Positions 1-64,000 of a DNA stretch of 64,000 bases are shown piece after piece. Every line of letters starts with the position of its first letter. The stretch's first letter is position 1. Position numbers and translations under genes: made by a program. The notes beneath the pieces are model-generated. The model had not been told where the DNA came from. It was given only the letters and a program-made list of their open reading frames with translations, and ran no database searches. The DNA comes from Ulvibacter litoralis (GTDB lineage Bacteria; Bacteroidota; Bacteroidia; Flavobacteriales; Flavobacteriaceae), in NCBI RefSeq assembly GCF_900102055.1, contig NZ_FNBA01000005.1, positions 62,001 through 126,000 on the forward strand, in the 5' to 3' direction.

Positions 1-278
1 TTTTCTGTGATTTGACCGGAAACAGTGAAAGGTTGTTCCACAATATCTGTATATCCTAAACTTTGATAGCGAGAAATAATCCAGTCTTTCGCGTTGTCTA
101 TAGCGGCAGTGCCAGGCTCTTTAACTCCGAAGTCTACAAAACTGATAAGATCATCTTCTATATTTGAAACAGAAACATTTGTAACAATCCCGTCATAAAA
201 AGGAGTGAAAACTTGGGCGCTTAAAGAAAAAGTGCCTAAAAATAAGATGAGGGATGTAATGCGAGCTAGATAGGTCAT
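1..278 (-). CDS. Secreted M28-type peptidase, N-terminal fragment (runs off left edge)
   Basis: The frame is open from an ATG at 278 down to base 1, giving 92 residues before the window ends. Residues 1-22 look like a signal peptide (hydrophobic ITSLILFLGTFSLSAQ, cleavage after SAQ). The following segment, with GTAAIDNAKDWIISRYQSLG, resembles the start of flavobacterial M28 zinc exopeptidases that carry a T9SS tail, where a short prodomain precedes the metal site. The metal-binding region lies outside the window, so the family call is a recognition of the N-terminus only. It sits 65 bases downstream of recG on the same strand. A TAATTTCG box about 20 bases before the start could be its own promoter. 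Confidence 0.6.
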   Translation of the reverse strand, partial: MTYLARITSLILFLGTFSLSAQVFTPFYDGIVTNVSVSNIEDDLISFVDFGVKEPGTAAIDNAKDWIISRYQSLGYTDIVEQPFTVSGQITE

Positions 279-343
279 GTGGGAATATTTTTTGCGAAAT
301 TACTGTTTTTTTTCTTCTGAAAAGGTGTCGTAATGAATTCAGT

Positions 344-2461
344 TTATGAAATGTAATTCCAAATGTTTCTATATTTTACCAATTGTGCAAATGTTTTTTT
401 TATGGGTATGTTTTCTTCGGAAGCCAAATTAGGGTCGGCTTTTAAGGTTTGCATGGCGTAGCTTCGAGCGATTTTAAGTATTTCTGAATCTTTGATAATG
501 TCGGCAATGCGTAAATTTAGTACGCCGCTTTGTTGGGTTCCCATTAAATCTCCAGGTCCTCGTAGTTTTAAATCAACTTCGGCAATTTCGAAACCGTCAC
601 TAGTACGAACCATTGTTTCTAATCTTGTTTTTGCGTCTTGAGAAAGTTTGTGACTCGTCATTAAAATACAATAACTCTGTTCGGCACCGCGACCAACACG
701 TCCTCTTAATTGGTGTAATTGAGACAGACCAAAACGTTCGGCACTTTCAATAATCATCACACTGGCATTGGGAACATTTACCCCAACTTCGATCACAGTT
801 GTAGCGACCATAATTTGTGTTTCGCCTTTAATAAAGCGATTCATTTCATATTCTTTATCGGCGGGTTTCATTTGTCCGTGGACAATAGAAATTTGATAAT
901 TTGGACCAGGTCCGTGTGGTGGAAATTCGCGAACAATACTTTCGTATCCATCCATTAAATCTTTGTAATCTAAAGCTTCACTTTCTTGTATTAAAGGGTA
1001 GACAATATAGATCTGTCTGCCCTTCGCAATTTCGTCTCTAATAAACCTAAAAACCTTGAGTCTATTTGAGTCAAATCTGTGTACTGTTTTGATGTCTTTT
1101 CTGCCAGGCGGAAGCTCATCAATTACGCTAATATCTAAGTCGCCATAAACGCTCATGGCAAGTGTTCTTGGAATGGGAGTTGCGGTCATTACAAGTACGT
1201 GCGGAGGATATTCGTTTTTATGCCAAAGCTTGCTTCGTTGCGCCACGCCAAAACGATGTTGCTCATCAATAATTGCGAGTCCTAAGTTTGAAAATTTTAC
1301 CTTATCTTCGAGCAGCGCATGTGTGCCTATTAAGATGTTTAAAGAGCCATTTTCAAGGTTTTTATGGATTTCTCTTCTCTTTGAAGCTTTGGTTGAACCT
1401 GTTAAAAGTGAAATACTGGTGTTCAGTTCTTTGCATAATTCTAATAACCCATTATAGTGTTGTACTGACAAAATTTCAGTCGGAGCCATTAAACAGGCTT
1501 GAAAACCGTTGTCAAGGGCTATTAACATTGCTAATAGCGCTACAATTGTCTTTCCACTTCCCACATCTCCTTGTAATAAACGATTCATTTGTGCATTACT
1601 GCCTAAATCATTGCGAATTTCTTTAACAACACGTTTTTGAGCGTTGGTTAATTCGAACGGTAAATGCTCTTTGTAGAACGTGCTAAAGTTATCCCCTATT
1701 TGAGTAAAGGGGTAGCCTTTAATTTTAGATTTGTGAACAAGGTTTTTGCGAATTAATTGCAACTGAATATAGAACAATTCTTCAAACTTTAAACGGTACT
1801 GAGCACGTGCTAAAAGTTCTTGGTTTTTTGGAAAATGAACATTGAAAAGAGCCTCACTTTTTGAGAGCAATTTTAACTGTTCTAAAAGCGGTTTTGAAAG
1901 GCTCTCCGTGAAGCCGTTTTTGGTCTCTGAAAAGAGCTGTTGCATGAGCCCGTTTACCACTCGATTTGTGATGCCACTATTGGTTAATTTTTCGGTTGAT
2001 GGATATACAGGTTGCATCGCAGATCGGATACTTTTTTCGTGTGTTTCTAACAGCTCCATTTCTGGATGTGGCATCGAAAAAGTTCCATTAAACCAGTTTG
2101 TTTTTCCGAAGATAACATAAGGCGTATTTAGCTTTAAATTTTCTCGAATCCATTTATGACCTCGAAACCAAACCAATTCCATTTTGCCTGTTTCATCGAT
2201 AAAAGTAGCGACCAATCGCTTGCCTCTTTTCTGTTCAACAGTTTTAATATTTATAATTTTCCCTACTATTTGAACTTCCGAACTTGTTCGTTGTAGCCGT
2301 CCAATTTTATAGTATTGAGTTCGGTCTAAATATCGATTCGGAAATAGATTCAGTAAATCTTGATAGGTATGAATTCCAAGCTCCTTTTTAAGAAGTGTGG
2401 CTCTATTTGGCCCAACACCTTTTAAATAATCTATTGGAGTTTGTAAAAAAGAAGAATTCAT
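344..2461 (-). CDS. recG: ATP-dependent DNA helicase RecG
   Basis: RecG remodels stalled replication forks and branched recombination intermediates using ATP. The 705-residue length is normal for the family. An N-terminal wedge/OB-fold region (about residues 1-230) holds the helix-hairpin-helix-like YLKGVGPNRATLLKKELGI segment. The Walker A motif GDVGSGKT lies near residue 300, the DEQHRFG box typical of RecG near residue 400, and helicase C motifs follow (TTVIEVGVNVPNA, then QLRGRVGRG). The ATG start at 2461 matches the usual N-terminus. It is transcribed away from the secreted protein gene at 2559, with 97 bases between the two starts. No domain is missing and I see no frameshift. Confidence 0.97.
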   Translation of the reverse strand: MNSSFLQTPIDYLKGVGPNRATLLKKELGIHTYQDLLNLFPNRYLDRTQYYKIGRLQRTSSEVQIVGKIINIKTVEQKRGKRLVATFIDETGKMELVWFRGHKWIRENLKLNTPYVIFGKTNWFNGTFSMPHPEMELLETHEKSIRSAMQPVYPSTEKLTNSGITNRVVNGLMQQLFSETKNGFTESLSKPLLEQLKLLSKSEALFNVHFPKNQELLARAQYRLKFEELFYIQLQLIRKNLVHKSKIKGYPFTQIGDNFSTFYKEHLPFELTNAQKRVVKEIRNDLGSNAQMNRLLQGDVGSGKTIVALLAMLIALDNGFQACLMAPTEILSVQHYNGLLELCKELNTSISLLTGSTKASKRREIHKNLENGSLNILIGTHALLEDKVKFSNLGLAIIDEQHRFGVAQRSKLWHKNEYPPHVLVMTATPIPRTLAMSVYGDLDISVIDELPPGRKDIKTVHRFDSNRLKVFRFIRDEIAKGRQIYIVYPLIQESEALDYKDLMDGYESIVREFPPHGPGPNYQISIVHGQMKPADKEYEMNRFIKGETQIMVATTVIEVGVNVPNASVMIIESAERFGLSQLHQLRGRVGRGAEQSYCILMTSHKLSQDAKTRLETMVRTSDGFEIAEVDLKLRGPGDLMGTQQSGVLNLRIADIIKDSEILKIARSYAMQTLKADPNLASEENIPIKKTFAQLVKYRNIWNYIS

Positions 2462-2516
2462 AAAAGGGTAGTTTGCTTTAAAAGAACTATTTTAGAGTAA
2501 GATGTATTTTAATTAA

Positions 2517-2524
2517 TATATTTG
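2517..2524 (+). promoter_or_regulatory. Bacteroidota-type -7 box for the PNGase F-like gene
   Basis: TATATTTG matches the TAnnTTTG box used by the primary sigma factor of Bacteroidota. It lies 34 bases before the ATG at 2559, leaving a short leader. A -33 TTTG is not clear (TTTA at about the right spacing), so this is a partial match. Confidence 0.45.
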
Positions 2525-2558
2525 ATTGTAATCAACTGCTAATTTAAACATATTTAGA

Positions 2559-4139
2559 ATGAAAAAACCTTACTTTTTAATAGCATTATTGCTATGCTTA
2601 CCAATTTTTGCTTCTGAGATAGACTGTATGGCTCTTCCTGAAGTAACCACACGACTCACTGACGATTTTTCGTTAGAGATGCCAGAATTAAGAGCCTATC
2701 CAATTTATGTGAATGCTACCGTAGAGGCTCCAGATGAAATGCAGGAAGTGACTATCGATATTGATGGTACTGTGTACACTGCTGAAGCACAAGACGGATT
2801 TTACTATTATTTATGGACACCCTCATCGTATGGAAGTCACGATGTTGAAATTAAAGCAATAGCACTGAGTGGTGAAGAAACGGTTATAAATAGAACGGTC
2901 TCTGTGGTAGATGCAGCAGTTTCGCAAACCGTAACTAGCTTGCAAGATGTTGTTATAGAATTTAATGGAGAGAATAGCCGTTGGTTCTATGGAACCTATA
3001 CGTTCCCACAGTTTGTGGGTGCCTACAACGATATTAATGCTTCTCTAGAAGTTGAATGCCCAAGTGTAACTGGAGGTTGCGACGATTGGGATCGTTGGGC
3101 GCATATCGATATTAAGGCACCCGACGGGAATTGGGTTCAGTTAATTCGCTATATCACACCTTACGGAGTAGGATGTAATCACGAATTAAACGTAACCGAT
3201 TATATGTCATTGTTACAAGGAGAAGTTGAGTTAAGAGTGTTTATCGATACTTGGGGAACCGGTGGATGGCAATTAACACTTGATTTTGATTATACCCAAG
3301 GAGCGCCAGAATATGCGTATAGCGATGTTGTGGAGCTTTGGGATGATAGTTATAATTTTGGAGACTTATCCAATTTACAGCCTGTACCAACGTACAACGC
3401 AAACATTTCTGATCTTGTTTCTGAATCACATTTAAGAATTTCTACTACTGGACATGGTTGGGGAGCTAACAATACGTCAAATGCGGCCGAATTTTTTAAC
3501 GCAACGCATTTTATCGATGTGGATACCGAAGAAACTTTTTCACAACATTTGTGGAATGACTGTAATCCTAATCCAGATGGATGTACAGGACAACAAGGAA
3601 CTTGGGCATACAATAGAGCAGGATGGTGCCCCGGAGCTATTGCGCCACCTAATACTTACGATCTTACACCCTACATTGGAACAAGTGTCGATTTAGATTA
3701 CCGTTTTCACCCTGGATATATAGACAATTGTCATCCTAATAATCCAAGTTGTATTACAGGAACAACTTGTGCAGATTGTAACGATGGGTATAATCCAGTG
3801 TATTATGTGGATACTCATATTATCAATAAAAGTAACAATCCGATGATATATGGAGGTGTTTTAAGCCTTCCTAGTGTGGATAATACACAAATTTACGACG
3901 TAGCGGTTTTTCCTAATCCTTCAAATGGGTTGGTGCATATTCAATCAAAATATCCTGAAGCGAGTACGCGTTTAACCGTGAATACCATTGACGGGAAATT
4001 GGTAAAAGCTTTTTATTTCAATTCGGCTTCCGAGTTAAATAGCTATACCTTCGATTTTTCTAGTCTTTCAAAAGGGATGTATTTTATCAATCTTGAAAAC
4101 GCTTACGGAACAGGTGTTAAAAGATTTATCTTAGAGTAA
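2559..4139 (+). CDS. PNGase F-like secreted protein with T9SS sorting domain
   Basis: The 526-residue protein begins with a signal peptide (MKKPYFLIALLLCLPIFAS). Residues about 45-115 look like a small Ig-like beta domain. Residues about 130-430 resemble the paired jelly-roll domains of peptide-N-glycosidase F: the pieces WDRWAHIDI, IRYITPYGVG and VFIDTWGTGGW are typical, and the region is rich in Cys and Trp. Residues about 447-526 are a T9SS type A sorting domain (VAVFPNPSNGLVHIQ through FILE), so the protein is exported to the cell surface or medium. By family it may release N-glycans from glycoproteins, but I cannot confirm the catalytic acidic residues, and related proteins without known activity are common. 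A terminator follows at 4161. Confidence 0.7.
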   Translation: MKKPYFLIALLLCLPIFASEIDCMALPEVTTRLTDDFSLEMPELRAYPIYVNATVEAPDEMQEVTIDIDGTVYTAEAQDGFYYYLWTPSSYGSHDVEIKAIALSGEETVINRTVSVVDAAVSQTVTSLQDVVIEFNGENSRWFYGTYTFPQFVGAYNDINASLEVECPSVTGGCDDWDRWAHIDIKAPDGNWVQLIRYITPYGVGCNHELNVTDYMSLLQGEVELRVFIDTWGTGGWQLTLDFDYTQGAPEYAYSDVVELWDDSYNFGDLSNLQPVPTYNANISDLVSESHLRISTTGHGWGANNTSNAAEFFNATHFIDVDTEETFSQHLWNDCNPNPDGCTGQQGTWAYNRAGWCPGAIAPPNTYDLTPYIGTSVDLDYRFHPGYIDNCHPNNPSCITGTTCADCNDGYNPVYYVDTHIINKSNNPMIYGGVLSLPSVDNTQIYDVAVFPNPSNGLVHIQSKYPEASTRLTVNTIDGKLVKAFYFNSASELNSYTFDFSSLSKGMYFINLENAYGTGVKRFILE

Positions 4140-4160
4140 ATAGCATTCGGTAATACTTTT

Positions 4161-4200
4161 AAAAAGGTTATTTTTGGGATACCAAGAATAACCTTTTTTT
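4161..4200 (+). terminator. Intrinsic terminator hairpin ending one base before the next start
   Basis: AAAAAGGTTATT pairs with AATAACCTTTTT across a loop that itself has a TTGG/CCAA pair, followed by a T run. It should end the transcript of the PNGase F-like gene. The next annotated ATG is at 4202, so the hairpin would lie in the leader of that gene if a promoter is upstream. Confidence 0.75.
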
Positions 4201-4201
4201 A

Positions 4202-6301
4202 ATGCTAATTCTGAAAAACCACATCGTGATCGCTCGTACTTCTAAACTTTCATTGTTTCTTCTTGTCTTTTTAAGCGTGATACATCTTGGAAATGCCCAA
4301 CAGACAGCGCTAGTAGATTTTTTGAAGGTCAATACTCAAATAACACCAAATGCTTCGGAAAGTTCCGTAAAGGGATCAGCTTCGTACACATTTAGAATCC
4401 TTCAGGATACAGATTCAATTTACCTAGATGCTGTAAAAATGAAAGTAACTAACGTCGCATTAGATGGTATAAAACTAAAAGTGACCGACGATAAAATATG
4501 GTTGAAGCATCCGTTTAAAGCGGGTAAAGAATACACCACACTTTTTTCTTTTGAAGCCACCCCCAAACAAACACTTTATTTTACCGGAAATCAAATTTGG
4601 ACTCAAGGACAAGGGAAATACACTTCACATTGGTTGCCGAGTATTGATGATGTAAATGATAAAATGGAATTTGACATCACCATTGTTGCAGCTCCATCCA
4701 AAACAGTAATTGCTAACGGTAAATTGCTTTTTGTGACGAAAAAAGAAACTAGCAATCAATGGCATTGGGATATGGAGCGTCCGATGGCGAGTTACTTAGT
4801 GGCATTTGCCATTGGCGATTTTGAAAAGCAAGAAATAACGTCAAATTCCGGAATTCCGATAGAGTTGTATTACGAGCCTAAAGATTCCTTGAAAGTAGAG
4901 CCTACCTATCGTTATACAAAACAGATTTTCGACTTTTTAGAAGCTGAAATAGGTGTTCCGTATCCGTGGCAAAATTACAAACAAGTACCTGTGCGTGATT
5001 TTTTATACGCGGGAATGGAAAATACGACCGCTACTTTTTTTTCTGAAGCGTTTGTAAATGATTCTATTGGATTTACAGATCGTAACTATGTAAATGTAAA
5101 TGCGCATGAGTTGGCGCATCAATGGTTTGGAAACTTAGTTACTGAAACTGAAAGTATGCACCATTGGTTACAAGAAGGCTTTGCAACGTATTATGCGTTG
5201 TTGGCTGAAAGAGAAGTATTCGGAGACGATTATTATTACTGGAAACTATACCAATCGGCAGAGCAACTAAAAGCACTTAGTGATGAAGGGAAAGGAGAAT
5301 CACTGTTAAATCCGAAAGCAAGTTCATTAACCTTTTATGAAAAAGGAGCTTGGGCATTGCATATTTTAAAGGAACAAATAGGAGAGGAGGCTTTCAATAA
5401 GGCGATTAAAAATTACTTGGAAAAATATCGTTTTAAAAATGTGACCACTCCAAATTTTTTAGCAGAAGTGAAAGCAGTGTCGAGACAAAATATAGAACAA
5501 TTTGAAATTGACTGGCTGCAACAAACAGCGTTTAAAGCTGAACAAGCCTATCAATCACTTCGGAAGTCTCTATTTATTACGAACTATTTTAAACTTGCCG
5601 CCTTAAAAGGAACTCCTTTTGAAGATAAACTCCTTCAGTTGGATGAGGCGCTTACGTTTCCGAATGATTATATAGGGCAAGAAGCCATTTATCAATTGAT
5701 AGATGAACCTATTTCTGAAACCCTTCCGTATTACAAAAAAGGCTTCGAGAGTAACAATGTGTATGTGCGTCAAACCATAGCGTTGACCTCTGAGAACTTT
5801 CCGAAGCAATTGCAAAAAGAATACGAATCGTTACTGAAAGATGACTCATACGTGACGAAAGAAGCGGCTTTATACGGACTTTGGACTAATTTTCCAGAGA
5901 ACAGAAAAGAATATTTAGACGCTACGGAAGGGGTTATTGGTTTTCAAAATAAAAACATACGACAGTTGTGGTTGGTGCTTGCCTTGGTGGATGCTAATTA
6001 CAAGCCAGAACAGTCTAACGAATTTTTAACTGAATTAAAAAATTATACCTCTGATGACTATAGTTTTGAGGTGCGTGAAGTCGCATTTGGCTACATTCAA
6101 GAGCTTCGTTTGTGGGATGAGGCTACATTGCATACTCTTGTAAACGCAGCAACACATCATTCGTGGCGTTTCAGAAAATTCGCAAGAAGTGTGTTTGATT
6201 CGGTAGTAGAAAATGAAACATATCAATCTCTTATTTTGAAACAAATCGACTCGTTTTCAGAAAAGGAAAAGAACTATATTCAAACAAAATTGAAAGAGTA
6301 A
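4202..6301 (+). CDS. M1 family metallo-aminopeptidase, exported
   Basis: A zinc aminopeptidase that removes N-terminal residues from peptides. The zinc site is complete: H302-E303-L-A-H306 with the third ligand E325 in WLQEGFA, and the exopeptidase motif is the variant AGMENT near residue 271. A signal peptide (about residues 14-33, ending GNAQ) points to the periplasm or outside. At 699 residues it is shorter than the 850-residue PepN type and matches the Bacteroidota M1 subgroup with a C-terminal helical repeat region. The ATG at 4202 directly follows a terminator; a GTG at 4226 (then IARTSKLSLFLLVFL) is a credible alternative start. Its stop overlaps the next ATG by one base (TAATG). Confidence 0.93.
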   Translation: MLILKNHIVIARTSKLSLFLLVFLSVIHLGNAQQTALVDFLKVNTQITPNASESSVKGSASYTFRILQDTDSIYLDAVKMKVTNVALDGIKLKVTDDKIWLKHPFKAGKEYTTLFSFEATPKQTLYFTGNQIWTQGQGKYTSHWLPSIDDVNDKMEFDITIVAAPSKTVIANGKLLFVTKKETSNQWHWDMERPMASYLVAFAIGDFEKQEITSNSGIPIELYYEPKDSLKVEPTYRYTKQIFDFLEAEIGVPYPWQNYKQVPVRDFLYAGMENTTATFFSEAFVNDSIGFTDRNYVNVNAHELAHQWFGNLVTETESMHHWLQEGFATYYALLAEREVFGDDYYYWKLYQSAEQLKALSDEGKGESLLNPKASSLTFYEKGAWALHILKEQIGEEAFNKAIKNYLEKYRFKNVTTPNFLAEVKAVSRQNIEQFEIDWLQQTAFKAEQAYQSLRKSLFITNYFKLAALKGTPFEDKLLQLDEALTFPNDYIGQEAIYQLIDEPISETLPYYKKGFESNNVYVRQTIALTSENFPKQLQKEYESLLKDDSYVTKEAALYGLWTNFPENRKEYLDATEGVIGFQNKNIRQLWLVLALVDANYKPEQSNEFLTELKNYTSDDYSFEVREVAFGYIQELRLWDEATLHTLVNAATHHSWRFRKFARSVFDSVVENETYQSLILKQIDSFSEKEKNYIQTKLKE

Positions 6302-7215
6302 TGAGAGCATTAGTGATTTCAGGTGGTGGGAGTAAAGGAGCCTTCGCAGGGGGTGTGGCGCAGTATTTAATGGATGAGCAGAACCATACATACGACCTAT
6401 TTGTGGGGACATCGACAGGGAGTTTGTTGATTTCACATTTGGCACTGAACAAGGTTGAAAAAATTAAGGAAATCTATACTTCCGTAAATCAAAATAGTAT
6501 TTTTAGTATTCGTCCGTTTCGCGTTAAGAAAACAAAATACGGGGGAAAAGAGATTGGAATTGACCATATGGCGGTACTTCGTAATTTTTTACGCGGAAGT
6601 AAAACCTTTGGTGAGAGTCATAATTTGCGAAAGCTTATAAAGAATGTATTTACAGAACTTGAATTTAATCAATTAAAAGCTTCGGAAAAAGAGGTGGTGG
6701 TTACGGTGTCTAACCTGTCTTTAAATCAGGTAGAGTATAAGAGTATCAATGATTTTAGCTATGATGATTTCTGCGATTGGATTTGGATTTCGTGTAATTA
6801 TGTTCCTTTTATGAGTTTGGTAACCAAAAATAATTGCGAGTATGCAGATGGTGGTTTTGGAAGCATGGTACCTATTGAAGAAGCTATAAAGAGAGGGGCT
6901 ACCACGGTAGATGTAATTGTATTAGAAACTGAAGTAGCGTATTATAATAAATTGCCTTCGCGCAATGTATTTTCTTTATTGACCAATTTGCATGAATTTA
7001 TGTTGGATCGAGTTGAAAAACATAACATTCGAATAGGGAAGTTTGTTGCTGTAAATAACGATGCAATTATAAACCTATACTACACACCAACGGTACTCAC
7101 AACAAATTCATTAGTTTTTGATAAAAAATTAATGTTGAAGTGGTGGGAAAGTGGTTTTAACTATGCTAAAGAGAAAAATATGGAGGTCAATGAGATAAAG
7201 GGCGAAACGACTTAA
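6301..7215 (+). CDS. Patatin-like phospholipase family protein
   Basis: A cytosolic-looking serine lipid acyl hydrolase of 304 residues. The oxyanion-hole motif GGGSKGAFAGG spans residues 8-18, the nucleophile elbow is G36-T-S38-T-G40, and the catalytic Asp is in D183-G-G185, giving a complete Ser-Asp dyad. No signal peptide is visible. The substrate (phospholipid or other acyl ester) cannot be read from the sequence. Its ATG overlaps the stop of the M1 peptidase, so the two are very likely co-transcribed and translationally coupled. At the 3' end it runs tail-to-tail into the opposite-strand gene with the stop codons overlapping (7212-7215), leaving no room for a separate terminator. Confidence 0.92.
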   Translation: MRALVISGGGSKGAFAGGVAQYLMDEQNHTYDLFVGTSTGSLLISHLALNKVEKIKEIYTSVNQNSIFSIRPFRVKKTKYGGKEIGIDHMAVLRNFLRGSKTFGESHNLRKLIKNVFTELEFNQLKASEKEVVVTVSNLSLNQVEYKSINDFSYDDFCDWIWISCNYVPFMSLVTKNNCEYADGGFGSMVPIEEAIKRGATTVDVIVLETEVAYYNKLPSRNVFSLLTNLHEFMLDRVEKHNIRIGKFVAVNNDAIINLYYTPTVLTTNSLVFDKKLMLKWWESGFNYAKEKNMEVNEIKGETT

Positions 7216-7736
7216 AACATCTCACTTACTTCTTTTCGAACGTATACCAATGCTTTTTGAGAGGGTGTTACTTCTTCCATAAAATTACGCAATAACCATT
7301 CGCGCATGGCATCGGCATCTTGCTCTTTTTCGTGCATGGCACCTTGTCTAATGATATGGATAGTTGCATTTTTAGCAGCATTTACAAGATTCCAACACTC
7401 TTGTGATACATAGATTTGTTGTGAAAGGTTATGGTCAAATTCTTGTTCTATATTCCGAATTAATAATTCTTCATATTTTGAAACTTCATCTGAGAAAGGC
7501 TTTACACGAATCAATAATTTATTCGGATCCATGCGTTCCAAAAACAAGGTAATGCGTTCGTACGCTTGTAGGCGCATCGGCATTAGCTTGTTTTGTGCTT
7601 CTTTTTGAATTAAGTAGCGTCTTCTTCCTTCTTCATTTGCAGTGTGTCCTTTAAAAAAGAAATAGGAAACCAAACCAACAACAATGGCAGGTAATAGGTA
7701 AGCAAAATAGCTAATGATTTGAGTTGTTTCTTCCAT
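7212..7736 (-). CDS. Small membrane-anchored protein of unknown function
   Basis: 174 residues with one N-terminal transmembrane helix (about residues 8-28, ISYFAYLLPAIVVGLVSYFFF) followed by a soluble, charged alpha-helical region. The family is conserved in flavobacteria and I believe it is catalogued as a domain of unknown function (possibly DUF7935), but I cannot verify that. No catalytic motif is visible. The stop overlaps the stop of the patatin-like gene by four bases on the opposite strand. It lies downstream of the FMN glutamate-synthase-like gene on the same strand with a 92-base gap, so co-transcription is possible. Confidence 0.75.
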   Translation of the reverse strand: MEETTQIISYFAYLLPAIVVGLVSYFFFKGHTANEEGRRRYLIQKEAQNKLMPMRLQAYERITLFLERMDPNKLLIRVKPFSDEVSKYEELLIRNIEQEFDHNLSQQIYVSQECWNLVNAAKNATIHIIRQGAMHEKEQDADAMREWLLRNFMEEVTPSQKALVYVRKEVSEMF

Positions 7737-7828
7737 AGAAAATAATATTGGGTCACAAACGTACCAAAATTTAGGGTGTTTACAAACAAACGTTCACTTT
7801 ATCGAACTAGTATTTTAAACTTGTTTTT

Positions 7829-9373
7829 TTAGTTTTTTCCTCCTAAATACGGACATTCCTGTAACGATTTCATCCCGTTAAAAGGAACCTCCGTTTTATG
7901 ATACATATAGGTTTTGTCTAATTCTTTTGAAAGATTTTGGTCGTCTACATTAATATCTACATCCGACATTTTAAATTGACAAGGATGCTCGTATCCTGCC
8001 GCATGTGTAATTTCTATAAGTTCTTTTCTGAAGGTTTTAAAATACTGCGCCAAACGATCACTTTTTAAAGGAATATCGATTCCATTTTGAAGCCATTTAC
8101 TTTGTGTGGCAATCCCACTAGGACATCGATTGGTATGGCAAATTTGTGCTTGAATACAACCAATACTCATCATTGCTTCTCTTGCAACATTGATACAATC
8201 GGCACCCATTGCAAATGCCATTGCCGCTTTTGCAGGGAAACCTAGCTTACCGCTTCCTATAAAGACAATACGTTCTGTAAGTCCTTTCTTTTTAAACATT
8301 CGGTACAGGTCACTAAAACCATATACCCAAGGCAACGATACGTGATCTGCAAAACTCGGTGGAGCAGCTCCTGTTCCTCCTTCACCGCCATCAACAGTGA
8401 TAAAATCGGGACCTTTCCCTGTGGCAATCATAATATCTGCCAATTCTTCCCATTGTTCTAATTTTCCGATAGCCGCTTTAATACCTACGGGCAATCCAGT
8501 TTTCTCAGCAATGTCTTCAATAAAATCGATAAGTTCTGGGATGTTCGAGAATGCTTTGTGATTTGGTGGAGAAAGGACATCTTTACCAATTTCAACGTGT
8601 CTAACTCGCGCTATTTCCGCAGTAATTTTAGCGCCTGGCAAAACACCACCTTTTCCTGGTTTTGCTCCTTGCGATAATTTTACTTCAATGGCTTTTACAA
8701 AAGGATTTTCTTCAACAAGTTGTACTAGTTTATCCATTGAAAAACCACCATCACCATCTCGAACACCAAAATATCCTGTTCCGAAGTGAAAAATCACATC
8801 ACCCCCATGACTGTGGTAAGGCGATAATCCACCTTCACCTGTATTGTGATATGCTCCGGCTATTTTAACACCTTTATTCAACGATTCTACTGCCTTCGCA
8901 GATAACGAACCAAAACTCATGGCCGATACATTAATGATAGATCCTGGACGATAGGGTTTCCGTCTTTTATTGTATTCGCCCATCACCTTAGCACATGGTA
9001 AAAAAGTTTTGTCTAGGCTGTTGGGATGATTCTTGTCAATTTCATACGGAAGCATCGCGTTATTAATAAAGATATGTTGGTGTGCGTAGATATCTCTATC
9101 GGTACCAAAACCTTCGTAGTTGTTTTCTTTTTTTGCTGAAGCATAAATCCAACCACGTTCAATACGATTAAACGGAAGCTCTTCTCTGTTATTCGCTACA
9201 AAATACTGACGCATTTCAGGACCAATACTTTCAAGCATATAGCGAATGTGTCCTACCAACGGAAAGTTATGGCTTATGGTGTGTTTTTTGTTGAAAAATA
9301 TATCTCTAATAGCAACGAGGGCAAGTACTATAAGAATCCAAGCCCACCAAGGAATTGCTCGTAAAAAATCCAT
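7829..9373 (-). CDS. FMN-binding glutamate synthase-like protein, membrane-anchored
   Basis: The 514-residue protein holds the FMN/2-oxoglutarate-binding barrel of glutamate synthase (residues about 90-470), with GEGGLSPYHSHGGD, IEVKLSQGAKPGKGG and VDGGEGGTGAAPP. Three cysteines spaced C-x5-C-x4-C (about residues 406-417, in CIQAQICHTNRC) match the [3Fe-4S] ligands of GOGAT. It lacks the glutaminase domain, so it is not a complete glutamate synthase. An N-terminal transmembrane helix (IPWWAWILIVLALVAI, residues 7-22) suggests membrane attachment. The family is widespread in bacteria and its physiological reaction is not settled. It is a single gene between the small membrane protein and the M20D hydrolase. 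Confidence 0.88.
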   Translation of the reverse strand: MDFLRAIPWWAWILIVLALVAIRDIFFNKKHTISHNFPLVGHIRYMLESIGPEMRQYFVANNREELPFNRIERGWIYASAKKENNYEGFGTDRDIYAHQHIFINNAMLPYEIDKNHPNSLDKTFLPCAKVMGEYNKRRKPYRPGSIINVSAMSFGSLSAKAVESLNKGVKIAGAYHNTGEGGLSPYHSHGGDVIFHFGTGYFGVRDGDGGFSMDKLVQLVEENPFVKAIEVKLSQGAKPGKGGVLPGAKITAEIARVRHVEIGKDVLSPPNHKAFSNIPELIDFIEDIAEKTGLPVGIKAAIGKLEQWEELADIMIATGKGPDFITVDGGEGGTGAAPPSFADHVSLPWVYGFSDLYRMFKKKGLTERIVFIGSGKLGFPAKAAMAFAMGADCINVAREAMMSIGCIQAQICHTNRCPSGIATQSKWLQNGIDIPLKSDRLAQYFKTFRKELIEITHAAGYEHPCQFKMSDVDINVDDQNLSKELDKTYMYHKTEVPFNGMKSLQECPYLGGKN

Positions 9374-9462
9374 AATCGAAATCGTTTAATTTTAGTATTC
9401 AAATTTAAAGAGTCTTAGTCTCAAAAAAAAGCAGTTCACAATGAAAAAACAGATGGAAGCAG

Positions 9463-10746
9463 TTATTGTTTGTTTAAATAATCGATAGATAACTGGCTCA
9501 ATGTTTTCACACCTAGCAACATTCCTGCATCATCTATTTTGAAATCTGCGGTATGGTGTGGATAGGGAGTTGTATTTCCGGGGGTCATTCCACCTAAGAA
9601 GTAAAATAAGCCTGGCACTTCTTCTTGGAAGAAAGAAAAATCTTCACCGCCCGTAGTAGCTTTCATGGTTGAAACATTTTCTTTACCCGCAATCGCTTCA
9701 AGGGTTGGAATCATTGTTTTGGTAAGTTCTGGGTCGTTGTAAGTTACTACTGTGTTGTTTTGCCATTCTATGGTAGCACTTCCACCGTACGCTTTCGCGA
9801 TATCGGAAGCCATTTCGGTCATTCTTCGAATAATAAGAGTCCTCATTTCTGGGTCTAAAGTTCGTACGGTTCCTATTAACTCGGCGTTTTCAGGAATAAT
9901 ATTAAATCGGACACCACTTGTAATCTTCCCTACAGTGATTACAGCAGGTTCTTTTACTAAGTTAGACTCCCGACTTATAATGGTTTGGAAACCGTCAATT
10001 ATTTTTGCTGAAATTAAAATAGGATCAACGCCTGTCCAAGGTGCCGAACCATGTGTTCCTTTTCCTTTTACGTTTACCACAAAACGCTCCACGGCAGCCA
10101 TGATTCCTCCCGATTTGTATTTAATAGTTCCTACAGAAGTTCCAGAATTAATGTGCAATCCGAAAATAACATCGACGTCTGGATTTTTTAAAACACCTTC
10201 TTTTACCATTAATTTTGCGCCTCCTTCTTCTCCTGGAGGAGCCCCTTCTTCCGCAGGTTGAAAGATGAATTTGATGGTTCCTTTAATTAAGTTTTTGTGT
10301 TTTGAAAGTACTTCGGCAACACCCATAAGGATGGCAGTGTGTGTGTCGTGACCACAAGCATGCATCACGCCAGTTTCAGTACCTAGAAAGGTTGTTTTTA
10401 CGTTGCTTTTATAGGGTAAGTCATTTCGCTCAGTAACGGGTAATGCGTCTATATCGGCACGAAGCGCGACTACTTTTCCGGGTAAATCACCTTTTAAGAT
10501 TCCGACAACACCAGTAACAGCAACACCTGTTTGAACTTCTAATCCTAACGATTTTAAGTGTTTTTCAATTTTTTTGGCAGTTTTAAACTCTCGGTTAGAA
10601 AGTTCGGGATATTCATGGAAATCGTGACGCCATTCGATGATTTTGGGTTCGATGTTTTCAATATCTTTTAGAAGACTGCTGTCTAACTGTGCAAATGCTG
10701 AAATTGATAAAAAGAGTAGAGCGGAAGTGAAAAAGGGTATCTTCAT
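9463..10746 (-). CDS. M20D family amidohydrolase, exported
   Basis: A dinuclear metal-dependent hydrolase of the N-acyl amino acid/hippurate/IAA-amino acid hydrolase group, 427 residues. A signal peptide (MKIPFFTSALLFLSISAFAQ) predicts export, unusual for cytosolic relatives but common in Bacteroidota. Metal-binding motifs are visible: MHACGHDTH at about residues 126-134, QPAEEGAPPGEEGG near residue 173, and a late His in PYPHHTADF. The dimerisation lid domain lies at about residues 205-320. It probably releases amino acids from N-acyl or amide-linked peptides in the periplasm, alongside the other peptidases of this window. The divergent helicase gene begins 214 bases upstream. Confidence 0.9.
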   Translation of the reverse strand: MKIPFFTSALLFLSISAFAQLDSSLLKDIENIEPKIIEWRHDFHEYPELSNREFKTAKKIEKHLKSLGLEVQTGVAVTGVVGILKGDLPGKVVALRADIDALPVTERNDLPYKSNVKTTFLGTETGVMHACGHDTHTAILMGVAEVLSKHKNLIKGTIKFIFQPAEEGAPPGEEGGAKLMVKEGVLKNPDVDVIFGLHINSGTSVGTIKYKSGGIMAAVERFVVNVKGKGTHGSAPWTGVDPILISAKIIDGFQTIISRESNLVKEPAVITVGKITSGVRFNIIPENAELIGTVRTLDPEMRTLIIRRMTEMASDIAKAYGGSATIEWQNNTVVTYNDPELTKTMIPTLEAIAGKENVSTMKATTGGEDFSFFQEEVPGLFYFLGGMTPGNTTPYPHHTADFKIDDAGMLLGVKTLSQLSIDYLNKQ

Positions 10747-10960
10747 AGGGTTGGCTTAAAGTTCTTTTTTCTGAAGCTTCATCATTGAGACGCTATAGCT
10801 TCAGACAAAAGAAATTTTTCTAGTTAGTATATGCTAAAGATATTAATTTTCAGAAGAATTAAGGAAGAGAAGCTGTTTATAAATTCTGAAAGTTCTACTG
10901 TACCATTCTTGCTATTTTGCGTATTTTCACACTTTAGTTTCCGAAGTAAAAAGAAAGAAT

Positions 10961-13279
10961 TTGCAAGAATATTTAAAACAACTAAACGAAGCGCAACTCG
11001 CACCAGTGCTGCAAAAAGATGGCGCAATGATTGTGATTGCGGGCGCGGGATCTGGAAAAACGCGTGTACTTACGTATCGTATTGCATACTTAATGTCGCA
11101 AGGGGTAGATCCTTTTTCTATTTTGTCGTTAACATTTACCAACAAGGCCGCGCGCGAGATGAAAAAGCGTATTTCGGAAATTGTAGGGAGTAGTGAGGCC
11201 AAAAACCTATGGATGGGAACGTTTCACAGTGTCTTTGCAAAAATTCTTCGTTTTGAAGCCGATAAGCTAGGTTATCCTAATAATTTCACGATATACGATA
11301 CACAAGATTCACAAAGTGTGATTCGTTCCATTATTAAGGATATGCAACTTGATAAAGATATTTACAAGTATAAAAAGGTGTATTCGCGGATTTCTTCTTA
11401 CAAAAACAGTCTTATTACGGTAAAAGCCTACAATAGTAACCCTGAGTTGATGGAAGCCGATGCTATGGCTAAAATTCCGAGGTTGGGTGAAATATACAAA
11501 GCCTATGTAGATCGTTGTTTTAAAGCTGGTGCGATGGATTTTGATGATTTATTGCTGAAAACCAACGAACTTTTAACACGCTTTCCAGAAGTATTGGCAA
11601 AATACCAAAACAGATTTAGATATATTTTGGTAGATGAGTACCAAGATACAAATCACAGTCAGTACCTTATTGTACGTGCGTTAAGTGATAAATTTCAGAA
11701 TATTTGTGTGGTAGGAGATGATGCGCAGAGTATTTATGCTTTTCGAGGGGCGAATATTAATAATATTTTCAACTTCCAGAAAGATTATGACGATGTAAAA
11801 ACGTTCCGATTGGAGCAAAACTATCGTTCTACTAAAAACATTGTAAATGCTGCAAATAGCATTATTGAAAAAAATAAAACTCGTTTAGATAAAGTTGTTT
11901 GGACTGCAAATGATGAAGGTGCAAAAATAAAAGTAAACAGAACGATGACCGACGGTGATGAAGGTCGTTTTGTGGCAAGTACCATTTTTGAAACTAAAAT
12001 GAACGAGCAAGCACATAATGGTGAGTTTGCCATTCTATATCGTACCAATGCACAATCACGTGCGATGGAGGATGCGCTTCGGAAAAAAGACATTCCGTAT
12101 CGAATTTACGGTGGACTTAGTTTTTACCAACGGAAAGAAATAAAAGATGTCCTCTATTATTTGCGTTTAGTTCTGAATCCGAAAGATGAAGAAGCCTTAA
12201 AACGAGTAATTAATTACCCCGCCAGAGGAATAGGGAGTACAACCATTGATAAAATTGTAGTAGCGGCAAATCATTACGGTCGTTCCATGTTTGAAGTAAT
12301 TCAAAACATCGATAAAATTGACTTGAAGATTAACAGTGGTACCAAAACAAAGTTGAAAAATTTTGTCACCATGATTCAGAGTTTTCAAATTGTAAATGCC
12401 AATCAAGATGCGTTTAGTATTACGGAGCATGTTACTAAGAAAACGGGAATTTTTCAGGAATTAAAAAAAGATGGAACTCCTGAAGGTCTCGCTCGTATTG
12501 AAAACATAGAAGAGTTGCTTAACGGTATGCGCGATTTTGTGGAAGAGCAAAAAGAACTAGCAGATGCGAATGGATCGTTGGCCGAGTTTATGGAAGATGT
12601 GGCGTTAGCAACCGATTTAGATAATGAAAAGGGAGATGATGATAAGGTAGCATTGATGACCGTCCATTTGGCAAAAGGGTTGGAGTTTCCGTATGTGTTT
12701 GTTGTAGGGATGGAAGAAGACTTATTTCCTAGCGGAATGAGTATGAGTACCCGAAGCGAACTGGAAGAAGAACGGCGTTTGTTTTATGTGGCGTTAACGC
12801 GTGCCGAAAAGCAAGCATATTTAACCTATACGCAATCAAGATACCGTTGGGGAAAATTAATTGATGCAGAGCCTAGCCGATTTATCGAAGAAATAGAACC
12901 TAAATATTTAGAATACCTCACGCCAATTACCGAACACAGGTACAAGCCTTTGTTGGATGTAGATATTTTTGACGATGTAGATAAAAGTAAACTACGTTTA
13001 CGAAAGCCTGTTTCAGGATCTGCTCCTAAAGGACCTTCGCAAGAGCAACTTCGTAAACTACGTAGATTAAAACCAGTAACGAGCGATACCGATAAGAACT
13101 TTAATGCAGCCGATGCTAATTTGAATGTGGGAACCTTGGTAGAGCACGTTCGTTTTGGAAAAGGAAGAATTGCTAAAATTGAAGGCGTAGGTGCCGACAC
13201 CAAAGCAGAAATTGATTTTGAAAACGGCGGACTTAAAAAACTACTGCTTCGCTTTGCGAAGTTAAATGTGTTGGAATAG
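10961..13279 (+). CDS. UvrD/PcrA-type ATP-dependent 3'-5' DNA helicase
   Basis: A superfamily 1A helicase of 772 residues. Walker A GAGSGKT lies at about residues 28-34, Walker B DEYQDTN near 225, GDDAQSIYAFRGA follows, and the late motif MTVHLAKGLEFP is near 565. The C-terminal KOW/Tudor-like segment (VEHVRFGKGRIAKIEG, about residue 726 onward) is the RNA-polymerase-interacting region known for PcrA/UvrD. Its roles are nucleotide excision repair, mismatch repair and removal of obstacles to replication. The start is a TTG at 10961: the sequence QEYLKQLNEAQLAPVLQKDG directly after it is the expected N-terminus of flavobacterial homologues and no in-frame ATG lies nearby. A shared terminator hairpin follows at 13351. 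Confidence 0.94.
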   Translation: MQEYLKQLNEAQLAPVLQKDGAMIVIAGAGSGKTRVLTYRIAYLMSQGVDPFSILSLTFTNKAAREMKKRISEIVGSSEAKNLWMGTFHSVFAKILRFEADKLGYPNNFTIYDTQDSQSVIRSIIKDMQLDKDIYKYKKVYSRISSYKNSLITVKAYNSNPELMEADAMAKIPRLGEIYKAYVDRCFKAGAMDFDDLLLKTNELLTRFPEVLAKYQNRFRYILVDEYQDTNHSQYLIVRALSDKFQNICVVGDDAQSIYAFRGANINNIFNFQKDYDDVKTFRLEQNYRSTKNIVNAANSIIEKNKTRLDKVVWTANDEGAKIKVNRTMTDGDEGRFVASTIFETKMNEQAHNGEFAILYRTNAQSRAMEDALRKKDIPYRIYGGLSFYQRKEIKDVLYYLRLVLNPKDEEALKRVINYPARGIGSTTIDKIVVAANHYGRSMFEVIQNIDKIDLKINSGTKTKLKNFVTMIQSFQIVNANQDAFSITEHVTKKTGIFQELKKDGTPEGLARIENIEELLNGMRDFVEEQKELADANGSLAEFMEDVALATDLDNEKGDDDKVALMTVHLAKGLEFPYVFVVGMEEDLFPSGMSMSTRSELEEERRLFYVALTRAEKQAYLTYTQSRYRWGKLIDAEPSRFIEEIEPKYLEYLTPITEHRYKPLLDVDIFDDVDKSKLRLRKPVSGSAPKGPSQEQLRKLRRLKPVTSDTDKNFNAADANLNVGTLVEHVRFGKGRIAKIEGVGADTKAEIDFENGGLKKLLLRFAKLNVLE

Positions 13280-13350
13280 TTTCTTACATGTATTAGTAAT
13301 CTTTATAATCAACATCTTTTAGTATTGGAACTGTTTTAGAACTATATAAA

Positions 13351-13393
13351 AAAGAAATAGGGTCTGATATTGCTATCAAAACCCTATTTCTTA
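13351..13393. terminator. Bidirectional terminator between helicase and esterase
   Basis: GAAATAGGGT pairs with ACCCTATTTC over a loop of about 17 bases, flanked by A-rich and T-rich tracts. It lies between two convergent genes and can serve both. Confidence 0.75.
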
Positions 13394-13413
13394 AAATATA
13401 CGTTTGTGCCTTA

Positions 13414-14334
13414 TTACTGAATTGGCAGGAAGTCGTTTATAAAACCACTTAATTTTGTTTCTAACTCTACACGTTCGTTGTCTTGTATAGCTCCATGGTC
13501 TCCTTTAAATACTGTAAAACTAACAGGAACGCCTAATTCGTTAAATGTATTTTTTAAGTCTTTAGCAGTTGATAACGGAACTTTAGAATCAGCTCTATTG
13601 TAGAACATAATCGTTGGGCTGTTGTTTTCTGAAACTTGGCTAACAGGGCTTAATAAGCCTAGGTTGTCTTCAATGTTAGGGTACACATCTTGATCTACAA
13701 GAATTTGCATTAACAATTGAAAATCGGGTCTTTCAGTATATACTGGGTGGTCAAAGTTTGTTGGACCAACAATGCTACATACAAATTTCACTTCGTCTTC
13801 AGTGTCAAAAACGGAATCGTACATTAAGGCAAGGTATCCACCTGCGCTTCCGCCGATAAGTCCGAATTCTGTAGAAATATTAAAATCAAAACTATTGTAT
13901 TTTAGTGAGTTGATAACATCTCTAATGTCTAAGAATTGGTTAGGAAATGCATGACTAACACCGTATTGAGCTGTTACATAATTCATGTTAACAATGGCGT
14001 GATCGGGATGCTTTTCTTGTAAATAAGGGATGTAGTGTTCCATAGTGGCTTTATCACCATTCATCCAACTACCTCCATGAATAATAATTAATACTTTCGT
14101 TTTCGCAACAGATCTGTTACTAGGTAAATAGATGTCGTACGTTTGTTTGGGATCAATACCATAAGGTACATCTGCAAACGAAGTAGCTTCTAATGGAGCA
14201 AAAGTAGCAGCAGTAGCAGGTCTTGCAGAAGCTGTAATTGCAGTTTCTTCAACAAACTCTTCATCTTTAGCACAAGAGTTTAAAACGAATGTCGCGCATA
14301 GCAAAATTGCTATTTTTTTGTAGGTAAGTTTCAT
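13414..14334 (-). CDS. Alpha/beta hydrolase lipoprotein (esterase/lipase type)
   Basis: 306 residues. The N-terminus has a lipobox (FVLNSC, Cys about residue 21), so it is probably an outer-membrane or periplasmic lipoprotein. The hydrolase fold shows the oxyanion motif HGGSW near residue 86, the nucleophile elbow GGSAGGYLA with Ser near residue 161, a putative acid in NRADSKVP, and the catalytic His in GDHGAIQ near residue 287. This resembles the BD-FAE/carboxylesterase-like group acting on acetyl or feruloyl esters, but substrate cannot be assigned. A strong promoter match lies directly upstream at 14361-14391. Confidence 0.88.
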   Translation of the reverse strand: MKLTYKKIAILLCATFVLNSCAKDEEFVEETAITASARPATAATFAPLEATSFADVPYGIDPKQTYDIYLPSNRSVAKTKVLIIIHGGSWMNGDKATMEHYIPYLQEKHPDHAIVNMNYVTAQYGVSHAFPNQFLDIRDVINSLKYNSFDFNISTEFGLIGGSAGGYLALMYDSVFDTEDEVKFVCSIVGPTNFDHPVYTERPDFQLLMQILVDQDVYPNIEDNLGLLSPVSQVSENNSPTIMFYNRADSKVPLSTAKDLKNTFNELGVPVSFTVFKGDHGAIQDNERVELETKLSGFINDFLPIQ

Positions 14335-14360
14335 AATGTAGGTATTTAGGGGCTTGAGTA

Positions 14361-14391
14361 CAAAGATAAACTTTAATCTGGTTAAAACAAG
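14361..14391 (-). promoter_or_regulatory. Promoter of the esterase lipoprotein gene
   Basis: Read on the minus strand, TATCTTTG (14368-14361) is a perfect TAnnTTTG -7 box, and CTTG at 14391-14388 gives a -33 element with about 19 bases between. The box is 26 bases upstream of the ATG at 14334. Confidence 0.6.
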
Positions 14392-14640
14392 CGTTTTACG
14401 TATTTAATCGATAAAAAATGTGTTTAATCGTGTAAATAAGCCTTTTTTGAAATTTTAAATACATTGTAAAACCCCAAAAAGACAATAATATTCGCTTATT
14501 TTTTGTTATTATTTTGTAGGAATAATAATTTTTGAAATATATAGTGAGAATATGTGATTTTGCTATTTTTTTAAGTATTTTATTAGCTGTTTATTTTTAA
14601 TTTAGATTCATTTAAATTTAAAATCCTAAAAGCTTATAGT
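14392..14640. other. AT-rich divergent intergenic region, no gene seen
   Basis: This stretch between the esterase promoter and the YrdC gene is extremely A+T rich with many T tracts. I see no open frame, RNA gene or clear repeat. It probably holds the promoter for the gene at 14641, but I could not single out a convincing box. Confidence 0.5.
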
Positions 14641-15258
14641 ATGGCAGAATTTATTAAGATTTATGAAGAGAACCCAAATCCGAAGGAGGTTCGTAAAGTG
14701 GTGGATATCATTCGAAAAGGAGGTTTGGTAATATACCCAAGTGATACTGTTTATGCATTGGGATGCGACATTAAAAACAACAGAGCTTTAGAGCGCGTAG
14801 CTCAATTAAAAGGCGTAAAATTAGAAAAGGCAAATTTTTCGTTTGTCTGTGAAGATTTAAGCAACCTTTCAGACTATGTTAAGCAAATAGACTCTGCTAC
14901 GTTTAAGTTGTTAAAAAGGGCGTTGCCAGGTCCTTATACGTTTATTCTTCCAGGGAATAATAATTTACCTAGTGTGTTTAAAAAGAAAAAAGAAGTTGGA
15001 ATTCGAGTGCCCGATAATTCCATTGTTCAAGCAATTGTACACGAGTTAGGAAATCCGATTGTTTCGACTTCTATTCATGATGAAGATGAGGTAATTGAAT
15101 ATACTACAGATCCCGAATTAATCTTCGAAAAATGGGGACATTTAGTTGATGTCGTTGTAGATGGCGGTTATGGTGATAATGTAGCTTCTACTATTATCGA
15201 TTTAACAGGCGATGAACCCATCGTTATTCGGGAAGGAAAAGGAAGTTTAGAGATATAA
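14641..15258 (+). CDS. L-threonylcarbamoyladenylate synthase (Sua5/YciO/YrdC family)
   Basis: Makes threonylcarbamoyl-AMP from threonine, bicarbonate and ATP, the first step of t6A modification at position 37 of tRNAs reading ANN codons. At 205 residues it is a single YrdC domain without the C-terminal Sua5 domain. Family motifs are visible: GGLVIYPSDTVYALGCD (about residues 27-43), the KANFSFVCEDLS region, ALPGPYTFIL near residue 97, and VGIRVPDN near residue 118. The YciO subgroup is an alternative name because the KxxR/SxN pattern is not diagnostic here. It stands alone, divergent from the esterase, and is followed by an inverted repeat. Confidence 0.9.
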   Translation: MAEFIKIYEENPNPKEVRKVVDIIRKGGLVIYPSDTVYALGCDIKNNRALERVAQLKGVKLEKANFSFVCEDLSNLSDYVKQIDSATFKLLKRALPGPYTFILPGNNNLPSVFKKKKEVGIRVPDNSIVQAIVHELGNPIVSTSIHDEDEVIEYTTDPELIFEKWGHLVDVVVDGGYGDNVASTIIDLTGDEPIVIREGKGSLEI

Positions 15259-15310
15259 CTCTTGAAACTATTAAATAGGTTCTCTGTAACCGATAGGTTG
15301 TTATAAATGC

Positions 15311-15361
15311 CAAACTGAACGAACTAAAAGACTAATAATAGCCTGAAAGCAGTTCAGTTTG
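15311..15361. repeat. Inverted repeat resembling a dispersed flavobacterial intergenic element
   Basis: CAAACTGAAC at 15311-15320 is perfectly complementary to GTTCAGTTTG at 15352-15361. The right part, CCTGAAAGCAGTTCAG, resembles the CCTGAAACAAGTTCAGG unit seen at 32039 and its degraded copy near 33333. It lies between convergent genes and may act as a terminator although no long T run follows. Confidence 0.5.
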
Positions 15362-15390
15362 ACAATAAATTGTATTCCTAATAATTAAGA

Positions 15391-15996
15391 TTATTCTTCG
15401 GGAAAGTCCTCGTTTGCTAGTATTTCTTCCATTTGTAAAACATGGCGTTCGGTATGTGCCGACATAAAAAGAAGGATTTGATAAGCATCTACAGTACCTA
15501 ACGGCGTTTCTGCAAAATGATCTCTAAGGTTGTCTTCAGTAGTGGCAACATATTTTATGTGATCTATTCTTTTCGCTTTAAATTCGGCCACAGCAGCGTC
15601 ATGGCTTCCAAATTTTCCTGAAGGTTCGAAAGCTTCAGATGTTTTCATTTTTTTAGATCGATCTACAACCATTTCTAAAATTTGCTCGTCTGTTAATTTT
15701 ACAGCTGCTTTTTTCGAAGGGTCTGCGGGCGATTTCAAAGCTTCAGTTAACATGTTAAAGATGTTTGTTTCACTAATAGCAATGTGCTCGGTACATTCAG
15801 CAATTGACCAAGAATTTGGATCGGATTTATAATTAAGTTGCTCCTCGGATAATCCATCCAATACTTCTTCTAAATGGTCGTGTGTCGCAGTCATTTCTGT
15901 CATAGCGACCAATCGTTCTGCATCTGTTAGTCTGGTTTCCATTACAGTAAAACTTACCAACGCAAGAGCTACAAAAGGTAAAATGAGTTTTTTCAT
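15391..15996 (-). CDS. DinB-like four-helix protein with signal peptide
   Basis: 201 residues. The body is a DinB/YfiT-type four-helix bundle: THDHLEEVLDGLSEEQLNYK (about residue 39), then SWSIAECTEHIA with a metal-type His, and a third His in MSAHTERHVLQMEEI near residue 188, the usual three-His metal pattern. Members include thiol S-transferases (for example bacillithiol or mycothiol transferases), but many have no known role. An N-terminal hydrophobic stretch (LILPFVALALVSFTVM) looks like a signal peptide, so this copy is predicted to work in the periplasm. The ompA-like gene lies upstream on the same strand but is separated by a terminator. Confidence 0.82.
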   Translation of the reverse strand: MKKLILPFVALALVSFTVMETRLTDAERLVAMTEMTATHDHLEEVLDGLSEEQLNYKSDPNSWSIAECTEHIAISETNIFNMLTEALKSPADPSKKAAVKLTDEQILEMVVDRSKKMKTSEAFEPSGKFGSHDAAVAEFKAKRIDHIKYVATTEDNLRDHFAETPLGTVDAYQILLFMSAHTERHVLQMEEILANEDFPEE

Positions 15997-16106
15997 AATA
16001 ATGTATGTTTAATTTCAGGTTTTGTTTGTAACAGTCTTAATATAAGTGTTTTGTTGTTACAAAAGTATTGAATTGTGAAAAAATAAAGTGTGAGATTATT
16101 CTGCAT

Positions 16107-16136
16107 AAAAAAAACCGGCTTGTAAGCCGGTTTTTT
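16107..16136 (-). terminator. Terminator of the OmpA-type lipoprotein gene
   Basis: AAAACCGGCTT and AAGCCGGTTTT form a near-perfect palindrome with A and T tracts on both sides. It lies 33 bases past the OmpA stop on the minus strand. A second small hairpin (AAAAGTGA/TCACTTTT) lies beside it. Confidence 0.8.
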
Positions 16137-16168
16137 AAAAGTGAAATCACTTTTATATTTTTAAAAAC

Positions 16169-17029
16169 TTAGTTTCCTTCTGAAAGGTTTTTCATTTCTT
16201 TTTCAATCATGTCGTAAAACTGATCGATTTTAGGCAATACAACGATACGTGTACGTCTGTTTTTTGATCTGTTTTCAGGGGAGTCGTTTGCTACTAAAGG
16301 CACATAATCTGCACGTCCAGCTGCAATTAACTGACTTGGGTTAACTCCAAGGTCTTGCAATACTCTAATAATAGAAGTAGAACGTTTAACACTTAAATCC
16401 CAGTTGTCTTCTAATACACCACCTTTGTTGTAAGGTACATTATCTGTATGTCCTTCAACCATACATTCGAAGTCTGGTTTACCGTTCACAACTTTAGCAA
16501 CTTTAGCAAGTACTTCTCTTGCGCGTGTTGTTACGTTGTAACTTCCGCTTTTAAATAATAATTTGTCAGCAATAGAGATAAATACTACGCTTTTCTCAAC
16601 ATTGATTTCAATGTCTGGATCGTTAATACCTACTTCACGCTTAAAGCTAGTAACCAATGCAAGTGTTACACTGTCCTTCTTCGTTAATGCATCTTGTAGT
16701 CTAGAAATTTTTAAATCTTTCTCTTTTAAGCTTTCTAATGATTTTTCAAGATTCGTTGCTCCTTTAGAAGTAAGCATTGTTAAATCTTTAGAGCTTTGTA
16801 TTAGGTCTTGATTTGTTTGCTTCATATCAGCCAATCGCTCTTGTAGCGAAGTAGCTCTAGCTTCTGCAGCAGCTCTGTCTGTTAAACAGCTGTTAAGCTT
16901 TACAGTGGCTGTATTCAACAAATCTTTCGTGTTTTTGTATTGAGCTTCTAGATTTGCATACTCCTTTTTAGAAACGCAAGAAGCAAGTAAAAGACTAGAA
17001 GATACTGCAAGAATCAAAAGTTTTTTCAT
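16169..17029 (-). CDS. OmpA family lipoprotein with coiled coil
   Basis: 286 residues. The signal sequence ends in a lipobox (LLLASC, Cys about residue 17), so it is a lipoprotein. Residues about 25-140 are heptad-like and charged, typical of a coiled coil. Residues about 150-265 are an OmpA C-terminal peptidoglycan-binding domain, with LLFKSGSYNVT, VEGHTDNVPY and the closing NRRTRIVVLPK; the Asp and Arg that bind diaminopimelate in the family are present (HTD; NRRTR). The likely role is to tether outer membrane and cell wall. The upstream glycosyltransferase starts a block that continues to holA in many flavobacteria. Confidence 0.92.
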   Translation of the reverse strand: MKKLLILAVSSSLLLASCVSKKEYANLEAQYKNTKDLLNTATVKLNSCLTDRAAAEARATSLQERLADMKQTNQDLIQSSKDLTMLTSKGATNLEKSLESLKEKDLKISRLQDALTKKDSVTLALVTSFKREVGINDPDIEINVEKSVVFISIADKLLFKSGSYNVTTRAREVLAKVAKVVNGKPDFECMVEGHTDNVPYNKGGVLEDNWDLSVKRSTSIIRVLQDLGVNPSQLIAAGRADYVPLVANDSPENRSKNRRTRIVVLPKIDQFYDMIEKEMKNLSEGN

Positions 17030-17114
17030 AATAAAAAATTAGTTTTAGGTTGTTCAAAATTATTAAAAGAAAGGGAGTCTAATGTACGATTAACAATACT
17101 TTAAGTAAAAAATA

Positions 17115-18107
17115 TTAAAGATTTTTAAAAAGGTGGGTTTTACTTACAAAATAGCGCCAAACAATTGACTTTACACGATAATACTTAAATGAAGAAGCCT
17201 CGTATTTCCTTTTTTTTACAAATTTAGGAAGCAATCTGTAAAAACTAAAATGCGCTTTCAAAATAGCAAGTACATGGGCAGGTTTTCCTTGTACTAAAAA
17301 TTGGATGGCAGCAAATGCATCTAGTACCAACCGAATACATACAATACCCCAAACCTGTAAACCTTTTACATTTTTAACAAGTAACAGCAAGGTATTTCTA
17401 AAGTTGTAAAACGTCTTTTTAGGATTTATAGTCTTTAATGTTGCTCCGCCCACGTGATACACTGTTGAGGCGCCTACATATTTTATTATACCGCCTTTTG
17501 CTTGCATACGCCAACACAGATCAATTTCTTCTTGATGTGCAAAAAAATCTTCATCAAATCCATTGACTTCAGTAAAAGCGTCTCTTCGAACAAATAAACA
17601 AGCGCCCGTTGCCCAAAGTATGTTTACGGTATCATTGTACTGACCTTCATCTTTTTCCACCGTTTCAAAAATACGTCCGCGGCAAAAAGGATAGCCAAAC
17701 ATATCTACGAAACCACCTGCAGCTCCCGCATATTCAAAATAGGCTTTATTTTTATAATCTAAAATTTTAGGTTGTGCAGCAACAAGGGTTGTGTCTTTTT
17801 TGAATTCTGAAAGGAGAGGAGGTATCCAATTTTCAGTCACTTCAACATCGCTATTTAAAAGAATAAATACATCTTCAGAAAGCTCTTTAAGGGCATCATT
17901 ATAGCCTTTCGCATATCCGCCATTTATTGTATTCTGAATTATTTTTACTTGCGGAAAGTTTTCAGAAAGAAAAGCTACCGAGTCATCTGTAGAAGCATTA
18001 TCGGCTACATAGATGGTGGCTTCAGGAGAGTAACGCACCACGGAAGGCAAAAACTGCGATAACAATTTTTTACCATTCCAATTAAGTATAACAACGGCTA
18101 CATTCAT
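17115..18107 (-). CDS. Family 2 glycosyltransferase
   Basis: 330 residues from the ATG at 18107 (a TTG three codons upstream is less likely because NVAVVILNWNG is the usual N-terminus). GT2 features are VILNWNGKKLL, the nucleotide-sugar site DNASTDDS, the DxD-type motif LLNSDVEV near residue 93, and an acceptor-site FFAHQEEIDLCWRMQAKGG near residue 195. It resembles the rhamnosyl/dTDP-sugar transferase branch. A hydrophobic segment near residue 250 may associate with the membrane. The gene is 19 bases downstream of the HsdR_N gene and probably co-transcribed with it; the acceptor molecule is unknown. Confidence 0.92.
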   Translation of the reverse strand: MNVAVVILNWNGKKLLSQFLPSVVRYSPEATIYVADNASTDDSVAFLSENFPQVKIIQNTINGGYAKGYNDALKELSEDVFILLNSDVEVTENWIPPLLSEFKKDTTLVAAQPKILDYKNKAYFEYAGAAGGFVDMFGYPFCRGRIFETVEKDEGQYNDTVNILWATGACLFVRRDAFTEVNGFDEDFFAHQEEIDLCWRMQAKGGIIKYVGASTVYHVGGATLKTINPKKTFYNFRNTLLLLVKNVKGLQVWGIVCIRLVLDAFAAIQFLVQGKPAHVLAILKAHFSFYRLLPKFVKKRKYEASSFKYYRVKSIVWRYFVSKTHLFKNL

Positions 18108-18126
18108 TGGATGCAAAGTAACGAGT

Positions 18127-18576
18127 TTATTTTGTATTGTACTCGGGAAGCGCTTCTAAAAAGTTGTACTGTTCGTTCTCAAAATCCATTTCGCAATAAT
18201 AATGTTCCAAGCCATTGGTAATCATTAAATAGGAAGCGTTTAGTACAAAGTTATACCGCGCGATTTGATCAAAAACCTGTTGGTCAATCTTAATTTTAGG
18301 CGCTTTACACTCTACAATAATAGCGATGTCTCCATCTTTAGTATAGACTACAATATCGTATCGTTTTATGGTATCGTGAAGCTTCAGTTGTTTTTCTACA
18401 TTGATATGCGAGCTAGGGTATTTTTTTTCAATGCGTAAAAACTGAATGACATGTTGCCGAACCCATTCTTCAGGAGTAAGTACCACAAACTTTTTTCGGA
18501 TTTCATCAAAAATCAATGGTTTGTTTTCGTTACTTTTGAAACGAAATTGATAGTTTGGAAAATTTAGTTTCAGCAT
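18127..18576 (-). CDS. HsdR N-terminal domain (PD-(D/E)XK nuclease-like) orphan protein
   Basis: 149 residues covering only the nuclease-like N-terminal domain found in type I restriction HsdR subunits. The expected core, YDIVVYTKDGDIAIIVECKAPK (about residues 73-95), supplies D...E-x-K, so the metal site appears intact. There is no helicase, methyltransferase or specificity subunit nearby, so it is not part of a restriction system here. The protein is conserved next to holA in flavobacteria, which hints at a DNA maintenance task, but none is established. The start ATG at 18576 gives the typical MLKLNFPNYQFRFKSNENK beginning. Confidence 0.85.
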   Translation of the reverse strand: MLKLNFPNYQFRFKSNENKPLIFDEIRKKFVVLTPEEWVRQHVIQFLRIEKKYPSSHINVEKQLKLHDTIKRYDIVVYTKDGDIAIIVECKAPKIKIDQQVFDQIARYNFVLNASYLMITNGLEHYYCEMDFENEQYNFLEALPEYNTK

Positions 18577-18630
18577 AGCACAAAGAAACAGTTTCCGAAG
18601 GAATTTTAAAAAGAAACGACCATTTTAAAA

Positions 18631-18691
18631 TGTCCCCTCGAGCGCAGTCGAGAGGTCAAAAAGGAGTTCTCAACTGCGCGCGAACAGACAT
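18631..18691. repeat. Palindromic intergenic element (GAGCGCAGTCGA type)
   Basis: CTCGAGCGCAGTCGAG forms a short hairpin, and GCGCAGT (18642-18648) can also pair with ACTGCGC (18673-18679). It lies between divergent genes. A degraded relative, TTGAGCGCCGTCGAA, occurs at 41245. Such elements are dispersed in flavobacterial genomes; the function is unknown. Confidence 0.55.
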
Positions 18692-18702
18692 AATCACCTA
18701 AC

Positions 18703-19707
18703 ATGCCTTTAGACAAAGCCAAAGAAATAGTAACGAGTATTAAGCAAGGCAACATTCAGCCTGTGTACTTTTTAATGGGCGAAGAGGCGTATTATATTGA
18801 TGCTATTTCAGACTTTATCGAGAAATCGGTCCTTTCCGAAGAAGAAAAAGGATTTAATCAAATGGTGTTGTACGGTCGTGATGTAAGCATAGACGATATT
18901 ATGAGTCATGCAAAACGCTATCCCATGATGGCCGAACGACAAGTTATTATAGTAAAAGAAGCACAAGACCTTTCTCGAACCATTGAAAACTTAGTGCCGT
19001 ATGTTGACAATCCGCAGCCTACTACAGTGTTGGTTTTTTGTTATAAATACAAAACACTCGATAAGCGTAAAAAATTGTCAAAAACAATCGCCAAAAAAGG
19101 CGTTCTTTTTGAAAGTAAGAAGCTGTATGAAAATCAGGTGCCCGATTGGATTCGTCGTGTATTAGCAGGTCGAGGATATACTATTACTCCAAAAGCAGCT
19201 CAAATGTTAGTGGAGTTTTTAGGGAATGACCTCGGAAAAATAAACAATGAGTTAGAAAAATTACAACTCATTTTAAAACCAGGTGAACAAATTACACCGC
19301 ATATAATTGAAGAAAATATAGGAATCAGTAAAGACTTCAACAATTTTGAGCTTCAGAATGCTATTGGAGAAAAAAACATAAAGAAAGCGTTTGCCATTGT
19401 GCAGTATTTTGCGCAAAACCCTAAGAGTAATCCAATGGTTATGACAGTGGCGCTGTTGTATAGTTTCTTTTCAAAACTTTTAAAATACCACGCCTTATCA
19501 AATAAAGGCGAAGCTGCAAGAGCATTAGGCGTAAGTCCATATTTTATTAAAGATTACCAAGTAGCTGCAAGGAATTATCCTATGAAAAAGGTTAGTGCGG
19601 TCATTGCTTCCATACGAGATATTGACATGAAAAGTAAAGGAGTGGGCGTCGCAAACATTTCGCAAGGTGATCTTCTAAAAGAGCTACTGGTCGCGATTTT
19701 TAACTAA
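18703..19707 (+). CDS. holA: DNA polymerase III subunit delta
   Basis: The delta subunit of the clamp loader, which opens the beta clamp. 334 residues, the family's normal length. The N-terminal segment IKQGNIQPVYFLMGEEAYYID is the characteristic opening, and the AAA+-like fold carries the usual divergent nucleotide site with no Walker A. The central part VEFLGNDLGKINNELEKLQLI and the C-terminal collar region (NPMVMTVALLYSFFSKLLKYH) also match. It is divergent from the HsdR_N gene and ends at a bidirectional terminator shared with the DoxX gene. Confidence 0.95.
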   Translation: MPLDKAKEIVTSIKQGNIQPVYFLMGEEAYYIDAISDFIEKSVLSEEEKGFNQMVLYGRDVSIDDIMSHAKRYPMMAERQVIIVKEAQDLSRTIENLVPYVDNPQPTTVLVFCYKYKTLDKRKKLSKTIAKKGVLFESKKLYENQVPDWIRRVLAGRGYTITPKAAQMLVEFLGNDLGKINNELEKLQLILKPGEQITPHIIEENIGISKDFNNFELQNAIGEKNIKKAFAIVQYFAQNPKSNPMVMTVALLYSFFSKLLKYHALSNKGEAARALGVSPYFIKDYQVAARNYPMKKVSAVIASIRDIDMKSKGVGVANISQGDLLKELLVAIFN

Positions 19708-19725
19708 GGTAAATAGTTTAAAAAA

Positions 19726-19772
19726 AAAACGCTTTTGTTTTTCCGTAGTGGAAATAACAAAAGCGTTTTTTT
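19726..19772. terminator. Bidirectional terminator between holA and doxX-like gene
   Basis: AAAACGCTTTTGTT pairs with AACAAAAGCGTTTT over a short loop, with a run of A on the left and T on the right. The genes on either side converge. Confidence 0.85.
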
Positions 19773-19793
19773 ATAGTATAATAAGGTGTGTAC

Positions 19794-20165
19794 TTATCTT
19801 CTGTCTACTGAATGTTTCCCAGCACCTGTTAATGCGATTGTAACAAAAGCAAACAAATACAACAAGGCTAGTTCTTTCTTGGCAAGTGGATCTCCTCCGT
19901 GAATTACAAATGCAGCAACTCCCATCGTAATAATGGTTGGAATGGCAGACAGTCGTGTTCTGTAGCCAATAATAATTAGTAACGGGCAAATTACTTCACA
20001 AATTACAGTTAAAATCAAAGTGGTTGTACTTCCAATTCCAAAAGGATCTGGAAAGCCTAAATTCCCTTGTACAAGGTTCATAAGTTTCGGAATTCCGTGT
20101 GTTAGCATCATACCGCTAAAGCATAAACGTAGGAGTAGGATTCCGATGTGATAGGTTGAGGTCAT
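19794..20165 (-). CDS. DoxX family membrane protein
   Basis: 123 residues with four predicted membrane helices (for example ILLLRLCFSGMMLTHGIPKLMNL at the start and LALLYLFAFVTIALTGAG near the end). The Gly-rich opening LRLCFSGMMLTHGIPKL and the mid-protein EVICPLLIIIGYRTRLSA are typical of DoxX. Homologues are linked to quinone or thiosulfate redox chemistry and to membrane stress responses, but no reaction can be stated for this one. It is a single gene on the minus strand; TATATTTT upstream near 20190 may be its -7 box. Confidence 0.88.
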   Translation of the reverse strand: MTSTYHIGILLLRLCFSGMMLTHGIPKLMNLVQGNLGFPDPFGIGSTTTLILTVICEVICPLLIIIGYRTRLSAIPTIITMGVAAFVIHGGDPLAKKELALLYLFAFVTIALTGAGKHSVDRR

Positions 20166-20373
20166 AGATTTAGTTTTGGTTTATGGGACTAAAATATAGA
20201 AAGAATGTAGTATGTCGATAATTTTTAACTTTTAGTTTACGGAAATTTAATAATAAGCCACTTTTTACTGTAAAACTAAAGGGATAGTTTATGCAAAATT
20301 AATATACAGGTAAGGTTAAGGGTTCATCTTGACTCTAATTTAGCCTAAATTTTAAAAAATAATATAACTACCC

Positions 20374-23300
20374 ATGAGGAAAATTACTTTTTTTGCAGCC
20401 TTACTTTTCAGTGCCGCTGCGTTTTCACAAGTTGAGACTGTAGCTTCAACAAGCTTTGAGGAGCCAGCTCCAGGAGGTCAATATGTTGATACAGGAGATG
20501 CTGCTATTGCGCATGATTTACTTAATAATGCAACAGAATCTCCAGTAGATTTTACTTCAACAGGAGGCGAAATTGGATTTGATGCTTCTTATGTACCTTA
20601 TACAACACCTGATGTAGGTCTTACAGATGGGGATTTTGTAGGTGTTTCAGATTTTACAGGAGATGTAACAGCATATTCAGACGGATTACAAGGATATCAA
20701 TTATCGGATGTAGATGGTAATATGATTGTTGAATTTGATGTTGTAGATTTTACAAATTATACCAACACAACTGTTTCAGTAGATTATTTTATTAATACGA
20801 CAGGATATGAAGGAGATGGTACTGTTAATGAAAGTAACTCTGATAGATTTCGTATTTATGTTCGTGATATAACAAACGGAATTGAAATTGATATTTTGAA
20901 TACAGAGGGTTCTGATATTAATGATCTTTCTATTGAAGGTGCATGGATTACAGGAAATGTTATTGTTCCTGGCGGAATTATGGCACAACTTGTAGTAGAA
21001 GCAAGAACAAATTCAAGCTCTGAGACCATGTACTTAGACAATATTCTTTTTGAAGGAGAACCAGCAGTTGCAGGTACTTCTGATTTGGTAATTACTGAAA
21101 TCTTTTCAGGGCAAGAAGGAGCAGATTTAACAGCAGATTGGTTCGAAATTAAAAACAACGGAACTGCTGCTTGGACCTCTGGAGTAGATGCTGATTTGTA
21201 CTACGATGATGATTCTGCAGATCCCACTGCGGCAGACCTTATTCAAGGAATCACTCAAATTCTTCCAGGTGCTACTGCCATTGTATTGGTTACTGGAAAT
21301 ACAAACGATATTACAACTTTTATGGATGTTTGGAGTCCTGTAATTGACTTAACAGGTGTGGAAGTTGGTTATAGTGATGGTGCTGGTTTAGGAGCTGGAG
21401 GAGATACAGTTACATTATGGATGGGAGATCCTTTAACAACTTCACCAATCGATTCTGCTTCGTATCCAGATACAGCTGCAAACGACGGACAATCATATGA
21501 TAATGACTTAAGTGCCTTTAGTGTTGTAGGAAATGCAAATAATGCAGTAGCTACAGTTGCTATGGGTGGCGCAGGAGCAGATGTTCCTAATATAGCTTCT
21601 CCAGGAAATGGAACTCCAGCTCCTTTAGAATCTGATTTAACGATTACTGAAATTTTTTCAGGACAAGAAGGAGCAGATTTAACAGCAGATTGGTTCGAAA
21701 TTAAAAACAATGGAACTGTTGCATGGGTGTCTGGTGTAGATGCCGATTTATATTATGATGACGAATCAGCAGATCCTGCTGCTGCAGACCTTATTTTAGG
21801 ACTTACGGATATTCAACCAGGTGCTACTGCAATTGTGTTGATTACAGGAGATGTTGCAGATATTACAACGTTTACTACTGTTTGGAGTCCAGTAATTGAT
21901 CTTACAGGAGTGCAAATTGGATATACCGACGGTGCTGGTTTAGGTGCTGGAGGTGATACTGTTGTGTTATGGATGGGAGATCCAACAACAACTTCTCCAA
22001 TCGATTCTGTTTCATATCCAGATACAGCTGCAAACGACGGACAATCATACGACAACGACTTAGTTGCTTTTAGTGTAGTTGGTAATGCAAATGGAGCTGT
22101 TGCTACATTAGCTATGGGTGGCGCAGGAGCAGATGTTCCAAATATTGGTTCTCCAGGAAATGGATTGGCAATTGCACCTTCTACAGGGTTGATGATTTCT
22201 GAAATTTTTTCAGGACAAGCAGGAACAGATCTAACAGTAGATTGGTTTGAAATTAAAAACAACGGTACTACTGCTTGGGTTTCAGGTGTAGATGCAGATT
22301 TTTATTATGACGATGAGTCGGCTTCTGGCGCAGATGCAGTACTTGTACAAGGACTTACTGAAATTCAGCCAGGTGCTACTGCAATTGTATTGATTTCAGG
22401 AGATGTTGCAGATGTTACAACGTTTACAGATGTATGGAATCCAGTTATCGACCTTACAGGAATAAATATAGGATATGCTGATGGTGCTGGTTTAGGTGCT
22501 GGAGGTGATGTAGTAACACTTTGGTTAGGAGATCCATTAGCAACGTCACCAATCGATTCTGCTTCGTATCCAGATACTGCTGCAAATGACGGACAATCAT
22601 ACGATGTAGAATTAGCGGCATTTAGTGTGGTTGGAAATACCAATGGAGCGGTTGAAACACTTGCTTTAGGAGGCGATGCTTCTGATGTTCCAAATATTGC
22701 TTCTCCAGGAAATGGTGCAACTGTTGCTGTTCCTGTGTATGTTGAATTTGAAAGTACGTATGTTTCTGTTTCTGAAGATGGTGGAAGTCTTGTTGTGACA
22801 GTAGAAGTTTCTGAAGCTCCATTAGTAGAAGGTACCGTGGAGGTAAGTATTCTTTCTGGCGGAACTGCTGTTGAAGGTACACACTTTACACTTGCAGCCA
22901 CTGAAACACTTACATTTTCAGCAGGAAGTGCTACAAGTCAAACAATCAATATTCCGATTATAAATAATACAGACGATGAAAGTGATTTGTTCTTTGTGTT
23001 AGGATTAGGAAACGGAACAGACATCGAAATAGGTGGAAAAGACATGTTCTCTGTTTATATTTTAGATGATGATACTGTTGTTCCAGCAGGTGATGCTTCA
23101 GTTTTAGATGCTAATTATCTTACAAGTTATTTAGTAGATCCTTCAGGAACTGCAGAAATTACTGCGTACGATTCGGCTACACAACGTTTATATGTTACCA
23201 ATGCAACGTCTATTGAAGTATTAGATTTTTCAGACCCTAATAATATTACATCGTTAGCTACAGTAGATATTACTGCCTACGGAAGTGGCGTACAAAGTGT

Positions 23301-24825
23301 TGCTGTAAAAGACGGGATTGTAGCAGTTGCAGTAGCAGCACCAAACGCACTAGACAATGGTTTTGTACTGTTTGCAGACACTGATGGAAACAATGCCTTA
23401 GCTGTTGAGGTTGGATCACTACCTGACATGCTTACATTTACACCCGATGGTACTAAAGTAGTGGTTGCAAATGAAGGTCAGCCAAGCAATGATTATACCA
23501 TCGATCCTGAAGGAACAATTTCTGTAATTGATGTTTCTGGCGGATTGTCTAGTATTTCACAGGCAAGTGTAACAACTTTAAACTTTAATGCTTTTGATGC
23601 ACAACAAGCGGCATTAGTAGCTGCAGGAGTTCGTGTATTTGGACCAGGAGCTTCGGTTTCTCAGGATATGGAACCTGAATATGTTGCAGTTTCAGACGAT
23701 TCTATGTTTGCGTATGTTTCACTTCAAGAAAATAATGCCTATGCTACAGTAGATTTAACATCGTTAACCATTACTGAAATCAAATCATTTGGTTTGAAAG
23801 ATCATAGTCTTCCGCAGAACTCTTTAGATACATCAGACGAAACAGACTTCATTTTCAATGCTTCTTGGCCAATAAAAGGAGTATATATGCCAGATGCAAT
23901 TGCACATTATTCTGTGGGCGGCGTTTCTTATTTAGTTACAGCAAACGAAGGAGACGCAAGAGATTACAATGGATATGCAGAAGAACGCAACTTGGGTGAT
24001 GCTGATTATGTTTTAGATCCAGCAGTATTTTCAGAGATCGATATTTTATCGTTAGGGAATAACTTGGGAGCTATAAACATAACAGCTGCATCTGGTGATG
24101 CTGATGGAGATGGCTTATACGAAGAAATTCATGTATTTGGAGGACGCTCTTTCAGTATTTTTGAAGCAGTTTCAGGTGCATTGGTTTATGATAGTGGAAA
24201 CGATTTTGAAGTGATTACTGCTGCAGATGCTGAGTTTGGCGGAATTTTTAACGCAAGTAACAGTAACAACAATCCAAAGAATAGAAGTGATAATAAAGGT
24301 CCAGAACCAGAAGGGGTAATGGTACAGCAAATCGGTGACCAATCGTATGCGTTTATCTTGTTAGAGCGTGTTGGTGGAATGATGATTTACAATGTTACAG
24401 ATCCTGCAAACCCAGTATTCTTGCAATATGTAAACAGTCGTGATGCAATTCCTGGTGGATCAGAAGGTGGTGATTTAGGACCAGAAGGTGTAGCATATGT
24501 ATCTGTAGATGAAAGTCCGACAGGAAAAGCGATGGTCATTCTTTCAAATGAAGTAAGTGCGACATTAAGTATTTACACATTAGATAATGTATTGTCTGTA
24601 GATGAATTTTCTACAACTTCGGAAACTGAATTCAATGTGTATCCAAATCCTGCTGAAACGACCGTGTTCTTCAGTAAACCAGGAAACTACACATTGTTTG
24701 ATATTTTAGGAAGAACCATTAAAACGGAAACAAACGTTGCTTCTATGAACCTTTCAGGGTTGGTAGCAGGAACTTATATCGTACAAAATGACCAAGGAGT
24801 TTCACAAAAATTGATTGTAAAATAG
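20374..24825 (+). CDS. Large T9SS-secreted multidomain protein (LTD repeats, Calx-beta, choice-of-anchor I)
   Basis: 1483 residues with signal peptide (MRKITFFAALLFSAAAFSQ). Residues about 20-230 look like a jelly-roll domain. Three lamin-tail-like repeats of about 185 residues start near 236, 420 and 606, each opening with an ITEIFSGQ-like segment and DWFEIKNNGT. A Calx-beta-like domain covers about 788-900. Residues about 910-1400 are a beta-propeller-like region of the choice-of-anchor I type (SYLVDPSGTAEITAYDS, EPEYVAVSDD, KGPEPEGV). The last 70 residues are a T9SS sorting domain (FNVYPNPAETTVFFS). The propeller part is related to proteins described as alkaline-phosphatase/esterase-like, but no catalytic residues can be pointed to. 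Gly, Asp and Thr are abundant, as in secreted adhesion-type proteins. A terminator follows at 24859. Confidence 0.85.
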   Translation: MRKITFFAALLFSAAAFSQVETVASTSFEEPAPGGQYVDTGDAAIAHDLLNNATESPVDFTSTGGEIGFDASYVPYTTPDVGLTDGDFVGVSDFTGDVTAYSDGLQGYQLSDVDGNMIVEFDVVDFTNYTNTTVSVDYFINTTGYEGDGTVNESNSDRFRIYVRDITNGIEIDILNTEGSDINDLSIEGAWITGNVIVPGGIMAQLVVEARTNSSSETMYLDNILFEGEPAVAGTSDLVITEIFSGQEGADLTADWFEIKNNGTAAWTSGVDADLYYDDDSADPTAADLIQGITQILPGATAIVLVTGNTNDITTFMDVWSPVIDLTGVEVGYSDGAGLGAGGDTVTLWMGDPLTTSPIDSASYPDTAANDGQSYDNDLSAFSVVGNANNAVATVAMGGAGADVPNIASPGNGTPAPLESDLTITEIFSGQEGADLTADWFEIKNNGTVAWVSGVDADLYYDDESADPAAADLILGLTDIQPGATAIVLITGDVADITTFTTVWSPVIDLTGVQIGYTDGAGLGAGGDTVVLWMGDPTTTSPIDSVSYPDTAANDGQSYDNDLVAFSVVGNANGAVATLAMGGAGADVPNIGSPGNGLAIAPSTGLMISEIFSGQAGTDLTVDWFEIKNNGTTAWVSGVDADFYYDDESASGADAVLVQGLTEIQPGATAIVLISGDVADVTTFTDVWNPVIDLTGINIGYADGAGLGAGGDVVTLWLGDPLATSPIDSASYPDTAANDGQSYDVELAAFSVVGNTNGAVETLALGGDASDVPNIASPGNGATVAVPVYVEFESTYVSVSEDGGSLVVTVEVSEAPLVEGTVEVSILSGGTAVEGTHFTLAATETLTFSAGSATSQTINIPIINNTDDESDLFFVLGLGNGTDIEIGGKDMFSVYILDDDTVVPAGDASVLDANYLTSYLVDPSGTAEITAYDSATQRLYVTNATSIEVLDFSDPNNITSLATVDITAYGSGVQSVAVKDGIVAVAVAAPNALDNGFVLFADTDGNNALAVEVGSLPDMLTFTPDGTKVVVANEGQPSNDYTIDPEGTISVIDVSGGLSSISQASVTTLNFNAFDAQQAALVAAGVRVFGPGASVSQDMEPEYVAVSDDSMFAYVSLQENNAYATVDLTSLTITEIKSFGLKDHSLPQNSLDTSDETDFIFNASWPIKGVYMPDAIAHYSVGGVSYLVTANEGDARDYNGYAEERNLGDADYVLDPAVFSEIDILSLGNNLGAINITAASGDADGDGLYEEIHVFGGRSFSIFEAVSGALVYDSGNDFEVITAADAEFGGIFNASNSNNNPKNRSDNKGPEPEGVMVQQIGDQSYAFILLERVGGMMIYNVTDPANPVFLQYVNSRDAIPGGSEGGDLGPEGVAYVSVDESPTGKAMVILSNEVSATLSIYTLDNVLSVDEFSTTSETEFNVYPNPAETTVFFSKPGNYTLFDILGRTIKTETNVASMNLSGLVAGTYIVQNDQGVSQKLIVK
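21070..22735 (+). repeat. Three in-frame direct repeats of about 555 bases inside the T9SS gene
   Basis: Repeat units begin near 21080, 21631 and 22187. They share long near-identical stretches, such as the bases coding for DWFEIKNNGT, SPIDSASYPDTAANDGQSYD and GAGLGAGGD, with scattered, often synonymous, substitutions. This is an internal tandem triplication of a lamin-tail-like domain. Confidence 0.85.
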
Positions 24826-24858
24826 ATTTGTTCAGATTGTTTTATTTAAGTTAATTCG

Positions 24859-24889
24859 AAAAACCGTATTGGAAACAATACGGTTTTTT
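24859..24889 (+). terminator. Intrinsic terminator after the T9SS gene
   Basis: AAAAACCGTATTG pairs perfectly with CAATACGGTTTTT across a GAAA loop and ends in T residues. Confidence 0.88.
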
Positions 24890-24899
24890 ATTTTAGGTG

Positions 24900-24907
24900 T
24901 ATTTTTG
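24900..24907 (+). promoter_or_regulatory. -7 box upstream of menA
   Basis: TATTTTTG fits TAnnTTTG and lies 19 bases before the menA ATG, just past the preceding terminator. A clear -33 TTTG is not visible, because that region overlaps the terminator stem. Confidence 0.4.
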
Positions 24908-24926
24908 CGACTTCAAATACAATTGA

Positions 24927-25829
24927 ATGTCAAAAATTAAAGTTTGGGTGTCTGCAGCACGTCTTAGAACCCTTCCCTTATCTATTTCAGGAATTGTTAC
25001 CGGTGCCGCCGCAGCGATGCAAGTGGGACAATTTTCAAAAGCCATTTTCTTCCTTGCATTGGCAACGACGTTGGGTTTTCAAATTTTGTCAAACTTCGCG
25101 AATGATTATGGCGATGGTATGAAAGGAACCGATAATAACGATAGAGTAGGACCCGCACGTGCCTTTCAAAGTGGTTTGTTAACCGCAAAGCAACTAAAAC
25201 GCGGAATGATTATTACCGCAGCCATTACACTCTTATTAGTAAGTCTATTGGTGTTTACAGCCTTTGGAAGTAATAACATGCTTCTTTCAGTATTGTTTTT
25301 TAACCTCGGGATCGCAGCCGTAATTGCAGCGGTTAAATATACCGTTGGCGAATCGGCCTATGGCTACAAAGCACTTGGCGACGTATTTGTATTTCTGTTT
25401 TTTGGTCTGGTTGGTGTTATGGGAAGTTACTTTTTGTTTACACAGCAGCTCAATCATTTTATTCTGCTTCCGGCAATTACCATTGGTTTTTTAAGCGCTG
25501 CAGTTCTTAATTTAAACAACATGCGAGATCGGTTGGCAGATGCAAAGGTGAATAAAAACACATTGGCAGTTGTATTAGGTGTACCGAACGTAAAACACTA
25601 TCATACCTTTTTAATTCTAGGGGCTTTTGTAGCCGCCCTCTTTTATTTTTATGCTACGGAAAGTACCGCAATTCAGTACGCGCCTTTAGTGGCTTTTATT
25701 CCGTTATTTTTGAATATATTGAAAGTGTATAAAAATGAAGTTCCAAAAGAGCTGGATCCAGAACTGAAGAAAGTTGCGCTAAGCACCTTTTTGTATGCAG
25801 TATTGTTTTTTGGAACCACTTTGATTTAA
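24927..25829 (+). CDS. menA: 1,4-dihydroxy-2-naphthoate polyprenyltransferase
   Basis: An integral membrane UbiA-type prenyltransferase that attaches the polyprenyl chain to 1,4-dihydroxy-2-naphthoate, giving demethylmenaquinone. 300 residues with about eight or nine membrane helices. The first Asp-rich motif is NFANDYGDGMKGTDNNDRVGP (about residues 56-77) and the second is NNMRDRLADAKVNKNTLAV near residue 194. The N-terminal WVSAARLRTLPLSISGI is typical of MenA. It opens a cluster with an MBL-fold hydrolase, menC, a CPBP protein and menE on the same strand; menB, menD, menF and menH are not in this window. Confidence 0.93.
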   Translation: MSKIKVWVSAARLRTLPLSISGIVTGAAAAMQVGQFSKAIFFLALATTLGFQILSNFANDYGDGMKGTDNNDRVGPARAFQSGLLTAKQLKRGMIITAAITLLLVSLLVFTAFGSNNMLLSVLFFNLGIAAVIAAVKYTVGESAYGYKALGDVFVFLFFGLVGVMGSYFLFTQQLNHFILLPAITIGFLSAAVLNLNNMRDRLADAKVNKNTLAVVLGVPNVKHYHTFLILGAFVAALFYFYATESTAIQYAPLVAFIPLFLNILKVYKNEVPKELDPELKKVALSTFLYAVLFFGTTLI

Positions 25830-25859
25830 GTTGAATCCTTTTAAAAAATTAGACGTCTT

Positions 25860-26540
25860 ATGAAAATTACATTTTACGGTCAGAACAGTCTTTCTCTTAA
25901 AATTGCAGGAAAACACATTTTAGTAGATCCTTTTATTTCGGGGAATCCTTTATCGAAAGATTTAATTAATATCAACGATCTAAAAGCCGATTACATTTTA
26001 GTGACCCACGCACACCAAGATCATACCTTAGATGTGGAGGCAATTGCTAAAAATACAGGCGCAACGATTGTAAGTAATTTTGAGATTACAAATCATTACG
26101 AAGCAAAGGGATGTACAGTACATCCTATGAATCATGGTGGAAGCTGGCAATTCGACTTTGGAAAGGTGAAATATGTAAATGCGATTCATACCAGCTCATT
26201 TCCCGATGGGAGCTATGGCGGACAACCAGGAGGTTTCGTGATTGAAGGAGAACACAAAAACATCTACATTGCTGGGGATACAGCTCTAACAATGGATATG
26301 AAACTGATTCCGTTGTTTACAAAATTAGATTTGGCCATTTTACCTATTGGAGACAACTTTACTATGGGTGTTGATGATGCTATTTTGGCAAGCAATTTTG
26401 TGGAATGCGAAAAAGTATTAGGTGTGCATTACGATACATTTGGATATATTGAAATAGACCACGACGAAGCCAAGAAAAAATTCTACGATGCAGGTAAAGA
26501 CCTAATGTTGCTTGATATTGGCGGAAGTGTAGAATTATAG
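25860..26540 (+). CDS. UPF0173-type metallo-beta-lactamase-fold hydrolase
   Basis: 226 residues with the MBL-fold zinc motif THAHQDHTLD (HxHxDH, about residues 50-59), a following His in IHTSSFPDG, the Asp in YIAGDTALT and a terminal His in GVHYDTFGYIEID. It therefore should be an active dinuclear metal hydrolase of the UPF0173/YtkL group. No substrate is established for this group. It starts 30 bases after menA and precedes menC, and this placement in a menaquinone cluster, which I recall from other flavobacteria, suggests a link to that pathway (see findings). No signal peptide, so cytosolic. Confidence 0.88.
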   Translation: MKITFYGQNSLSLKIAGKHILVDPFISGNPLSKDLININDLKADYILVTHAHQDHTLDVEAIAKNTGATIVSNFEITNHYEAKGCTVHPMNHGGSWQFDFGKVKYVNAIHTSSFPDGSYGGQPGGFVIEGEHKNIYIAGDTALTMDMKLIPLFTKLDLAILPIGDNFTMGVDDAILASNFVECEKVLGVHYDTFGYIEIDHDEAKKKFYDAGKDLMLLDIGGSVEL

Positions 26541-26738
26541 ACTATTAGACTGTTGGATTGTTAGACAATTAGAATTTTAGACTGTTAGATATCAATAACA
26601 AATAAAAAAGTTTTAAAACAAAGTCTAACATCGTTAGACACAATAGTAAAAATGACGTCCAAATTTAAATCAACCCTAAAATAATCCAAAAATCTAAGAA
26701 TCGAACAATCGATCATTCGAATAATCCAACAATCCAAT
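26541..26738. repeat. Low-complexity spacer with direct and inverted TTAGAC/TTGGATTGTT units
   Basis: The left part has repeated units such as TTAGACTGTTGGATTGTTAG and TTTTAGACTGTTAGAT. The right part (AATCGAACAATCGATC and AATAATCCAACAATCCAAT) is roughly their reverse complement, so the spacer can fold back on itself. It separates the hydrolase from menC and has no open frame. Confidence 0.6.
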
Positions 26739-27782
26739 TTGAAAGCAACCTACCACAAATACATCCTCAATTTTAAAAGACCTAGCGGAACTTCACGCGG
26801 GGTTTTAAAAACCAAAGAGACTTGGTTTCTGAAACTTCAAGAAGGTGAAACATGGGGTATTGGGGAGTGTGGAATATTACGCGGATTGAGCATTGACGAT
26901 CGTCCCGACTTTGAAGCGAAATTGCAATGGGTGTGTGCGAATATTGAGTTGGGAAAACACGCACTGTATGCACAGTTAACTGAGTTTCCTTCCATACAGT
27001 TTGGGGTCGAAATGGCGTTCGCATCGTTTGAAGCTAGCAATCCTTTTGTATTATTCCCTTCGGAATTTACTACAGGAGCGAAACAAATCCCAATTAACGG
27101 CTTGGTTTGGATGGGCGATACGACTTTTATGAAGCAACAAATCACTGAAAAACTAGCGCAAGGCTTCAGTTGTATTAAACTGAAAATTGGCGCGATCGAT
27201 TTTGCTTCAGAAATACAATTATTACAAAACATTCGGAAAGAGTTCTCAGCTTCAGAAATAGAACTCCGCGTCGATGCTAACGGAGCTTTTTCACCTTCCG
27301 AAGCACTCGATAAACTCAAAATACTTTCAGAATTAGAATTACATTCCATAGAGCAACCCATTAAACAAGGACAATGGCAAGAAATGGCGCGACTGTGTGA
27401 TAAAACTCCGTTGCCAATTGCCTTAGACGAAGAACTTATTGGTGTCTTTTCTTCCGAAGAAAAAGAAAAATTACTCAAAACGATACAACCACAATACATT
27501 ATTTTAAAACCTAGCTTAATCGGTGGTATTCAGGGAAGTGACTCTTGGATTGATTTGGCAGCTCAAAAAAATATTGGATGGTGGATTACTTCGGCTCTAG
27601 AAAGTAATATAGGATTAAATGCGATTTCGCAATATACATTCACAAAAAACAGTAAATTGCCACAAGGTTTAGGAACAGGGAGTTTGTACACCAACAATAT
27701 TCCTTCTCCATTAGAAGTATCGCAAGGCGCAATACTCTATAATACAGACAAAATGTGGGAACTTTCTACATTAAAATTATAA
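26739..27782 (+). CDS. menC: o-Succinylbenzoate synthase
   Basis: An enolase-superfamily enzyme that dehydrates SHCHC to o-succinylbenzoate in menaquinone synthesis. 347 residues. Barrel motifs are KLKIGAIDF (Lys-x-Lys acid/base, about residue 146), VDANGAF (metal Asp, near 179), SIEQPI (metal Glu, near 206) and ALDEEL (metal Asp/Glu, near 229), then KPSLIGG with the catalytic Lys. The start codon is TTG at 26739: KATYHKYILNFKRPSGTSRG is the expected N-terminus and the sequence upstream is repeat spacer without an in-frame ATG. It precedes the CPBP gene by 21 bases. Confidence 0.92.
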   Translation: MKATYHKYILNFKRPSGTSRGVLKTKETWFLKLQEGETWGIGECGILRGLSIDDRPDFEAKLQWVCANIELGKHALYAQLTEFPSIQFGVEMAFASFEASNPFVLFPSEFTTGAKQIPINGLVWMGDTTFMKQQITEKLAQGFSCIKLKIGAIDFASEIQLLQNIRKEFSASEIELRVDANGAFSPSEALDKLKILSELELHSIEQPIKQGQWQEMARLCDKTPLPIALDEELIGVFSSEEKEKLLKTIQPQYIILKPSLIGGIQGSDSWIDLAAQKNIGWWITSALESNIGLNAISQYTFTKNSKLPQGLGTGSLYTNNIPSPLEVSQGAILYNTDKMWELSTLKL

Positions 27783-27803
27783 AATTAAAAGAGACAGAAT
27801 TCT

Positions 27804-28754
27804 ATGTTTATAGCACAAGCATTTAAGTATAAGCACGATTGGTGGCGTTATTTAGTTGGAGTATTAATCATTTTTACAGCCTCACAATTTGGGTCTTTAC
27901 CCTTTATTGGAGCTGCCGCAATGAAAATTATTAATGAAGGAGGAAGTTTAGAATCTTTGGCAGATACCAACGCATTAATGACGGTTTTAGATTCAAATCT
28001 AACCTTGTTTTTAATGTTATTGAGTTTTGCAATTGGTTTAGCGGGTGTTTTTTTCTGTGTAAAATACCTTCACAATCAGACCATTGTTGCTGCGACTACC
28101 ACACGTAAAAAAATAGACTGGAACCGTTTCTTTTTTGGCTTCGGATTGATTGCTATCACCACAACCTTTTTTACTTTGCTAGATTATTATAGCAATCCGC
28201 AAGATTATGAATTACAATTTGAAGAAGTTCCGTTCTTGATATTGGCTGTAATTGCAATTGTAATGATTCCGTTGCAAACGAGTTTTGAAGAGTACCTTTT
28301 TAGAGGCTATATCATGCAAGGTTTGGGGGTAATGGTGCGCAATAAATGGTTGCCCTTATTGGTAACATCACTGGTGTTTGGAGGCTTGCATTTTTTCAAT
28401 CCAGAAGTAGAAAAAATGGGTAATATCATTATGGTATATTACATAGGAACAGGTTTGTTTTTAGGAATTATCACCCTTATGGATGAAGGAATGGAGCTTG
28501 CTTTAGGTTTTCATGCAGGGAATAATTTGGTCGGAGCCTTATTGGTAACTGCAGATTGGACGGTATTTCAGACCAATTCAATCTTTAAAGATATATCGGA
28601 ACCTTCGGCAGGTTTTGATGTTTTAGGGCCGGTGTTGATTTTATATCCTATATTTATTGCTATTATGGCATTTAAATACAAATGGAATGGTTGGGGCAAT
28701 AAGCTCTTCGGAAAGGTAACGCCTCCAGTAGAAACAATTCAAGAAACGATTTAA
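27804..28754 (+). CDS. CPBP family intramembrane metalloprotease-like protein
   Basis: 316 residues with about eight membrane helices. The Abi/CPBP motifs are present: EEYLFRGYIMQ (EExxxR, about residues 162-166), LVFGGLHFFN (FxxxH, near 195) and FHAGNNLVGA (HxxxN/B, near 236). This is the glutamic-type protease family related to Rce1, which processes prenylated or membrane substrates in eukaryotes; bacterial substrates are mostly unknown. It lies between menC (21 bases) and menE (12 bases), so it is almost certainly co-transcribed with the menaquinone genes. A link to the pathway itself is only inferred. Confidence 0.9.
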   Translation: MFIAQAFKYKHDWWRYLVGVLIIFTASQFGSLPFIGAAAMKIINEGGSLESLADTNALMTVLDSNLTLFLMLLSFAIGLAGVFFCVKYLHNQTIVAATTTRKKIDWNRFFFGFGLIAITTTFFTLLDYYSNPQDYELQFEEVPFLILAVIAIVMIPLQTSFEEYLFRGYIMQGLGVMVRNKWLPLLVTSLVFGGLHFFNPEVEKMGNIIMVYYIGTGLFLGIITLMDEGMELALGFHAGNNLVGALLVTADWTVFQTNSIFKDISEPSAGFDVLGPVLILYPIFIAIMAFKYKWNGWGNKLFGKVTPPVETIQETI

Positions 28755-28766
28755 TACATAGATATT

Positions 28767-29846
28767 TTGGAAACATCCCCACAATTTCTCCATCCCTCTT
28801 TTACGCTTAATGGGCTTCAGTACGATACCGTAGAAGACTTGTTGCGTATTGCTGAGGAGCTTCAGGAGGAAGGGGAAGATTTTGAAGTAAGCATCGGACA
28901 GTTTATTCAAAAATGGCTAAATAATAAAGACAGCATAAAGGTTAAAACCTCTGGTTCTACAGGGAAGCCTAAAAAAATAAAAATTCTAAAAAAGAATATG
29001 ATCAATAGCGCTAAAGCAACGGGCGCTTATTTTGATTTAGGAGAAAAAACATCAGCTTTGTTATGTCTTTCGGCAGAATATATTGGCGGTAAAATGATGT
29101 TGGTTCGCGCCATGACATTAGGTTGGAATTTACACGTAGTCGCTCCTGTAAAAGATGCGTTAACGCAATACGACAATGATTACGACTTTGTTGCAATGGT
29201 GCCGTATCAATTGTACCATTCGTTAGACGACTTAAAAAAAGTAAAAAAGATGATTGTGGGTGGCGGCGCAGTTTCCGAAGAATTAATAGAACAGATTAAA
29301 GATGTTCCAACAGAGGTGTTTGCTACCTATGGAATGACAGAAACCATTAGCCATATCGCTGTAAAAAGACTGAATGGACCTAATAAATCAGATCGTTATA
29401 CAGCGCTTCCAAATGTAAATTTCACTACCGACGGACGTGAATGCTTGGCCATTTATGCGCCAGATATTATTGATGATATTGTCATTACCAACGATCTTGT
29501 TGATTTAAAGTCGGATACCGAATTTGTTTGGTTAGGACGCTACGATAATGTAATTAATAGTGGCGGGGTAAAAATACACCCTGAAAAAGTAGAAGCGAAA
29601 TTAAACACTTTTATAAGCTTACCGTTTATAATTGCTTCGGAAGAAGACGAACAATTGGGGCAACGTGTTATCTTAATTATAGAAACAGACCAAAAGAAAA
29701 CATTGCCTAATTATTCTGAAGCTTTTACCTTTTTAGAAAACTACGAACGTCCAAAAAAAATATATACTCTTTCCAAGTTTCCATACACAAAAACAGAGAA
29801 AATAAAAAGGGGTGATATACTTGAAGTGCTAAAGAAGTATAAATAA
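28767..29846 (+). CDS. menE: o-Succinylbenzoate-CoA ligase-type AMP-binding protein
   Basis: An ANL-superfamily enzyme that adenylates o-succinylbenzoate and transfers it to CoA. 359 residues, shorter than the typical 450-500 but normal for Bacteroidota MenE. Visible motifs are the P-loop TSGSTGKPKKI (about residue 52), YGMTETISHIA near 189, the ribose-binding WLGRYDNVINSGGVKIHPEKVE near 251-273, and the C-terminal catalytic Lys in FPYTKTEKIKRGDI. The start is TTG at 28767; no in-frame ATG exists between the CPBP stop and the conserved region. Context in the men cluster supports the specific call. Confidence 0.88.
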   Translation: METSPQFLHPSFTLNGLQYDTVEDLLRIAEELQEEGEDFEVSIGQFIQKWLNNKDSIKVKTSGSTGKPKKIKILKKNMINSAKATGAYFDLGEKTSALLCLSAEYIGGKMMLVRAMTLGWNLHVVAPVKDALTQYDNDYDFVAMVPYQLYHSLDDLKKVKKMIVGGGAVSEELIEQIKDVPTEVFATYGMTETISHIAVKRLNGPNKSDRYTALPNVNFTTDGRECLAIYAPDIIDDIVITNDLVDLKSDTEFVWLGRYDNVINSGGVKIHPEKVEAKLNTFISLPFIIASEEDEQLGQRVILIIETDQKKTLPNYSEAFTFLENYERPKKIYTLSKFPYTKTEKIKRGDILEVLKKYK

Positions 29847-29969
29847 AAAGAAGCCTTCCTTCTTCTAAAAGCGTGTTACCTCACTAAAAGGATGCGTTCC
29901 CTCAAAAGCTATTTTATAACAGGTTTAGTGATTGTAGATTTATATCATAATCAGAAAAACCACAACGTT

Positions 29970-31808
29970 ATGAAAACAGTTCTACACCTCATTATTTTCA
30001 CATTTTTCACAGTGCAATTACAGGCACAACAAGTCAGAGTTTCAGGAATAGTAACCGATGATAGCGGACTGCCATTGCCTGGAGTTAGTGTAATTGTAAA
30101 AGAAACTCTAAACGGAACACAAACCGACTTTGAAGGTCGATATGCTATTGAAACAACCTTCGGGAACGTTTTGGTATTCTCTTATGTCGGTTTTGAAACT
30201 GTCGAGGAAAAAGTAAAAAAGAATCAACCTGTTTTGAACATTGAAATGCAATCAGGAGCAGCTTTAGAGGAGGTTGTTGTTACAGGATATAGCAAGAACA
30301 ACCGAAAAAAGAGTGTGCGTATTCGAGGCAATGCAAGTGTTCGTGCGTTACAAGGGAGTGTTTCAGGAGTACATATAAGCAGCTCCAACAATGCCAATCG
30401 TGTTGCTACCAACAATGAATCGTACGGACGCATTCATGAAAATATTTTCAAGCGCGTAGAAACAGCGCCACTATCCACTTTTTCGATCGATGTTGATAAG
30501 GCAGGATATAGCAATGTGAGACGTTTCATAAATAATGGTCAGAAAGTGCCAAAAGACGCCGTTAAGATTGAAGAAATGATCAACTACTTTTCGTACAATT
30601 ACCCACAACCAAAAGGTGACGATCCATTTTCTATTGCTGCAGAAATAGCTTCATCCCCTTGGAATGATTCAGCGAAACTCGTCCGAATTGGATTGAAAGG
30701 GAGAGCTATTAATACAGAAAAGGTACCTTCTTCAAACTTAGTGTTTTTATTAGATGTTTCAGGATCGATGAACAACCCAAATAAATTACCACTTTTAAAA
30801 TCGGCACTCCACGTATTGGTAGATCAATTGCGCGAAACAGATAAAGTGTCTATAGTGGTGTATGCAGGTGCTGCCGGATTGGTATTGCCACCTACTTCAG
30901 GAAGTAATAAAGAGGCTATTTTAAGTGCTGTAAACAAACTTAGTGCTGGAGGTTCTACGTCTGGAGGCGAAGGGATTCAATTAGCGTATAAAATTGCACA
31001 AGAAAACTTTATAAAAGGAGGGAACAACAGAATCATTTTGGCAACCGATGGCGATTTTAATGTAGGCGCTTCAAGCGATAGAGCTATGGAAGACTTGATT
31101 ATTGAAAAACGCAAAAGCGGGGTGTTTTTAACCTGTTTGGGCTTCGGAATGGGAAATTATAAAGATTCGAAGATGGAAACCTTAGCCGATAAGGGAAATG
31201 GAAATTATGCCTATATCGATACCATGCAGGAAGCACGTAAGGTGTTAGGAACAGAGTTTTTCGGTACGCTTTATACGATAGCAAAAGATGTAAAAATTCA
31301 AGTAGAATTTAATCCAACCAGAGTACAAGCGTATCGTTTAATAGGTTATGAAAATAGATTGCTAAATGACGAAGATTTTAAAGACGATACTAAAGATGCT
31401 GGCGAATTGGGAAGCGGACATACGGTTACGGCTTTGTATGAAGTTATTCCGGTAGGGGTAAAAAGTGAGTATGTAAAAGACATTCCAAACTTGAAATACA
31501 CTAAAAATACGACTGGGAATGCTTCAGATGAAATGCTGACGGTTAAATTTAGATATAAAGATCCTGAAGGCTCGAAAAGTAAGCTGATAGAACAAACGGT
31601 AAAAGATACTTCTACTTCGTTTGAAAAAGCTTCCGAAGATTTTAAATACGCAGCTTCCGTAGCGCTCTTCGGAATGCAATTACGCAACTCTGTTTTTATC
31701 AATACGCAAAAAAAGAACGATGTTATCGCATTAGCTGAAGCAGGAAAAGGAGTAGATACAGAGGGATACCGAGCAGAATTCATTCGGTTGGTAAAAAGCT
31801 ATAATTAG
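29970..31808 (+). CDS. VWA-domain protein with carboxypeptidase-regulatory-like N-terminus
   Basis: 612 residues from the ATG at 29970, which begins a good signal peptide (MKTVLHLIIFTFFTVQLQAQ); an upstream ATG at 29892 would add 26 unlikely residues. Residues about 22-105 are a CarboxypepD_reg-like beta-sandwich (GIVTDDSGLPLPGVSVIVK), followed by EEVVVTGYS and RIRGNASV, pieces normally found in TonB-dependent receptors. A YfbK/von Willebrand domain covers about 170-600: the MIDAS motif DVSGSM near residue 261, then ATDGDFNVG near 338, with a C-terminal DUF3520-like region. It is probably periplasmic or surface exposed and binds a divalent metal. A terminator follows at 31859. Confidence 0.87.
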   Translation: MKTVLHLIIFTFFTVQLQAQQVRVSGIVTDDSGLPLPGVSVIVKETLNGTQTDFEGRYAIETTFGNVLVFSYVGFETVEEKVKKNQPVLNIEMQSGAALEEVVVTGYSKNNRKKSVRIRGNASVRALQGSVSGVHISSSNNANRVATNNESYGRIHENIFKRVETAPLSTFSIDVDKAGYSNVRRFINNGQKVPKDAVKIEEMINYFSYNYPQPKGDDPFSIAAEIASSPWNDSAKLVRIGLKGRAINTEKVPSSNLVFLLDVSGSMNNPNKLPLLKSALHVLVDQLRETDKVSIVVYAGAAGLVLPPTSGSNKEAILSAVNKLSAGGSTSGGEGIQLAYKIAQENFIKGGNNRIILATDGDFNVGASSDRAMEDLIIEKRKSGVFLTCLGFGMGNYKDSKMETLADKGNGNYAYIDTMQEARKVLGTEFFGTLYTIAKDVKIQVEFNPTRVQAYRLIGYENRLLNDEDFKDDTKDAGELGSGHTVTALYEVIPVGVKSEYVKDIPNLKYTKNTTGNASDEMLTVKFRYKDPEGSKSKLIEQTVKDTSTSFEKASEDFKYAASVALFGMQLRNSVFINTQKKNDVIALAEAGKGVDTEGYRAEFIRLVKSYN

Positions 31809-31858
31809 TGAAGTTGTTTACACTATTGTATTAAAATAGCGACGATTCACTGTGAATT

Positions 31859-31901
31859 AAAAAGGTTTTTGAAACGATAGCTGTTTCAGAAACCTTTTTT
31901 A
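31859..31901 (+). terminator. Terminator after the VWA gene
   Basis: AAAGGTTTTTGAAAC pairs with GTTTCAGAAACCTTT with one mismatch, followed by T residues. The same hairpin recurs after both duplicated lipoprotein genes. Confidence 0.8.
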
Positions 31902-32226
31902 GGCTTAAAATGTAGGAATATCTTTTGTTCTCTTTTTGTTACTATATGCATAGTATGTCAGCTACTATTATTCTTTCGTCATTCCGAATTAAGTTCAGAA
32001 TCATATCAAATTGAGACCAAAAATACTTGCAATGAGAACCTGAAACAAGTTCAGGTTGACCTATTTTAAATTTCACTTTTTCTGGAAACTTACAGTTTAA
32101 CCGATTTTTTTGTAAAAGAGCAATAATTTGTAAGATAAGTAGTACAAATAATTAAGTGTTTACACGTATGTGGTTGTTTTGCAGTATTTTATATCTTAAA
32201 TCTTATTAACCAATACATTTAAAATT
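31902..32226. repeat. Intergenic region with dispersed hairpin repeats, first copy
   Basis: No open frame is seen. It holds ATTCCGAATTAAGTTCAGAAT (31981-32001 region) and CCTGAAACAAGTTCAGG (32039-32055), short hairpins of a kind scattered through flavobacterial genomes. The segment from about 31945 to 32226 is closely similar to 33230-33542, including the last 60 bases before the start codons, which should contain the promoter. Confidence 0.65.
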
Positions 32227-33111
32227 ATGAAACTAAAAACCAAAATTACGTTGCTTTTTGCGTGTTTCGCACTAAGTATATTTGTGTCTTGTACGCAAGA
32301 CCAAGCTGCCGATCTAACGGTAGAAACAACAACAGACATCTCTATTGAAGATGCAGCCAAAAAGCTGGATATGCTACGAGCTAGACCTACGGTACAGAGT
32401 AAAGCAGCCATTACGTACCTCTCAGAATTATGTGGAGATGTTGTATCAGGAACTTCAAGTTTAAATTCATATGATGATGCCTCTTTATGGGGGTTTTATT
32501 CTTTTGAAGGAACAGCAGGTGATGCGGTAGATATTTCAGTGTTACGAACTAATCCAGGAATGGATGTAGGGATGACTTTATATTTCGGGACCACAACAAC
32601 GAGTGATGGTCTTGATGCTTTTGGTCCAAGCACCAATCCTGACATGACTTATTTGAACAATTGGGATGATAATATACCGAATCCAAGCTGTTTTAGCGAC
32701 CCAGGTGTAAGTGGATACGTATTGCCAAATACAGGAGTCTATACCTTAGTGGTGTATGATGTTTTAGGTTGTGGTGATCCATATACCTATGAAATTCATA
32801 CATCAGGGATTAGCTGTTTTATAGATACTGATGGTGATGGTTGTGAGGATGAAGTAGATCCACATCCAAATTCAAATGAAGAAGCTACCGTAACTATTGA
32901 TGGTTGTGATTCTGGAGCTCCTAATATGTATGTAGAGCCTTGTAGCACAATGTCTGACTTAATTGCTGACTGTGCCGCTAATGCAGCAAACCACGCAGAA
33001 TTTGTGGCTTGTGTAAAAGCATTAGCAACCGCTTGGAGACGTGCAGGACATATTGATGGAAGACAAAACTATTATTTACAACGTTGTGCTTCAAGTTCTA
33101 GCTTGCCATAA
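32227..33111 (+). CDS. Duplicated lipoprotein with PPC-like domain, copy 1
   Basis: 294 residues with a lipobox (SIFVSC, Cys22). Residues about 65-195 resemble a bacterial pre-peptidase C-terminal (PPC)-like beta sandwich (FYSFEGTAGDAVDISVL; LPNTGVYTLVVYD). Residues about 199-215 hold DTDGDGCEDEVDPHPNS, a thrombospondin-type-3/EF-like calcium loop. The C-terminal 75 residues are Cys-rich (PCSTMSDLIADC, FVACVKALATAW, YLQRCASSSSLP) and match no family I know. It is a close paralogue of the next gene: the C-terminal parts differ at one residue, the middle parts at many. The function is unknown; it is probably anchored to the outer membrane. Confidence 0.8.
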   Translation: MKLKTKITLLFACFALSIFVSCTQDQAADLTVETTTDISIEDAAKKLDMLRARPTVQSKAAITYLSELCGDVVSGTSSLNSYDDASLWGFYSFEGTAGDAVDISVLRTNPGMDVGMTLYFGTTTTSDGLDAFGPSTNPDMTYLNNWDDNIPNPSCFSDPGVSGYVLPNTGVYTLVVYDVLGCGDPYTYEIHTSGISCFIDTDGDGCEDEVDPHPNSNEEATVTIDGCDSGAPNMYVEPCSTMSDLIADCAANAANHAEFVACVKALATAWRRAGHIDGRQNYYLQRCASSSSLP

Positions 33112-33142
33112 GGTGAATTATTAATTAGTGATTAAATGAATT

Positions 33143-33187
33143 AAAAAGGTTTCTGAAACTGCAGTTGTTTCAGGAGCCTTTTTTTTG
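33143..33187 (+). terminator. Terminator after lipoprotein copy 1
   Basis: AAAAAGGTTTCTGAAAC pairs imperfectly with GTTTCAGGAGCCTTTTT and is followed by T residues. It is a diverged copy of the hairpins at 31859 and 34463. Confidence 0.75.
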
Positions 33188-33542
33188 CTTGAAAATGTAA
33201 AAAAACCTTTTGCTTTACTTTTATTACTATATCCATTGTATGTCAGCTACTATTATTCTTACTTCATTCCGAATTTAGTTCGGAATCACATCAAATTGAT
33301 ATTCAAAAAACTTGCAATGAGAAGCTAAAACAAGTTCAGGTTGACATACTTTGTTATGATACATTATGGAAACTCGCTTTTAAAATTTTTAAGTATTTCT
33401 GAAAGTTTACAGTTTATCAGAATTATTTGTAATAGAGCAAGAGTTTGTAAGATAAATAGTACAGATGATTAAGTGTTTATACGTATGTGATTGTTTTGTA
33501 GTATTTTATATCTTAAAATCATTAACCAATACATTTTAAATT
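33188..33542. repeat. Intergenic region with dispersed hairpin repeats, second copy
   Basis: No open frame is seen. It is homologous to 31945-32226. ATTCCGAA/TTCGGAAT is a perfect 8-bp stem here, while the second element (GCTAAAACAAGTTCAGG) has lost its stem. The upstream 60 bases before 33543 are nearly the same as those before 32227. Confidence 0.65.
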
Positions 33543-34430
33543 ATGAAACTAAGAACCAAAATTTCGATGCTTTTTGCATGTTTTGCACTAAGTATTTTCG
33601 TGTCTTGTACGCAAGACCAATCTACCGATCTAACGGTGGAAACAACAACAGATATCTCTATTGAAGATGCTGCCAAAAAAATGGAAATGATGCGAACTAC
33701 GCCTATGGTACAAAGTAAAGCGGCCATAACGTACATTTCAGAGTTGTGCGAAGATGTTGTATCAGGAACGTACGCATATGAAAATACTTGGAATAATGCC
33801 GCATTATGGGACTATTATTCTTTTGAAGGTACTGCTGGAGATGTGGTAGATATTTCATTATTACGGACTACTCCAGGAATGGATGTGATGAGCATCCTGT
33901 TTTTCGGAACCACTACAACTAGTGATGGTCTTCACCCTTTTAGTCCTAGCACCAATCCTGATATGACGTATTTAGGGTTTTGGGATGATAATATACCGAA
34001 TCCTAGTTGTTTTGGAGATGCAGGAACATTTGGTTTTATATTACCATATACAGGAACCTATACTTTTGCGGTAAATGACAATTCAGGTTGTGGTTTTCCA
34101 AAAAACTATGAAATCCATACCACTGGGATTAGCTGTATTACAGATACCGATGGCGATGGTTGTGACGATGCTGTAGATCCGCATCCAAACTCAAATGTAG
34201 AAGCTACGGTAACCATTGATGGTTGCGACTCTGGAGCACCAAATATATATGTGGAGCCTTGTAGCACCATGTCTGACTTAATTGCCGACTGTGCTGCCAA
34301 TGCAGCAAACCACGCAGAATTTGTGGCTTGTGTTAAAGCATTAGCAACCGCTTGGAGACGTGCAGGACATATTGATGGAAGACAAAACTACTATTTACAA
34401 CGTTGTGCTTCAAGCTCTAGCTTACCCTAA
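33543..34430 (+). CDS. Duplicated lipoprotein with PPC-like domain, copy 2
   Basis: 295 residues, paralogue of the gene at 32227. The lipobox (SIFVSC), the PPC-like region (YYSFEGTAGDVVDISLL; LPYTGTYTFAVND), the calcium-type loop DTDGDGCDDAVDPHPNS and the Cys-rich C-terminus are all kept. The C-terminal 75 residues differ from copy 1 only by Ile for Met after GAPN, yet the codons differ at several silent sites, showing that the duplication is not very recent and that this part is under strong constraint. The middle is clearly diverged. It has its own conserved upstream region and terminator, so it is likely transcribed separately. Confidence 0.8.
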   Translation: MKLRTKISMLFACFALSIFVSCTQDQSTDLTVETTTDISIEDAAKKMEMMRTTPMVQSKAAITYISELCEDVVSGTYAYENTWNNAALWDYYSFEGTAGDVVDISLLRTTPGMDVMSILFFGTTTTSDGLHPFSPSTNPDMTYLGFWDDNIPNPSCFGDAGTFGFILPYTGTYTFAVNDNSGCGFPKNYEIHTTGISCITDTDGDGCDDAVDPHPNSNVEATVTIDGCDSGAPNIYVEPCSTMSDLIADCAANAANHAEFVACVKALATAWRRAGHIDGRQNYYLQRCASSSSLP

Positions 34431-34462
34431 GGTGAATTATTAATTAGTGTTTAAATACATTT

Positions 34463-34506
34463 AAAAGGTTTCTGAAATAGCTATCGTTTCAGAAACCTTT
34501 TTTTTT
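34463..34506. terminator. Terminator after lipoprotein copy 2
   Basis: AAAAGGTTTCTGAAA pairs perfectly with TTTCAGAAACCTTTT and a T run follows. The converging carboxylase gene ends at 34591 and may also use it. Confidence 0.85.
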
Positions 34507-34590
34507 GTAAACCAGACGCTGGCTTACTGTATAGTATGTCTTTAATTATGGTAGATTCTTCTGAAAGTGTATTCTTTCCGAAGAAAAAAA

Positions 34591-36219
34591 CTATACCTGA
34601 ATAACCCCTAAATTAAATGGTTTTTCGATAGGAGCGTGGTTAGCTGCTTCAATTCCCATAGAAATCCACGTTCGGGTATCTAACGGATTAATAACGGCAT
34701 CGGTCCAAATTCTAGAGGCTGCATAATACGGTGATATTTGTTTGTCGTATCTCGCTTTAATGCGATCGTATAATTCTTTTTCAACTTCTGGAGTAATGGT
34801 TTCGCCTTTCTTCTTTAGAGAAGCTGTTTCAATTTGAAGCAATACTTTGGCAGCACTATTTCCACTCATTACCGCTAGTTCGGCACTAGGCCAAGCAACA
34901 ATAAGTCGAGGATCGTAAGCTTTTCCGCACATGGCGTAATTTCCTGCTCCGTAAGAGTTTCCTATTACAATTGTGAATTTTGGAACCACACTGTTACTCA
35001 CAGCGTTTACCATTTTGGCACCGTCTTTTATAATTCCTCCGTGTTCACTTTTACTTCCTACCATAAAGCCAGTCACATCCTGTAAAAAGACCAAAGGGAT
35101 TTTTTTCTGATTGCAATTGGCAATAAAACGAGTGGCTTTGTCGGCACTATCGCTATAAATTACACCGCCAAATTGCATTTCTCCTTGTTTGGTTTTTACC
35201 AATTTACGTTGGTTGGCAACAATACCAACTGCCCAGCCATCAATGCGCGCATATCCAGTAAGGATTGTTTGTCCGTAGCCTTTTTTATACTCTTCAAATT
35301 CACTTTCATCTACTATACGCTTAATAATTTCGCGCATATCGTATTGTTCAGCTCTCGATTTAGGCAGAATTCCGAAAATGTCATCTGGTTTTAAGGTAGG
35401 CTTCTTAGGTGCTTCTCTATTAAAACCCGCTTTGTCATAATCACCAATTTTAGATACAATATTTTTAATGGTATCTAAAGCGTCTTTATCGTCTTTGGCT
35501 TTGTAATCGGTTACGCCACTTATTTCACAATGTGTGGTAGCGCCTCCTAAAGTTTCATTGTCGATGGTTTCACCAATAGCAGCTTTCACTAAATAACTCC
35601 CTGCTAAAAAGATACTTCCAGTTTTATCTACAATTAACGCTTCATCGCTCATAATAGGTAAATAAGCTCCTCCAGCAACACAACTCCCCATAACAGCGGC
35701 AATTTGAGTAATTCCCATACTGCTCATGATGGCGTTGTTTCTAAAAATTCGCCCGAAGTGTTCCTTATCTGGAAAAATTTCATCTTGCAAGGGTAAATAG
35801 ACCCCCGCGCTATCTACCAAATAAATAATAGGAAGTTTATTTTCAATGGCAATTTCTTGCGCGCGTAAGTTTTTCTTTCCCGTAATTGGAAACCAGGCAC
35901 CTGCTTTTACGGTTGCGTCGTTGGCAACCACGAGGCATTGTTTTCCTTTTACGTATCCCATTTTAATCACCACGCCACCACTAGGGCAACCGCCGTGTTC
36001 GGCATACATATCATCTCCTGCAAAGGCAGCAATTTCGATGCTAGGTTTTTTTTCGTCCAAAAGATACGCAATACGCTCTCTGGCGGTCATCTTACCTTTT
36101 GCATGATGCTTTTCAATACGTTTTTCGCCACCACCAAGCTTTACTTTAGTTAGTTTCTGGCGTAATTCTGAAGCTAATAATTTATTATGATCTTCGTTTT
36201 TGTTGAAGTTGATATCCAC
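34591..36219 (-). CDS. Acyl-CoA carboxylase carboxyltransferase (beta) subunit
   Basis: Transfers CO2 from carboxybiotin to an acyl-CoA. 542 residues with the two crotonase-fold carboxyltransferase halves: GKMTARERIAYLLD near residue 43, GGAYLPIMSDEA near residue 182, and FLQDVTGFMVGSKSEHGGIIKDGAKM near 380 followed by GNSYGAGNYAMCGKAYDP. Length and sequence best fit the 3-methylcrotonyl-CoA carboxylase beta group, which would place it in leucine breakdown, but propionyl-CoA or geranyl-CoA carboxylases are alternatives. No biotin carboxylase or biotin carrier gene is adjacent. The start is GTG at 36219, giving the expected MDINFNKNEDHNKLL beginning. Confidence 0.92.
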   Translation of the reverse strand: MDINFNKNEDHNKLLASELRQKLTKVKLGGGEKRIEKHHAKGKMTARERIAYLLDEKKPSIEIAAFAGDDMYAEHGGCPSGGVVIKMGYVKGKQCLVVANDATVKAGAWFPITGKKNLRAQEIAIENKLPIIYLVDSAGVYLPLQDEIFPDKEHFGRIFRNNAIMSSMGITQIAAVMGSCVAGGAYLPIMSDEALIVDKTGSIFLAGSYLVKAAIGETIDNETLGGATTHCEISGVTDYKAKDDKDALDTIKNIVSKIGDYDKAGFNREAPKKPTLKPDDIFGILPKSRAEQYDMREIIKRIVDESEFEEYKKGYGQTILTGYARIDGWAVGIVANQRKLVKTKQGEMQFGGVIYSDSADKATRFIANCNQKKIPLVFLQDVTGFMVGSKSEHGGIIKDGAKMVNAVSNSVVPKFTIVIGNSYGAGNYAMCGKAYDPRLIVAWPSAELAVMSGNSAAKVLLQIETASLKKKGETITPEVEKELYDRIKARYDKQISPYYAASRIWTDAVINPLDTRTWISMGIEAANHAPIEKPFNLGVIQV

Positions 36220-36291
36220 GGGTTTCCTATTTCCGGCTAAAATACAAAATATCGAAACATTTATAATAAGAAGCCGTCGCTTTTCAATTAT

Positions 36292-36318
36292 TTACCTTGG
36301 AAATAGTTTCCTAGGTAA
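36292..36318. promoter_or_regulatory. Palindromic operator candidate upstream of the MarR operon
   Basis: TTACCTTGGAAA at 36292-36303 and TTTCCTAGGTAA at 36307-36318 are inverted copies matching at 11 of 12 positions with a three-base centre. The right arm reaches the expected -33 region of the promoter whose -7 box is at 36335. The position fits repression by the MarR-family protein of the operon (37272). Confidence 0.6.
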
Positions 36319-36334
36319 TTAAATAAATAATTAA

Positions 36335-36342
36335 TACATTTG
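36335..36342 (+). promoter_or_regulatory. -7 box of the DoxX/FMN reductase/MarR operon
   Basis: TACATTTG is a perfect TAnnTTTG match 23 bases before the ATG at 36366. The -33 region overlaps the palindrome at 36292-36318. Confidence 0.6.
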
Positions 36343-36365
36343 TCAAAACTTTAAAAACAAAAAGA

Positions 36366-36719
36366 ATGAAAACAAATAAAATTATTTTTTATGTAGCTAC
36401 TGGATTGTTAACCGTCTTAATGCTGTACTCGGTAAGTATGTACCTTTTTAGTCATGACATGGTTGTCCAGATGTTTGAAACCTTCGGATATCCAGGATAT
36501 ATCGTGTATCCGTATGCAATTGCAAAATTATTAGGATTGGTGGCTTTATGGGTACCGACCTTTAAAGTGTTGAAAGAATGGGCGTATGCAGGTTTTTTCT
36601 TCGCCTTCATTTTGGCCTTTTTTGCACACGTTATGATAGGCGATGGTGAACAAATGGGAGCTTTAATTGCATTAATTTTATTACTAGTTTCTTACTTTTA
36701 TTCAAAAAAAATAAAATAA
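36366..36719 (+). CDS. DoxX-like membrane protein
   Basis: 117 residues with four membrane helices (IIFYVATGLLTVLMLYSVSMYLF; IVYPYAIAKLLGLVALWVP; WAYAGFFFAFILAFFAHVMIG; ALIALILLLVSYFYS). The SMYLF...FGYPGYIVYPYAIAKLLG stretch is typical of the DoxX-like family. Its reaction is unknown; relatives sit with redox stress genes. It is the first gene of a tight operon: three bases separate it from the FMN reductase gene, which is again three bases from the MarR gene. It is expected to be controlled by the palindrome upstream. Confidence 0.88.
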   Translation: MKTNKIIFYVATGLLTVLMLYSVSMYLFSHDMVVQMFETFGYPGYIVYPYAIAKLLGLVALWVPTFKVLKEWAYAGFFFAFILAFFAHVMIGDGEQMGALIALILLLVSYFYSKKIK

Positions 36720-36722
36720 TCC

Positions 36723-37268
36723 ATGAAAAATATAATAGCACTTGCAGGAAGTAATAGCAAACAATCTATCAATAAAGAACTAGCACATTATGTAGCCAAT
36801 CAGTTAGAAGAAGTGGCAGTTACTACGATAGATTTAAACGATTTTGAGATGCCCCTTTTTGGGATCGACTTAGAAACAGAGAAAGGAATTCCCGAAAACG
36901 CAACAAAGTTGTTAGAGATATTACAAGGAGCGGATGGACTTGTACTATCATTAGCCGAACACAATGGCGCGTATTCGGCTGTGTTTAAAAATAGTTTCGA
37001 TTGGATGTCGCGAATTGATGGTAAAGTATTTGGAGGAGTGCCTATGTTGTTATTGGCAACGTCCCCAGGTGCACGTGGTGGCGCTTCGGTATTGGAAATT
37101 GCCAAAGCACGATTTCCTTACAATGGAGGTAATGTGGTAGCAGATTTCTCTTTGCCAAGTTTTAGTCAGAATTTTTCTTCGGAAGGGATTACAGATATGG
37201 AACTTCGTAAAGATTTAGACGTCGCTATAGATACTTTTAAAAATGCTGTAGAAACGTTTGAAAAATAA
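36723..37268 (+). CDS. NADPH-dependent FMN reductase family protein
   Basis: 181 residues with a flavodoxin-like fold. The phosphate-binding loop is GSNSKQSINKEL (residues about 9-20), and LAEHNGAYSAVFKNSFDWMSR (near residue 79) and LLATSPGARGGASVLE near 109 are the family's flavin-contacting segments. Such enzymes reduce FMN, quinones, azo compounds or chromate with NAD(P)H. Placed between the DoxX-like protein and a MarR regulator, it is most likely a quinone/electrophile defence reductase. The substrate is inferred from context only. Confidence 0.9.
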   Translation: MKNIIALAGSNSKQSINKELAHYVANQLEEVAVTTIDLNDFEMPLFGIDLETEKGIPENATKLLEILQGADGLVLSLAEHNGAYSAVFKNSFDWMSRIDGKVFGGVPMLLLATSPGARGGASVLEIAKARFPYNGGNVVADFSLPSFSQNFSSEGITDMELRKDLDVAIDTFKNAVETFEK

Positions 37269-37271
37269 AAC

Positions 37272-37709
37272 ATGGGCGATATTTCTAAAGACATACAGAT
37301 GCAATTTTCTAACAACAAAATGAAAGCGTTGTTAAATATTATGTACACTGCAAGTTGGATTAGTAGTCGTGAAAATGCATTTTTTAAACCCTTCGGAATC
37401 TCTCCCCAACAATTTAATGTGTTGCGAATTTTAAGAGGCGCCGGAAAACCAATGGCAGTTCAGTCGATTAAGGAACGAATGATAGATCGGAATCCAAATA
37501 CCACGCGGTTAATGGATAAGATGTGTGCAAAAAACCTAATTGAACGAATAGCTTGCGAAAGTGATCGCCGTGTGGTTCATATTGAGATTACTCAAAAAGG
37601 ACTTTCGTTGTTGCAAAAAATTGACGACAATAAGCCCTTAGACTGGTTGAAAAACTTGTCGGATAAAGAAGCAGCACTTTTAAGTGATTTGCTTGATAAA
37701 ATACGATAA
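37272..37709 (+). CDS. MarR family transcriptional regulator
   Basis: 145 residues with the MarR winged helix: FGISPQQFNVLRILRGAGKPMAVQSIKERM (about residues 38-67), recognition helix NPNTTRLMDKM near 72, and the wing ERIACESDRRVVHIEITQKG. The DxR signature of the wing is present (ESDRR). It lies third in the DoxX/FMN-reductase operon and probably represses its own operon through the 27-base palindrome at 36292; the inducer is likely a quinone or oxidant, as for related regulators. There is no redox Cys pair near the N-terminus, so the sensing mode is uncertain. Confidence 0.9.
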   Translation: MGDISKDIQMQFSNNKMKALLNIMYTASWISSRENAFFKPFGISPQQFNVLRILRGAGKPMAVQSIKERMIDRNPNTTRLMDKMCAKNLIERIACESDRRVVHIEITQKGLSLLQKIDDNKPLDWLKNLSDKEAALLSDLLDKIR

Positions 37710-37733
37710 AATAAATGTAATAAGGGGTTTGAA

Positions 37734-38603
37734 ATGAAAACAAATAGTAGTAAAGAAATAGGGCGAAGTGATTTTGTAAGTATGGGAGGAGTGCGTTTAC
37801 GTCAGCCGTTTCCAACCGAAGCGATTGAAGCAATAGATCCGTTTTTATTGCTACATCATTACGGACCTTATGAAATAAACGAATACAACAATCCGATGGA
37901 TTTAGGGCCACATCCGCATCGTGGTTTCGAACCCATTACATTTTTAATTAGCGGAGAGCAGTTGCATCGCGATTCGTTAGGAAACGAAAGTGTGGTAAAG
38001 GGAGGCGATGTACAATGGACGACTGCCGGTCGAGGTGTAATTCATGCAGAAGCACCGACCAAAGAATTTGTAAAAAAAGGAGGCACGTTGGAAGGCATAC
38101 AATTATGGCTGAATTTACCTTCGGAAAAGAAAATGATTCCGTCCAATTACCAACATGTTGAAAGTGATCATTTTTTGACGGTTACTTCGGAAGACGGGAA
38201 GGTTATCTTAAAAGTGATTGCAGGGGAATTGGAAGGCACCTACGGACGATTTGCTACGCAGACGGCTGTAAATGCCTATATGATTTCGGTGGAAGCAGGG
38301 GGGAAGTACGAGTTGAGAATTCCGGAAAGCCATCAATCCTTGTTGTATTTGTTAGATGGAGAAGTGAAAATCAATGCTTCTGAAGTGTTGAAAAAGAATG
38401 AAAATCAGTTGCTTTGGTTTCATCAAGATGGTGAGGGAATAACCTTTGAAGGGAACGCAAAAAGTACGTTGTTGTTTTTATCGGGCGAGCCTATCAAAGA
38501 AAAAGTAACTTCTTGGGGACCTTATGTAATGAATACACAAACCGAAATAATGGAAGCGTTGCGTGATTATCAGCAAGGTAAAATGGGTTTTCTTCCCGCA
38601 TAG
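37734..38603 (+). CDS. Pirin family protein
   Basis: A bicupin protein of 289 residues. The N-terminal cupin holds the metal site: LGPHPHRGFEPITFLISGEQLHRDS (His residues near 62, 64 and 106 by family) and GRGVIHAE. The C-terminal cupin (about residues 160-270) lacks these ligands, as usual. Some bacterial pirins are quercetin dioxygenases and others modulate metabolic enzymes; in flavobacteria they commonly follow redox-responsive genes. It starts 24 bases after the MarR gene and is probably in the same transcript, ending at the terminator at 38607. Confidence 0.9.
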   Translation: MKTNSSKEIGRSDFVSMGGVRLRQPFPTEAIEAIDPFLLLHHYGPYEINEYNNPMDLGPHPHRGFEPITFLISGEQLHRDSLGNESVVKGGDVQWTTAGRGVIHAEAPTKEFVKKGGTLEGIQLWLNLPSEKKMIPSNYQHVESDHFLTVTSEDGKVILKVIAGELEGTYGRFATQTAVNAYMISVEAGGKYELRIPESHQSLLYLLDGEVKINASEVLKKNENQLLWFHQDGEGITFEGNAKSTLLFLSGEPIKEKVTSWGPYVMNTQTEIMEALRDYQQGKMGFLPA

Positions 38604-38606
38604 TAA

Positions 38607-38633
38607 TAAAGCATCTTTAGGGATGCTTTTTTT
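38607..38633 (+). terminator. Terminator after pirin gene
   Basis: AAAGCATC pairs with GATGCTTT and seven T residues follow. Confidence 0.85.
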
Positions 38634-38721
38634 AGTTAAAAATCACGATATTTGCTTTTGTTCTACGAATGAGAATTTAAAAGAACTTTTACCACTTCTA
38701 ACCTCAAAATTGAAGTGAATA

Positions 38722-38805
38722 ACCGCGTTAGGGATAGAGGCGGCATCCCCCAATACGTATTGGGGATATAGCCGAAAGCCCGGTTCGCCATCGGCGAGAA
38801 CGCCC
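38722..38805 (+). ncRNA. Structured intergenic element of a flavobacterial type
   Basis: GCGTT (38725-38729) can pair with AACGC (38799-38803), enclosing a strong hairpin (ATCCCCCAATAC with GTATTGGGGAT, 38746-38768) and a second stem (GTTCGCC with GGCGAGAAC). The phrases GTTAGGGATAGAGGCGGCATCC and GATATAGCCGAAAGCCCGG are ones I recognise from intergenic regions of many flavobacteria; it may correspond to the Rfam Flavo-1 motif, but I cannot confirm that. G+C is far higher than its surroundings. It ends about 14 bases before the gene at 38819. It could be a cis-acting RNA or a dispersed repeat. Confidence 0.5.
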
Positions 38806-38818
38806 AAAAAAATAAACT

Positions 38819-39001
38819 ATGGGAATGAATAAAAATACAGTACTGGCTTGGGCCACATTTATAATGATATTAGTGGGAGTTGCTTTAATTGCATTAGGCG
38901 CTTTTAGATATGATGATGTTGCAGGATGGGGATTTGCATCTGTTGGAATTGGTTTTTTCGCTATTGCTTGGGTTTTTAATGCGTTGAAAGGACGCGTTTA
39001 G
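38819..39001 (+). CDS. Small two-helix membrane protein
   Basis: 60 residues, nearly all hydrophobic, with two transmembrane helices (NTVLAWATFIMILVGVALIALGAF and GWGFASVGIGFFAIAWVFNAL) and a basic C-terminus. I recall a family of this kind placed just before ettA in flavobacteria (named after CAL67264), but the assignment is from memory. An in-frame ATG two codons later (38825) is an alternative start. It is 25 bases upstream of ettA and just downstream of the structured element. Confidence 0.7.
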   Translation: MGMNKNTVLAWATFIMILVGVALIALGAFRYDDVAGWGFASVGIGFFAIAWVFNALKGRV

Positions 39002-39026
39002 TATTAACACTTAATTTTTTTTATAT

Positions 39027-40718
39027 ATGTCTGATGATAAGAAAGTAATTTTTTCAATGTCTGGGTTAACGAAGACGTTTCCAAACGCTCAAACACCAGT
39101 TCTGAAAAATATTTATTTAAGCTTTTTTTACGGTGCTAAAATTGGAATTTTAGGATTGAATGGTAGTGGTAAATCTACCTTGTTGAAAATTATTGCGGGA
39201 GTTGAAAAAAACTACCAAGGTGATGTGGTATTTGCCCCTGGATATTCTGTAGGGTATTTAGAGCAAGAACCGAAACTAGATGAAGATAAAACGGTGATGG
39301 AAGTTGTGCGTGAAGGTGCTGCTGAAACAGTAGCAATCCTTGACGAATACAATAAGATTAACGATATGTTTGGTTTGGAAGAGGTGTATAGCGATGCAGA
39401 TAAAATGCAAAAGCTTATGGACCGTCAAGCAGTGCTTCAAGACGAAATTGATGCTGCCAATGCTTGGGAGTTGGATACCAAACTTGAAATTGCCATGGAT
39501 GCATTACGCACGCCAGATGGTGATAAAAAAATAGGCGTGCTTTCTGGTGGAGAGCGTCGTCGTGTTGCGTTGTGTAGATTGTTATTGCAAGAACCAGATG
39601 TGTTATTGTTGGATGAGCCTACCAACCACTTGGATGCTGAAAGTGTACATTGGTTAGAGCATCATTTAGCGCAATACAAAGGAACAGTAATCGCTGTAAC
39701 GCACGATAGGTATTTCTTAGATAACGTAGCGGGTTGGATTTTAGAATTGGATCGAGGAGAAGGAATTCCGTGGAAAGGGAATTACTCATCTTGGTTGGAT
39801 CAAAAATCAAAACGTTTGGCGCAGGAGAGTAAAACGGCTTCTAAACGTCAAAAAACGTTGGAGCGTGAGCTAGAATGGGTACGTCAAGGTGCAAAAGGAC
39901 GTCAGACCAAACAAAAAGCACGTTTGAAGAATTACGATAAGTTAATGAGCCAGGATCAAAAGCAACTGGACGAGAAGCTGGAGATTTACATTCCGAACGG
40001 ACCTCGTTTGGGAACTAATGTGATTGAAGCTTCGGGCGTTAGCAAAGCGTATGACGATAAATTATTATACGAAGATTTAAATTTTAACCTTCCACAGGCT
40101 GGAATTGTAGGTGTTATTGGTCCGAACGGGGCTGGTAAAACCACGATTTTCAGAATGATTATGGGTGAAGAAACACCAGACAAAGGAAGCTTTACCATTG
40201 GAGAAACGGCTAAAATCGCGTATGTAGATCAGGCACATTCGAATATAGATCCAGAAAAAACCATTTGGCAAAACTTTAGTGACGAGCAAGACTTGGTAAT
40301 GATGGGTGGCAAACAAGTTAATTCTAGAGCCTATTTAAGTCGTTTTAATTTTAGTGGAAGCGAGCAAAACAAGAAAGTAGCAATGCTTTCTGGGGGTGAG
40401 CGGAATCGCTTGCACTTGGCCATGACACTGAAAGAAGAAGGAAACGTTTTGCTATTGGATGAGCCTACCAATGATTTGGATGTAAATACCTTACGAGCGT
40501 TGGAAGAAGGACTTGAAAACTTTGCAGGTTGTGCTGTAGTAATTAGTCACGACCGTTGGTTTTTAGACCGTATTTGTACGCACATTCTTGCGTTTGAAGG
40601 TGATAGTCAAGTTTATTTCTTCGAAGGTGGTTTTAGTGAATACGAAGAGAATAAAAAACAACGTTTGGGTGGTGATTTAATGCCGAAGCGTATTAAGTAT
40701 AAAAAATTAATTCGATAA
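39027..40718 (+). CDS. ettA: Energy-dependent translational throttle protein EttA (ABC-F)
   Basis: A cytosolic ABC-F ATPase that binds the ribosomal E site and gates entry into elongation according to ATP/ADP ratio. 563 residues with two ATPase domains: Walker A GLNGSGKST near residue 43 and GPNGAGKTT near 370, signatures LSGGERRR near 171 and LSGGERNR near 455, and Walker B LLLDEPTNHLD and LLLDEPTNDLD. The arm insertion in domain 1 and the linker EWVRQGAKGRQTKQKARLKNYD (near residue 275) are EttA-typical. It is followed after five bases by a lipoprotein gene. Confidence 0.96.
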   Translation: MSDDKKVIFSMSGLTKTFPNAQTPVLKNIYLSFFYGAKIGILGLNGSGKSTLLKIIAGVEKNYQGDVVFAPGYSVGYLEQEPKLDEDKTVMEVVREGAAETVAILDEYNKINDMFGLEEVYSDADKMQKLMDRQAVLQDEIDAANAWELDTKLEIAMDALRTPDGDKKIGVLSGGERRRVALCRLLLQEPDVLLLDEPTNHLDAESVHWLEHHLAQYKGTVIAVTHDRYFLDNVAGWILELDRGEGIPWKGNYSSWLDQKSKRLAQESKTASKRQKTLERELEWVRQGAKGRQTKQKARLKNYDKLMSQDQKQLDEKLEIYIPNGPRLGTNVIEASGVSKAYDDKLLYEDLNFNLPQAGIVGVIGPNGAGKTTIFRMIMGEETPDKGSFTIGETAKIAYVDQAHSNIDPEKTIWQNFSDEQDLVMMGGKQVNSRAYLSRFNFSGSEQNKKVAMLSGGERNRLHLAMTLKEEGNVLLLDEPTNDLDVNTLRALEEGLENFAGCAVVISHDRWFLDRICTHILAFEGDSQVYFFEGGFSEYEENKKQRLGGDLMPKRIKYKKLIR

Positions 40719-40723
40719 TAACG

Positions 40724-41191
40724 ATGCTTAAAAAAATTGTGTTCTTGATGTGTGTTGTTGTACTTGCTTCTTGTGGAGCAAAGAAAAAAGCTACCGATAC
40801 GGGAGTAGAAACGACTAGTAAAGTTTCTAAAACAACTAAAAAGGTTACGTTGGGAAAAGAAACGGTAGGGTATAAAAGTCTTGGAAATGGAGTGGCTTCT
40901 ATTGCGATTCAGTTTTATGACAACAATACCTTTAAGTTTGAGTTTGTAAGTATTCCACAACCTGAAAGTGGTGACAAGCCTGTACAGATTTCAGAAAAGG
41001 GATTTTATACGTCAGCAGGATCTTGGAAAACAATTACGTTTCAGAATCCTTCTTTTTCTGTGGCTTCTTTATTTGATAGTAATTACAGTACAGGAGACGA
41101 TTTTAAAGTAGTCGACACCCAATCTGTAGCAATTAATACTGCCAAAAAAGTTATTTCAATTTGGGGTGTTTCATGTGAAAAAAGACAGTAG
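40724..41191 (+). CDS. Lipoprotein of unknown function
   Basis: 155 residues. The signal sequence ends in a lipobox (VVVLASC, Cys near residue 17), followed by a Lys/Thr-rich linker and a beta-rich domain (IAIQFYDNNTFKFEFVSIP; EKGFYTSAGSWKTITF). I recognise no family beyond a general flavobacterial lipoprotein. It starts five bases after ettA, so it is probably in the same transcript. Confidence 0.75.
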   Translation: MLKKIVFLMCVVVLASCGAKKKATDTGVETTSKVSKTTKKVTLGKETVGYKSLGNGVASIAIQFYDNNTFKFEFVSIPQPESGDKPVQISEKGFYTSAGSWKTITFQNPSFSVASLFDSNYSTGDDFKVVDTQSVAINTAKKVISIWGVSCEKRQ

Positions 41192-41239
41192 TTTTTATAG
41201 TATATAAAAGTGTTTAAAAAGTAATACTTACTTGGTTTT

Positions 41240-41265
41240 GTAGGGTTGAGCGCCGTCGAATCCTA
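41240..41265. repeat. Degraded GAGCGC-type palindromic element
   Basis: GTAGG and CCTAC flank TTGAGCGCCGTCGAA, a relative of the element at 18631. It lies between convergent genes. Confidence 0.45.
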
Positions 41266-41312
41266 CTTAAGAGTTAGAGACTTAAAATTTCCGATTTCAA
41301 TCAACTTGATAT

Positions 41313-41349
41313 AAAAAAAGCGCCATAGCATTCTTGTTATGGCGTTTTT
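41313..41349. terminator. Terminator between lipoprotein and beta-propeller protein genes
   Basis: CGCCATA pairs with TATGGCG, with an A tract before and T tract after, between convergent genes. Confidence 0.8.
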
Positions 41350-41369
41350 CTATTTTTTCTGAACTGTTT

Positions 41370-43916
41370 TTAGTTTGAAATAGTTATTTTCTTACTAAGT
41401 GTTTTTCCTTCGTTTGTAAATTTTAGTAGGTACATGCCATTTGCAAATCCTTCTGTTGAAACTGAAATCGTTTTTGAAGCTCCAAAGTTTCCGTTAAAGA
41501 GTGTTTTGAGTTCTTTTCCAGTAAAATCATACAATGTAATCGTTCCTTCTGAAGTAAACTCGTGCGCGATGGTAATTTCGTTTTGCGCAGGAATTGGATA
41601 TATTTTAATACTTTCCGAAGCAAGATCATTCGAATTTACACTCAAAATTATATTCGACATATCGTAACTGTGCATCGATCTACCAAATGTTCCAGCATAA
41701 AGTGTGTTGGTAGGCTCGTGAATTTTAAGATCTCGAATAATGTTTAAAGGAAGGTCGTTTCCAACGATATCCCAACTGCCGCCGTCATTTATAGAATACC
41801 AAACATTAAGGTCGGTGGCTACAAAAAGGATGCTGTTAGCATTTGAAACAATAATATCATTCACAGGAATGCTCGGTAAATTGGAAGAAATATCAGTCCA
41901 ATTTTGACCTCCATCGATGGTTTTAAAAACGTGTGCATCGTAGTCTAATAAACCATATCCAGAAAAAGTTACATAAGCTGTATTGTCATCTCCAGGAACG
42001 GTAGCTAGTGACGTTACGTATCTGTCTGGCAAATTACCACTAACGTTGGTCCAAGAAGTACCTCCGTCGAACGTAACATTTACATTTCCATCATCACTTC
42101 CTGTGTAAATTGTATTAGTGTCGTTGTAAGAAGCTGCAATGGCAGTTATCGTACCGTACGCTAATGCACCGCTAGGATGTTGGCCATCGGTAAGGTCTGG
42201 GCTAATCGCTGTCCAAGATACCGCTCTATTAGAAGTGTACAATCGATTACTTCCGTAGTACATTATTTCAGAATTGAAAGGAGAGATAATTACGGGAGTA
42301 TTCCAGTTTACACGGTCTGAACTACTAATTCCGTTGGTTCCATTTGAAAAATTAAAACCACCATCGGTAGATCTTCTTAAGTTTCCATATTGCGATTCTC
42401 CATACACGTAGTTGTTGTCGTTAGGATCTACGATGACGTGAAATCCATCACCCCCGATAATCGCATTCCAATCGCTCGTGCCACCTGTTAAGGTACGAAT
42501 GGTGTTGTTGTCTTGTGTCCCACCATATAAGCGTTCTGGTTGTATATTATCGACTTCAATATTATAAAATTGTGTGATAGGAAGGTTTGTGAACTTGGTC
42601 CAAGAAACGCCTCCATTTTCAGAAATATAAGCACCTCCATCGTTTCCTTCCAATATAAAATCGGTATTGTTTCGAGAGTACTCCAATGCGTGATGATCTA
42701 CGTGCATTCCGTTTACATCCTGCCACGAAGTACCTCCGTTGGTGGTTTTTGCTATTCCTTGTCCAAGAACATAAACTTCATCGGGATTGGTAGGATGTAC
42801 GCGGAGGTTTCCGAAGTACCAACCAAACGAAGAATCGATACCCGAAAGATCTCCTAAGGTAACTAGACTCCAATTATCTCCATTGTCGTCAGATCTGTAA
42901 AGACCGTTGAATTCATTAGTAATTTCATTGGTAGTAAAACGGGCATAGACTGTAGAAGGGTTCGATTCTGAAACCGCAAGCCCAATACGTCCCGTTTGCT
43001 CGTTTGCTACAGGTAATCCATTTGCAGCGCCTAATTCGGTCCATGTTGTTCCTCCATCTGTAGAACGATGAATCACAGAACTAAGTCCGCCATAATCTCT
43101 TTGCCAAGGCTTACGGGTACGCTCCCACATGGCAGCATAAATTATATTGGTGTTTACAGGGTTCATCGCCACATCGATTGCCGATGTAGAATCGGTAACA
43201 AACAGTACTTGTTCCCAATTGGCACCTGCATCGGTAGTTCTGTAGATACCCCGTTCATTGTTTTTACCGTATAATTTACCAGCTACTGCTGTAAAAACTC
43301 TGTCAGGATCAGTTGGGTCTACCACAATTCGTCCAATATGATAGCTTTCTGGAAGTCCGACGTTTGTCCAAGAGTTTCCAGCATCGTCACTTCGATAGAT
43401 TCCGTCACCAAAATATGCACCATCGGTAGCACTTCCATTTGCTTCACCAGTACCTGCATAGATACGTTGTGCGTTTGAAGGAGCAATAGCAATATCACCA
43501 ATAGATGGTTTTGCGAAATCGTCAAAAACAGGCGTCCAATTGACTCCTTTATCTGTTGTTTTAAAAATTCCACCTGTCGCTGCGGCAACATATAAATGAT
43601 TGTCGTTATCTGGTGAAATGGCTACGTCGGTGATTCGTCCACCCGTATTTAAAGGACCGACAAGTTCCCAATCCAAAGCAGACCGTGAAGGTCTATTCTC
43701 TAAAATTGCCTTTGAAGTAGCAACGGCCTTTTGCATGGCGTCGCGGTTTATAAAGTTATCAGGGTAAGCGCGCTGATTGTACATCCATTCACTTGGATAT
43801 TCTTTAATAAGACTAGCTTGGTCTTCAGGAGTAGATTCTGTTTTGTTCTTGGAATAAAACAAGAAAACACCAACTAGTAGTGCGATAGGTACTAGTATGC
43901 GTATGGTTTTTTTCAT
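41370..43916 (-). CDS. T9SS-secreted beta-propeller (BNR/VPS10-like) protein
   Basis: 848 residues with a signal sequence (IRILVPIALLVGVFLFY). The bulk is made of repeated BNR/Asp-box-type units such as STDGGTTWTELG, SDDNGDNWSLV, TTNGGTSWQDV and FDGGTSWTNVSG, together a double sortilin/VPS10-type propeller (about residues 60-750). Residues about 770-848 are a T9SS sorting domain (IKIYPIPAQNEITIA through ITISN). Related proteins are sometimes called glycosyl hydrolases, but Asp boxes alone do not give catalysis. It is probably a surface or secreted binding protein. It is divergent from the S9 peptidase and has a good -7 box upstream. Confidence 0.87.
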   Translation of the reverse strand: MKKTIRILVPIALLVGVFLFYSKNKTESTPEDQASLIKEYPSEWMYNQRAYPDNFINRDAMQKAVATSKAILENRPSRSALDWELVGPLNTGGRITDVAISPDNDNHLYVAAATGGIFKTTDKGVNWTPVFDDFAKPSIGDIAIAPSNAQRIYAGTGEANGSATDGAYFGDGIYRSDDAGNSWTNVGLPESYHIGRIVVDPTDPDRVFTAVAGKLYGKNNERGIYRTTDAGANWEQVLFVTDSTSAIDVAMNPVNTNIIYAAMWERTRKPWQRDYGGLSSVIHRSTDGGTTWTELGAANGLPVANEQTGRIGLAVSESNPSTVYARFTTNEITNEFNGLYRSDDNGDNWSLVTLGDLSGIDSSFGWYFGNLRVHPTNPDEVYVLGQGIAKTTNGGTSWQDVNGMHVDHHALEYSRNNTDFILEGNDGGAYISENGGVSWTKFTNLPITQFYNIEVDNIQPERLYGGTQDNNTIRTLTGGTSDWNAIIGGDGFHVIVDPNDNNYVYGESQYGNLRRSTDGGFNFSNGTNGISSSDRVNWNTPVIISPFNSEIMYYGSNRLYTSNRAVSWTAISPDLTDGQHPSGALAYGTITAIAASYNDTNTIYTGSDDGNVNVTFDGGTSWTNVSGNLPDRYVTSLATVPGDDNTAYVTFSGYGLLDYDAHVFKTIDGGQNWTDISSNLPSIPVNDIIVSNANSILFVATDLNVWYSINDGGSWDIVGNDLPLNIIRDLKIHEPTNTLYAGTFGRSMHSYDMSNIILSVNSNDLASESIKIYPIPAQNEITIAHEFTSEGTITLYDFTGKELKTLFNGNFGASKTISVSTEGFANGMYLLKFTNEGKTLSKKITISN

Positions 43917-43932
43917 GGTAGGAGGTTTTTAC

Positions 43933-43940
43933 CAAAGATA
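43933..43940 (-). promoter_or_regulatory. -7 box of the beta-propeller gene
   Basis: On the minus strand this reads TATCTTTG, a perfect TAnnTTTG match 16 bases before the ATG at 43916. The -33 element is weak. Confidence 0.5.
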
Positions 43941-43979
43941 GCATAACAAATCCTAATTTGAAATAGCTCTTAAAAGGAG

Positions 43980-43987
43980 TATCTTTA
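43980..43987 (+). promoter_or_regulatory. -7 box candidate of the S9 peptidase gene
   Basis: TATCTTTA is one base off TAnnTTTG and 18 bases before the ATG at 44006. It lies 40 bases from the opposite-strand box, so the two divergent promoters may share a control region. Confidence 0.4.
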
Positions 43988-44005
43988 GCTTCAAAAATCT
44001 TACAT

Positions 44006-46036
44006 ATGCAGCGTATTTTCCGATTACTTCCTTTTTTCATGTTTTTTTTCTTTAGTCAGCTTTCAGCTCAGGTGATGTCTAAATTTGAAGCTTTAGATGT
44101 TTTTCAGTTAGAATACGCGAACGATCCGCAGATTTCTCCTGATGGGAATTCAATCATCTACCGAAGAACAGGATTTGATATTATGAAAGATGCTTCCAAA
44201 GGAGATTTATGGCTATTGAGTAGTGATGGAAAAACCCACGAAAAATTAACGGGGAGAGAAGGAAATGAGAGTCAGGGGAGATGGTCCCCTTCAGGAGATC
44301 GAATCGCTTTTGTAAGTAAAGGCGAAAATGGAAATGAAATTTTTGTGTATTGGTTGGTTTCTGGCGCCATGGCAAAGTTGACGCAATTGGAAAACAGTCC
44401 GTCGTCACTTACTTGGTCACCCGATGGAGAATCGATTGCTTTTACGATGAAGGTGAATGCAAAAGCACCGGTACTTGTTAAAATGCCAGCCAAACCAAAA
44501 GATGCAAAGTGGGCAGAAGCTGCTAGAATTACAGATCGATTGAAACACGAATCTGATGGTTCAGGGTATATAAAACCAGGGTTTACGCATGTTTTTACAA
44601 TTCCTTCGGAAGGAGGCACGCCACGTCAGCTTACTAGTGGTGACTTTAACCACGGTGGGAGTCTTTCTTGGGCGCCAAACGGAGAACGTATTTATTTTTC
44701 AGCGAATAGAAAACCAAATTGGGAATATGACTTTCGAAATAGTGAAGTGTACGTTGTAAATGTTACTACAAGATCTATTATTTCATTAACAGACCAAGAC
44801 GGCCCCGATAGTTCGCCTATGGTTTCGCCAAATGGAAAATATATAGCGTATACAGGTTATAAAGATAAAGTACAAGCCTATCAGGTACAGACGTTACAAC
44901 TCATGGATGTTGACGGTTCTAGCAAAAAAACGATTTCTACATCCTTAGATCGGGATGTGGAGAATATTGTTTGGGCAAGCGATAGTAAAGGATTGTATTT
45001 TATGTACAACGATTTAGGAGTTACTAAAATCGGATATATGGATTTAAACGGAAAGGTGACGGATATCGTTTCAAACGTAGGAGGAACCACTTTGGGAAGA
45101 CCCTATGCAAGTGGAAATTTTTCCGTAGCCATAAATGGGGATGTTGTATATACGGTTTCTAAACCAGACAGACCTGCTGAAGTAGCTATAATAGTAAATA
45201 ACAGTAAAAAAGCTACAACACTTACCGCATTGAATAAAGATCTATTGGATTATAAAACCTTAGGGGCTGTTGAGGAGATTTGGTACAAGTCGTCTGTCGA
45301 TGGAAGGGATGTTCAAGGATGGGTTGTGTATCCTCCAGGATATCAAAAAGGAGCAAAAGTACCGTTGTTGGTTGAAAATCACGGCGGACCGATTTTAAAT
45401 TATGGACCTCATTTTTCTTCTGAAATACAGTTGTATGCTGCGGAAGGGTACGCGGTTTTTTATCCGAATCCACGCGGAAGCACAAGCTACGGAGAAGAAT
45501 TCGGGAATTTGTTGTTTAACAATTACCCAGGGGAAGATTATAACGATGTAATGGACGGTGTGGACCATTTGATTAAATTGGGGGTAGCCGATGAAAAAAG
45601 GTTGTATGTTACTGGCGGAAGTGCTGGAGGTATTATGACGGCTTGGATTATTGGGAAGAACAATCGTTTTAAGGCGGCTGTAGTAGCAAAACCCGTTATG
45701 AATTGGATTAGCAAGACATTGACGGCCGATAATTATTACGGCTATGCAGACTCTCGTTATCCTGGACAGCCATGGGAGAACTTTGAAAACTACTGGAAAT
45801 TTTCACCAATTTCACTTGTTGGAAATGTAGAAACCCCAACGATGGTGATGGTTGGAATGGACGATTTGCGAACGCCTCCAAGTGAAGCAAAACAATTATA
45901 CCACGCATTAAAACTTCGGAAAATTGAAACGGTGTTGGTTGAAATCCCGAGTGCGTCACACGGCATTGCAGCGCGACCTAGTAATTTAATCTCCAAAGTA
46001 GCACATACCTTGGCATGGTTTGAGAAGTTTAAATAA
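44006..46036 (+). CDS. S9 family serine peptidase (prolyl oligopeptidase type), exported
   Basis: 676 residues with a signal peptide (LLPFFMFFFFSQLSAQ). An N-terminal WD40-like/TolB-type propeller (about residues 30-400: DPQISPDGNSIIYRR, SLTWSPDGESIAFTM) precedes an alpha/beta hydrolase domain. The nucleophile Ser is in TGGSAGGIM near residue 538, the acid in GMDDLRTPPS near 616, and the His in SASHGIA near 652. This is the acylaminoacyl/dipeptidyl peptidase-type branch, acting on short peptides in the periplasm. It is a single gene, convergent with the lipoprotein gene at 46048 with only 11 bases between stops. Confidence 0.94.
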   Translation: MQRIFRLLPFFMFFFFSQLSAQVMSKFEALDVFQLEYANDPQISPDGNSIIYRRTGFDIMKDASKGDLWLLSSDGKTHEKLTGREGNESQGRWSPSGDRIAFVSKGENGNEIFVYWLVSGAMAKLTQLENSPSSLTWSPDGESIAFTMKVNAKAPVLVKMPAKPKDAKWAEAARITDRLKHESDGSGYIKPGFTHVFTIPSEGGTPRQLTSGDFNHGGSLSWAPNGERIYFSANRKPNWEYDFRNSEVYVVNVTTRSIISLTDQDGPDSSPMVSPNGKYIAYTGYKDKVQAYQVQTLQLMDVDGSSKKTISTSLDRDVENIVWASDSKGLYFMYNDLGVTKIGYMDLNGKVTDIVSNVGGTTLGRPYASGNFSVAINGDVVYTVSKPDRPAEVAIIVNNSKKATTLTALNKDLLDYKTLGAVEEIWYKSSVDGRDVQGWVVYPPGYQKGAKVPLLVENHGGPILNYGPHFSSEIQLYAAEGYAVFYPNPRGSTSYGEEFGNLLFNNYPGEDYNDVMDGVDHLIKLGVADEKRLYVTGGSAGGIMTAWIIGKNNRFKAAVVAKPVMNWISKTLTADNYYGYADSRYPGQPWENFENYWKFSPISLVGNVETPTMVMVGMDDLRTPPSEAKQLYHALKLRKIETVLVEIPSASHGIAARPSNLISKVAHTLAWFEKFK

Positions 46037-46047
46037 CAAAATGTTGT

Positions 46048-47133
46048 TTAGGGAAACCTTATTTTTACGATTTCATATTTAAAAATTGATATGTTGTAAA
46101 CCGATGCAATCACTTCATTTTCACTTATAAAAGTAAAGCCATAAAGAGCGTACACATTATCTCCAAATATATCGTAGGCAGCTATAGCATTTAGTGGATC
46201 TTGCGTGTATCTTTGAATTGTATTACTTATACCGAGATACAGGTAGTTGTTATCCACATCAATTCCTTTAATAGGGCGTATTCCTAAATCGATAATTTCT
46301 CCCCATTCATGATTTGCAGGGTCATATTTACTAATATTATTGTAATGATTAACCCACAAATTGATACCGTCAGATCCAATATGATTTGTATTTACATTTC
46401 CATTCCCTATTGGTGTTGTGCTTGTTGGCGTACTAAATGTAGGGTCAAATTCGAACAAAGCGATGTTTCTATGAGAGATGGAGTGAGAGACTAAAAATCT
46501 ATCGTTACTATTGTAAGTAATATTTTTGCTTCTTAAAATAGTTGAAACAGAAGTGGAAATAGGGAGTTGCTCAATACTACCGTTTTCAACGTTAATTTTA
46601 GTAATTACAGTGTCGCCATTTAAATTTTCATGAGCATTTGTATACACATGTCCTTCGTAAAAGGTTAAATCTTTAATGGTTTCCGTAGAAAAACTATCTT
46701 GCAGCACCATAAATTCAGGAACTACAAGAGTTACCCAATCATTTGCATCTGGAATTGAGGTGTCTATTTTAAATACATATTCAGGTATTCCTTCATAATA
46801 AATGGTAAGAATGTCATTTTCCCAAGAAAAAGGAAATTCCTTATTTATAATTAAAAGAGTGCTATCGTTTAATTTTGTATATGGGATATCACCTCTTGAA
46901 CGGGTTGCATAATCTCCTACGGTACCAAATAAACTGATATTCTCCTCATCAATTTCAGCATTGATATCATGGTCGTAGTTTGACGATAAATTCTTGTATT
47001 TACCAACAATACTTATAGGAGCTGGTGGATTAATGGGGTCGTTTTGTTCTAAGGGTTCGATAATTGAATCGTCGTTACTTGCGCACGAAAAGAATATGCT
47101 TACAATACAGAGATATGTAATAATTTTTTTCAT
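46048..47133 (-). CDS. Lipoprotein, predicted beta-propeller
   Basis: 361 residues from the ATG at 47133, which gives a clean lipoprotein signal (ITYLCIVSIFFSCASNDD, lipobox FFSC); the frame is open further up but those residues do not look like signal sequence. The body is beta-rich with units such as LTFYEGHVYTNAHENLNG, DGINLWVNHYNNISKYDP and KGIDVDNNYLYLGISNTIQRY, suggesting a six- or seven-bladed propeller. The first third (GKYKNLSSNYDHDINAEID) looks like a separate lipocalin-like part. No family or function can be named with confidence. Regulators lie just upstream on the same strand. Confidence 0.7.
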   Translation of the reverse strand: MKKIITYLCIVSIFFSCASNDDSIIEPLEQNDPINPPAPISIVGKYKNLSSNYDHDINAEIDEENISLFGTVGDYATRSRGDIPYTKLNDSTLLIINKEFPFSWENDILTIYYEGIPEYVFKIDTSIPDANDWVTLVVPEFMVLQDSFSTETIKDLTFYEGHVYTNAHENLNGDTVITKINVENGSIEQLPISTSVSTILRSKNITYNSNDRFLVSHSISHRNIALFEFDPTFSTPTSTTPIGNGNVNTNHIGSDGINLWVNHYNNISKYDPANHEWGEIIDLGIRPIKGIDVDNNYLYLGISNTIQRYTQDPLNAIAAYDIFGDNVYALYGFTFISENEVIASVYNISIFKYEIVKIRFP

Positions 47134-47258
47134 ATTTTTTTGTTTAAAAAATGTGAATAGTATGTTTATTACAAGATAAAAAAAATAAATGTGCTTTACA
47201 ATGTTTAAAATCAGCACAATACAGGGTGGTCTGTTCTTGAGTGAGACTTTTACGGTAT

Positions 47259-47678
47259 TTATAAAACCTCTAAGAGTAAAGAAATCTTCACGACGTCAGA
47301 CACATTGTTACAATTCATTTTTTTGTAAATGTTTTTGCGGTGCGTTTGTACCGTATGATCGGATATAAAAAGATCAGTTGCAATTTCTTTGGTTTGTAAC
47401 CCTTCAGCAATGCGTTTTATTACTTTTTTTTCTTGTGAAGTAAACGATTCTAAAACATCTAGTGTGATTCCTTTGTTTGACAAATCGTTTATTAACTTAA
47501 CGAAGGTTTTATTTACTTTTTCAAGTTTTGAAGTAATTCGTGTGTCCTCTTGAAGGTAACGTACTTTTTTTTCAGAAAAGAGATTTAAACAATTAATAAT
47601 TTCTCTTTGATGTAAATGTAAGGGCGTTAATCCATTCAAATCTTCGGTCAAATAAGGGCGAATTAGTTGAGATTTCAT
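47259..47678 (-). CDS. LuxR-type helix-turn-helix transcriptional regulator
   Basis: 139 residues. The C-terminal LuxR/GerE HTH (about residues 78-138) is clear: FTSQEKKVIKRIAEGLQTKEIATDLFISDHTVQTHRKNIYKKM, with the usual L/I-S-x-x-T-V recognition helix. The N-terminal 75 residues are helical and not a receiver or ligand domain that I know, though EIINCLNLFSEKKVRYLQE resembles the linker of Bacteroidota PAS/HTH regulators. It lies between a lipoprotein gene and a TPR-LytTR gene on the same strand and may control one or both. Confidence 0.85.
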   Translation of the reverse strand: MKSQLIRPYLTEDLNGLTPLHLHQREIINCLNLFSEKKVRYLQEDTRITSKLEKVNKTFVKLINDLSNKGITLDVLESFTSQEKKVIKRIAEGLQTKEIATDLFISDHTVQTHRKNIYKKMNCNNVSDVVKISLLLEVL

Positions 47679-47831
47679 AATTAGGTTGATATTAGTTTAG
47701 TTGTTGAAACTTGAATAAAACTAACACAAACAATTATGTAACTACCTAATAAAGGGGATGTTTGTCACTAGTAACACATAACCTGTCATGAATAACATAG
47801 GGGTGTATTTGGTGACATCATCACTAGCAGC

Positions 47832-49559
47832 CTATAATGGAGGTTTAGATAAGAGGGTTTCTTTTAATTTTGGTTTGTAGGTTCTAGAGAGTGGCAGCCA
47901 AGTTCCATTTTCAAGCATGATTTTGGTTGAATTAATGATTCGGATGTATTGCAGATTTACAACATACGATTTGTGTATTTGAGCAAATCCTTGCGATTGT
48001 AATTGTTCGATGCAATTTTTTAAAGTGTCTCGATCTATTTCAGGTTTGTTTGTATCCTTGCTGAAAAATTCCAAATAATGACCATCTGATTTGATATATA
48101 GTAAAGCTTCGGTTTTTAATACTGCTTTACTTTTTAAGTGAAGTAATGTTGAAGGAGCTGCAGGAACTTCTTTATTATATTCTTCAAGTTCCTCTCGAAG
48201 TAACGTTAGTTCCTTTTTTGAAGCGTTATTACTCTTAATGAAGAAAAACAATAACACACACAGCCCTAAGGTGATTGCAGTAACAATGAAGAAAGTAGAC
48301 TTATAGAAAGTTTTATCTTCACTAAGGTCGTCAATGACATCGTCTTTTCGGTCTACTTGATGCTTGGTTAATAGGTCATTCAGGTTTTTAGCATTTTCGG
48401 TTTTATAGGCTTTATCTTCAAGCTCTTCAGCGTACTTTAAATAGGTGTTAGACGACTTGTAATCTTCTAATTTTTCGTAAGCTTTTGCTAAAACTTCGTA
48501 ATTGCCTTTTAATTTATTGTCGAGTTTTAGCTTCTTAGCTATAACAATACTACTGTCCACATAGGTAATTGCCTCTTGATACGCTCCTTGGTTAATTTTA
48601 TTTTGTCCCAATAGCATATAGGCCTCGCATTTTCCGACTTCATTTTTTAATTTTTTAAAACCTCGTAGCGCTTTGGTAAAATATAAGGAGGCGCTATCCG
48701 ATTTTTTTTCATTTAAAAAAGAACGTCCAATATTTTGATAAGCAAGGTATTCGCCTCTTAAATGTTTTTTTTCTTTGTAGTAAGGGATAATCTTTTTGAG
48801 ATAGAACCGCGCCGAATCGTATTGTTTTAAGTGATTTAAGTTTACCGAAAGATTGTTGTAAGTTCTGTATTCGTCACGGACGTTTTTTGTTTCTTTCGCA
48901 ATTCGGAGTGCTTCGTGAAAACTTTTATTTGCTTGTGTGTGATCTTCTAAATTAGATTGTGCGATCCCAATATTCATTAGAACACTCGGTTTTTTGTCTT
49001 CTTGTTGTAAACTATCCCAAATGTGTAATGCTTTTTCATAAAGGGTAATCGCTTCAGAATAGTTAGCATTATTTTTTGCTCCAATTCCTAAGCTATTGTA
49101 GGCAACGGCAACATTTACATAATCCTTGTTTTTTAGTGCCAAATCGCGTACAATTCCGAAGTAAACCTTAGCGCTATCACCAGTTCCTTTTCGGCCATAG
49201 GCAGTCGCTTTGTTAATATAAACTTGTATGGTATTGTCGTATTCATGAATAAGACCTTCGTCCTTAAAAAGTAACGCAGAATCATTATAGACGATGCTTT
49301 TCTCCATATCGCCTCGCATATAATTTGACATTCCTTTTAATAGATACCCTTTAATCATCCCTCGTAAATGGCTTGTAGGTTTTGATTTTAGTAAAATACG
49401 ATCTCCAAAATTGGTAATACTATCTGGAGATTGAGGGTATTTATGGGCTTCCGTAATGAGGGATTCAATCTCAGTATCTATGTTAGATTGAGCGCTTAAA
49501 GTGGTAGAAAATAAAAAAAGAAACAAAGAAACTACAGAAAGGATTTTTTTTAAAATCAT
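47832..49559 (-). CDS. TPR-repeat transmembrane LytTR-type regulator
   Basis: 575 residues. A signal sequence (LSVVSLFLFLFSTTLSAQ) is followed by about eight TPR repeats (residues about 60-395; for example AYNSLGIGAKNNANYSEAITLYEKALHI), a single membrane helix (FFIVTAITLGLCVLLFFFI, about 421-440), a short coiled coil and a cytosolic LytTR DNA-binding domain (about 475-570: EALLYIKSDGHYLEFFSKD, QIHKSYVVNLQYI, LPLSRTYK). A periplasmic TPR sensor joined directly to a DNA-binding output is an architecture seen in Bacteroidota. Its signal and targets are unknown. The upstream region to hutG is 240 bases with no gene. Confidence 0.88.
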   Translation of the reverse strand: MILKKILSVVSLFLFLFSTTLSAQSNIDTEIESLITEAHKYPQSPDSITNFGDRILLKSKPTSHLRGMIKGYLLKGMSNYMRGDMEKSIVYNDSALLFKDEGLIHEYDNTIQVYINKATAYGRKGTGDSAKVYFGIVRDLALKNKDYVNVAVAYNSLGIGAKNNANYSEAITLYEKALHIWDSLQQEDKKPSVLMNIGIAQSNLEDHTQANKSFHEALRIAKETKNVRDEYRTYNNLSVNLNHLKQYDSARFYLKKIIPYYKEKKHLRGEYLAYQNIGRSFLNEKKSDSASLYFTKALRGFKKLKNEVGKCEAYMLLGQNKINQGAYQEAITYVDSSIVIAKKLKLDNKLKGNYEVLAKAYEKLEDYKSSNTYLKYAEELEDKAYKTENAKNLNDLLTKHQVDRKDDVIDDLSEDKTFYKSTFFIVTAITLGLCVLLFFFIKSNNASKKELTLLREELEEYNKEVPAAPSTLLHLKSKAVLKTEALLYIKSDGHYLEFFSKDTNKPEIDRDTLKNCIEQLQSQGFAQIHKSYVVNLQYIRIINSTKIMLENGTWLPLSRTYKPKLKETLLSKPPL

Positions 49560-49800
49560 ATCGGGGATTTGGAGCGAAAATGGTTGCGTTGTTTAGTGTT
49601 TTAAAGATATAAATTTATGAGAAATTAACAATTCTTTAAGTAAAGCACTTAATGTGCTGATGTTTATATTGTTACCAGTGCTTTTAGATTTTAAAGGAGA
49701 CTCTAAAATTTTAAAAAAAGGCAATAGAAAACCTAGAATGTTAAAAAACATACTTCTTTTGGGTAGAAATTTTGGACTTCTAATTTAGATAGGCGCCTAC

Positions 49801-50805
49801 TTATTCAGAAATAACATCTGTAATGAGGTATGCAATTGCTTTCGCTACTTGTGGTGCAAAAGGTTGGTAAGTCGAATTACCTTCACAAATATGAACATAT
49901 GCGCAATTGCTGTTTTTAGCGAAATGGTGCGTAAACTGTCTCGCTTGCGTCATCGTAAATCCGCTCGGCGTCATAGCGCTACTTCCCATGCCTTCAATCG
50001 CGTCCATGTCAAGTTCTAATCCAAAATGCGTGTCACAGCAAAAAGTTTCAGCTTGTTGCATGGCTTCTTTAAACGAAAGTGTTCCTTGTACTTCAATCGC
50101 TTCAAATAAATTAAATTTCACGCGATCTTTCAGTTCTTCCATTCTATCGAATACTGCTTGTGAAGTATAGTTTCGGTGCAATCCGAAGATAAAATAATGG
50201 TCTAATACATTTTCTTCAAACGCATATGAAAATCCATTGCCGCTATGTCTATGTTCTAAAGTTCTAAAATCGGTGTGAGCATCAAAATTGATACAGTTTA
50301 TAGGTGTTTTCAGCGCTTGAGATGCACCTTTAATGTTTCCGTAGCTATTGTTATGTCCGCCACCAATAACGATGGGAAACTTACCTAAGGCAATAATTTT
50401 CTGAATGGTTTCTGAAACCTTTTTATCTATTTCTGAAACTAAGCTGCCTAATTTTTCAGCGTAGTTCGGGTTTTCCTTCGGAATAATTTCTGCATGCGAC
50501 ATTTCATCTTCGCAATTTATTTCACCTAAAATAAGTACGTTTTCAGGCTTTGTAAATTGGTTTTTCTGAACATTACATAGGGTTGCTAAAGCTTCTTTCC
50601 AAGCTGTCTTAGAACCATCTCTTCCGTGGTTTGCACGTACGCCAATGTCTTCAGGAATACCTAATAAGACGTATTTAGCCTTGCTGTTCTCAAGAGATTC
50701 CCAATTACGGGCAATTTCTATACCTTCACCAAACTTTATCTCTCCAGCACGTTTGTTTAGGATGTTTTCAATATTTTCTTCGGAATAAAAGCTAACTAAT
50801 TTCAT
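49801..50805 (-). CDS. hutG: Formimidoylglutamase (arginase/ureohydrolase family)
   Basis: The last step of one histidine degradation route: N-formimidoyl-glutamate to glutamate and formamide. 334 residues. Ureohydrolase metal motifs are visible: GGGHNNSYGN near residue 148, NFDAHTDFR near 173 (DAHxD) and ELDMDAIEG near 262 (the S/ELDxDxx motif). Agmatinase or arginase are alternatives by sequence alone, but the four-base overlap with hutI (stop/start ATGA, 50802-50805) makes HutG the strong call. HutU and HutH are not in the window. Confidence 0.92.
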   Translation of the reverse strand: MKLVSFYSEENIENILNKRAGEIKFGEGIEIARNWESLENSKAKYVLLGIPEDIGVRANHGRDGSKTAWKEALATLCNVQKNQFTKPENVLILGEINCEDEMSHAEIIPKENPNYAEKLGSLVSEIDKKVSETIQKIIALGKFPIVIGGGHNNSYGNIKGASQALKTPINCINFDAHTDFRTLEHRHSGNGFSYAFEENVLDHYFIFGLHRNYTSQAVFDRMEELKDRVKFNLFEAIEVQGTLSFKEAMQQAETFCCDTHFGLELDMDAIEGMGSSAMTPSGFTMTQARQFTHHFAKNSNCAYVHICEGNSTYQPFAPQVAKAIAYLITDVISE

Positions 50806-52037
50806 AATTCTTGTCCGTTTAATAGTACTGAGTCAATTAAATTACTTCCAAAGGCATAAGGTAAATACCCATACGACGGAATCTCCTTCGTAATAATCAC
50901 ATTTGCTTTTTTTCCTTTGGTAATGCTTCCATGCGTGTCGCTCAATCCCATCGCATACGCACCATTAATGGTTGCTGCGTTAATCGCTTCTTCTGGGGTA
51001 AGACGCATTTTAATACAAGCCGTTGCAACTACAAAATTCATATTTCCACTCGGGGTAGATCCTGGATTATAGTCGGTTGCCAACGCTAATGGAAGTCCGG
51101 CGTCTATAATTTTACGTCCTGGTGTGTACGGAATACTTAGAAAGTACGAGCAGGAGGGAAGCGCCACTGGCATTGTATTTGATCCTTTTAAGGCTTCAAT
51201 ATCGTCATCGGTTAGTACTTCTAGATGATCTACACTCAAAGCATTGTGTTCGACTCCCGCTGCAATTCCGCCCAATGCCGTAAATTGATTCACATGTATT
51301 TTCGGAATCAAGTTGTACTGTTTTGCTTCGGAAAGTAATCGATGGGTATCGGCTACCGAAAAATAACCTTCTTCACAGAAAATATCTACATAATCGGCAA
51401 GTTTATTTTTGGCAATCTTCGGAAGCATTTCGTTGCAAAGTAAATCCATATAGCCTTCCTTATTGTTTTTATAATCTGTAGGAAAGGCGTGCGCTCCTAA
51501 AAAGGTCGTTTTTATCTGAATAGGATAATTTTCTCCTAGTTTTTTTGCCACACGAAGCATCTTCATTTCGGCTTCAGTGGTAAGTCCGTACCCACTTTTT
51601 ATTTCAATAGCTCCGGTCCCTAAAAGCATCACTTCTTCAAGGCGTTTTGCAGATTGTTGGTACAAGGTTTCTTCAGAGGATTCTTGTAGTTTCTTAGCAC
51701 TATTTACAATTCCGCCCCCTTTTTCGGCTATTTCTTGATACGATAATCCGTTAATTCTATCTACAAACTCTTGTTCTCTATTTCCAGCATATACAAGATG
51801 TGTGTGCGAATCGCACCAAGAGGGAAGTACAATCTTACCGGTACAATCTATGGTCTTGTCTACAGAAGTAGTGTTGAGGTCTGTCATCTTTCCGAAGTCA
51901 ACAATCAAGTCATCTTCTACCAACAACCAAGCATCTTTAAGGGTTGGAAGTTCTTTCATTTCTGAACCACGAAGCATTGAAGGTGCCGTATCGCGAACTT
52001 GAAGTAATTCTTTAATATTTGTAAGGAGTAATTTCAT
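50802..52037 (-). CDS. hutI: Imidazolonepropionase
   Basis: A metal-dependent amidohydrolase that opens 4-imidazolone-5-propionate to N-formimidoyl-glutamate. 411 residues, normal length. Metal-binding motifs are CDSHTHLVYAGNREQEF (HxH, about residues 75-91), IHVNQFTALGG near 246 and VDHLEVLTDDD near 269, with the Asp of ATDYNPGSTPSGN near 320. It overlaps hutG by four bases and the two are surely co-transcribed. A TATCTTTA box ends only four bases before its ATG, so the transcript may have little or no leader. Confidence 0.95.
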   Translation of the reverse strand: MKLLLTNIKELLQVRDTAPSMLRGSEMKELPTLKDAWLLVEDDLIVDFGKMTDLNTTSVDKTIDCTGKIVLPSWCDSHTHLVYAGNREQEFVDRINGLSYQEIAEKGGGIVNSAKKLQESSEETLYQQSAKRLEEVMLLGTGAIEIKSGYGLTTEAEMKMLRVAKKLGENYPIQIKTTFLGAHAFPTDYKNNKEGYMDLLCNEMLPKIAKNKLADYVDIFCEEGYFSVADTHRLLSEAKQYNLIPKIHVNQFTALGGIAAGVEHNALSVDHLEVLTDDDIEALKGSNTMPVALPSCSYFLSIPYTPGRKIIDAGLPLALATDYNPGSTPSGNMNFVVATACIKMRLTPEEAINAATINGAYAMGLSDTHGSITKGKKANVIITKEIPSYGYLPYAFGSNLIDSVLLNGQEL

Positions 52038-52041
52038 ACGC

Positions 52042-52049
52042 TAAAGATA
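52042..52049 (-). promoter_or_regulatory. Possible -7 box directly at the hutI start
   Basis: The minus strand reads TATCTTTA, one base off consensus, four bases before ATG. If used, transcription would begin at or next to the start codon. No clear -33 element, so this is weak. Confidence 0.25.
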
Positions 52050-52099
52050 GCAAACCTTAAAATGAATTTATAACTTAGGGCTCCAAAAATTATCATAAA

Positions 52100-53266
52100 A
52101 TGAAGACTTCAAAACTGGGGATAAATACCGTTTGCGCACATGTAGGCGAAGTTAAAGACGAACAATTTAAAGGAGCCATTTCTCCTTTATTTATGTCTAG
52201 TTCATACGCCTATGAAGATGTAGCGGTAAAACGATATCCACGATATTTTAATACACCAAACCAAGAAGCGCTTGGTAAAAAGATTGCAATGTTAGAGCAT
52301 TCTGAAGCTGGAATGATCTTCGGAAGTGGGATGGCGGCAGTAAGCACCTCACTTTTGGCTTTTTTACAGAAAGGCGATCACGTAGTAGTTCAAAAAACGA
52401 TTTACGGAGGTACTTATAACTTTATTGTAGAAGAGTTTCCGAAGTACGGTATCGAATTTTCGTTTACCGACGGATTTTCAGAAGCCGATTTTGCCTCAGA
52501 AATAAAAGAAAACACCAAAGTTATTTACCTTGAAACACCTTCCAATCCGTTGATGTTGATTACCGATTTGGAAATGATTGCAAACTTGGCAAAAAAGCAC
52601 AATCTCGTTTCGATGATTGATAATACGTTTGCTTCGCCTATTAATCAGACGCCTGCCGATTTTGGTATTGATATCATGATTCATAGCGCGACCAAATATA
52701 TGGGTGGCCATAGTGATATTTGTGCAGGTGCTGTTGCAGCTTCCGAAGTACATATTATGCGTATTTGGAATGTTGGAAAAAATTTAGGAGGAAGCTTAAG
52801 CGATTACACCGTTTGGCTGTTAGAGCGTAGTATGAAAACAATGGCCTTGCGCGTAAATGCACAAAGTAAAAATGCCAAACGCATGGCAAAATGGTTGGAA
52901 AAGCATCCATTAGTAGCAAAAGTGTATTATCCAGGATTGAAATCGCATCCAGATTATGAATTGGCTAAAAAGCAAATGAAACGATTTTCAGGAATGTTGT
53001 CTTTTGAATTGCTTCCTGATATCGATCCAGACGTATTTATGAAATCATTACAACTAGTAAAGCAATCCATGAGCCTTGCTGGGGTGGAATCTACCATATT
53101 ATCACCCACCAAAACATCGCACGCTTTATTGTCTGCTGAAGAAAGAGCGCACCAAGGAATTGCAGATGGATTGTTGCGGTTTTCTGTAGGGATTGAAGAA
53201 AAAAACGACTTAATAGCCGATTTTGAACAAGCTTTTGAAGCTGCCGTAAAAAAACAAGTAGTATAA
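52100..53266 (+). CDS. Trans-sulfuration PLP enzyme (cystathionine gamma-synthase/lyase or methionine gamma-lyase type)
   Basis: 388 residues of the Cys/Met metabolism PLP family. The Schiff-base Lys is in HSATKYMGGHSD (about residue 198), the PLP-phosphate site includes YPRYFNTPN and GSGMAAVST, and the C-terminal GVESTILSPTKTSHALL and LLRFSVGIE are typical. Sequence alone does not separate gamma-synthase, gamma-lyase and methionine gamma-lyase; all act on sulfur amino acids and the lyases can release H2S or methanethiol. It is 32 bases upstream of bshB1, and that pairing suggests supply of cysteine for bacillithiol. Confidence 0.9.
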   Translation: MKTSKLGINTVCAHVGEVKDEQFKGAISPLFMSSSYAYEDVAVKRYPRYFNTPNQEALGKKIAMLEHSEAGMIFGSGMAAVSTSLLAFLQKGDHVVVQKTIYGGTYNFIVEEFPKYGIEFSFTDGFSEADFASEIKENTKVIYLETPSNPLMLITDLEMIANLAKKHNLVSMIDNTFASPINQTPADFGIDIMIHSATKYMGGHSDICAGAVAASEVHIMRIWNVGKNLGGSLSDYTVWLLERSMKTMALRVNAQSKNAKRMAKWLEKHPLVAKVYYPGLKSHPDYELAKKQMKRFSGMLSFELLPDIDPDVFMKSLQLVKQSMSLAGVESTILSPTKTSHALLSAEERAHQGIADGLLRFSVGIEEKNDLIADFEQAFEAAVKKQVV

Positions 53267-53298
53267 TTGAAGCAAACGCTGAAGTGAATTAAAAACAT

Positions 53299-54015
53299 AT
53301 GAAATTAGATATTCTTGCCATTGGCGCACACCCAGACGATGTAGAATTAGGATGTGGCGCTACCATAGCAAAAGAAATAAGTAACGGAAAAAGAGTTGGA
53401 ATTTTAGATTTAACACGCGGCGAATTAGGAACCCGCGGAAGTGCTGAAATCCGTGATATTGAAGCTGCAAATGCTGCAAAAATATTAGGCGCCTCTATGC
53501 GTCATAATTTAGAATTTTCGGATGGTTTTTTTGTCAATAATGCCGCAACGCAATTGGAAATCATAAAGATCATTAGAAAGTATCAGCCAGACATTGTTTT
53601 GTGTAATGCCATAGACGATCGACATATTGATCACGGAAAAGGAAGTAAATTGGCTAGCGATGCTTGTTTTTTAAGTGGTCTGCCAAAAATAGAAACCTTT
53701 CACGAAGGGAATCATCAAAAAGCGTGGCGTCCTAAACATGTGTATCATTACATTCAGTGGAAAAATATTGAACCTGACTTTGTGGTAGATGTAACAGGAT
53801 TTATAGATAAAAAACGAGCTGCGGTGTTTGCGTATGAAAGTCAGTTTCACAATGCGAATGCAAATGAACCAGAAACTCCAATAACTTCTACTAATTTTAG
53901 AGATAGCATAACTTATCGCGCACAAGATTTAGGAAGATTAATAGGAGTAGAGCACGCAGAAGGCTTTACCTCAGAGCGTTTCGTAGCTGTAAAGACATTA
54001 TCTGATTTGATTTAA
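53299..54015 (+). CDS. bshB1: Bacillithiol biosynthesis deacetylase BshB1
   Basis: A zinc LmbE/PIG-L-type deacetylase that converts GlcNAc-malate to GlcN-malate on the way to bacillithiol. 238 residues. The zinc motif is AIGAHPDDVELGCG (HPDD, residues about 10-16) and a third His lies in DDRHIDHGKGS near residue 112. TRGELGTRGSAEIRDIEA is characteristic of the family. It follows a trans-sulfuration gene, giving a plausible thiol-synthesis operon. BshA and BshC are not in this window. Its stop lies 19 bases before the -33 element of tRNA-His. Confidence 0.93.
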   Translation: MKLDILAIGAHPDDVELGCGATIAKEISNGKRVGILDLTRGELGTRGSAEIRDIEAANAAKILGASMRHNLEFSDGFFVNNAATQLEIIKIIRKYQPDIVLCNAIDDRHIDHGKGSKLASDACFLSGLPKIETFHEGNHQKAWRPKHVYHYIQWKNIEPDFVVDVTGFIDKKRAAVFAYESQFHNANANEPETPITSTNFRDSITYRAQDLGRLIGVEHAEGFTSERFVAVKTLSDLI

Positions 54016-54034
54016 AAAAATCTCATCTTTTTCT

Positions 54035-54066
54035 ATTGCGTAACAGTTATAATTGAATTATATTTG
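54035..54066 (+). promoter_or_regulatory. Promoter of tRNA-His
   Basis: ATTG at 54035-54038 and TATATTTG at 54059-54066 with 20 bases between form the best full match to the Bacteroidota promoter in this window. The -7 box lies 27 bases before the tRNA. Confidence 0.7.
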
Positions 54067-54093
54067 CATCCGCTTTCAGAGCGAAATTAAAAC

Positions 54094-54168
54094 GGTGGTT
54101 GTAGCTCAGTTGGTTAGAGCATCGGTTTGTGGTACCGAGGGTCGCCGGTTCGAGCCCGGTCTTCCACC
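54094..54168 (+). tRNA. tRNA-His (anticodon GTG)
   Basis: A complete cloverleaf can be drawn with G-1 at 54094, D-arm stem GCTC/GAGC, anticodon stem TCGGT/ACCGA with anticodon GTG at 54129-54131, and T-arm GCCGG/CCGGT with TTCGAGC loop. G-1 faces C73 at 54168, the His-specific feature. The acceptor stem GTGGTTG/CTTCCAC has two neighbouring T-T oppositions at positions 5-68 and 6-67, which is odd. The genome continues CA after C73, so the CCA end is not fully encoded. Confidence 0.93.
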
Positions 54169-54175
54169 CAGAAGT

Positions 54176-54207
54176 AAAAAGTCTTTCAGAAATGAAAGAC
54201 TTTTTTT
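54176..54207 (+). terminator. Terminator of tRNA-His
   Basis: AAAAAGTCTTTC pairs with GAAAGACTTTTT across a six-base loop, followed by T residues, eight bases after the tRNA. Confidence 0.88.
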
Positions 54208-54222
54208 GTGTATAGAAGTATC

Positions 54223-54260
54223 AAAAAAAAGCCTCGTAGTAAACAAACTACGAGGCTTTT
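54223..54260 (-). terminator. Terminator of the M28 lipoprotein gene
   Basis: GCCTCGTAGT and ACTACGAGGC form a perfect 10-bp stem; eight A residues on its left become the T run on the minus strand. It lies 23 bases past the stop at 54283. Confidence 0.88.
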
Positions 54261-54282
54261 GTATGTGTAAGTATTTTATTAG

Positions 54283-55302
54283 TTACTTTTTATCTGCTGT
54301 AATTCTACCTTCTCTATTGGCAATTTCCCAAGCCGTTTGAAAAATAAGTTGTGTGCGTTTTGCCATTAATTCGTATTCGATTTTGTCTGGCGTGTCGGTC
54401 ATTTTGTGATAATCTTCATGCACTCCATTAAAATAAAAAATCACAGGAACATTATTTTTTGCGAAGTTGTAGTGATCACTTCTGTAGTAAAAACGATTTG
54501 GATCGTTCTCATCATTGAAAGTATAATCAAGTTCTAGGTTAACATATTCTTTATTTACCGCTTCTGAAACATCGTGAAGTTCCTGACTTAGCTTATCGCT
54601 TCCGATGAGGTAGATGTATTCAGGATTGTCTGCTTTATTAGGATCGATACGCCCAATCATGTCGGTATTTAAATTGACTACAGTATTTTCTAATGGAAAA
54701 ATTGGATTTTCAGTGTAATATTTAGAACCGTACAAACCAATTTCTTCTCCTGTTACGTGAAGAAATAGAATAGAACGTTTAGGTCCGTTTCCATCTTCTA
54801 CAGCTTTTTGAAAAGCTTCCGCCATTTCTAACATAGCCACAGTTCCGCTTCCGTCATCATCGGCACCATTAAAAATATTTCCTTGATCGTCGGTTCCAAC
54901 GTGATCCAAGTGAGCAGAAAGAATAACAATTTCTTCTGGTTTTTCAGAACCTTTAATAAAAGCGAGAACATTTTCAGAATCTAATTCAACATTTTTTCTT
55001 CCGAAGTATTCTTTTGGTACTTTTTGAAAATAGTTGTTTTCTTCTATTGGAGAGGGAATGTTATGGTCTTGGTAAAAATTCCGAAGGTATTCTACTGCTA
55101 ATTTTTGTCCTTTGGTTCCTGTCATACGTCCGCGCATTTCATCTCCAGCGTAAATATATAGGTGTTTTTTTAAATCGGAAGCAGTGATTGTATTTGCATA
55201 ATCAACACGAGTCATTGTTGATTTAGGGGTTTTGGTAACCGAATTTTGAGCAGAATTACAAGAAACTGACAAAACAGTTAGGAGTAGGAATAGAAATTTC
55301 AT
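54283..55302 (-). CDS. M28 family zinc exopeptidase, lipoprotein
   Basis: 339 residues with a lipobox (TVLSVSC, Cys near residue 15). The dinuclear zinc site is complete: LSAHLDHVGT near residue 130, NGADDDGSGTVAMLEMAEAF near 145, GEEIGLYGSKYY near 185 and NTDMIGR near 215, with a late His in DTPDK...YHKM. It is an aminopeptidase or carboxypeptidase acting in the periplasm or at the outer membrane. A small lipoprotein gene is six bases upstream on the same strand, so the pair forms an operon. Confidence 0.93.
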   Translation of the reverse strand: MKFLFLLLTVLSVSCNSAQNSVTKTPKSTMTRVDYANTITASDLKKHLYIYAGDEMRGRMTGTKGQKLAVEYLRNFYQDHNIPSPIEENNYFQKVPKEYFGRKNVELDSENVLAFIKGSEKPEEIVILSAHLDHVGTDDQGNIFNGADDDGSGTVAMLEMAEAFQKAVEDGNGPKRSILFLHVTGEEIGLYGSKYYTENPIFPLENTVVNLNTDMIGRIDPNKADNPEYIYLIGSDKLSQELHDVSEAVNKEYVNLELDYTFNDENDPNRFYYRSDHYNFAKNNVPVIFYFNGVHEDYHKMTDTPDKIEYELMAKRTQLIFQTAWEIANREGRITADKK

Positions 55303-55308
55303 AATTAT

Positions 55309-55641
55309 TTATTCAAATGATTTAAGTTGATAATCGTGCGGAGATAACCCTCCTTCACTAATTTTAGTGTATGTTAAAGTATGTGTATCCAATACTTTTT
55401 CTCCAGTACTATTTTGCGATGCGACAGTAATTGTTACTGTATAAGTTGCACCTAAATTTTCTAAATTTATTTTCTCTTCTGAAACAACGATGTCTTTATG
55501 AGTAATTATAGTTTCTTTTGGGAGTTGCAGTTTTTCAATAGAATCTCGCACTGCCAAATCACGTATGGTTTGCATTTGCTCTTTTTCAGTAGAACAAGCA
55601 AGTACTAAGAAAATTAGTAAAAAAGAAAAAATGGACTTCAT
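55309..55641 (-). CDS. Small lipoprotein of unknown function
   Basis: 110 residues with a lipobox (LIFLVLACS, Cys near residue 16) and a short helical then beta-rich body (NLGATYTVTITVASQNSTGEKVLDTHTLTY). No family is recognised. The six-base gap to the M28 peptidase gene suggests co-expression and possibly a shared location in the outer membrane. It starts 134 bases from the divergent MBL-rhodanese gene. Confidence 0.72.
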   Translation of the reverse strand: MKSIFSFLLIFLVLACSTEKEQMQTIRDLAVRDSIEKLQLPKETIITHKDIVVSEEKINLENLGATYTVTITVASQNSTGEKVLDTHTLTYTKISEGGLSPHDYQLKSFE

Positions 55642-55752
55642 TAATACATTTATAAAGGGTTAAAGATACTAGAACCTACATTTGAAACTGTGAAAGTTAT
55701 GTGAAAACTGCATCTAAGTATTTCAAAATAGAAACTCGCATCATAACTTTCT

Positions 55753-55760
55753 TATCTTTG
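55753..55760 (+). promoter_or_regulatory. -7 box of the CstB-like gene
   Basis: TATCTTTG is a perfect TAnnTTTG match 15 bases before the ATG at 55776. No clear -33 TTTG is present. Confidence 0.5.
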
Positions 55761-55775
55761 TCAAAATTTTGAAAA

Positions 55776-57161
55776 ATGACGGTTGAACAAATTTACACAG
55801 GCTGCTTGTCGCAAGGTGCTTATTATATTGAAAGTAATGGCGAAGTAGCAATTATAGATCCCCTACGTGAAATAAATCCCTATTTAGATCGTGCAAAACG
55901 GGACAAAGCCACTATAAAATATATTTTTGAAACTCATTTCCATGCAGATTTTGTAAGTGGACACGTAACACTTTCAAAAGAAACAGGCGCTCCTATTGTC
56001 TACGGACCCAATGCAGACCCTTCTTTTGAGGCGCTTATCGCAACAGATAATCAGGAGTTTAAAGTAGGTAATGTTACTATTATTGCATTACATACACCTG
56101 GCCATACTATGGAAAGTACTACGTATTTGCTAAAAGATGAAAACGGGAAAGCTCATGCTATTTTTAGTGGTGATACGCTATTTCTAGGAGATGTTGGACG
56201 TCCAGATTTGGCGCAAAAAGGGGCTGAAGTTACACAAGAAGATCTTGCAGGTATTTTATTTGATAGTTTGCGCACAAAAATAATGACACTACCTGACGAT
56301 GTAATTGTATATCCTGCACATGGTGCTGGTTCTGCCTGCGGAAAGCATATGATGAAAGAAACGGTGGATACCTTAGGAAATCAAAAACAAATGAATTACG
56401 CCCTTCGCGCAGATATGACGCGTGAAGAGTTTATAGCTGAAGTTACCGACGGATTGGTACCGCCTCCTGTTTATTTTCCTTTAAATGTGAAAATGAATAA
56501 AGAAGGTTATGAAGATATTGATACCGTTATCGATAGAGGGACAAAGAAGTTAACCCCAGATGCTTTTGAAGCCTTGGCAAATGAAACAGGAGCGATAGTA
56601 TTGGATGTTAGACATCAGAAGGATTTCATGAAAGAGCACGTTCCTAGTTCTATATTCATTGGATTAGACGGCGGATTCGCTCCGTGGGTAGGCGCTTTAA
56701 TTGCCGATGTAAAACAACCTATTTTATTAATTACACCAGAAGGTAGAGAAGAGGAAGCTGTTACTCGTTTGTCACGTGTAGGATTCGATAAAACTTTAGG
56801 GTATTTAGAAGGGGGCATTTCTGCTTGGAGTAAAGCAGGTAAAGAAACCGCAAGTATGAAATCTGTTTCAGCAGCAACCTTAAAAGAGAAACTAGAAGAT
56901 AATGTAGCTGTTTTTGATGTTCGAAATGATGGTGAATTTGCATCTGCGCATATTCCATCGGCAGTGCATACACCACTTAGTTTCTTAAATGATTATCTAA
57001 AAGAATATCCGGAAGACGAACCTTTTTATGTGCATTGTGCAGGAGGATATCGTTCTGTGATTGCAGCCTCCATTTTAAAAAGTAGAGGGATTCACAATGT
57101 GATCGATGTAGCTGGCGGATTTAAAGCCATAAAAGAAGCTGATATAGCTATTACAGCATAA
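55776..57161 (+). CDS. CstB-like persulfide dioxygenase with two rhodanese domains
   Basis: 461 residues. The N-terminal MBL-fold domain (about 1-240) carries THFHADFVSGH (H54, H56, D58), HTPGHTMES, FSGDTLFLGDVGRPD and YPAHGAGSACG, the pattern of non-haem iron persulfide dioxygenases. A first rhodanese-like domain (about 265-355) has TPEGREEEA where the active-site loop should be, with no Cys, so it is a pseudo-rhodanese. The second (about 370-461) has VHCAGGYRS with Cys421. This order matches CstB of Staphylococcus, which oxidises low-molecular-weight thiol persulfides and yields thiosulfate. With bshB1 nearby, bacillithiol persulfide is a likely substrate, by inference. Confidence 0.87.
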   Translation: MTVEQIYTGCLSQGAYYIESNGEVAIIDPLREINPYLDRAKRDKATIKYIFETHFHADFVSGHVTLSKETGAPIVYGPNADPSFEALIATDNQEFKVGNVTIIALHTPGHTMESTTYLLKDENGKAHAIFSGDTLFLGDVGRPDLAQKGAEVTQEDLAGILFDSLRTKIMTLPDDVIVYPAHGAGSACGKHMMKETVDTLGNQKQMNYALRADMTREEFIAEVTDGLVPPPVYFPLNVKMNKEGYEDIDTVIDRGTKKLTPDAFEALANETGAIVLDVRHQKDFMKEHVPSSIFIGLDGGFAPWVGALIADVKQPILLITPEGREEEAVTRLSRVGFDKTLGYLEGGISAWSKAGKETASMKSVSAATLKEKLEDNVAVFDVRNDGEFASAHIPSAVHTPLSFLNDYLKEYPEDEPFYVHCAGGYRSVIAASILKSRGIHNVIDVAGGFKAIKEADIAITA

Positions 57162-57183
57162 AATTTAATTTTATATTATACTT

Positions 57184-57217
57184 AAAGCCCCGATACAAAT
57201 TTGTATCGAGGCTTTAA
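57184..57217. terminator. Bidirectional terminator
   Basis: AAAGCCCCGATACAAA pairs with TTTGTATCGAGGCTTT with one mismatch, between the convergent CstB-like and DUF2383 genes. Confidence 0.85.
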
Positions 57218-57239
57218 ATTTATAAAGGCTATGGGTTTA

Positions 57240-57725
57240 TTATCCCCAATTTTCAGCAATGTCTTCCAGTTTTTTTACCTTGGACACAGTGTTTTTAATA
57301 TCATTTAACTGATTATTTAACACTCCTGAAATTTGTGGAGGAAAATTATTCTTTTGAAGCGTTTCCTCGTACTCTTTCATGCTTGCTTTTTCACCTCTAA
57401 TGCACTCTTCCAAAATAGCTTCGTCAGTATTGGCTTTAAAGGCTGTTTTAACATCTATCCAACCACGGTGTAGGGCACCTGTGGTACTTCCCGTTGTTGT
57501 TGGGGTTTCATTAAGTTTTAGTAGCTCGTCGTTAATTTCGTTGGCGAATCTACTATGTAGAACAGCTTTATCTTTTAAGAAGCCTCTTAGAGGTTCATTT
57601 TTTGTTGTTTCGAAGGCTTTTTTAAACCCTTTTTCAGCATCATAATTTTTTTCTAATAACCCTTGAAGATTATTCACAAGATTATTATGAATGTTCAAGT
57701 CTGCTTTTTCTTTAGTCGTTTCCAT
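57240..57725 (-). CDS. PA2169-type four-helix-bundle protein (DUF2383)
   Basis: 161 residues, almost wholly helical and charged. The pattern NLQGLLEKNYDAEKGFKKAFE, then FLKDKAVLHSRFANEINDEL and GEKASMKEYEETLQKNNFPP matches the ferritin-like DUF2383 group. Glu and His residues that could bind metal are present (KDKAVLHSRFANE; LEECIRGE) but metal binding is not shown. Members are often induced under general stress. It is a single gene between two terminator regions. Confidence 0.85.
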   Translation of the reverse strand: METTKEKADLNIHNNLVNNLQGLLEKNYDAEKGFKKAFETTKNEPLRGFLKDKAVLHSRFANEINDELLKLNETPTTTGSTTGALHRGWIDVKTAFKANTDEAILEECIRGEKASMKEYEETLQKNNFPPQISGVLNNQLNDIKNTVSKVKKLEDIAENWG

Positions 57726-57917
57726 AGTATTTAGTTTTAAATTATACTCAAAGATACATTTAGAAATACTCGTTTTGTCTTAGTGTTTTCACAATTGAGA
57801 TTGCTTTAACACAAGCTGTTAAGGTATAATTAAAAGGTAGTTTGAATTGTTAATTTTTAACGTTTACTATAAATTTTTTCTTCGGAAGCTTCAGTTTTTC
57901 AGAAAAATGAAAAGTGT

Positions 57918-59408
57918 TTATAATTCTAAAGTAGTTTCAGATTGATGTAACGCTTCTTCAAATAAATTTTTAGTTACTTCGGTGTTCCAGGTAGGCACCA
58001 TCTCTTTCAGAATTGCTTTTCCTTCCGAAGCATTTAAAATTTCGGGAAATGCTTTGTCAAGAACATCTAACATAATACTAACTGAAGTGGATGCCCCTGG
58101 TGAAGCTCCTAGAAGACATGTAATGCTTCCATCTTTGCTGCATACTACTTGGGTTCCAAATTCTAGTTTACCTCCTTCAAATTCATCTCTTTTTATGGTT
58201 TGTACACGTTGTCCAGCGACAAGGATCTCCCAATCTTCATCTTTGGCATCTTTTACAAACTTCCGCAGATCGTCCATTCTGTCATCAAACGACATGGTAA
58301 CTTGCTCAACGAGGTATTTGGTTAAGGGTAAATTATGCCAGAAAACCCCAAGCATAGAAGGTATGTTGTCAAACTTTATCGATTTCAATAAATCTAAATT
58401 AGATCCTTCTTTTAAAAACTTAGGACTAAAACCAGCAAACGGTCCAAATAATAATTCGCGTTTGCCATTAATATATCGCGTATCTAAATGCGGAGTGGAC
58501 ATGGGTGGGTCGCCAATGCCTGCCTTGCTATATACTTTGGCGTTGTGTTGTTTACTTATATCAGGGTTTTTACAAACCAACCATTCACCGCTAATCGGAA
58601 AACCTCCAAAGCCTTCTTTTTCTTCAATCTCTACTTTTTGAAGTAATAATAAACTGCCTCCCCCAGCACCAATAAACACATGTTTCGCATCTAAATGTTG
58701 CAGTTTTTTTGTTTCGGTATTTCGTGTAATTACAGACCATTCAACATTTTCGTCAGGGTCAATATCCAATACTTCTTCGTTGCAACGAATTTCTGTGTTA
58801 AAATCTTCTTTTAATATTTTGAAAAGATCTTTGGTAAGATTCCCATAGTTCATTTCGGTACCGCGATTAATTCTTGAAGCTGCCATTACTTCGTCGTCTG
58901 TGCGGTCGTGCATGATTAGCGGAAACCATTTTTTCATCACCTCTATATCTTTGGTGAATTCAATCGATTCGAACATAAAATGTTCTTTCATAGCATGAAA
59001 TCTTTTTTCGAGGTATGCTGCATTTTCGGTTCCAGTAACCCAACTATGATGTGGGACTTTATTGATAAAATCGGAAGGATTTTTTAAATGTTTCTGACGT
59101 ACTAAATACGACCAAAACTGTTTCGAAATTTCAAACTGATTACAAATAGAAATCGCCTTCTCAATTGAAATATGTCCGGAAGCATCTTCTGGAGTATAAT
59201 TCAATTCGCATAAGGCCGAATGTCCGGTTCCTGCATTGTTCCAAGCCGCAGAACTCTCTTGAGCCACATCTTCTAAACGTTCTAAGATTAAAACTTTTAG
59301 CTCAGGTTTTAAAAGTTTGGTAAGTAAGGCAAGGGTAGCACTCATAATGCCTCCACCCACACAGATAAGATCGTATTCTTTGTTTACAGGTATCGATTCG
59401 TTTGGCAT
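57918..59408 (-). CDS. mqo: Malate:quinone oxidoreductase
   Basis: A membrane-associated FAD enzyme that oxidises malate to oxaloacetate and passes electrons to menaquinone. 496 residues, normal length. The FAD-binding GxGxxS-type motif is VGGGIMSATLALLTKLL (about residues 16-33), followed by SSAAWNNAGTGHSALCELNYTP near residue 52, and the C-terminal CLLGASPGASTSVSIML near 440 closes the FAD site. It is eight bases downstream of the nitronate monooxygenase-like gene on the same strand. It uses the quinone made by the men genes of this window. Confidence 0.95.
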   Translation of the reverse strand: MPNESIPVNKEYDLICVGGGIMSATLALLTKLLKPELKVLILERLEDVAQESSAAWNNAGTGHSALCELNYTPEDASGHISIEKAISICNQFEISKQFWSYLVRQKHLKNPSDFINKVPHHSWVTGTENAAYLEKRFHAMKEHFMFESIEFTKDIEVMKKWFPLIMHDRTDDEVMAASRINRGTEMNYGNLTKDLFKILKEDFNTEIRCNEEVLDIDPDENVEWSVITRNTETKKLQHLDAKHVFIGAGGGSLLLLQKVEIEEKEGFGGFPISGEWLVCKNPDISKQHNAKVYSKAGIGDPPMSTPHLDTRYINGKRELLFGPFAGFSPKFLKEGSNLDLLKSIKFDNIPSMLGVFWHNLPLTKYLVEQVTMSFDDRMDDLRKFVKDAKDEDWEILVAGQRVQTIKRDEFEGGKLEFGTQVVCSKDGSITCLLGASPGASTSVSIMLDVLDKAFPEILNASEGKAILKEMVPTWNTEVTKNLFEEALHQSETTLEL

Positions 59409-59416
59409 AGTATTTT

Positions 59417-60394
59417 TTACTTGTATTTTTTAAGAAGCTCACATTGTGCTTCAATAGCGGAGGTAAATTCTGTTTTTAATTCTGAAACCAAATCGGTAAC
59501 GCTTGGAGCATCGTGAATAGTAGCAACTCCTTGTCCCGCAGACCAAATTGTAGCCCATGCTTTCGCTTCATCTTTATGTACGGTTAATTCTTCTCCAAAA
59601 TTCACTTTTCCTTTTTTGCTCCACATTTCTTCGGTAATTCCCATGGCTTCTAGGCTGGGAGCGAGAAAATTAGCTTCGACTCCTGAAACAGCAGCCGTAT
59701 ACACTACATCACTTGCACCTGCATCAATAATCATATCGCGATATTCCTTTGGCGCTTTACTTTCTTGTGTATTGATAAAACGAGTTCCCATATAGGCCAA
59801 ATCGGCACCCATTTGAAGAGCGGAAGCTATGTCTCTACCAGAAGAGATACATCCAGATAGTAGAATTGTTTTCTTAAAAAAGGATTTTATTTCTGAAACA
59901 AACGGCATCGGATTTAAAGTTCCTGCATGACCACCAGCCCCTGCGGCAACGAGGATAAGACCATCGACACCTGCTTCTGAAGCTTTTTCGGCATGACGTT
60001 TTTTAATCACATCATGAAATACCAAACCACCATAACTATGAACAGCATCTACTACATCTGAAACAGCACCTAAAGATGTAATAATTAGAGGAACCTGATG
60101 CTTCATACATACTTTTAAGTCGGCCATCATTCTCGGGTTGGATTGGTGTACAATTAAATTAACACCAAACGGAGCTGCTTTTTTACCAGTTTCTTTTTCA
60201 AAGGCAGCTAAACTTTCTTTAATTTCAATGACCCAAGCTTCAAAGCCTTCGGTCGTTCGTTGATTTAAGGCAGGAAAGGTTCCTACAATTCCATTTTTAC
60301 AACACGAAATGACCAATTCGGGGCCTGAAATTAAAAACATAGGAGCTGCAATAGCGGGTAACGATAATTGATTGATAAAAGCTGGTTTACTCAT
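59417..60394 (-). CDS. Nitronate monooxygenase-like FMN oxidoreductase
   Basis: 325 residues, a TIM-barrel FMN enzyme of the 2-nitropropane dioxygenase family. Visible parts are PAIAAPMFLISGPELV, the flavin-binding LVAAGAGGHAGTLNP near residue 151 and GCISSGRDIASALQMGADLAYMGTRFI near 180. The catalytic His of class I enzymes is matched by GGHAG. The substrate may be propionate-3-nitronate or another activated carbon acid; FabK-type enoyl reductases look similar, so the exact activity is open. It heads a two-gene transcript with mqo. Confidence 0.88.
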   Translation of the reverse strand: MSKPAFINQLSLPAIAAPMFLISGPELVISCCKNGIVGTFPALNQRTTEGFEAWVIEIKESLAAFEKETGKKAAPFGVNLIVHQSNPRMMADLKVCMKHQVPLIITSLGAVSDVVDAVHSYGGLVFHDVIKKRHAEKASEAGVDGLILVAAGAGGHAGTLNPMPFVSEIKSFFKKTILLSGCISSGRDIASALQMGADLAYMGTRFINTQESKAPKEYRDMIIDAGASDVVYTAAVSGVEANFLAPSLEAMGITEEMWSKKGKVNFGEELTVHKDEAKAWATIWSAGQGVATIHDAPSVTDLVSELKTEFTSAIEAQCELLKKYK

Positions 60395-60590
60395 AGTAAC
60401 GGAGAATAGAATGAAAAGATTAAATATATGTGTCTTGTAAAATTCGACTAATTTTTTCTTTTTATCGAGTGCATTTACTTTTTTTTTATGGAAGTCGAAC
60501 TATTTTTTTACGCTGAAAAAGGAATGGTATCAGCGCATTTTCAGAATAAATAAAGAAAATTTAAAAGTAACTTTTTAGTACCTTCGAAAT

Positions 60591-61373
60591 ATGAAAACAA
60601 CGCATAATATTAGAACCGTTGAGGTTGTTCAGTATATAAAACCTCTGCGCGAAGGGGGATCGCTTCCAGCTATTGTAAAAGCGGATGATGGATACGTATA
60701 TGTGCTGAAATTTAGAGGCGCCGGACAAGGGAAAAAAGCACTTATTGCTGAACTTTTAGGAGGTGAAATTGCACGAGCTATTGGTTTAAAAGTTCCTGAA
60801 TTGGTATTTATGAATCTAGACGATTCGTTTAGTAAGACCGAACCCGATGAAGAGATTCAGGACTTGTTGAAGTTTAGCGTTGGACTCAACCTAGGGTTAC
60901 ACTTTTTAACGAGCGCAATTACATTCGACCCTTTGGTTACTACAATCGATGGATTGTTGGCTTCAAAAGTTGTGTTGTTAGATAGCTTATTGAGTAATAT
61001 TGATCGTACCGCAAAAAATACGAATTTATTACAATGGAATAACGAACTGTGGATTATCGATAATGGAGCGAGTTTTTATTTTCATCACAATTGGGAAACG
61101 TGGAGAAATCATTTAACACGTACTTTTCCTTTGATAAAAGACCATGTACTGCTTGCACAAGCAACTCATTTACCAGAAGCTTCTGCACAAATAAAAGCAC
61201 TATTAACAAAAGAGAAGCTAACTGAGATTGTAGCATTAATTCCTAATGATTGGTTGTTGAACGAGTCAGATACGATGTCTCCAAACGAAATTAGAGCGGC
61301 GTATATGGAGTATTTAGAAGCGAAGCTGGCGATGATTGATTCACTTGTTAAAGAAGCTGAGGATGCACGATAG
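60591..61373 (+). CDS. HipA-like kinase-fold protein
   Basis: 260 residues, much shorter than the 440 of HipA toxin. The N-lobe has VYVLKFRGAGQGKKALIAELLGGEIARAIGL, with a candidate ATP-site Lys in VLKF. The catalytic-loop equivalent is NIDRTAKNTNLL (D138, N143) and the metal-binding Asp is D157 in IIDNGASF, so a phosphotransferase site seems intact. The HipB antitoxin and the HipA N-terminal subdomain are missing, so it is not a normal hipBA module. It overlaps the DUF3037 gene by 11 bases. The substrate is unknown. A TACCTTCG near-match to the -7 box lies just before the start. Confidence 0.82.
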   Translation: MKTTHNIRTVEVVQYIKPLREGGSLPAIVKADDGYVYVLKFRGAGQGKKALIAELLGGEIARAIGLKVPELVFMNLDDSFSKTEPDEEIQDLLKFSVGLNLGLHFLTSAITFDPLVTTIDGLLASKVVLLDSLLSNIDRTAKNTNLLQWNNELWIIDNGASFYFHHNWETWRNHLTRTFPLIKDHVLLAQATHLPEASAQIKALLTKEKLTEIVALIPNDWLLNESDTMSPNEIRAAYMEYLEAKLAMIDSLVKEAEDAR

Positions 61374-61746
61374 AGTTACATTTGAATATGCGATTATTAG
61401 AGTGGTTCCGAAAGTAGAACGGGAAGAGTTTTTTAATGTGGGCGTGCTTCTTTTTTCAAAACGAAAGAAATTTCTGGGCATTAAATATAAAATAGATCAA
61501 ACCAAGTTAGCTGCTTTTTCAAAAGACTTAGATTGTAACATATTGAACGATAATTTAAAAGCGTGGGAGTCAATTTGTGCTGGAATGCCTTTAGGAGGCG
61601 CGATTGGAAGACTGGAACTATCAGACCGTTTTCGATGGTTGGCAGCATCTAGAAGTACAATAATACAAAGTTCTAAAACCCATCCAGGATTGTGTACAGA
61701 TCCTGCAAAAGAATTGGAAGAAATTTTTAATACCTATGTTTTGTAA
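61363..61746 (+). CDS. DUF3037 protein, partner of HipA-like kinase
   Basis: 127 residues. I take the ATG at 61363, which overlaps the last four codons of the kinase gene; a TTG nine codons upstream (61336) is possible but those residues are not conserved-looking. The beginning FEYAIIRVVPKVEREEFFNVGVLLFS and later RFRWLAASRSTIIQSSKTHPGLC are hallmarks of DUF3037, a family without known activity. The overlap and order suggest translational coupling and a protein pair. It ends at a bidirectional terminator. Confidence 0.85.
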   Translation: MHDRVTFEYAIIRVVPKVEREEFFNVGVLLFSKRKKFLGIKYKIDQTKLAAFSKDLDCNILNDNLKAWESICAGMPLGGAIGRLELSDRFRWLAASRSTIIQSSKTHPGLCTDPAKELEEIFNTYVL

Positions 61747-61765
61747 AACAGCAATATATAACCAT

Positions 61766-61800
61766 AAAAAAAGCCCAAGGTCTTTCCTTGGGCTTTTTAA
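61766..61800. terminator. Bidirectional terminator
   Basis: AAAAAGCCCAAGG pairs perfectly with CCTTGGGCTTTTT across a short loop, between convergent genes. Confidence 0.9.
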
Positions 61801-61829
61801 ATCTTAACAAAAATAGATTGTAATCATAC

Positions 61830-62249
61830 TTACGAAATAGATCGTATTTTAAAGCTTCCTTGGATTTTACTGAAAAATTCATCTTTTATCCTTCGGTATT
61901 TATCCAAATGATACAAATAACTTCTTCGATAACTTTCGTGTTCAGTAATATATGCCATGTCGCATTGAGTGTCTTCACATTCAATAATATCTCTTCTCGA
62001 ACTCATGTATTTTTGAAGTGCATGTAATAAGTTGTCATTTTCGGTATCCTTTTTCTGAAGCTTCATTAGAACATCTTCAGAATCAATCTTTGCACTTAAA
62101 TCATCTCCATACAGGCCAATAAGGTTTTTTAATTCCTTTTTAATGTACCGTAAATGGTTCATCCAATTGTCTAGTTCAATCGTGTTTATTTTATGCGTGA
62201 CATCTATATCCGTATCGTGATTGTAAATATCTGTTTGTGACGTTTTCAT
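61830..62249 (-). CDS. Small helical protein of unknown function
   Basis: 139 residues from the ATG at 62249; the frame extends 13 codons further but overlaps the preceding gene, and the shorter form leaves a ten-base gap. It is charged and helical (ELDNWMNHLRYIKKELKNLIGLYGD; LHALQKYMSSRRDIIE), like a coiled-coil adaptor. No signal peptide, membrane helix or known domain is seen. It is probably co-transcribed with the GreA/GreB-like gene and glutamate dehydrogenase. Confidence 0.72.
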   Translation of the reverse strand: MKTSQTDIYNHDTDIDVTHKINTIELDNWMNHLRYIKKELKNLIGLYGDDLSAKIDSEDVLMKLQKKDTENDNLLHALQKYMSSRRDIIECEDTQCDMAYITEHESYRRSYLYHLDKYRRIKDEFFSKIQGSFKIRSIS

Positions 62250-62259
62250 TTGCTTCCTA

Positions 62260-62679
62260 TTAAATAGACATATCAATTTTTTTGGCATTACTGCTTTGTG
62301 TTACAGCTACAATTTTTATTTTTTGTTCGCCTGTTGGGAAATCCCAAACAACAGTATCTCCTTCAGAATAACCGAAAAGTGCAGTTCCCATAGGAGTGAG
62401 CACCGATATTTTATCGTTTTTTGTATCCTTTTCGGATGGGATCACGAGTTGTATCGTTTTTTCCCATCCGGTTTCAGAATACACCATTATTTTACTATTA
62501 AATCGAATCACATCCTTCGGCATATCTGCTTCATCTAAGACTTGGGCAGTTTTAATTTCTTCACTTAATCTTTGCAGCGATTTTTGAATTTCAAAATTTT
62601 CAGCATAACCTGATATATTGAGTATTCGCTTCAGAAAAACATATTCTTTCTTCTCTAATATTAAATTTCCGTACTTCAT
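62260..62679 (-). CDS. GreA/GreB C-terminal-domain protein (Rnk-like)
   Basis: 139 residues. The C-terminal half (about 70-139) is the GreA/GreB FKBP-like domain: SVLTPMGTALFGYSEGDTVVWDFPTGEQKIKIVAVTQ, with the usual SPxGxALxGxxxGD pattern. The N-terminal part is a short helical pair, shorter than the GreA coiled coil, and lacks the acidic DE tip that stimulates RNA cleavage. It is therefore closer to Rnk-type proteins that bind RNA polymerase than to a true transcript cleavage factor. It lies 28 bases after the glutamate dehydrogenase stop. Confidence 0.85.
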   Translation of the reverse strand: MKYGNLILEKKEYVFLKRILNISGYAENFEIQKSLQRLSEEIKTAQVLDEADMPKDVIRFNSKIMVYSETGWEKTIQLVIPSEKDTKNDKISVLTPMGTALFGYSEGDTVVWDFPTGEQKIKIVAVTQSSNAKKIDMSI

Positions 62680-62707
62680 GATTTTTCGTTTTAATAATTT
62701 TATTTAA

Positions 62708-64000
62708 TTAAGGGAAAATACCTCTTTGAATATAAGCTTTCTCTATACGTTTTATGGCTATACAATAAGCCGCTGTTCGTAAATCCATTCCTTCTCTTTC
62801 AGAATATTCATATACTTTATTGAAGGATTCTCTCATCTTTTTGTCAAGTTTTGCCATCACTTCATCAAGTAGCCAAAGCTCCCCGTTTCTGTTTTGTAAC
62901 CATTCAAAATAACTACCTACAACACCACCAGAATTACATAAAATATCTGGTATAATTGAAACACCGCGATCTAGTAGGATTTTTTCTCCTTCTACGTTGG
63001 TTGGTCCATTGGCACCTTCCGCAATTAGTTGCGCTTTAATTGAATCTGCATTTTTAGCAGTAATTTGATTTCCTAAAGCTGCTGGAATACAAATCTGACA
63101 GTCAGTAGCGAAGAAGTTTTCACTTTTTAATGCTGAAGCTTCCGGGAAATCGACAATACTTCCGTTGTTACTTAAACTATAGTTAAAAAGATCTTCTACA
63201 TTGATTCCGTTTTGGTTTTCAATACTTCCGAAGGCATCTTGTACTGCCACTAATTTGGCTCCTTCTTTTTCCATAAAATATGAAGCCCAGTAACCTACGT
63301 TTCCGAAGCCTTGTACGATGTATTTTTTATCGAATAAACTTTCATTGTTTTTTTCTGCCCAAAATTTAATGTTCAGAAAAACACCATATCCAGTTGCTCG
63401 GTCACGACCTTCCAAACCACCACTTCCGTCAGGTTTCCCTGTAACTACGTGTTGATTTGCAGTTCGCTCTGCTGGCGGACGCGTACTCATATAAGTATCT
63501 GCAATCCAAGCCATTGTTTGGCTGTTGGTGTTTACGTCTGGAGCAGGAATATCGTGCTCTGGACCAATATTATCGGCCAATGCAAAAGTGAATCGGCGTG
63601 TAATACGCTCTAATTCTCCTTGCGAATATTTTGAAGGATCTAATTGAATTCCTCCTTTACCACCACCGTAAGGCAAACCAGCAAGCGATGTTTTCCAAGT
63701 CATCCACATAGCAAGTGCTCTTGCAGCATCAATATCTACTGTTGGATGGTAACGAAGACCACCTTTGTAAGGCCCTAATGCATTGTTGTGTTGTACTCTA
63801 TATCCAGTAAAGATTTCAACCTCTCCATTGTCCATTTTTACAGGAAAATGAACAATAATTTCATTGTTGGTGATGCTTAGGATTTTACGAATATTAGGAT
63901 GTAGGTTAATTTGGTCTGCAGCACTATTAAATTGCTCCATCACATTATCCATCATACCTCTTACAGGTACTTTTTTTTGTTTTTTATTTACTTCTGCTGT
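62708..64000 (-). CDS. Glu/Leu/Phe/Val family dehydrogenase (glutamate dehydrogenase), 5' end cut by window
   Basis: Oxidative deamination of glutamate to 2-oxoglutarate and ammonium, or the reverse. Although an ATG at 63955 gives 415 residues, the frame stays open to the right edge and the extra residues (VNKKQKKVPVRG before MMDNVMEQF) look like the true N-terminus of flavobacterial enzymes, so the start lies beyond base 64000. Catalytic motifs are YKGGLRYHP, PYGGGKGGI with the active-site Lys and APDVNT; the nucleotide fold shows IVQGFGNVG near residue 220. Cofactor preference is not readable. It matches the histidine-to-glutamate genes nearby. Confidence 0.93.
   Translation of the reverse strand, partial: TAEVNKKQKKVPVRGMMDNVMEQFNSAADQINLHPNIRKILSITNNEIIVHFPVKMDNGEVEIFTGYRVQHNNALGPYKGGLRYHPTVDIDAARALAMWMTWKTSLAGLPYGGGKGGIQLDPSKYSQGELERITRRFTFALADNIGPEHDIPAPDVNTNSQTMAWIADTYMSTRPPAERTANQHVVTGKPDGSGGLEGRDRATGYGVFLNIKFWAEKNNESLFDKKYIVQGFGNVGYWASYFMEKEGAKLVAVQDAFGSIENQNGINVEDLFNYSLSNNGSIVDFPEASALKSENFFATDCQICIPAALGNQITAKNADSIKAQLIAEGANGPTNVEGEKILLDRGVSIIPDILCNSGGVVGSYFEWLQNRNGELWLLDEVMAKLDKKMRESFNKVYEYSEREGMDLRTAAYCIAIKRIEKAYIQRGIFP

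Follow-up and report, generated by a model that had tools for sequence, protein, structure and literature searches.

Is the pair formed by a HipA-like kinase gene and an overlapping DUF3037 gene in Ulvibacter litoralis a toxin-antitoxin that defends against phages, or a settled regulator of the cell itself? The pair lies near the end of the window, by which we mean the whole stretch of 64,000 nucleotides that was analysed (contig NZ_FNBA01000005.1, positions 62,001 to 126,000 of the forward strand). The kinase/DUF3037 kit as such is not new: it has the PADLOC entry PDC-M66, and papers of 2025-26 describe it as DS-6/HipAD and as a part of Retron-Sda1. The window carries a short form of this kit, which is a branch separate from HipAD, and it is the contrast with HipAD that is new. 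HipAD-type pairs can receive a "defence" label from their domain content, a label that would be wrong for the short form if this is a settled cellular regulator; in that case a widespread Bacteroidota kinase, with at least 596 relatives on named genome contigs, has been overlooked.

According to PMC12548924, the HipA-like kinase and DUF3037 protein of Retron-Sda1 defend without the retron parts or the reverse transcriptase; defence against phage Bas51 disappeared when the kinase was deleted, and deletion of DUF3037 was toxic. PMC13092281 describes DS-6, validated by DefensePredictor and renamed HipAD, in which DS-6B combines DUF3037 with DUF1829 and a catalytic mutant lost defence; AlphaFold3 predicts that DS-6A binds DS-6B and, somewhat less strongly, that they bind DNA. 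The view of an earlier, preliminary description of the locus that DUF3037 has no known activity is therefore outdated for these relatives, where it is reported as a neutralising partner. The record of the lambda-like coliphage PhiR5_1 annotates the pair as HipA toxin and HipD antitoxin, and in this Escherichia phage the two genes (L154, 4962-6535) stand directly after cI. The primary HipAD paper is reportedly that of Brenes and Laub (2025). A literature search found no published study of the short kinase/DUF3037 form, and the main text of a 2021 Hip-kinase phylogeny, in its available part, holds no word starting with DUF (PMC8262856).

In the window, the kinase gene occupies 60591-61373 of the forward strand and encodes a HipA-like Ser/Thr kinase of 260 aa. 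The DUF3037 gene follows on the same strand at 61363-61746 and encodes a short-form protein of 127 aa, which lacks the C-terminal domain. The ATG at 61363 is the aligned DUF3037 start, since M1 is identical in 9 of 9 and 38 of 38 aligned sequences, and for the same reason an upstream candidate, the TTG at 61336, was set aside. The element TACCTTCG (60579-60586, forward strand), which lies 4 bases ahead of the kinase ATG, resembles the Bacteroidota -7 box, whose consensus we take to be TAnnTTTG, and it might just serve as the kinase gene's own promoter, giving a near-leaderless mRNA. TAnnTTYG occurs within 80 nt upstream of 28 of the 76 short kinases against 153 of 797 other genes of the same loci, a weak test of enrichment because ORF starts were set mechanically. 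The flanking genes are on the opposite strand: upstream, a divergent nitronate monooxygenase-like gene and malate:quinone oxidoreductase; downstream, an unnamed convergent ORF, a protein with a GreA/GreB C-terminal domain and a glutamate-dehydrogenase-like ORF named by eye. The Pfam scan of these flanking ORFs found no HipB-like gene adjoining the kinase, in line with the preliminary description, and NCBIfam gave no match for the pair. Elsewhere in the window, a listed ORF at 54053-54340, which overlies the tRNA-His gene at 54095-54169, is probably spurious.

Across genomes the window kinase and DUF3037 behave as a real two-gene unit, as had been proposed from the one locus. In a phylum-wide sample of 395 genomes, DUF3037 was present in 87 and HipA_2 in 96; 84 had both, 3 DUF3037 only, 12 HipA_2 only and 296 neither (Fisher p 2e-68). 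Even some of the exceptions are partial, as two "HipA_2 only" genomes (G337, G388) have a long DUF3037-like neighbour according to our own profile (L143, L139), and one "DUF3037 only" genome (G252, L112) has a 46-aa kinase fragment at that place. Ten solo HipA_2 kinases (L140-L142, L145-L151) stand without a detected DUF3037, so a kinase of this family can exist without that partner. Of 60 relatives of the source genome, 14 carry both families and none carries only one, G052 being the one whose pair is broken; within this set the pair is present in 2 of the 4 genomes from the window's genus and in 9 of the 37 from its family. In each of the 76 short loci the kinase gene immediately precedes DUF3037 on the same strand, and in 74 the relative frame is the same. 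The 11-base overlap (61363-61373) between the end of the kinase gene and the beginning of DUF3037 that had been noted is borne out by the sequence and has its counterpart in 74 of the 76 short pairs, where overlaps are mostly of 23, 11 or 14 bases. Of 80 named loci kept from the scan, 78 have a short DUF3037 overlapping downstream of the kinase, and in the other two (L185, L194) the kinase is at or near a contig end. The two families are thus found mostly together and not apart; a fusion of the two, for which the preliminary description had suggested a search, appeared in none of the 115 entries scanned (the window plus L039-L152).

The window kinase matches Pfam HipA_2 (PF20613) over residues 13-239 of its 260 (E 1.7e-20, 73.7 bits, cut-off 27). 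Residues K40, D131, N136, D138, R139, N143, N145 and D157 do not vary in any of the 76 short-class kinases or the 80 named loci, and so the earlier placing of D138, N143 and D157 at the expected catalytic and metal positions, which we equate with the catalytic positions of HipA, holds in all of these. S24, in the glycine-rich stretch, is also invariant in the short class, and the position of E54 is E or D; this residue alignment left out the nine long loci whose kinase is absent or shorter than 225 aa. Sequence comparison gave no convincing solved relative. An AlphaFold2 model of the kinase (mean pLDDT 85.4) has as its closest solved fold, among those listed, the Helicobacter kinase CtkA (3akk; Z 15.5, rmsd 3.3 over 211 residues, 15% identity), for which we know of no described DUF3037 partner. 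It is followed by PI4KII-alpha, CotH, Fam20, HipT (8ezs; Z 11.2, rmsd 3.9 over 190 residues) and Shewanella HipA (4pu3; Z 10.2, rmsd 3.8 over 186 residues). The model aligns to three Shewanella HipA entries only from their residues 69, 119 and 144, so the window kinase lacks the N-terminal part of HipA, as first described.

How does the pair compare with other Hip systems? HipBA shares the kinase fold and the catalytic positions, but it has an adjoining HipB and the N-terminal HipA part, and the window pair has neither. HipBST, like the window, has a core kinase without the N-terminal HipA part and a separate small controlling protein. However, HipBST consists of three genes, including HipB and the partner HipS, in a gene order unlike that of the window pair, whose partner is DUF3037 by sequence and which has no adjoining HipB. 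HipS-like folds were absent from the fold-match lists of the DUF3037 model, lists that gave it no clear solved relative of any kind.

The closest comparison is with HipAD/DS-6 (PDC-M66), which also has a HipA_2-type kinase followed by DUF3037 on the same strand, overlapping or abutting, with conserved catalytic residues. The HipAD partner, however, is long (274-372 aa among the loci here, 275 aa in phage HipD), whereas that of the window has 127 aa. Loci were classed by this length: short, with a DUF3037 ORF below 200 aa (76 loci, window included), and long, with 274-372 aa (28 loci). The window protein matches Pfam PF11236 over the whole profile (1-118 of 118; E 2.6e-45, 153.9 bits, cut-off 22.6). 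The PADLOC partner model PDC-M66B is matched at 1-279 by one long partner and at 6-271 by phage HipD, and by the window partner only at 3-72 of 281 positions (E 2e-10); the window DUF3037 lacks the C-terminal half of this 281-aa model. The Retron-Sda1 DUF3037 has a C-terminal region like a DNA-binding protein of type III-A1 retrons, which the window protein does not have. The kinases divide in the same way. In the tree, 77 short kinases, Streptomyces included, form one group with support 0.56, which rises to 0.94 when two solo kinases are added and to 0.97 with nine of the ten; all 20 long-form kinases fall outside, which puts HipAD-type and short-form kinases on separate branches (support 0.97).

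The long class is also less regular. A kinase or a piece of one adjoins the partner in 24 of the 28 long loci, is not detected in 3 and is only distant in 1; the overlap is of 4 bases in 16. No kinase of the 76 short loci is shorter than 252 aa, but in nine long loci (L107, L112, L114, L115, L116, L120, L124, L126, L152) the kinase is absent or below 225 aa beside a full-length partner, although L116 is close to a contig end where its kinase may be cut off. Frequent breakage of the kinase with retention of the partner is as expected for a toxin, and this pattern is unseen in the short form (0 of 76 loci). The source genome has, on another contig, a second HipA_2 kinase, on the reverse strand at 7644-8471 of locus L138 (G000 contig C27, 38500-54500), which overlaps by 4 bases a long (286 aa), divergent, DUF3037-like partner at 6787-7647 on the same strand; Pfam names no family for this partner, and weak long members such as L138 are less certain, our own DUF3037 profile having been trained on these loci. 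The broken pair of G052 (L137, contig C170, about 5945-6442) was left out of the class counts: a kinase-like reading up to DHGA runs into the DUF3037 start region, both genes are decayed, and the whole resembles a deletion remnant of a short pair. On plasmid p1 of Leptolyngbya boryana (L156, 4628-5411), a truncated kinase stands with an intact short DUF3037 and IS transposase genes nearby.

How has the short pair been passed on? Distances between kinases correlate with those between DUF3037 proteins (Mantel rho 0.86, 74 of 75 genomes, G438 having been dropped for a split rpoB), and both correlate with rpoB at 0.62, an overall value that leaves room for transfer between distant groups. Within groups the agreement with rpoB is closer: 0.94 for the kinase and 0.93 for DUF3037 in the 22 genomes of genus g54 (0 of 199 permutations), 0.81 and 0.77 in 31 genomes of the window's family f1 (Flavobacteriaceae, from identity with named loci), 0.79 and 0.85 in 8 genomes of f5, and 0.84 and 0.87 in 10 of f17. 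The short pair appears to have been kept largely through vertical descent within several families. Genus g54 would be Flavobacterium, as the closest named kinase for all 22 of its genomes is that of Flavobacterium muglaense (L214), although the same kinase is also closest for some genomes outside g54's family. Among the genomes listed, DUF3037 is present in single copy in 22 of 23 from g54 and 8 of 8 from f5, counts that take the negatives listed for these two groups, which were ordered by kinship, as complete. With the 2 of 4 and 9 of 37 given above, the short pair is close to core in some genera but patchy elsewhere. Legionella HipBST is likewise conserved throughout its genus, according to PMC10653801. 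Selection on the pair is strong: median dN/dS over 40 matched g54 pairs is 0.027 for the kinase, 0.064 for DUF3037 and 0.022 for rpoB, and another cut gives 0.028 (52 pairs), 0.10 (71) and 0.041 (218), all rough figures because the pair is almost saturated at synonymous positions. Over all 231 g54 pairs, dN is 4.5 times that of rpoB for the kinase and 7.2 times for DUF3037.

Could the pair nevertheless be an anti-phage toxin-antitoxin of the HipAD type, in which DUF3037 senses infection or loses its control upon it and the kinase then aborts the infection, and which is sedentary only by chance? It has the same two domains in the same order, with a match of the kinase to PDC-M66A at E 2.9e-26; its relatives are reported to defend against phages (PMC12548924, PMC13092281); and its presence in 9 of 37 genomes of the window's family is patchy. 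The genomic surroundings give evidence both ways. In the 15 of 76 short loci that were scanned, neighbours belong mostly to metabolic Pfam families, whereas HipAD has defence-gene neighbours. PADLOC matches at E up to 1e-15 amounted to 33 families among 117 neighbours of the 15 short loci (mad3 in 3 members, 24 other listed families in 1 each), against 192 families among 117 neighbours of 17 long loci, where the top matches, in 4-5 members, were type I methyltransferase and specificity subunits, so that type I restriction-modification genes adjoin long-form pairs. A closer look at 10 neighbour proteins gave partial defence matches beside 3 of the 15 short loci: two neighbours at L082 partly match the defence helicase models MkoA and DpdF, and neighbours at L053 and L129 partly match mad3. 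No fixed gene neighbourhood was found for the pair, synteny being limited to clades of at most 14 loci.

No relative of the short kinase or short DUF3037 queries appeared among viral contigs, which the tool states to number 2.9 million, against 34 of phage HipA. This contrast of short and long is not a clean one because a Bacteroidota long-form kinase, used as a further control, also gave none, and the absence is no proof since such scans rely on short peptide patterns. Apparent "plasmid" copies in Parabacteroides and Bacteroides (L153, L345) were considered as signs of mobility and rejected: metabolic genes lie beside the pair, ribD, pyrE and argH in one record and polysaccharide-use genes in the other, and the records are probably pieces of chromosome. 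With rpoB-like descent and strong purifying selection added to this, the defence reading appears unlikely, though it keeps real weight. If it were correct, a phage-defence toxin-antitoxin would have been kept by descent in nearly all sampled members of one genus. The link to toxin-antitoxins and defence raised in the preliminary description thus stands for the relatives DS-6/HipAD and Retron-Sda1, but a place of this copy in a defence island finds no support in the loci and viral contigs scanned. Together, near-core presence in some genera, rpoB-like descent, constraint and a setting mostly outside defence islands argue for a cellular role no less strongly than for phage defence.

The reading that we prefer, with a probability of about one in two, is that the window pair is a sedentary kinase-inhibitor pair on a branch apart from HipAD. 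Kinase and dedicated inhibitor or regulator would be produced together from the overlapping reading frames, so that the DUF3037 partner is present alongside the kinase. By analogy with the relatives, DUF3037 would bind the HipA-like kinase and keep it in check; upon some signal this hold would be lost, and the kinase would phosphorylate a cell target and slow growth. Unlike HipAD, which may do so, the short pair is not expected to repress its own promoter, since the missing C-terminal half would leave no HipB-like or HipD-like self-repression. An inhibitor is suggested because loss of the partner is toxic in relatives and because the overlap of the frames is conserved. Results from the long form may not transfer to the short form, given that in BLAST the window kinase has 18-34% identity to long-form kinases, often over partial length, with no match at all to some.

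What the inhibitor reading accounts for less well is the partner itself. R13, P16, R89, A95, S98, Q102, S104 and G109 are found in 76 of 76 short DUF3037 proteins and H107 in 75. Among 29 long-form proteins, in a weak alignment, E22 is kept in 27 and G27 in 29, but P16 in 22, S104 in 12 and Q102 in 8, and R89, S98, H107 and G109 are present in few. The Leptolyngbya short protein keeps the full invariant set and that of Streptomyces all but R13 and S104, the latter being Gly. In a model of the window protein (pLDDT 89.8), the motif's C-terminal residues fall at the end of helix 86-95, in the loop after it and on strands 101-103 and 107-111. Neither Foldseek (best E 0.41) nor VIA-align (best Z 3.2) listed a clear solved fold relative, which is no proof of a new fold. 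Judged from conservation, the invariant motif suggests a site beyond simple blocking of the kinase; such a set of polar residues seems more than a simple inhibitor would need and counts against an inhibitor-only reading.

A tentative alternative, to which we give less than even odds, is that the short pair has long served Bacteroidota as a housekeeping unit of phospho-signalling, inherited for the most part vertically and related to copies in Streptomyces and Leptolyngbya, and that HipAD is a derived or sister branch. R89, S98, Q102, H107 and G109, with R13 and S104 outside Streptomyces, could then form a functional site of DUF3037, a proposal that we hold with similar reserve. If this housekeeping reading is true, the HipAD branch would have lost the DUF3037 site and gained the C-terminal half.

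A further reading would make the pair a two-subunit housekeeping kinase of signalling or metabolism, with DUF3037 as a ligand-binding or catalytic subunit and not an antitoxin. The residues invariant in the short form and scarce in the long form agree with this, as do the motif kept in Leptolyngbya and, minus R13 and S104, in Streptomyces, and the presence of DUF3037 in 22 of the 23 listed g54 genomes. However, the alignment behind the long-form columns is weak, the DUF3037 model has no enzyme-like fold match (which does not exclude one), and the relatives act as toxin and antitoxin in PMC12548924, so that we regard this reading as improbable without being far-fetched. Could DUF3037 be the substrate of its kinase, with phosphorylation of S98 or S104 switching the pair? 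All 76 short proteins have Ser at both positions, and the long-form S104 column, in the same weak alignment, has S in 12, D in 10, T in 3 and E in 1 of 29. Yet the Streptomyces residue at S104 is Gly, the long-form S98 column is mostly N, P or D in that alignment, and a binding or structural role would give the same Ser pattern, which makes a substrate very improbable. That two unrelated genes stand side by side by chance can be dismissed in view of the co-occurrence (p 2e-68) and of adjacency in 76 of 76 short loci from many families.

A last observation concerns the family name. DUF3037, with IPR022542, has been applied in PMC6711988 to the eukaryotic Focadhesin/RST1 ARM-repeat protein, which is probably a different family whose name has been mixed up with this one.
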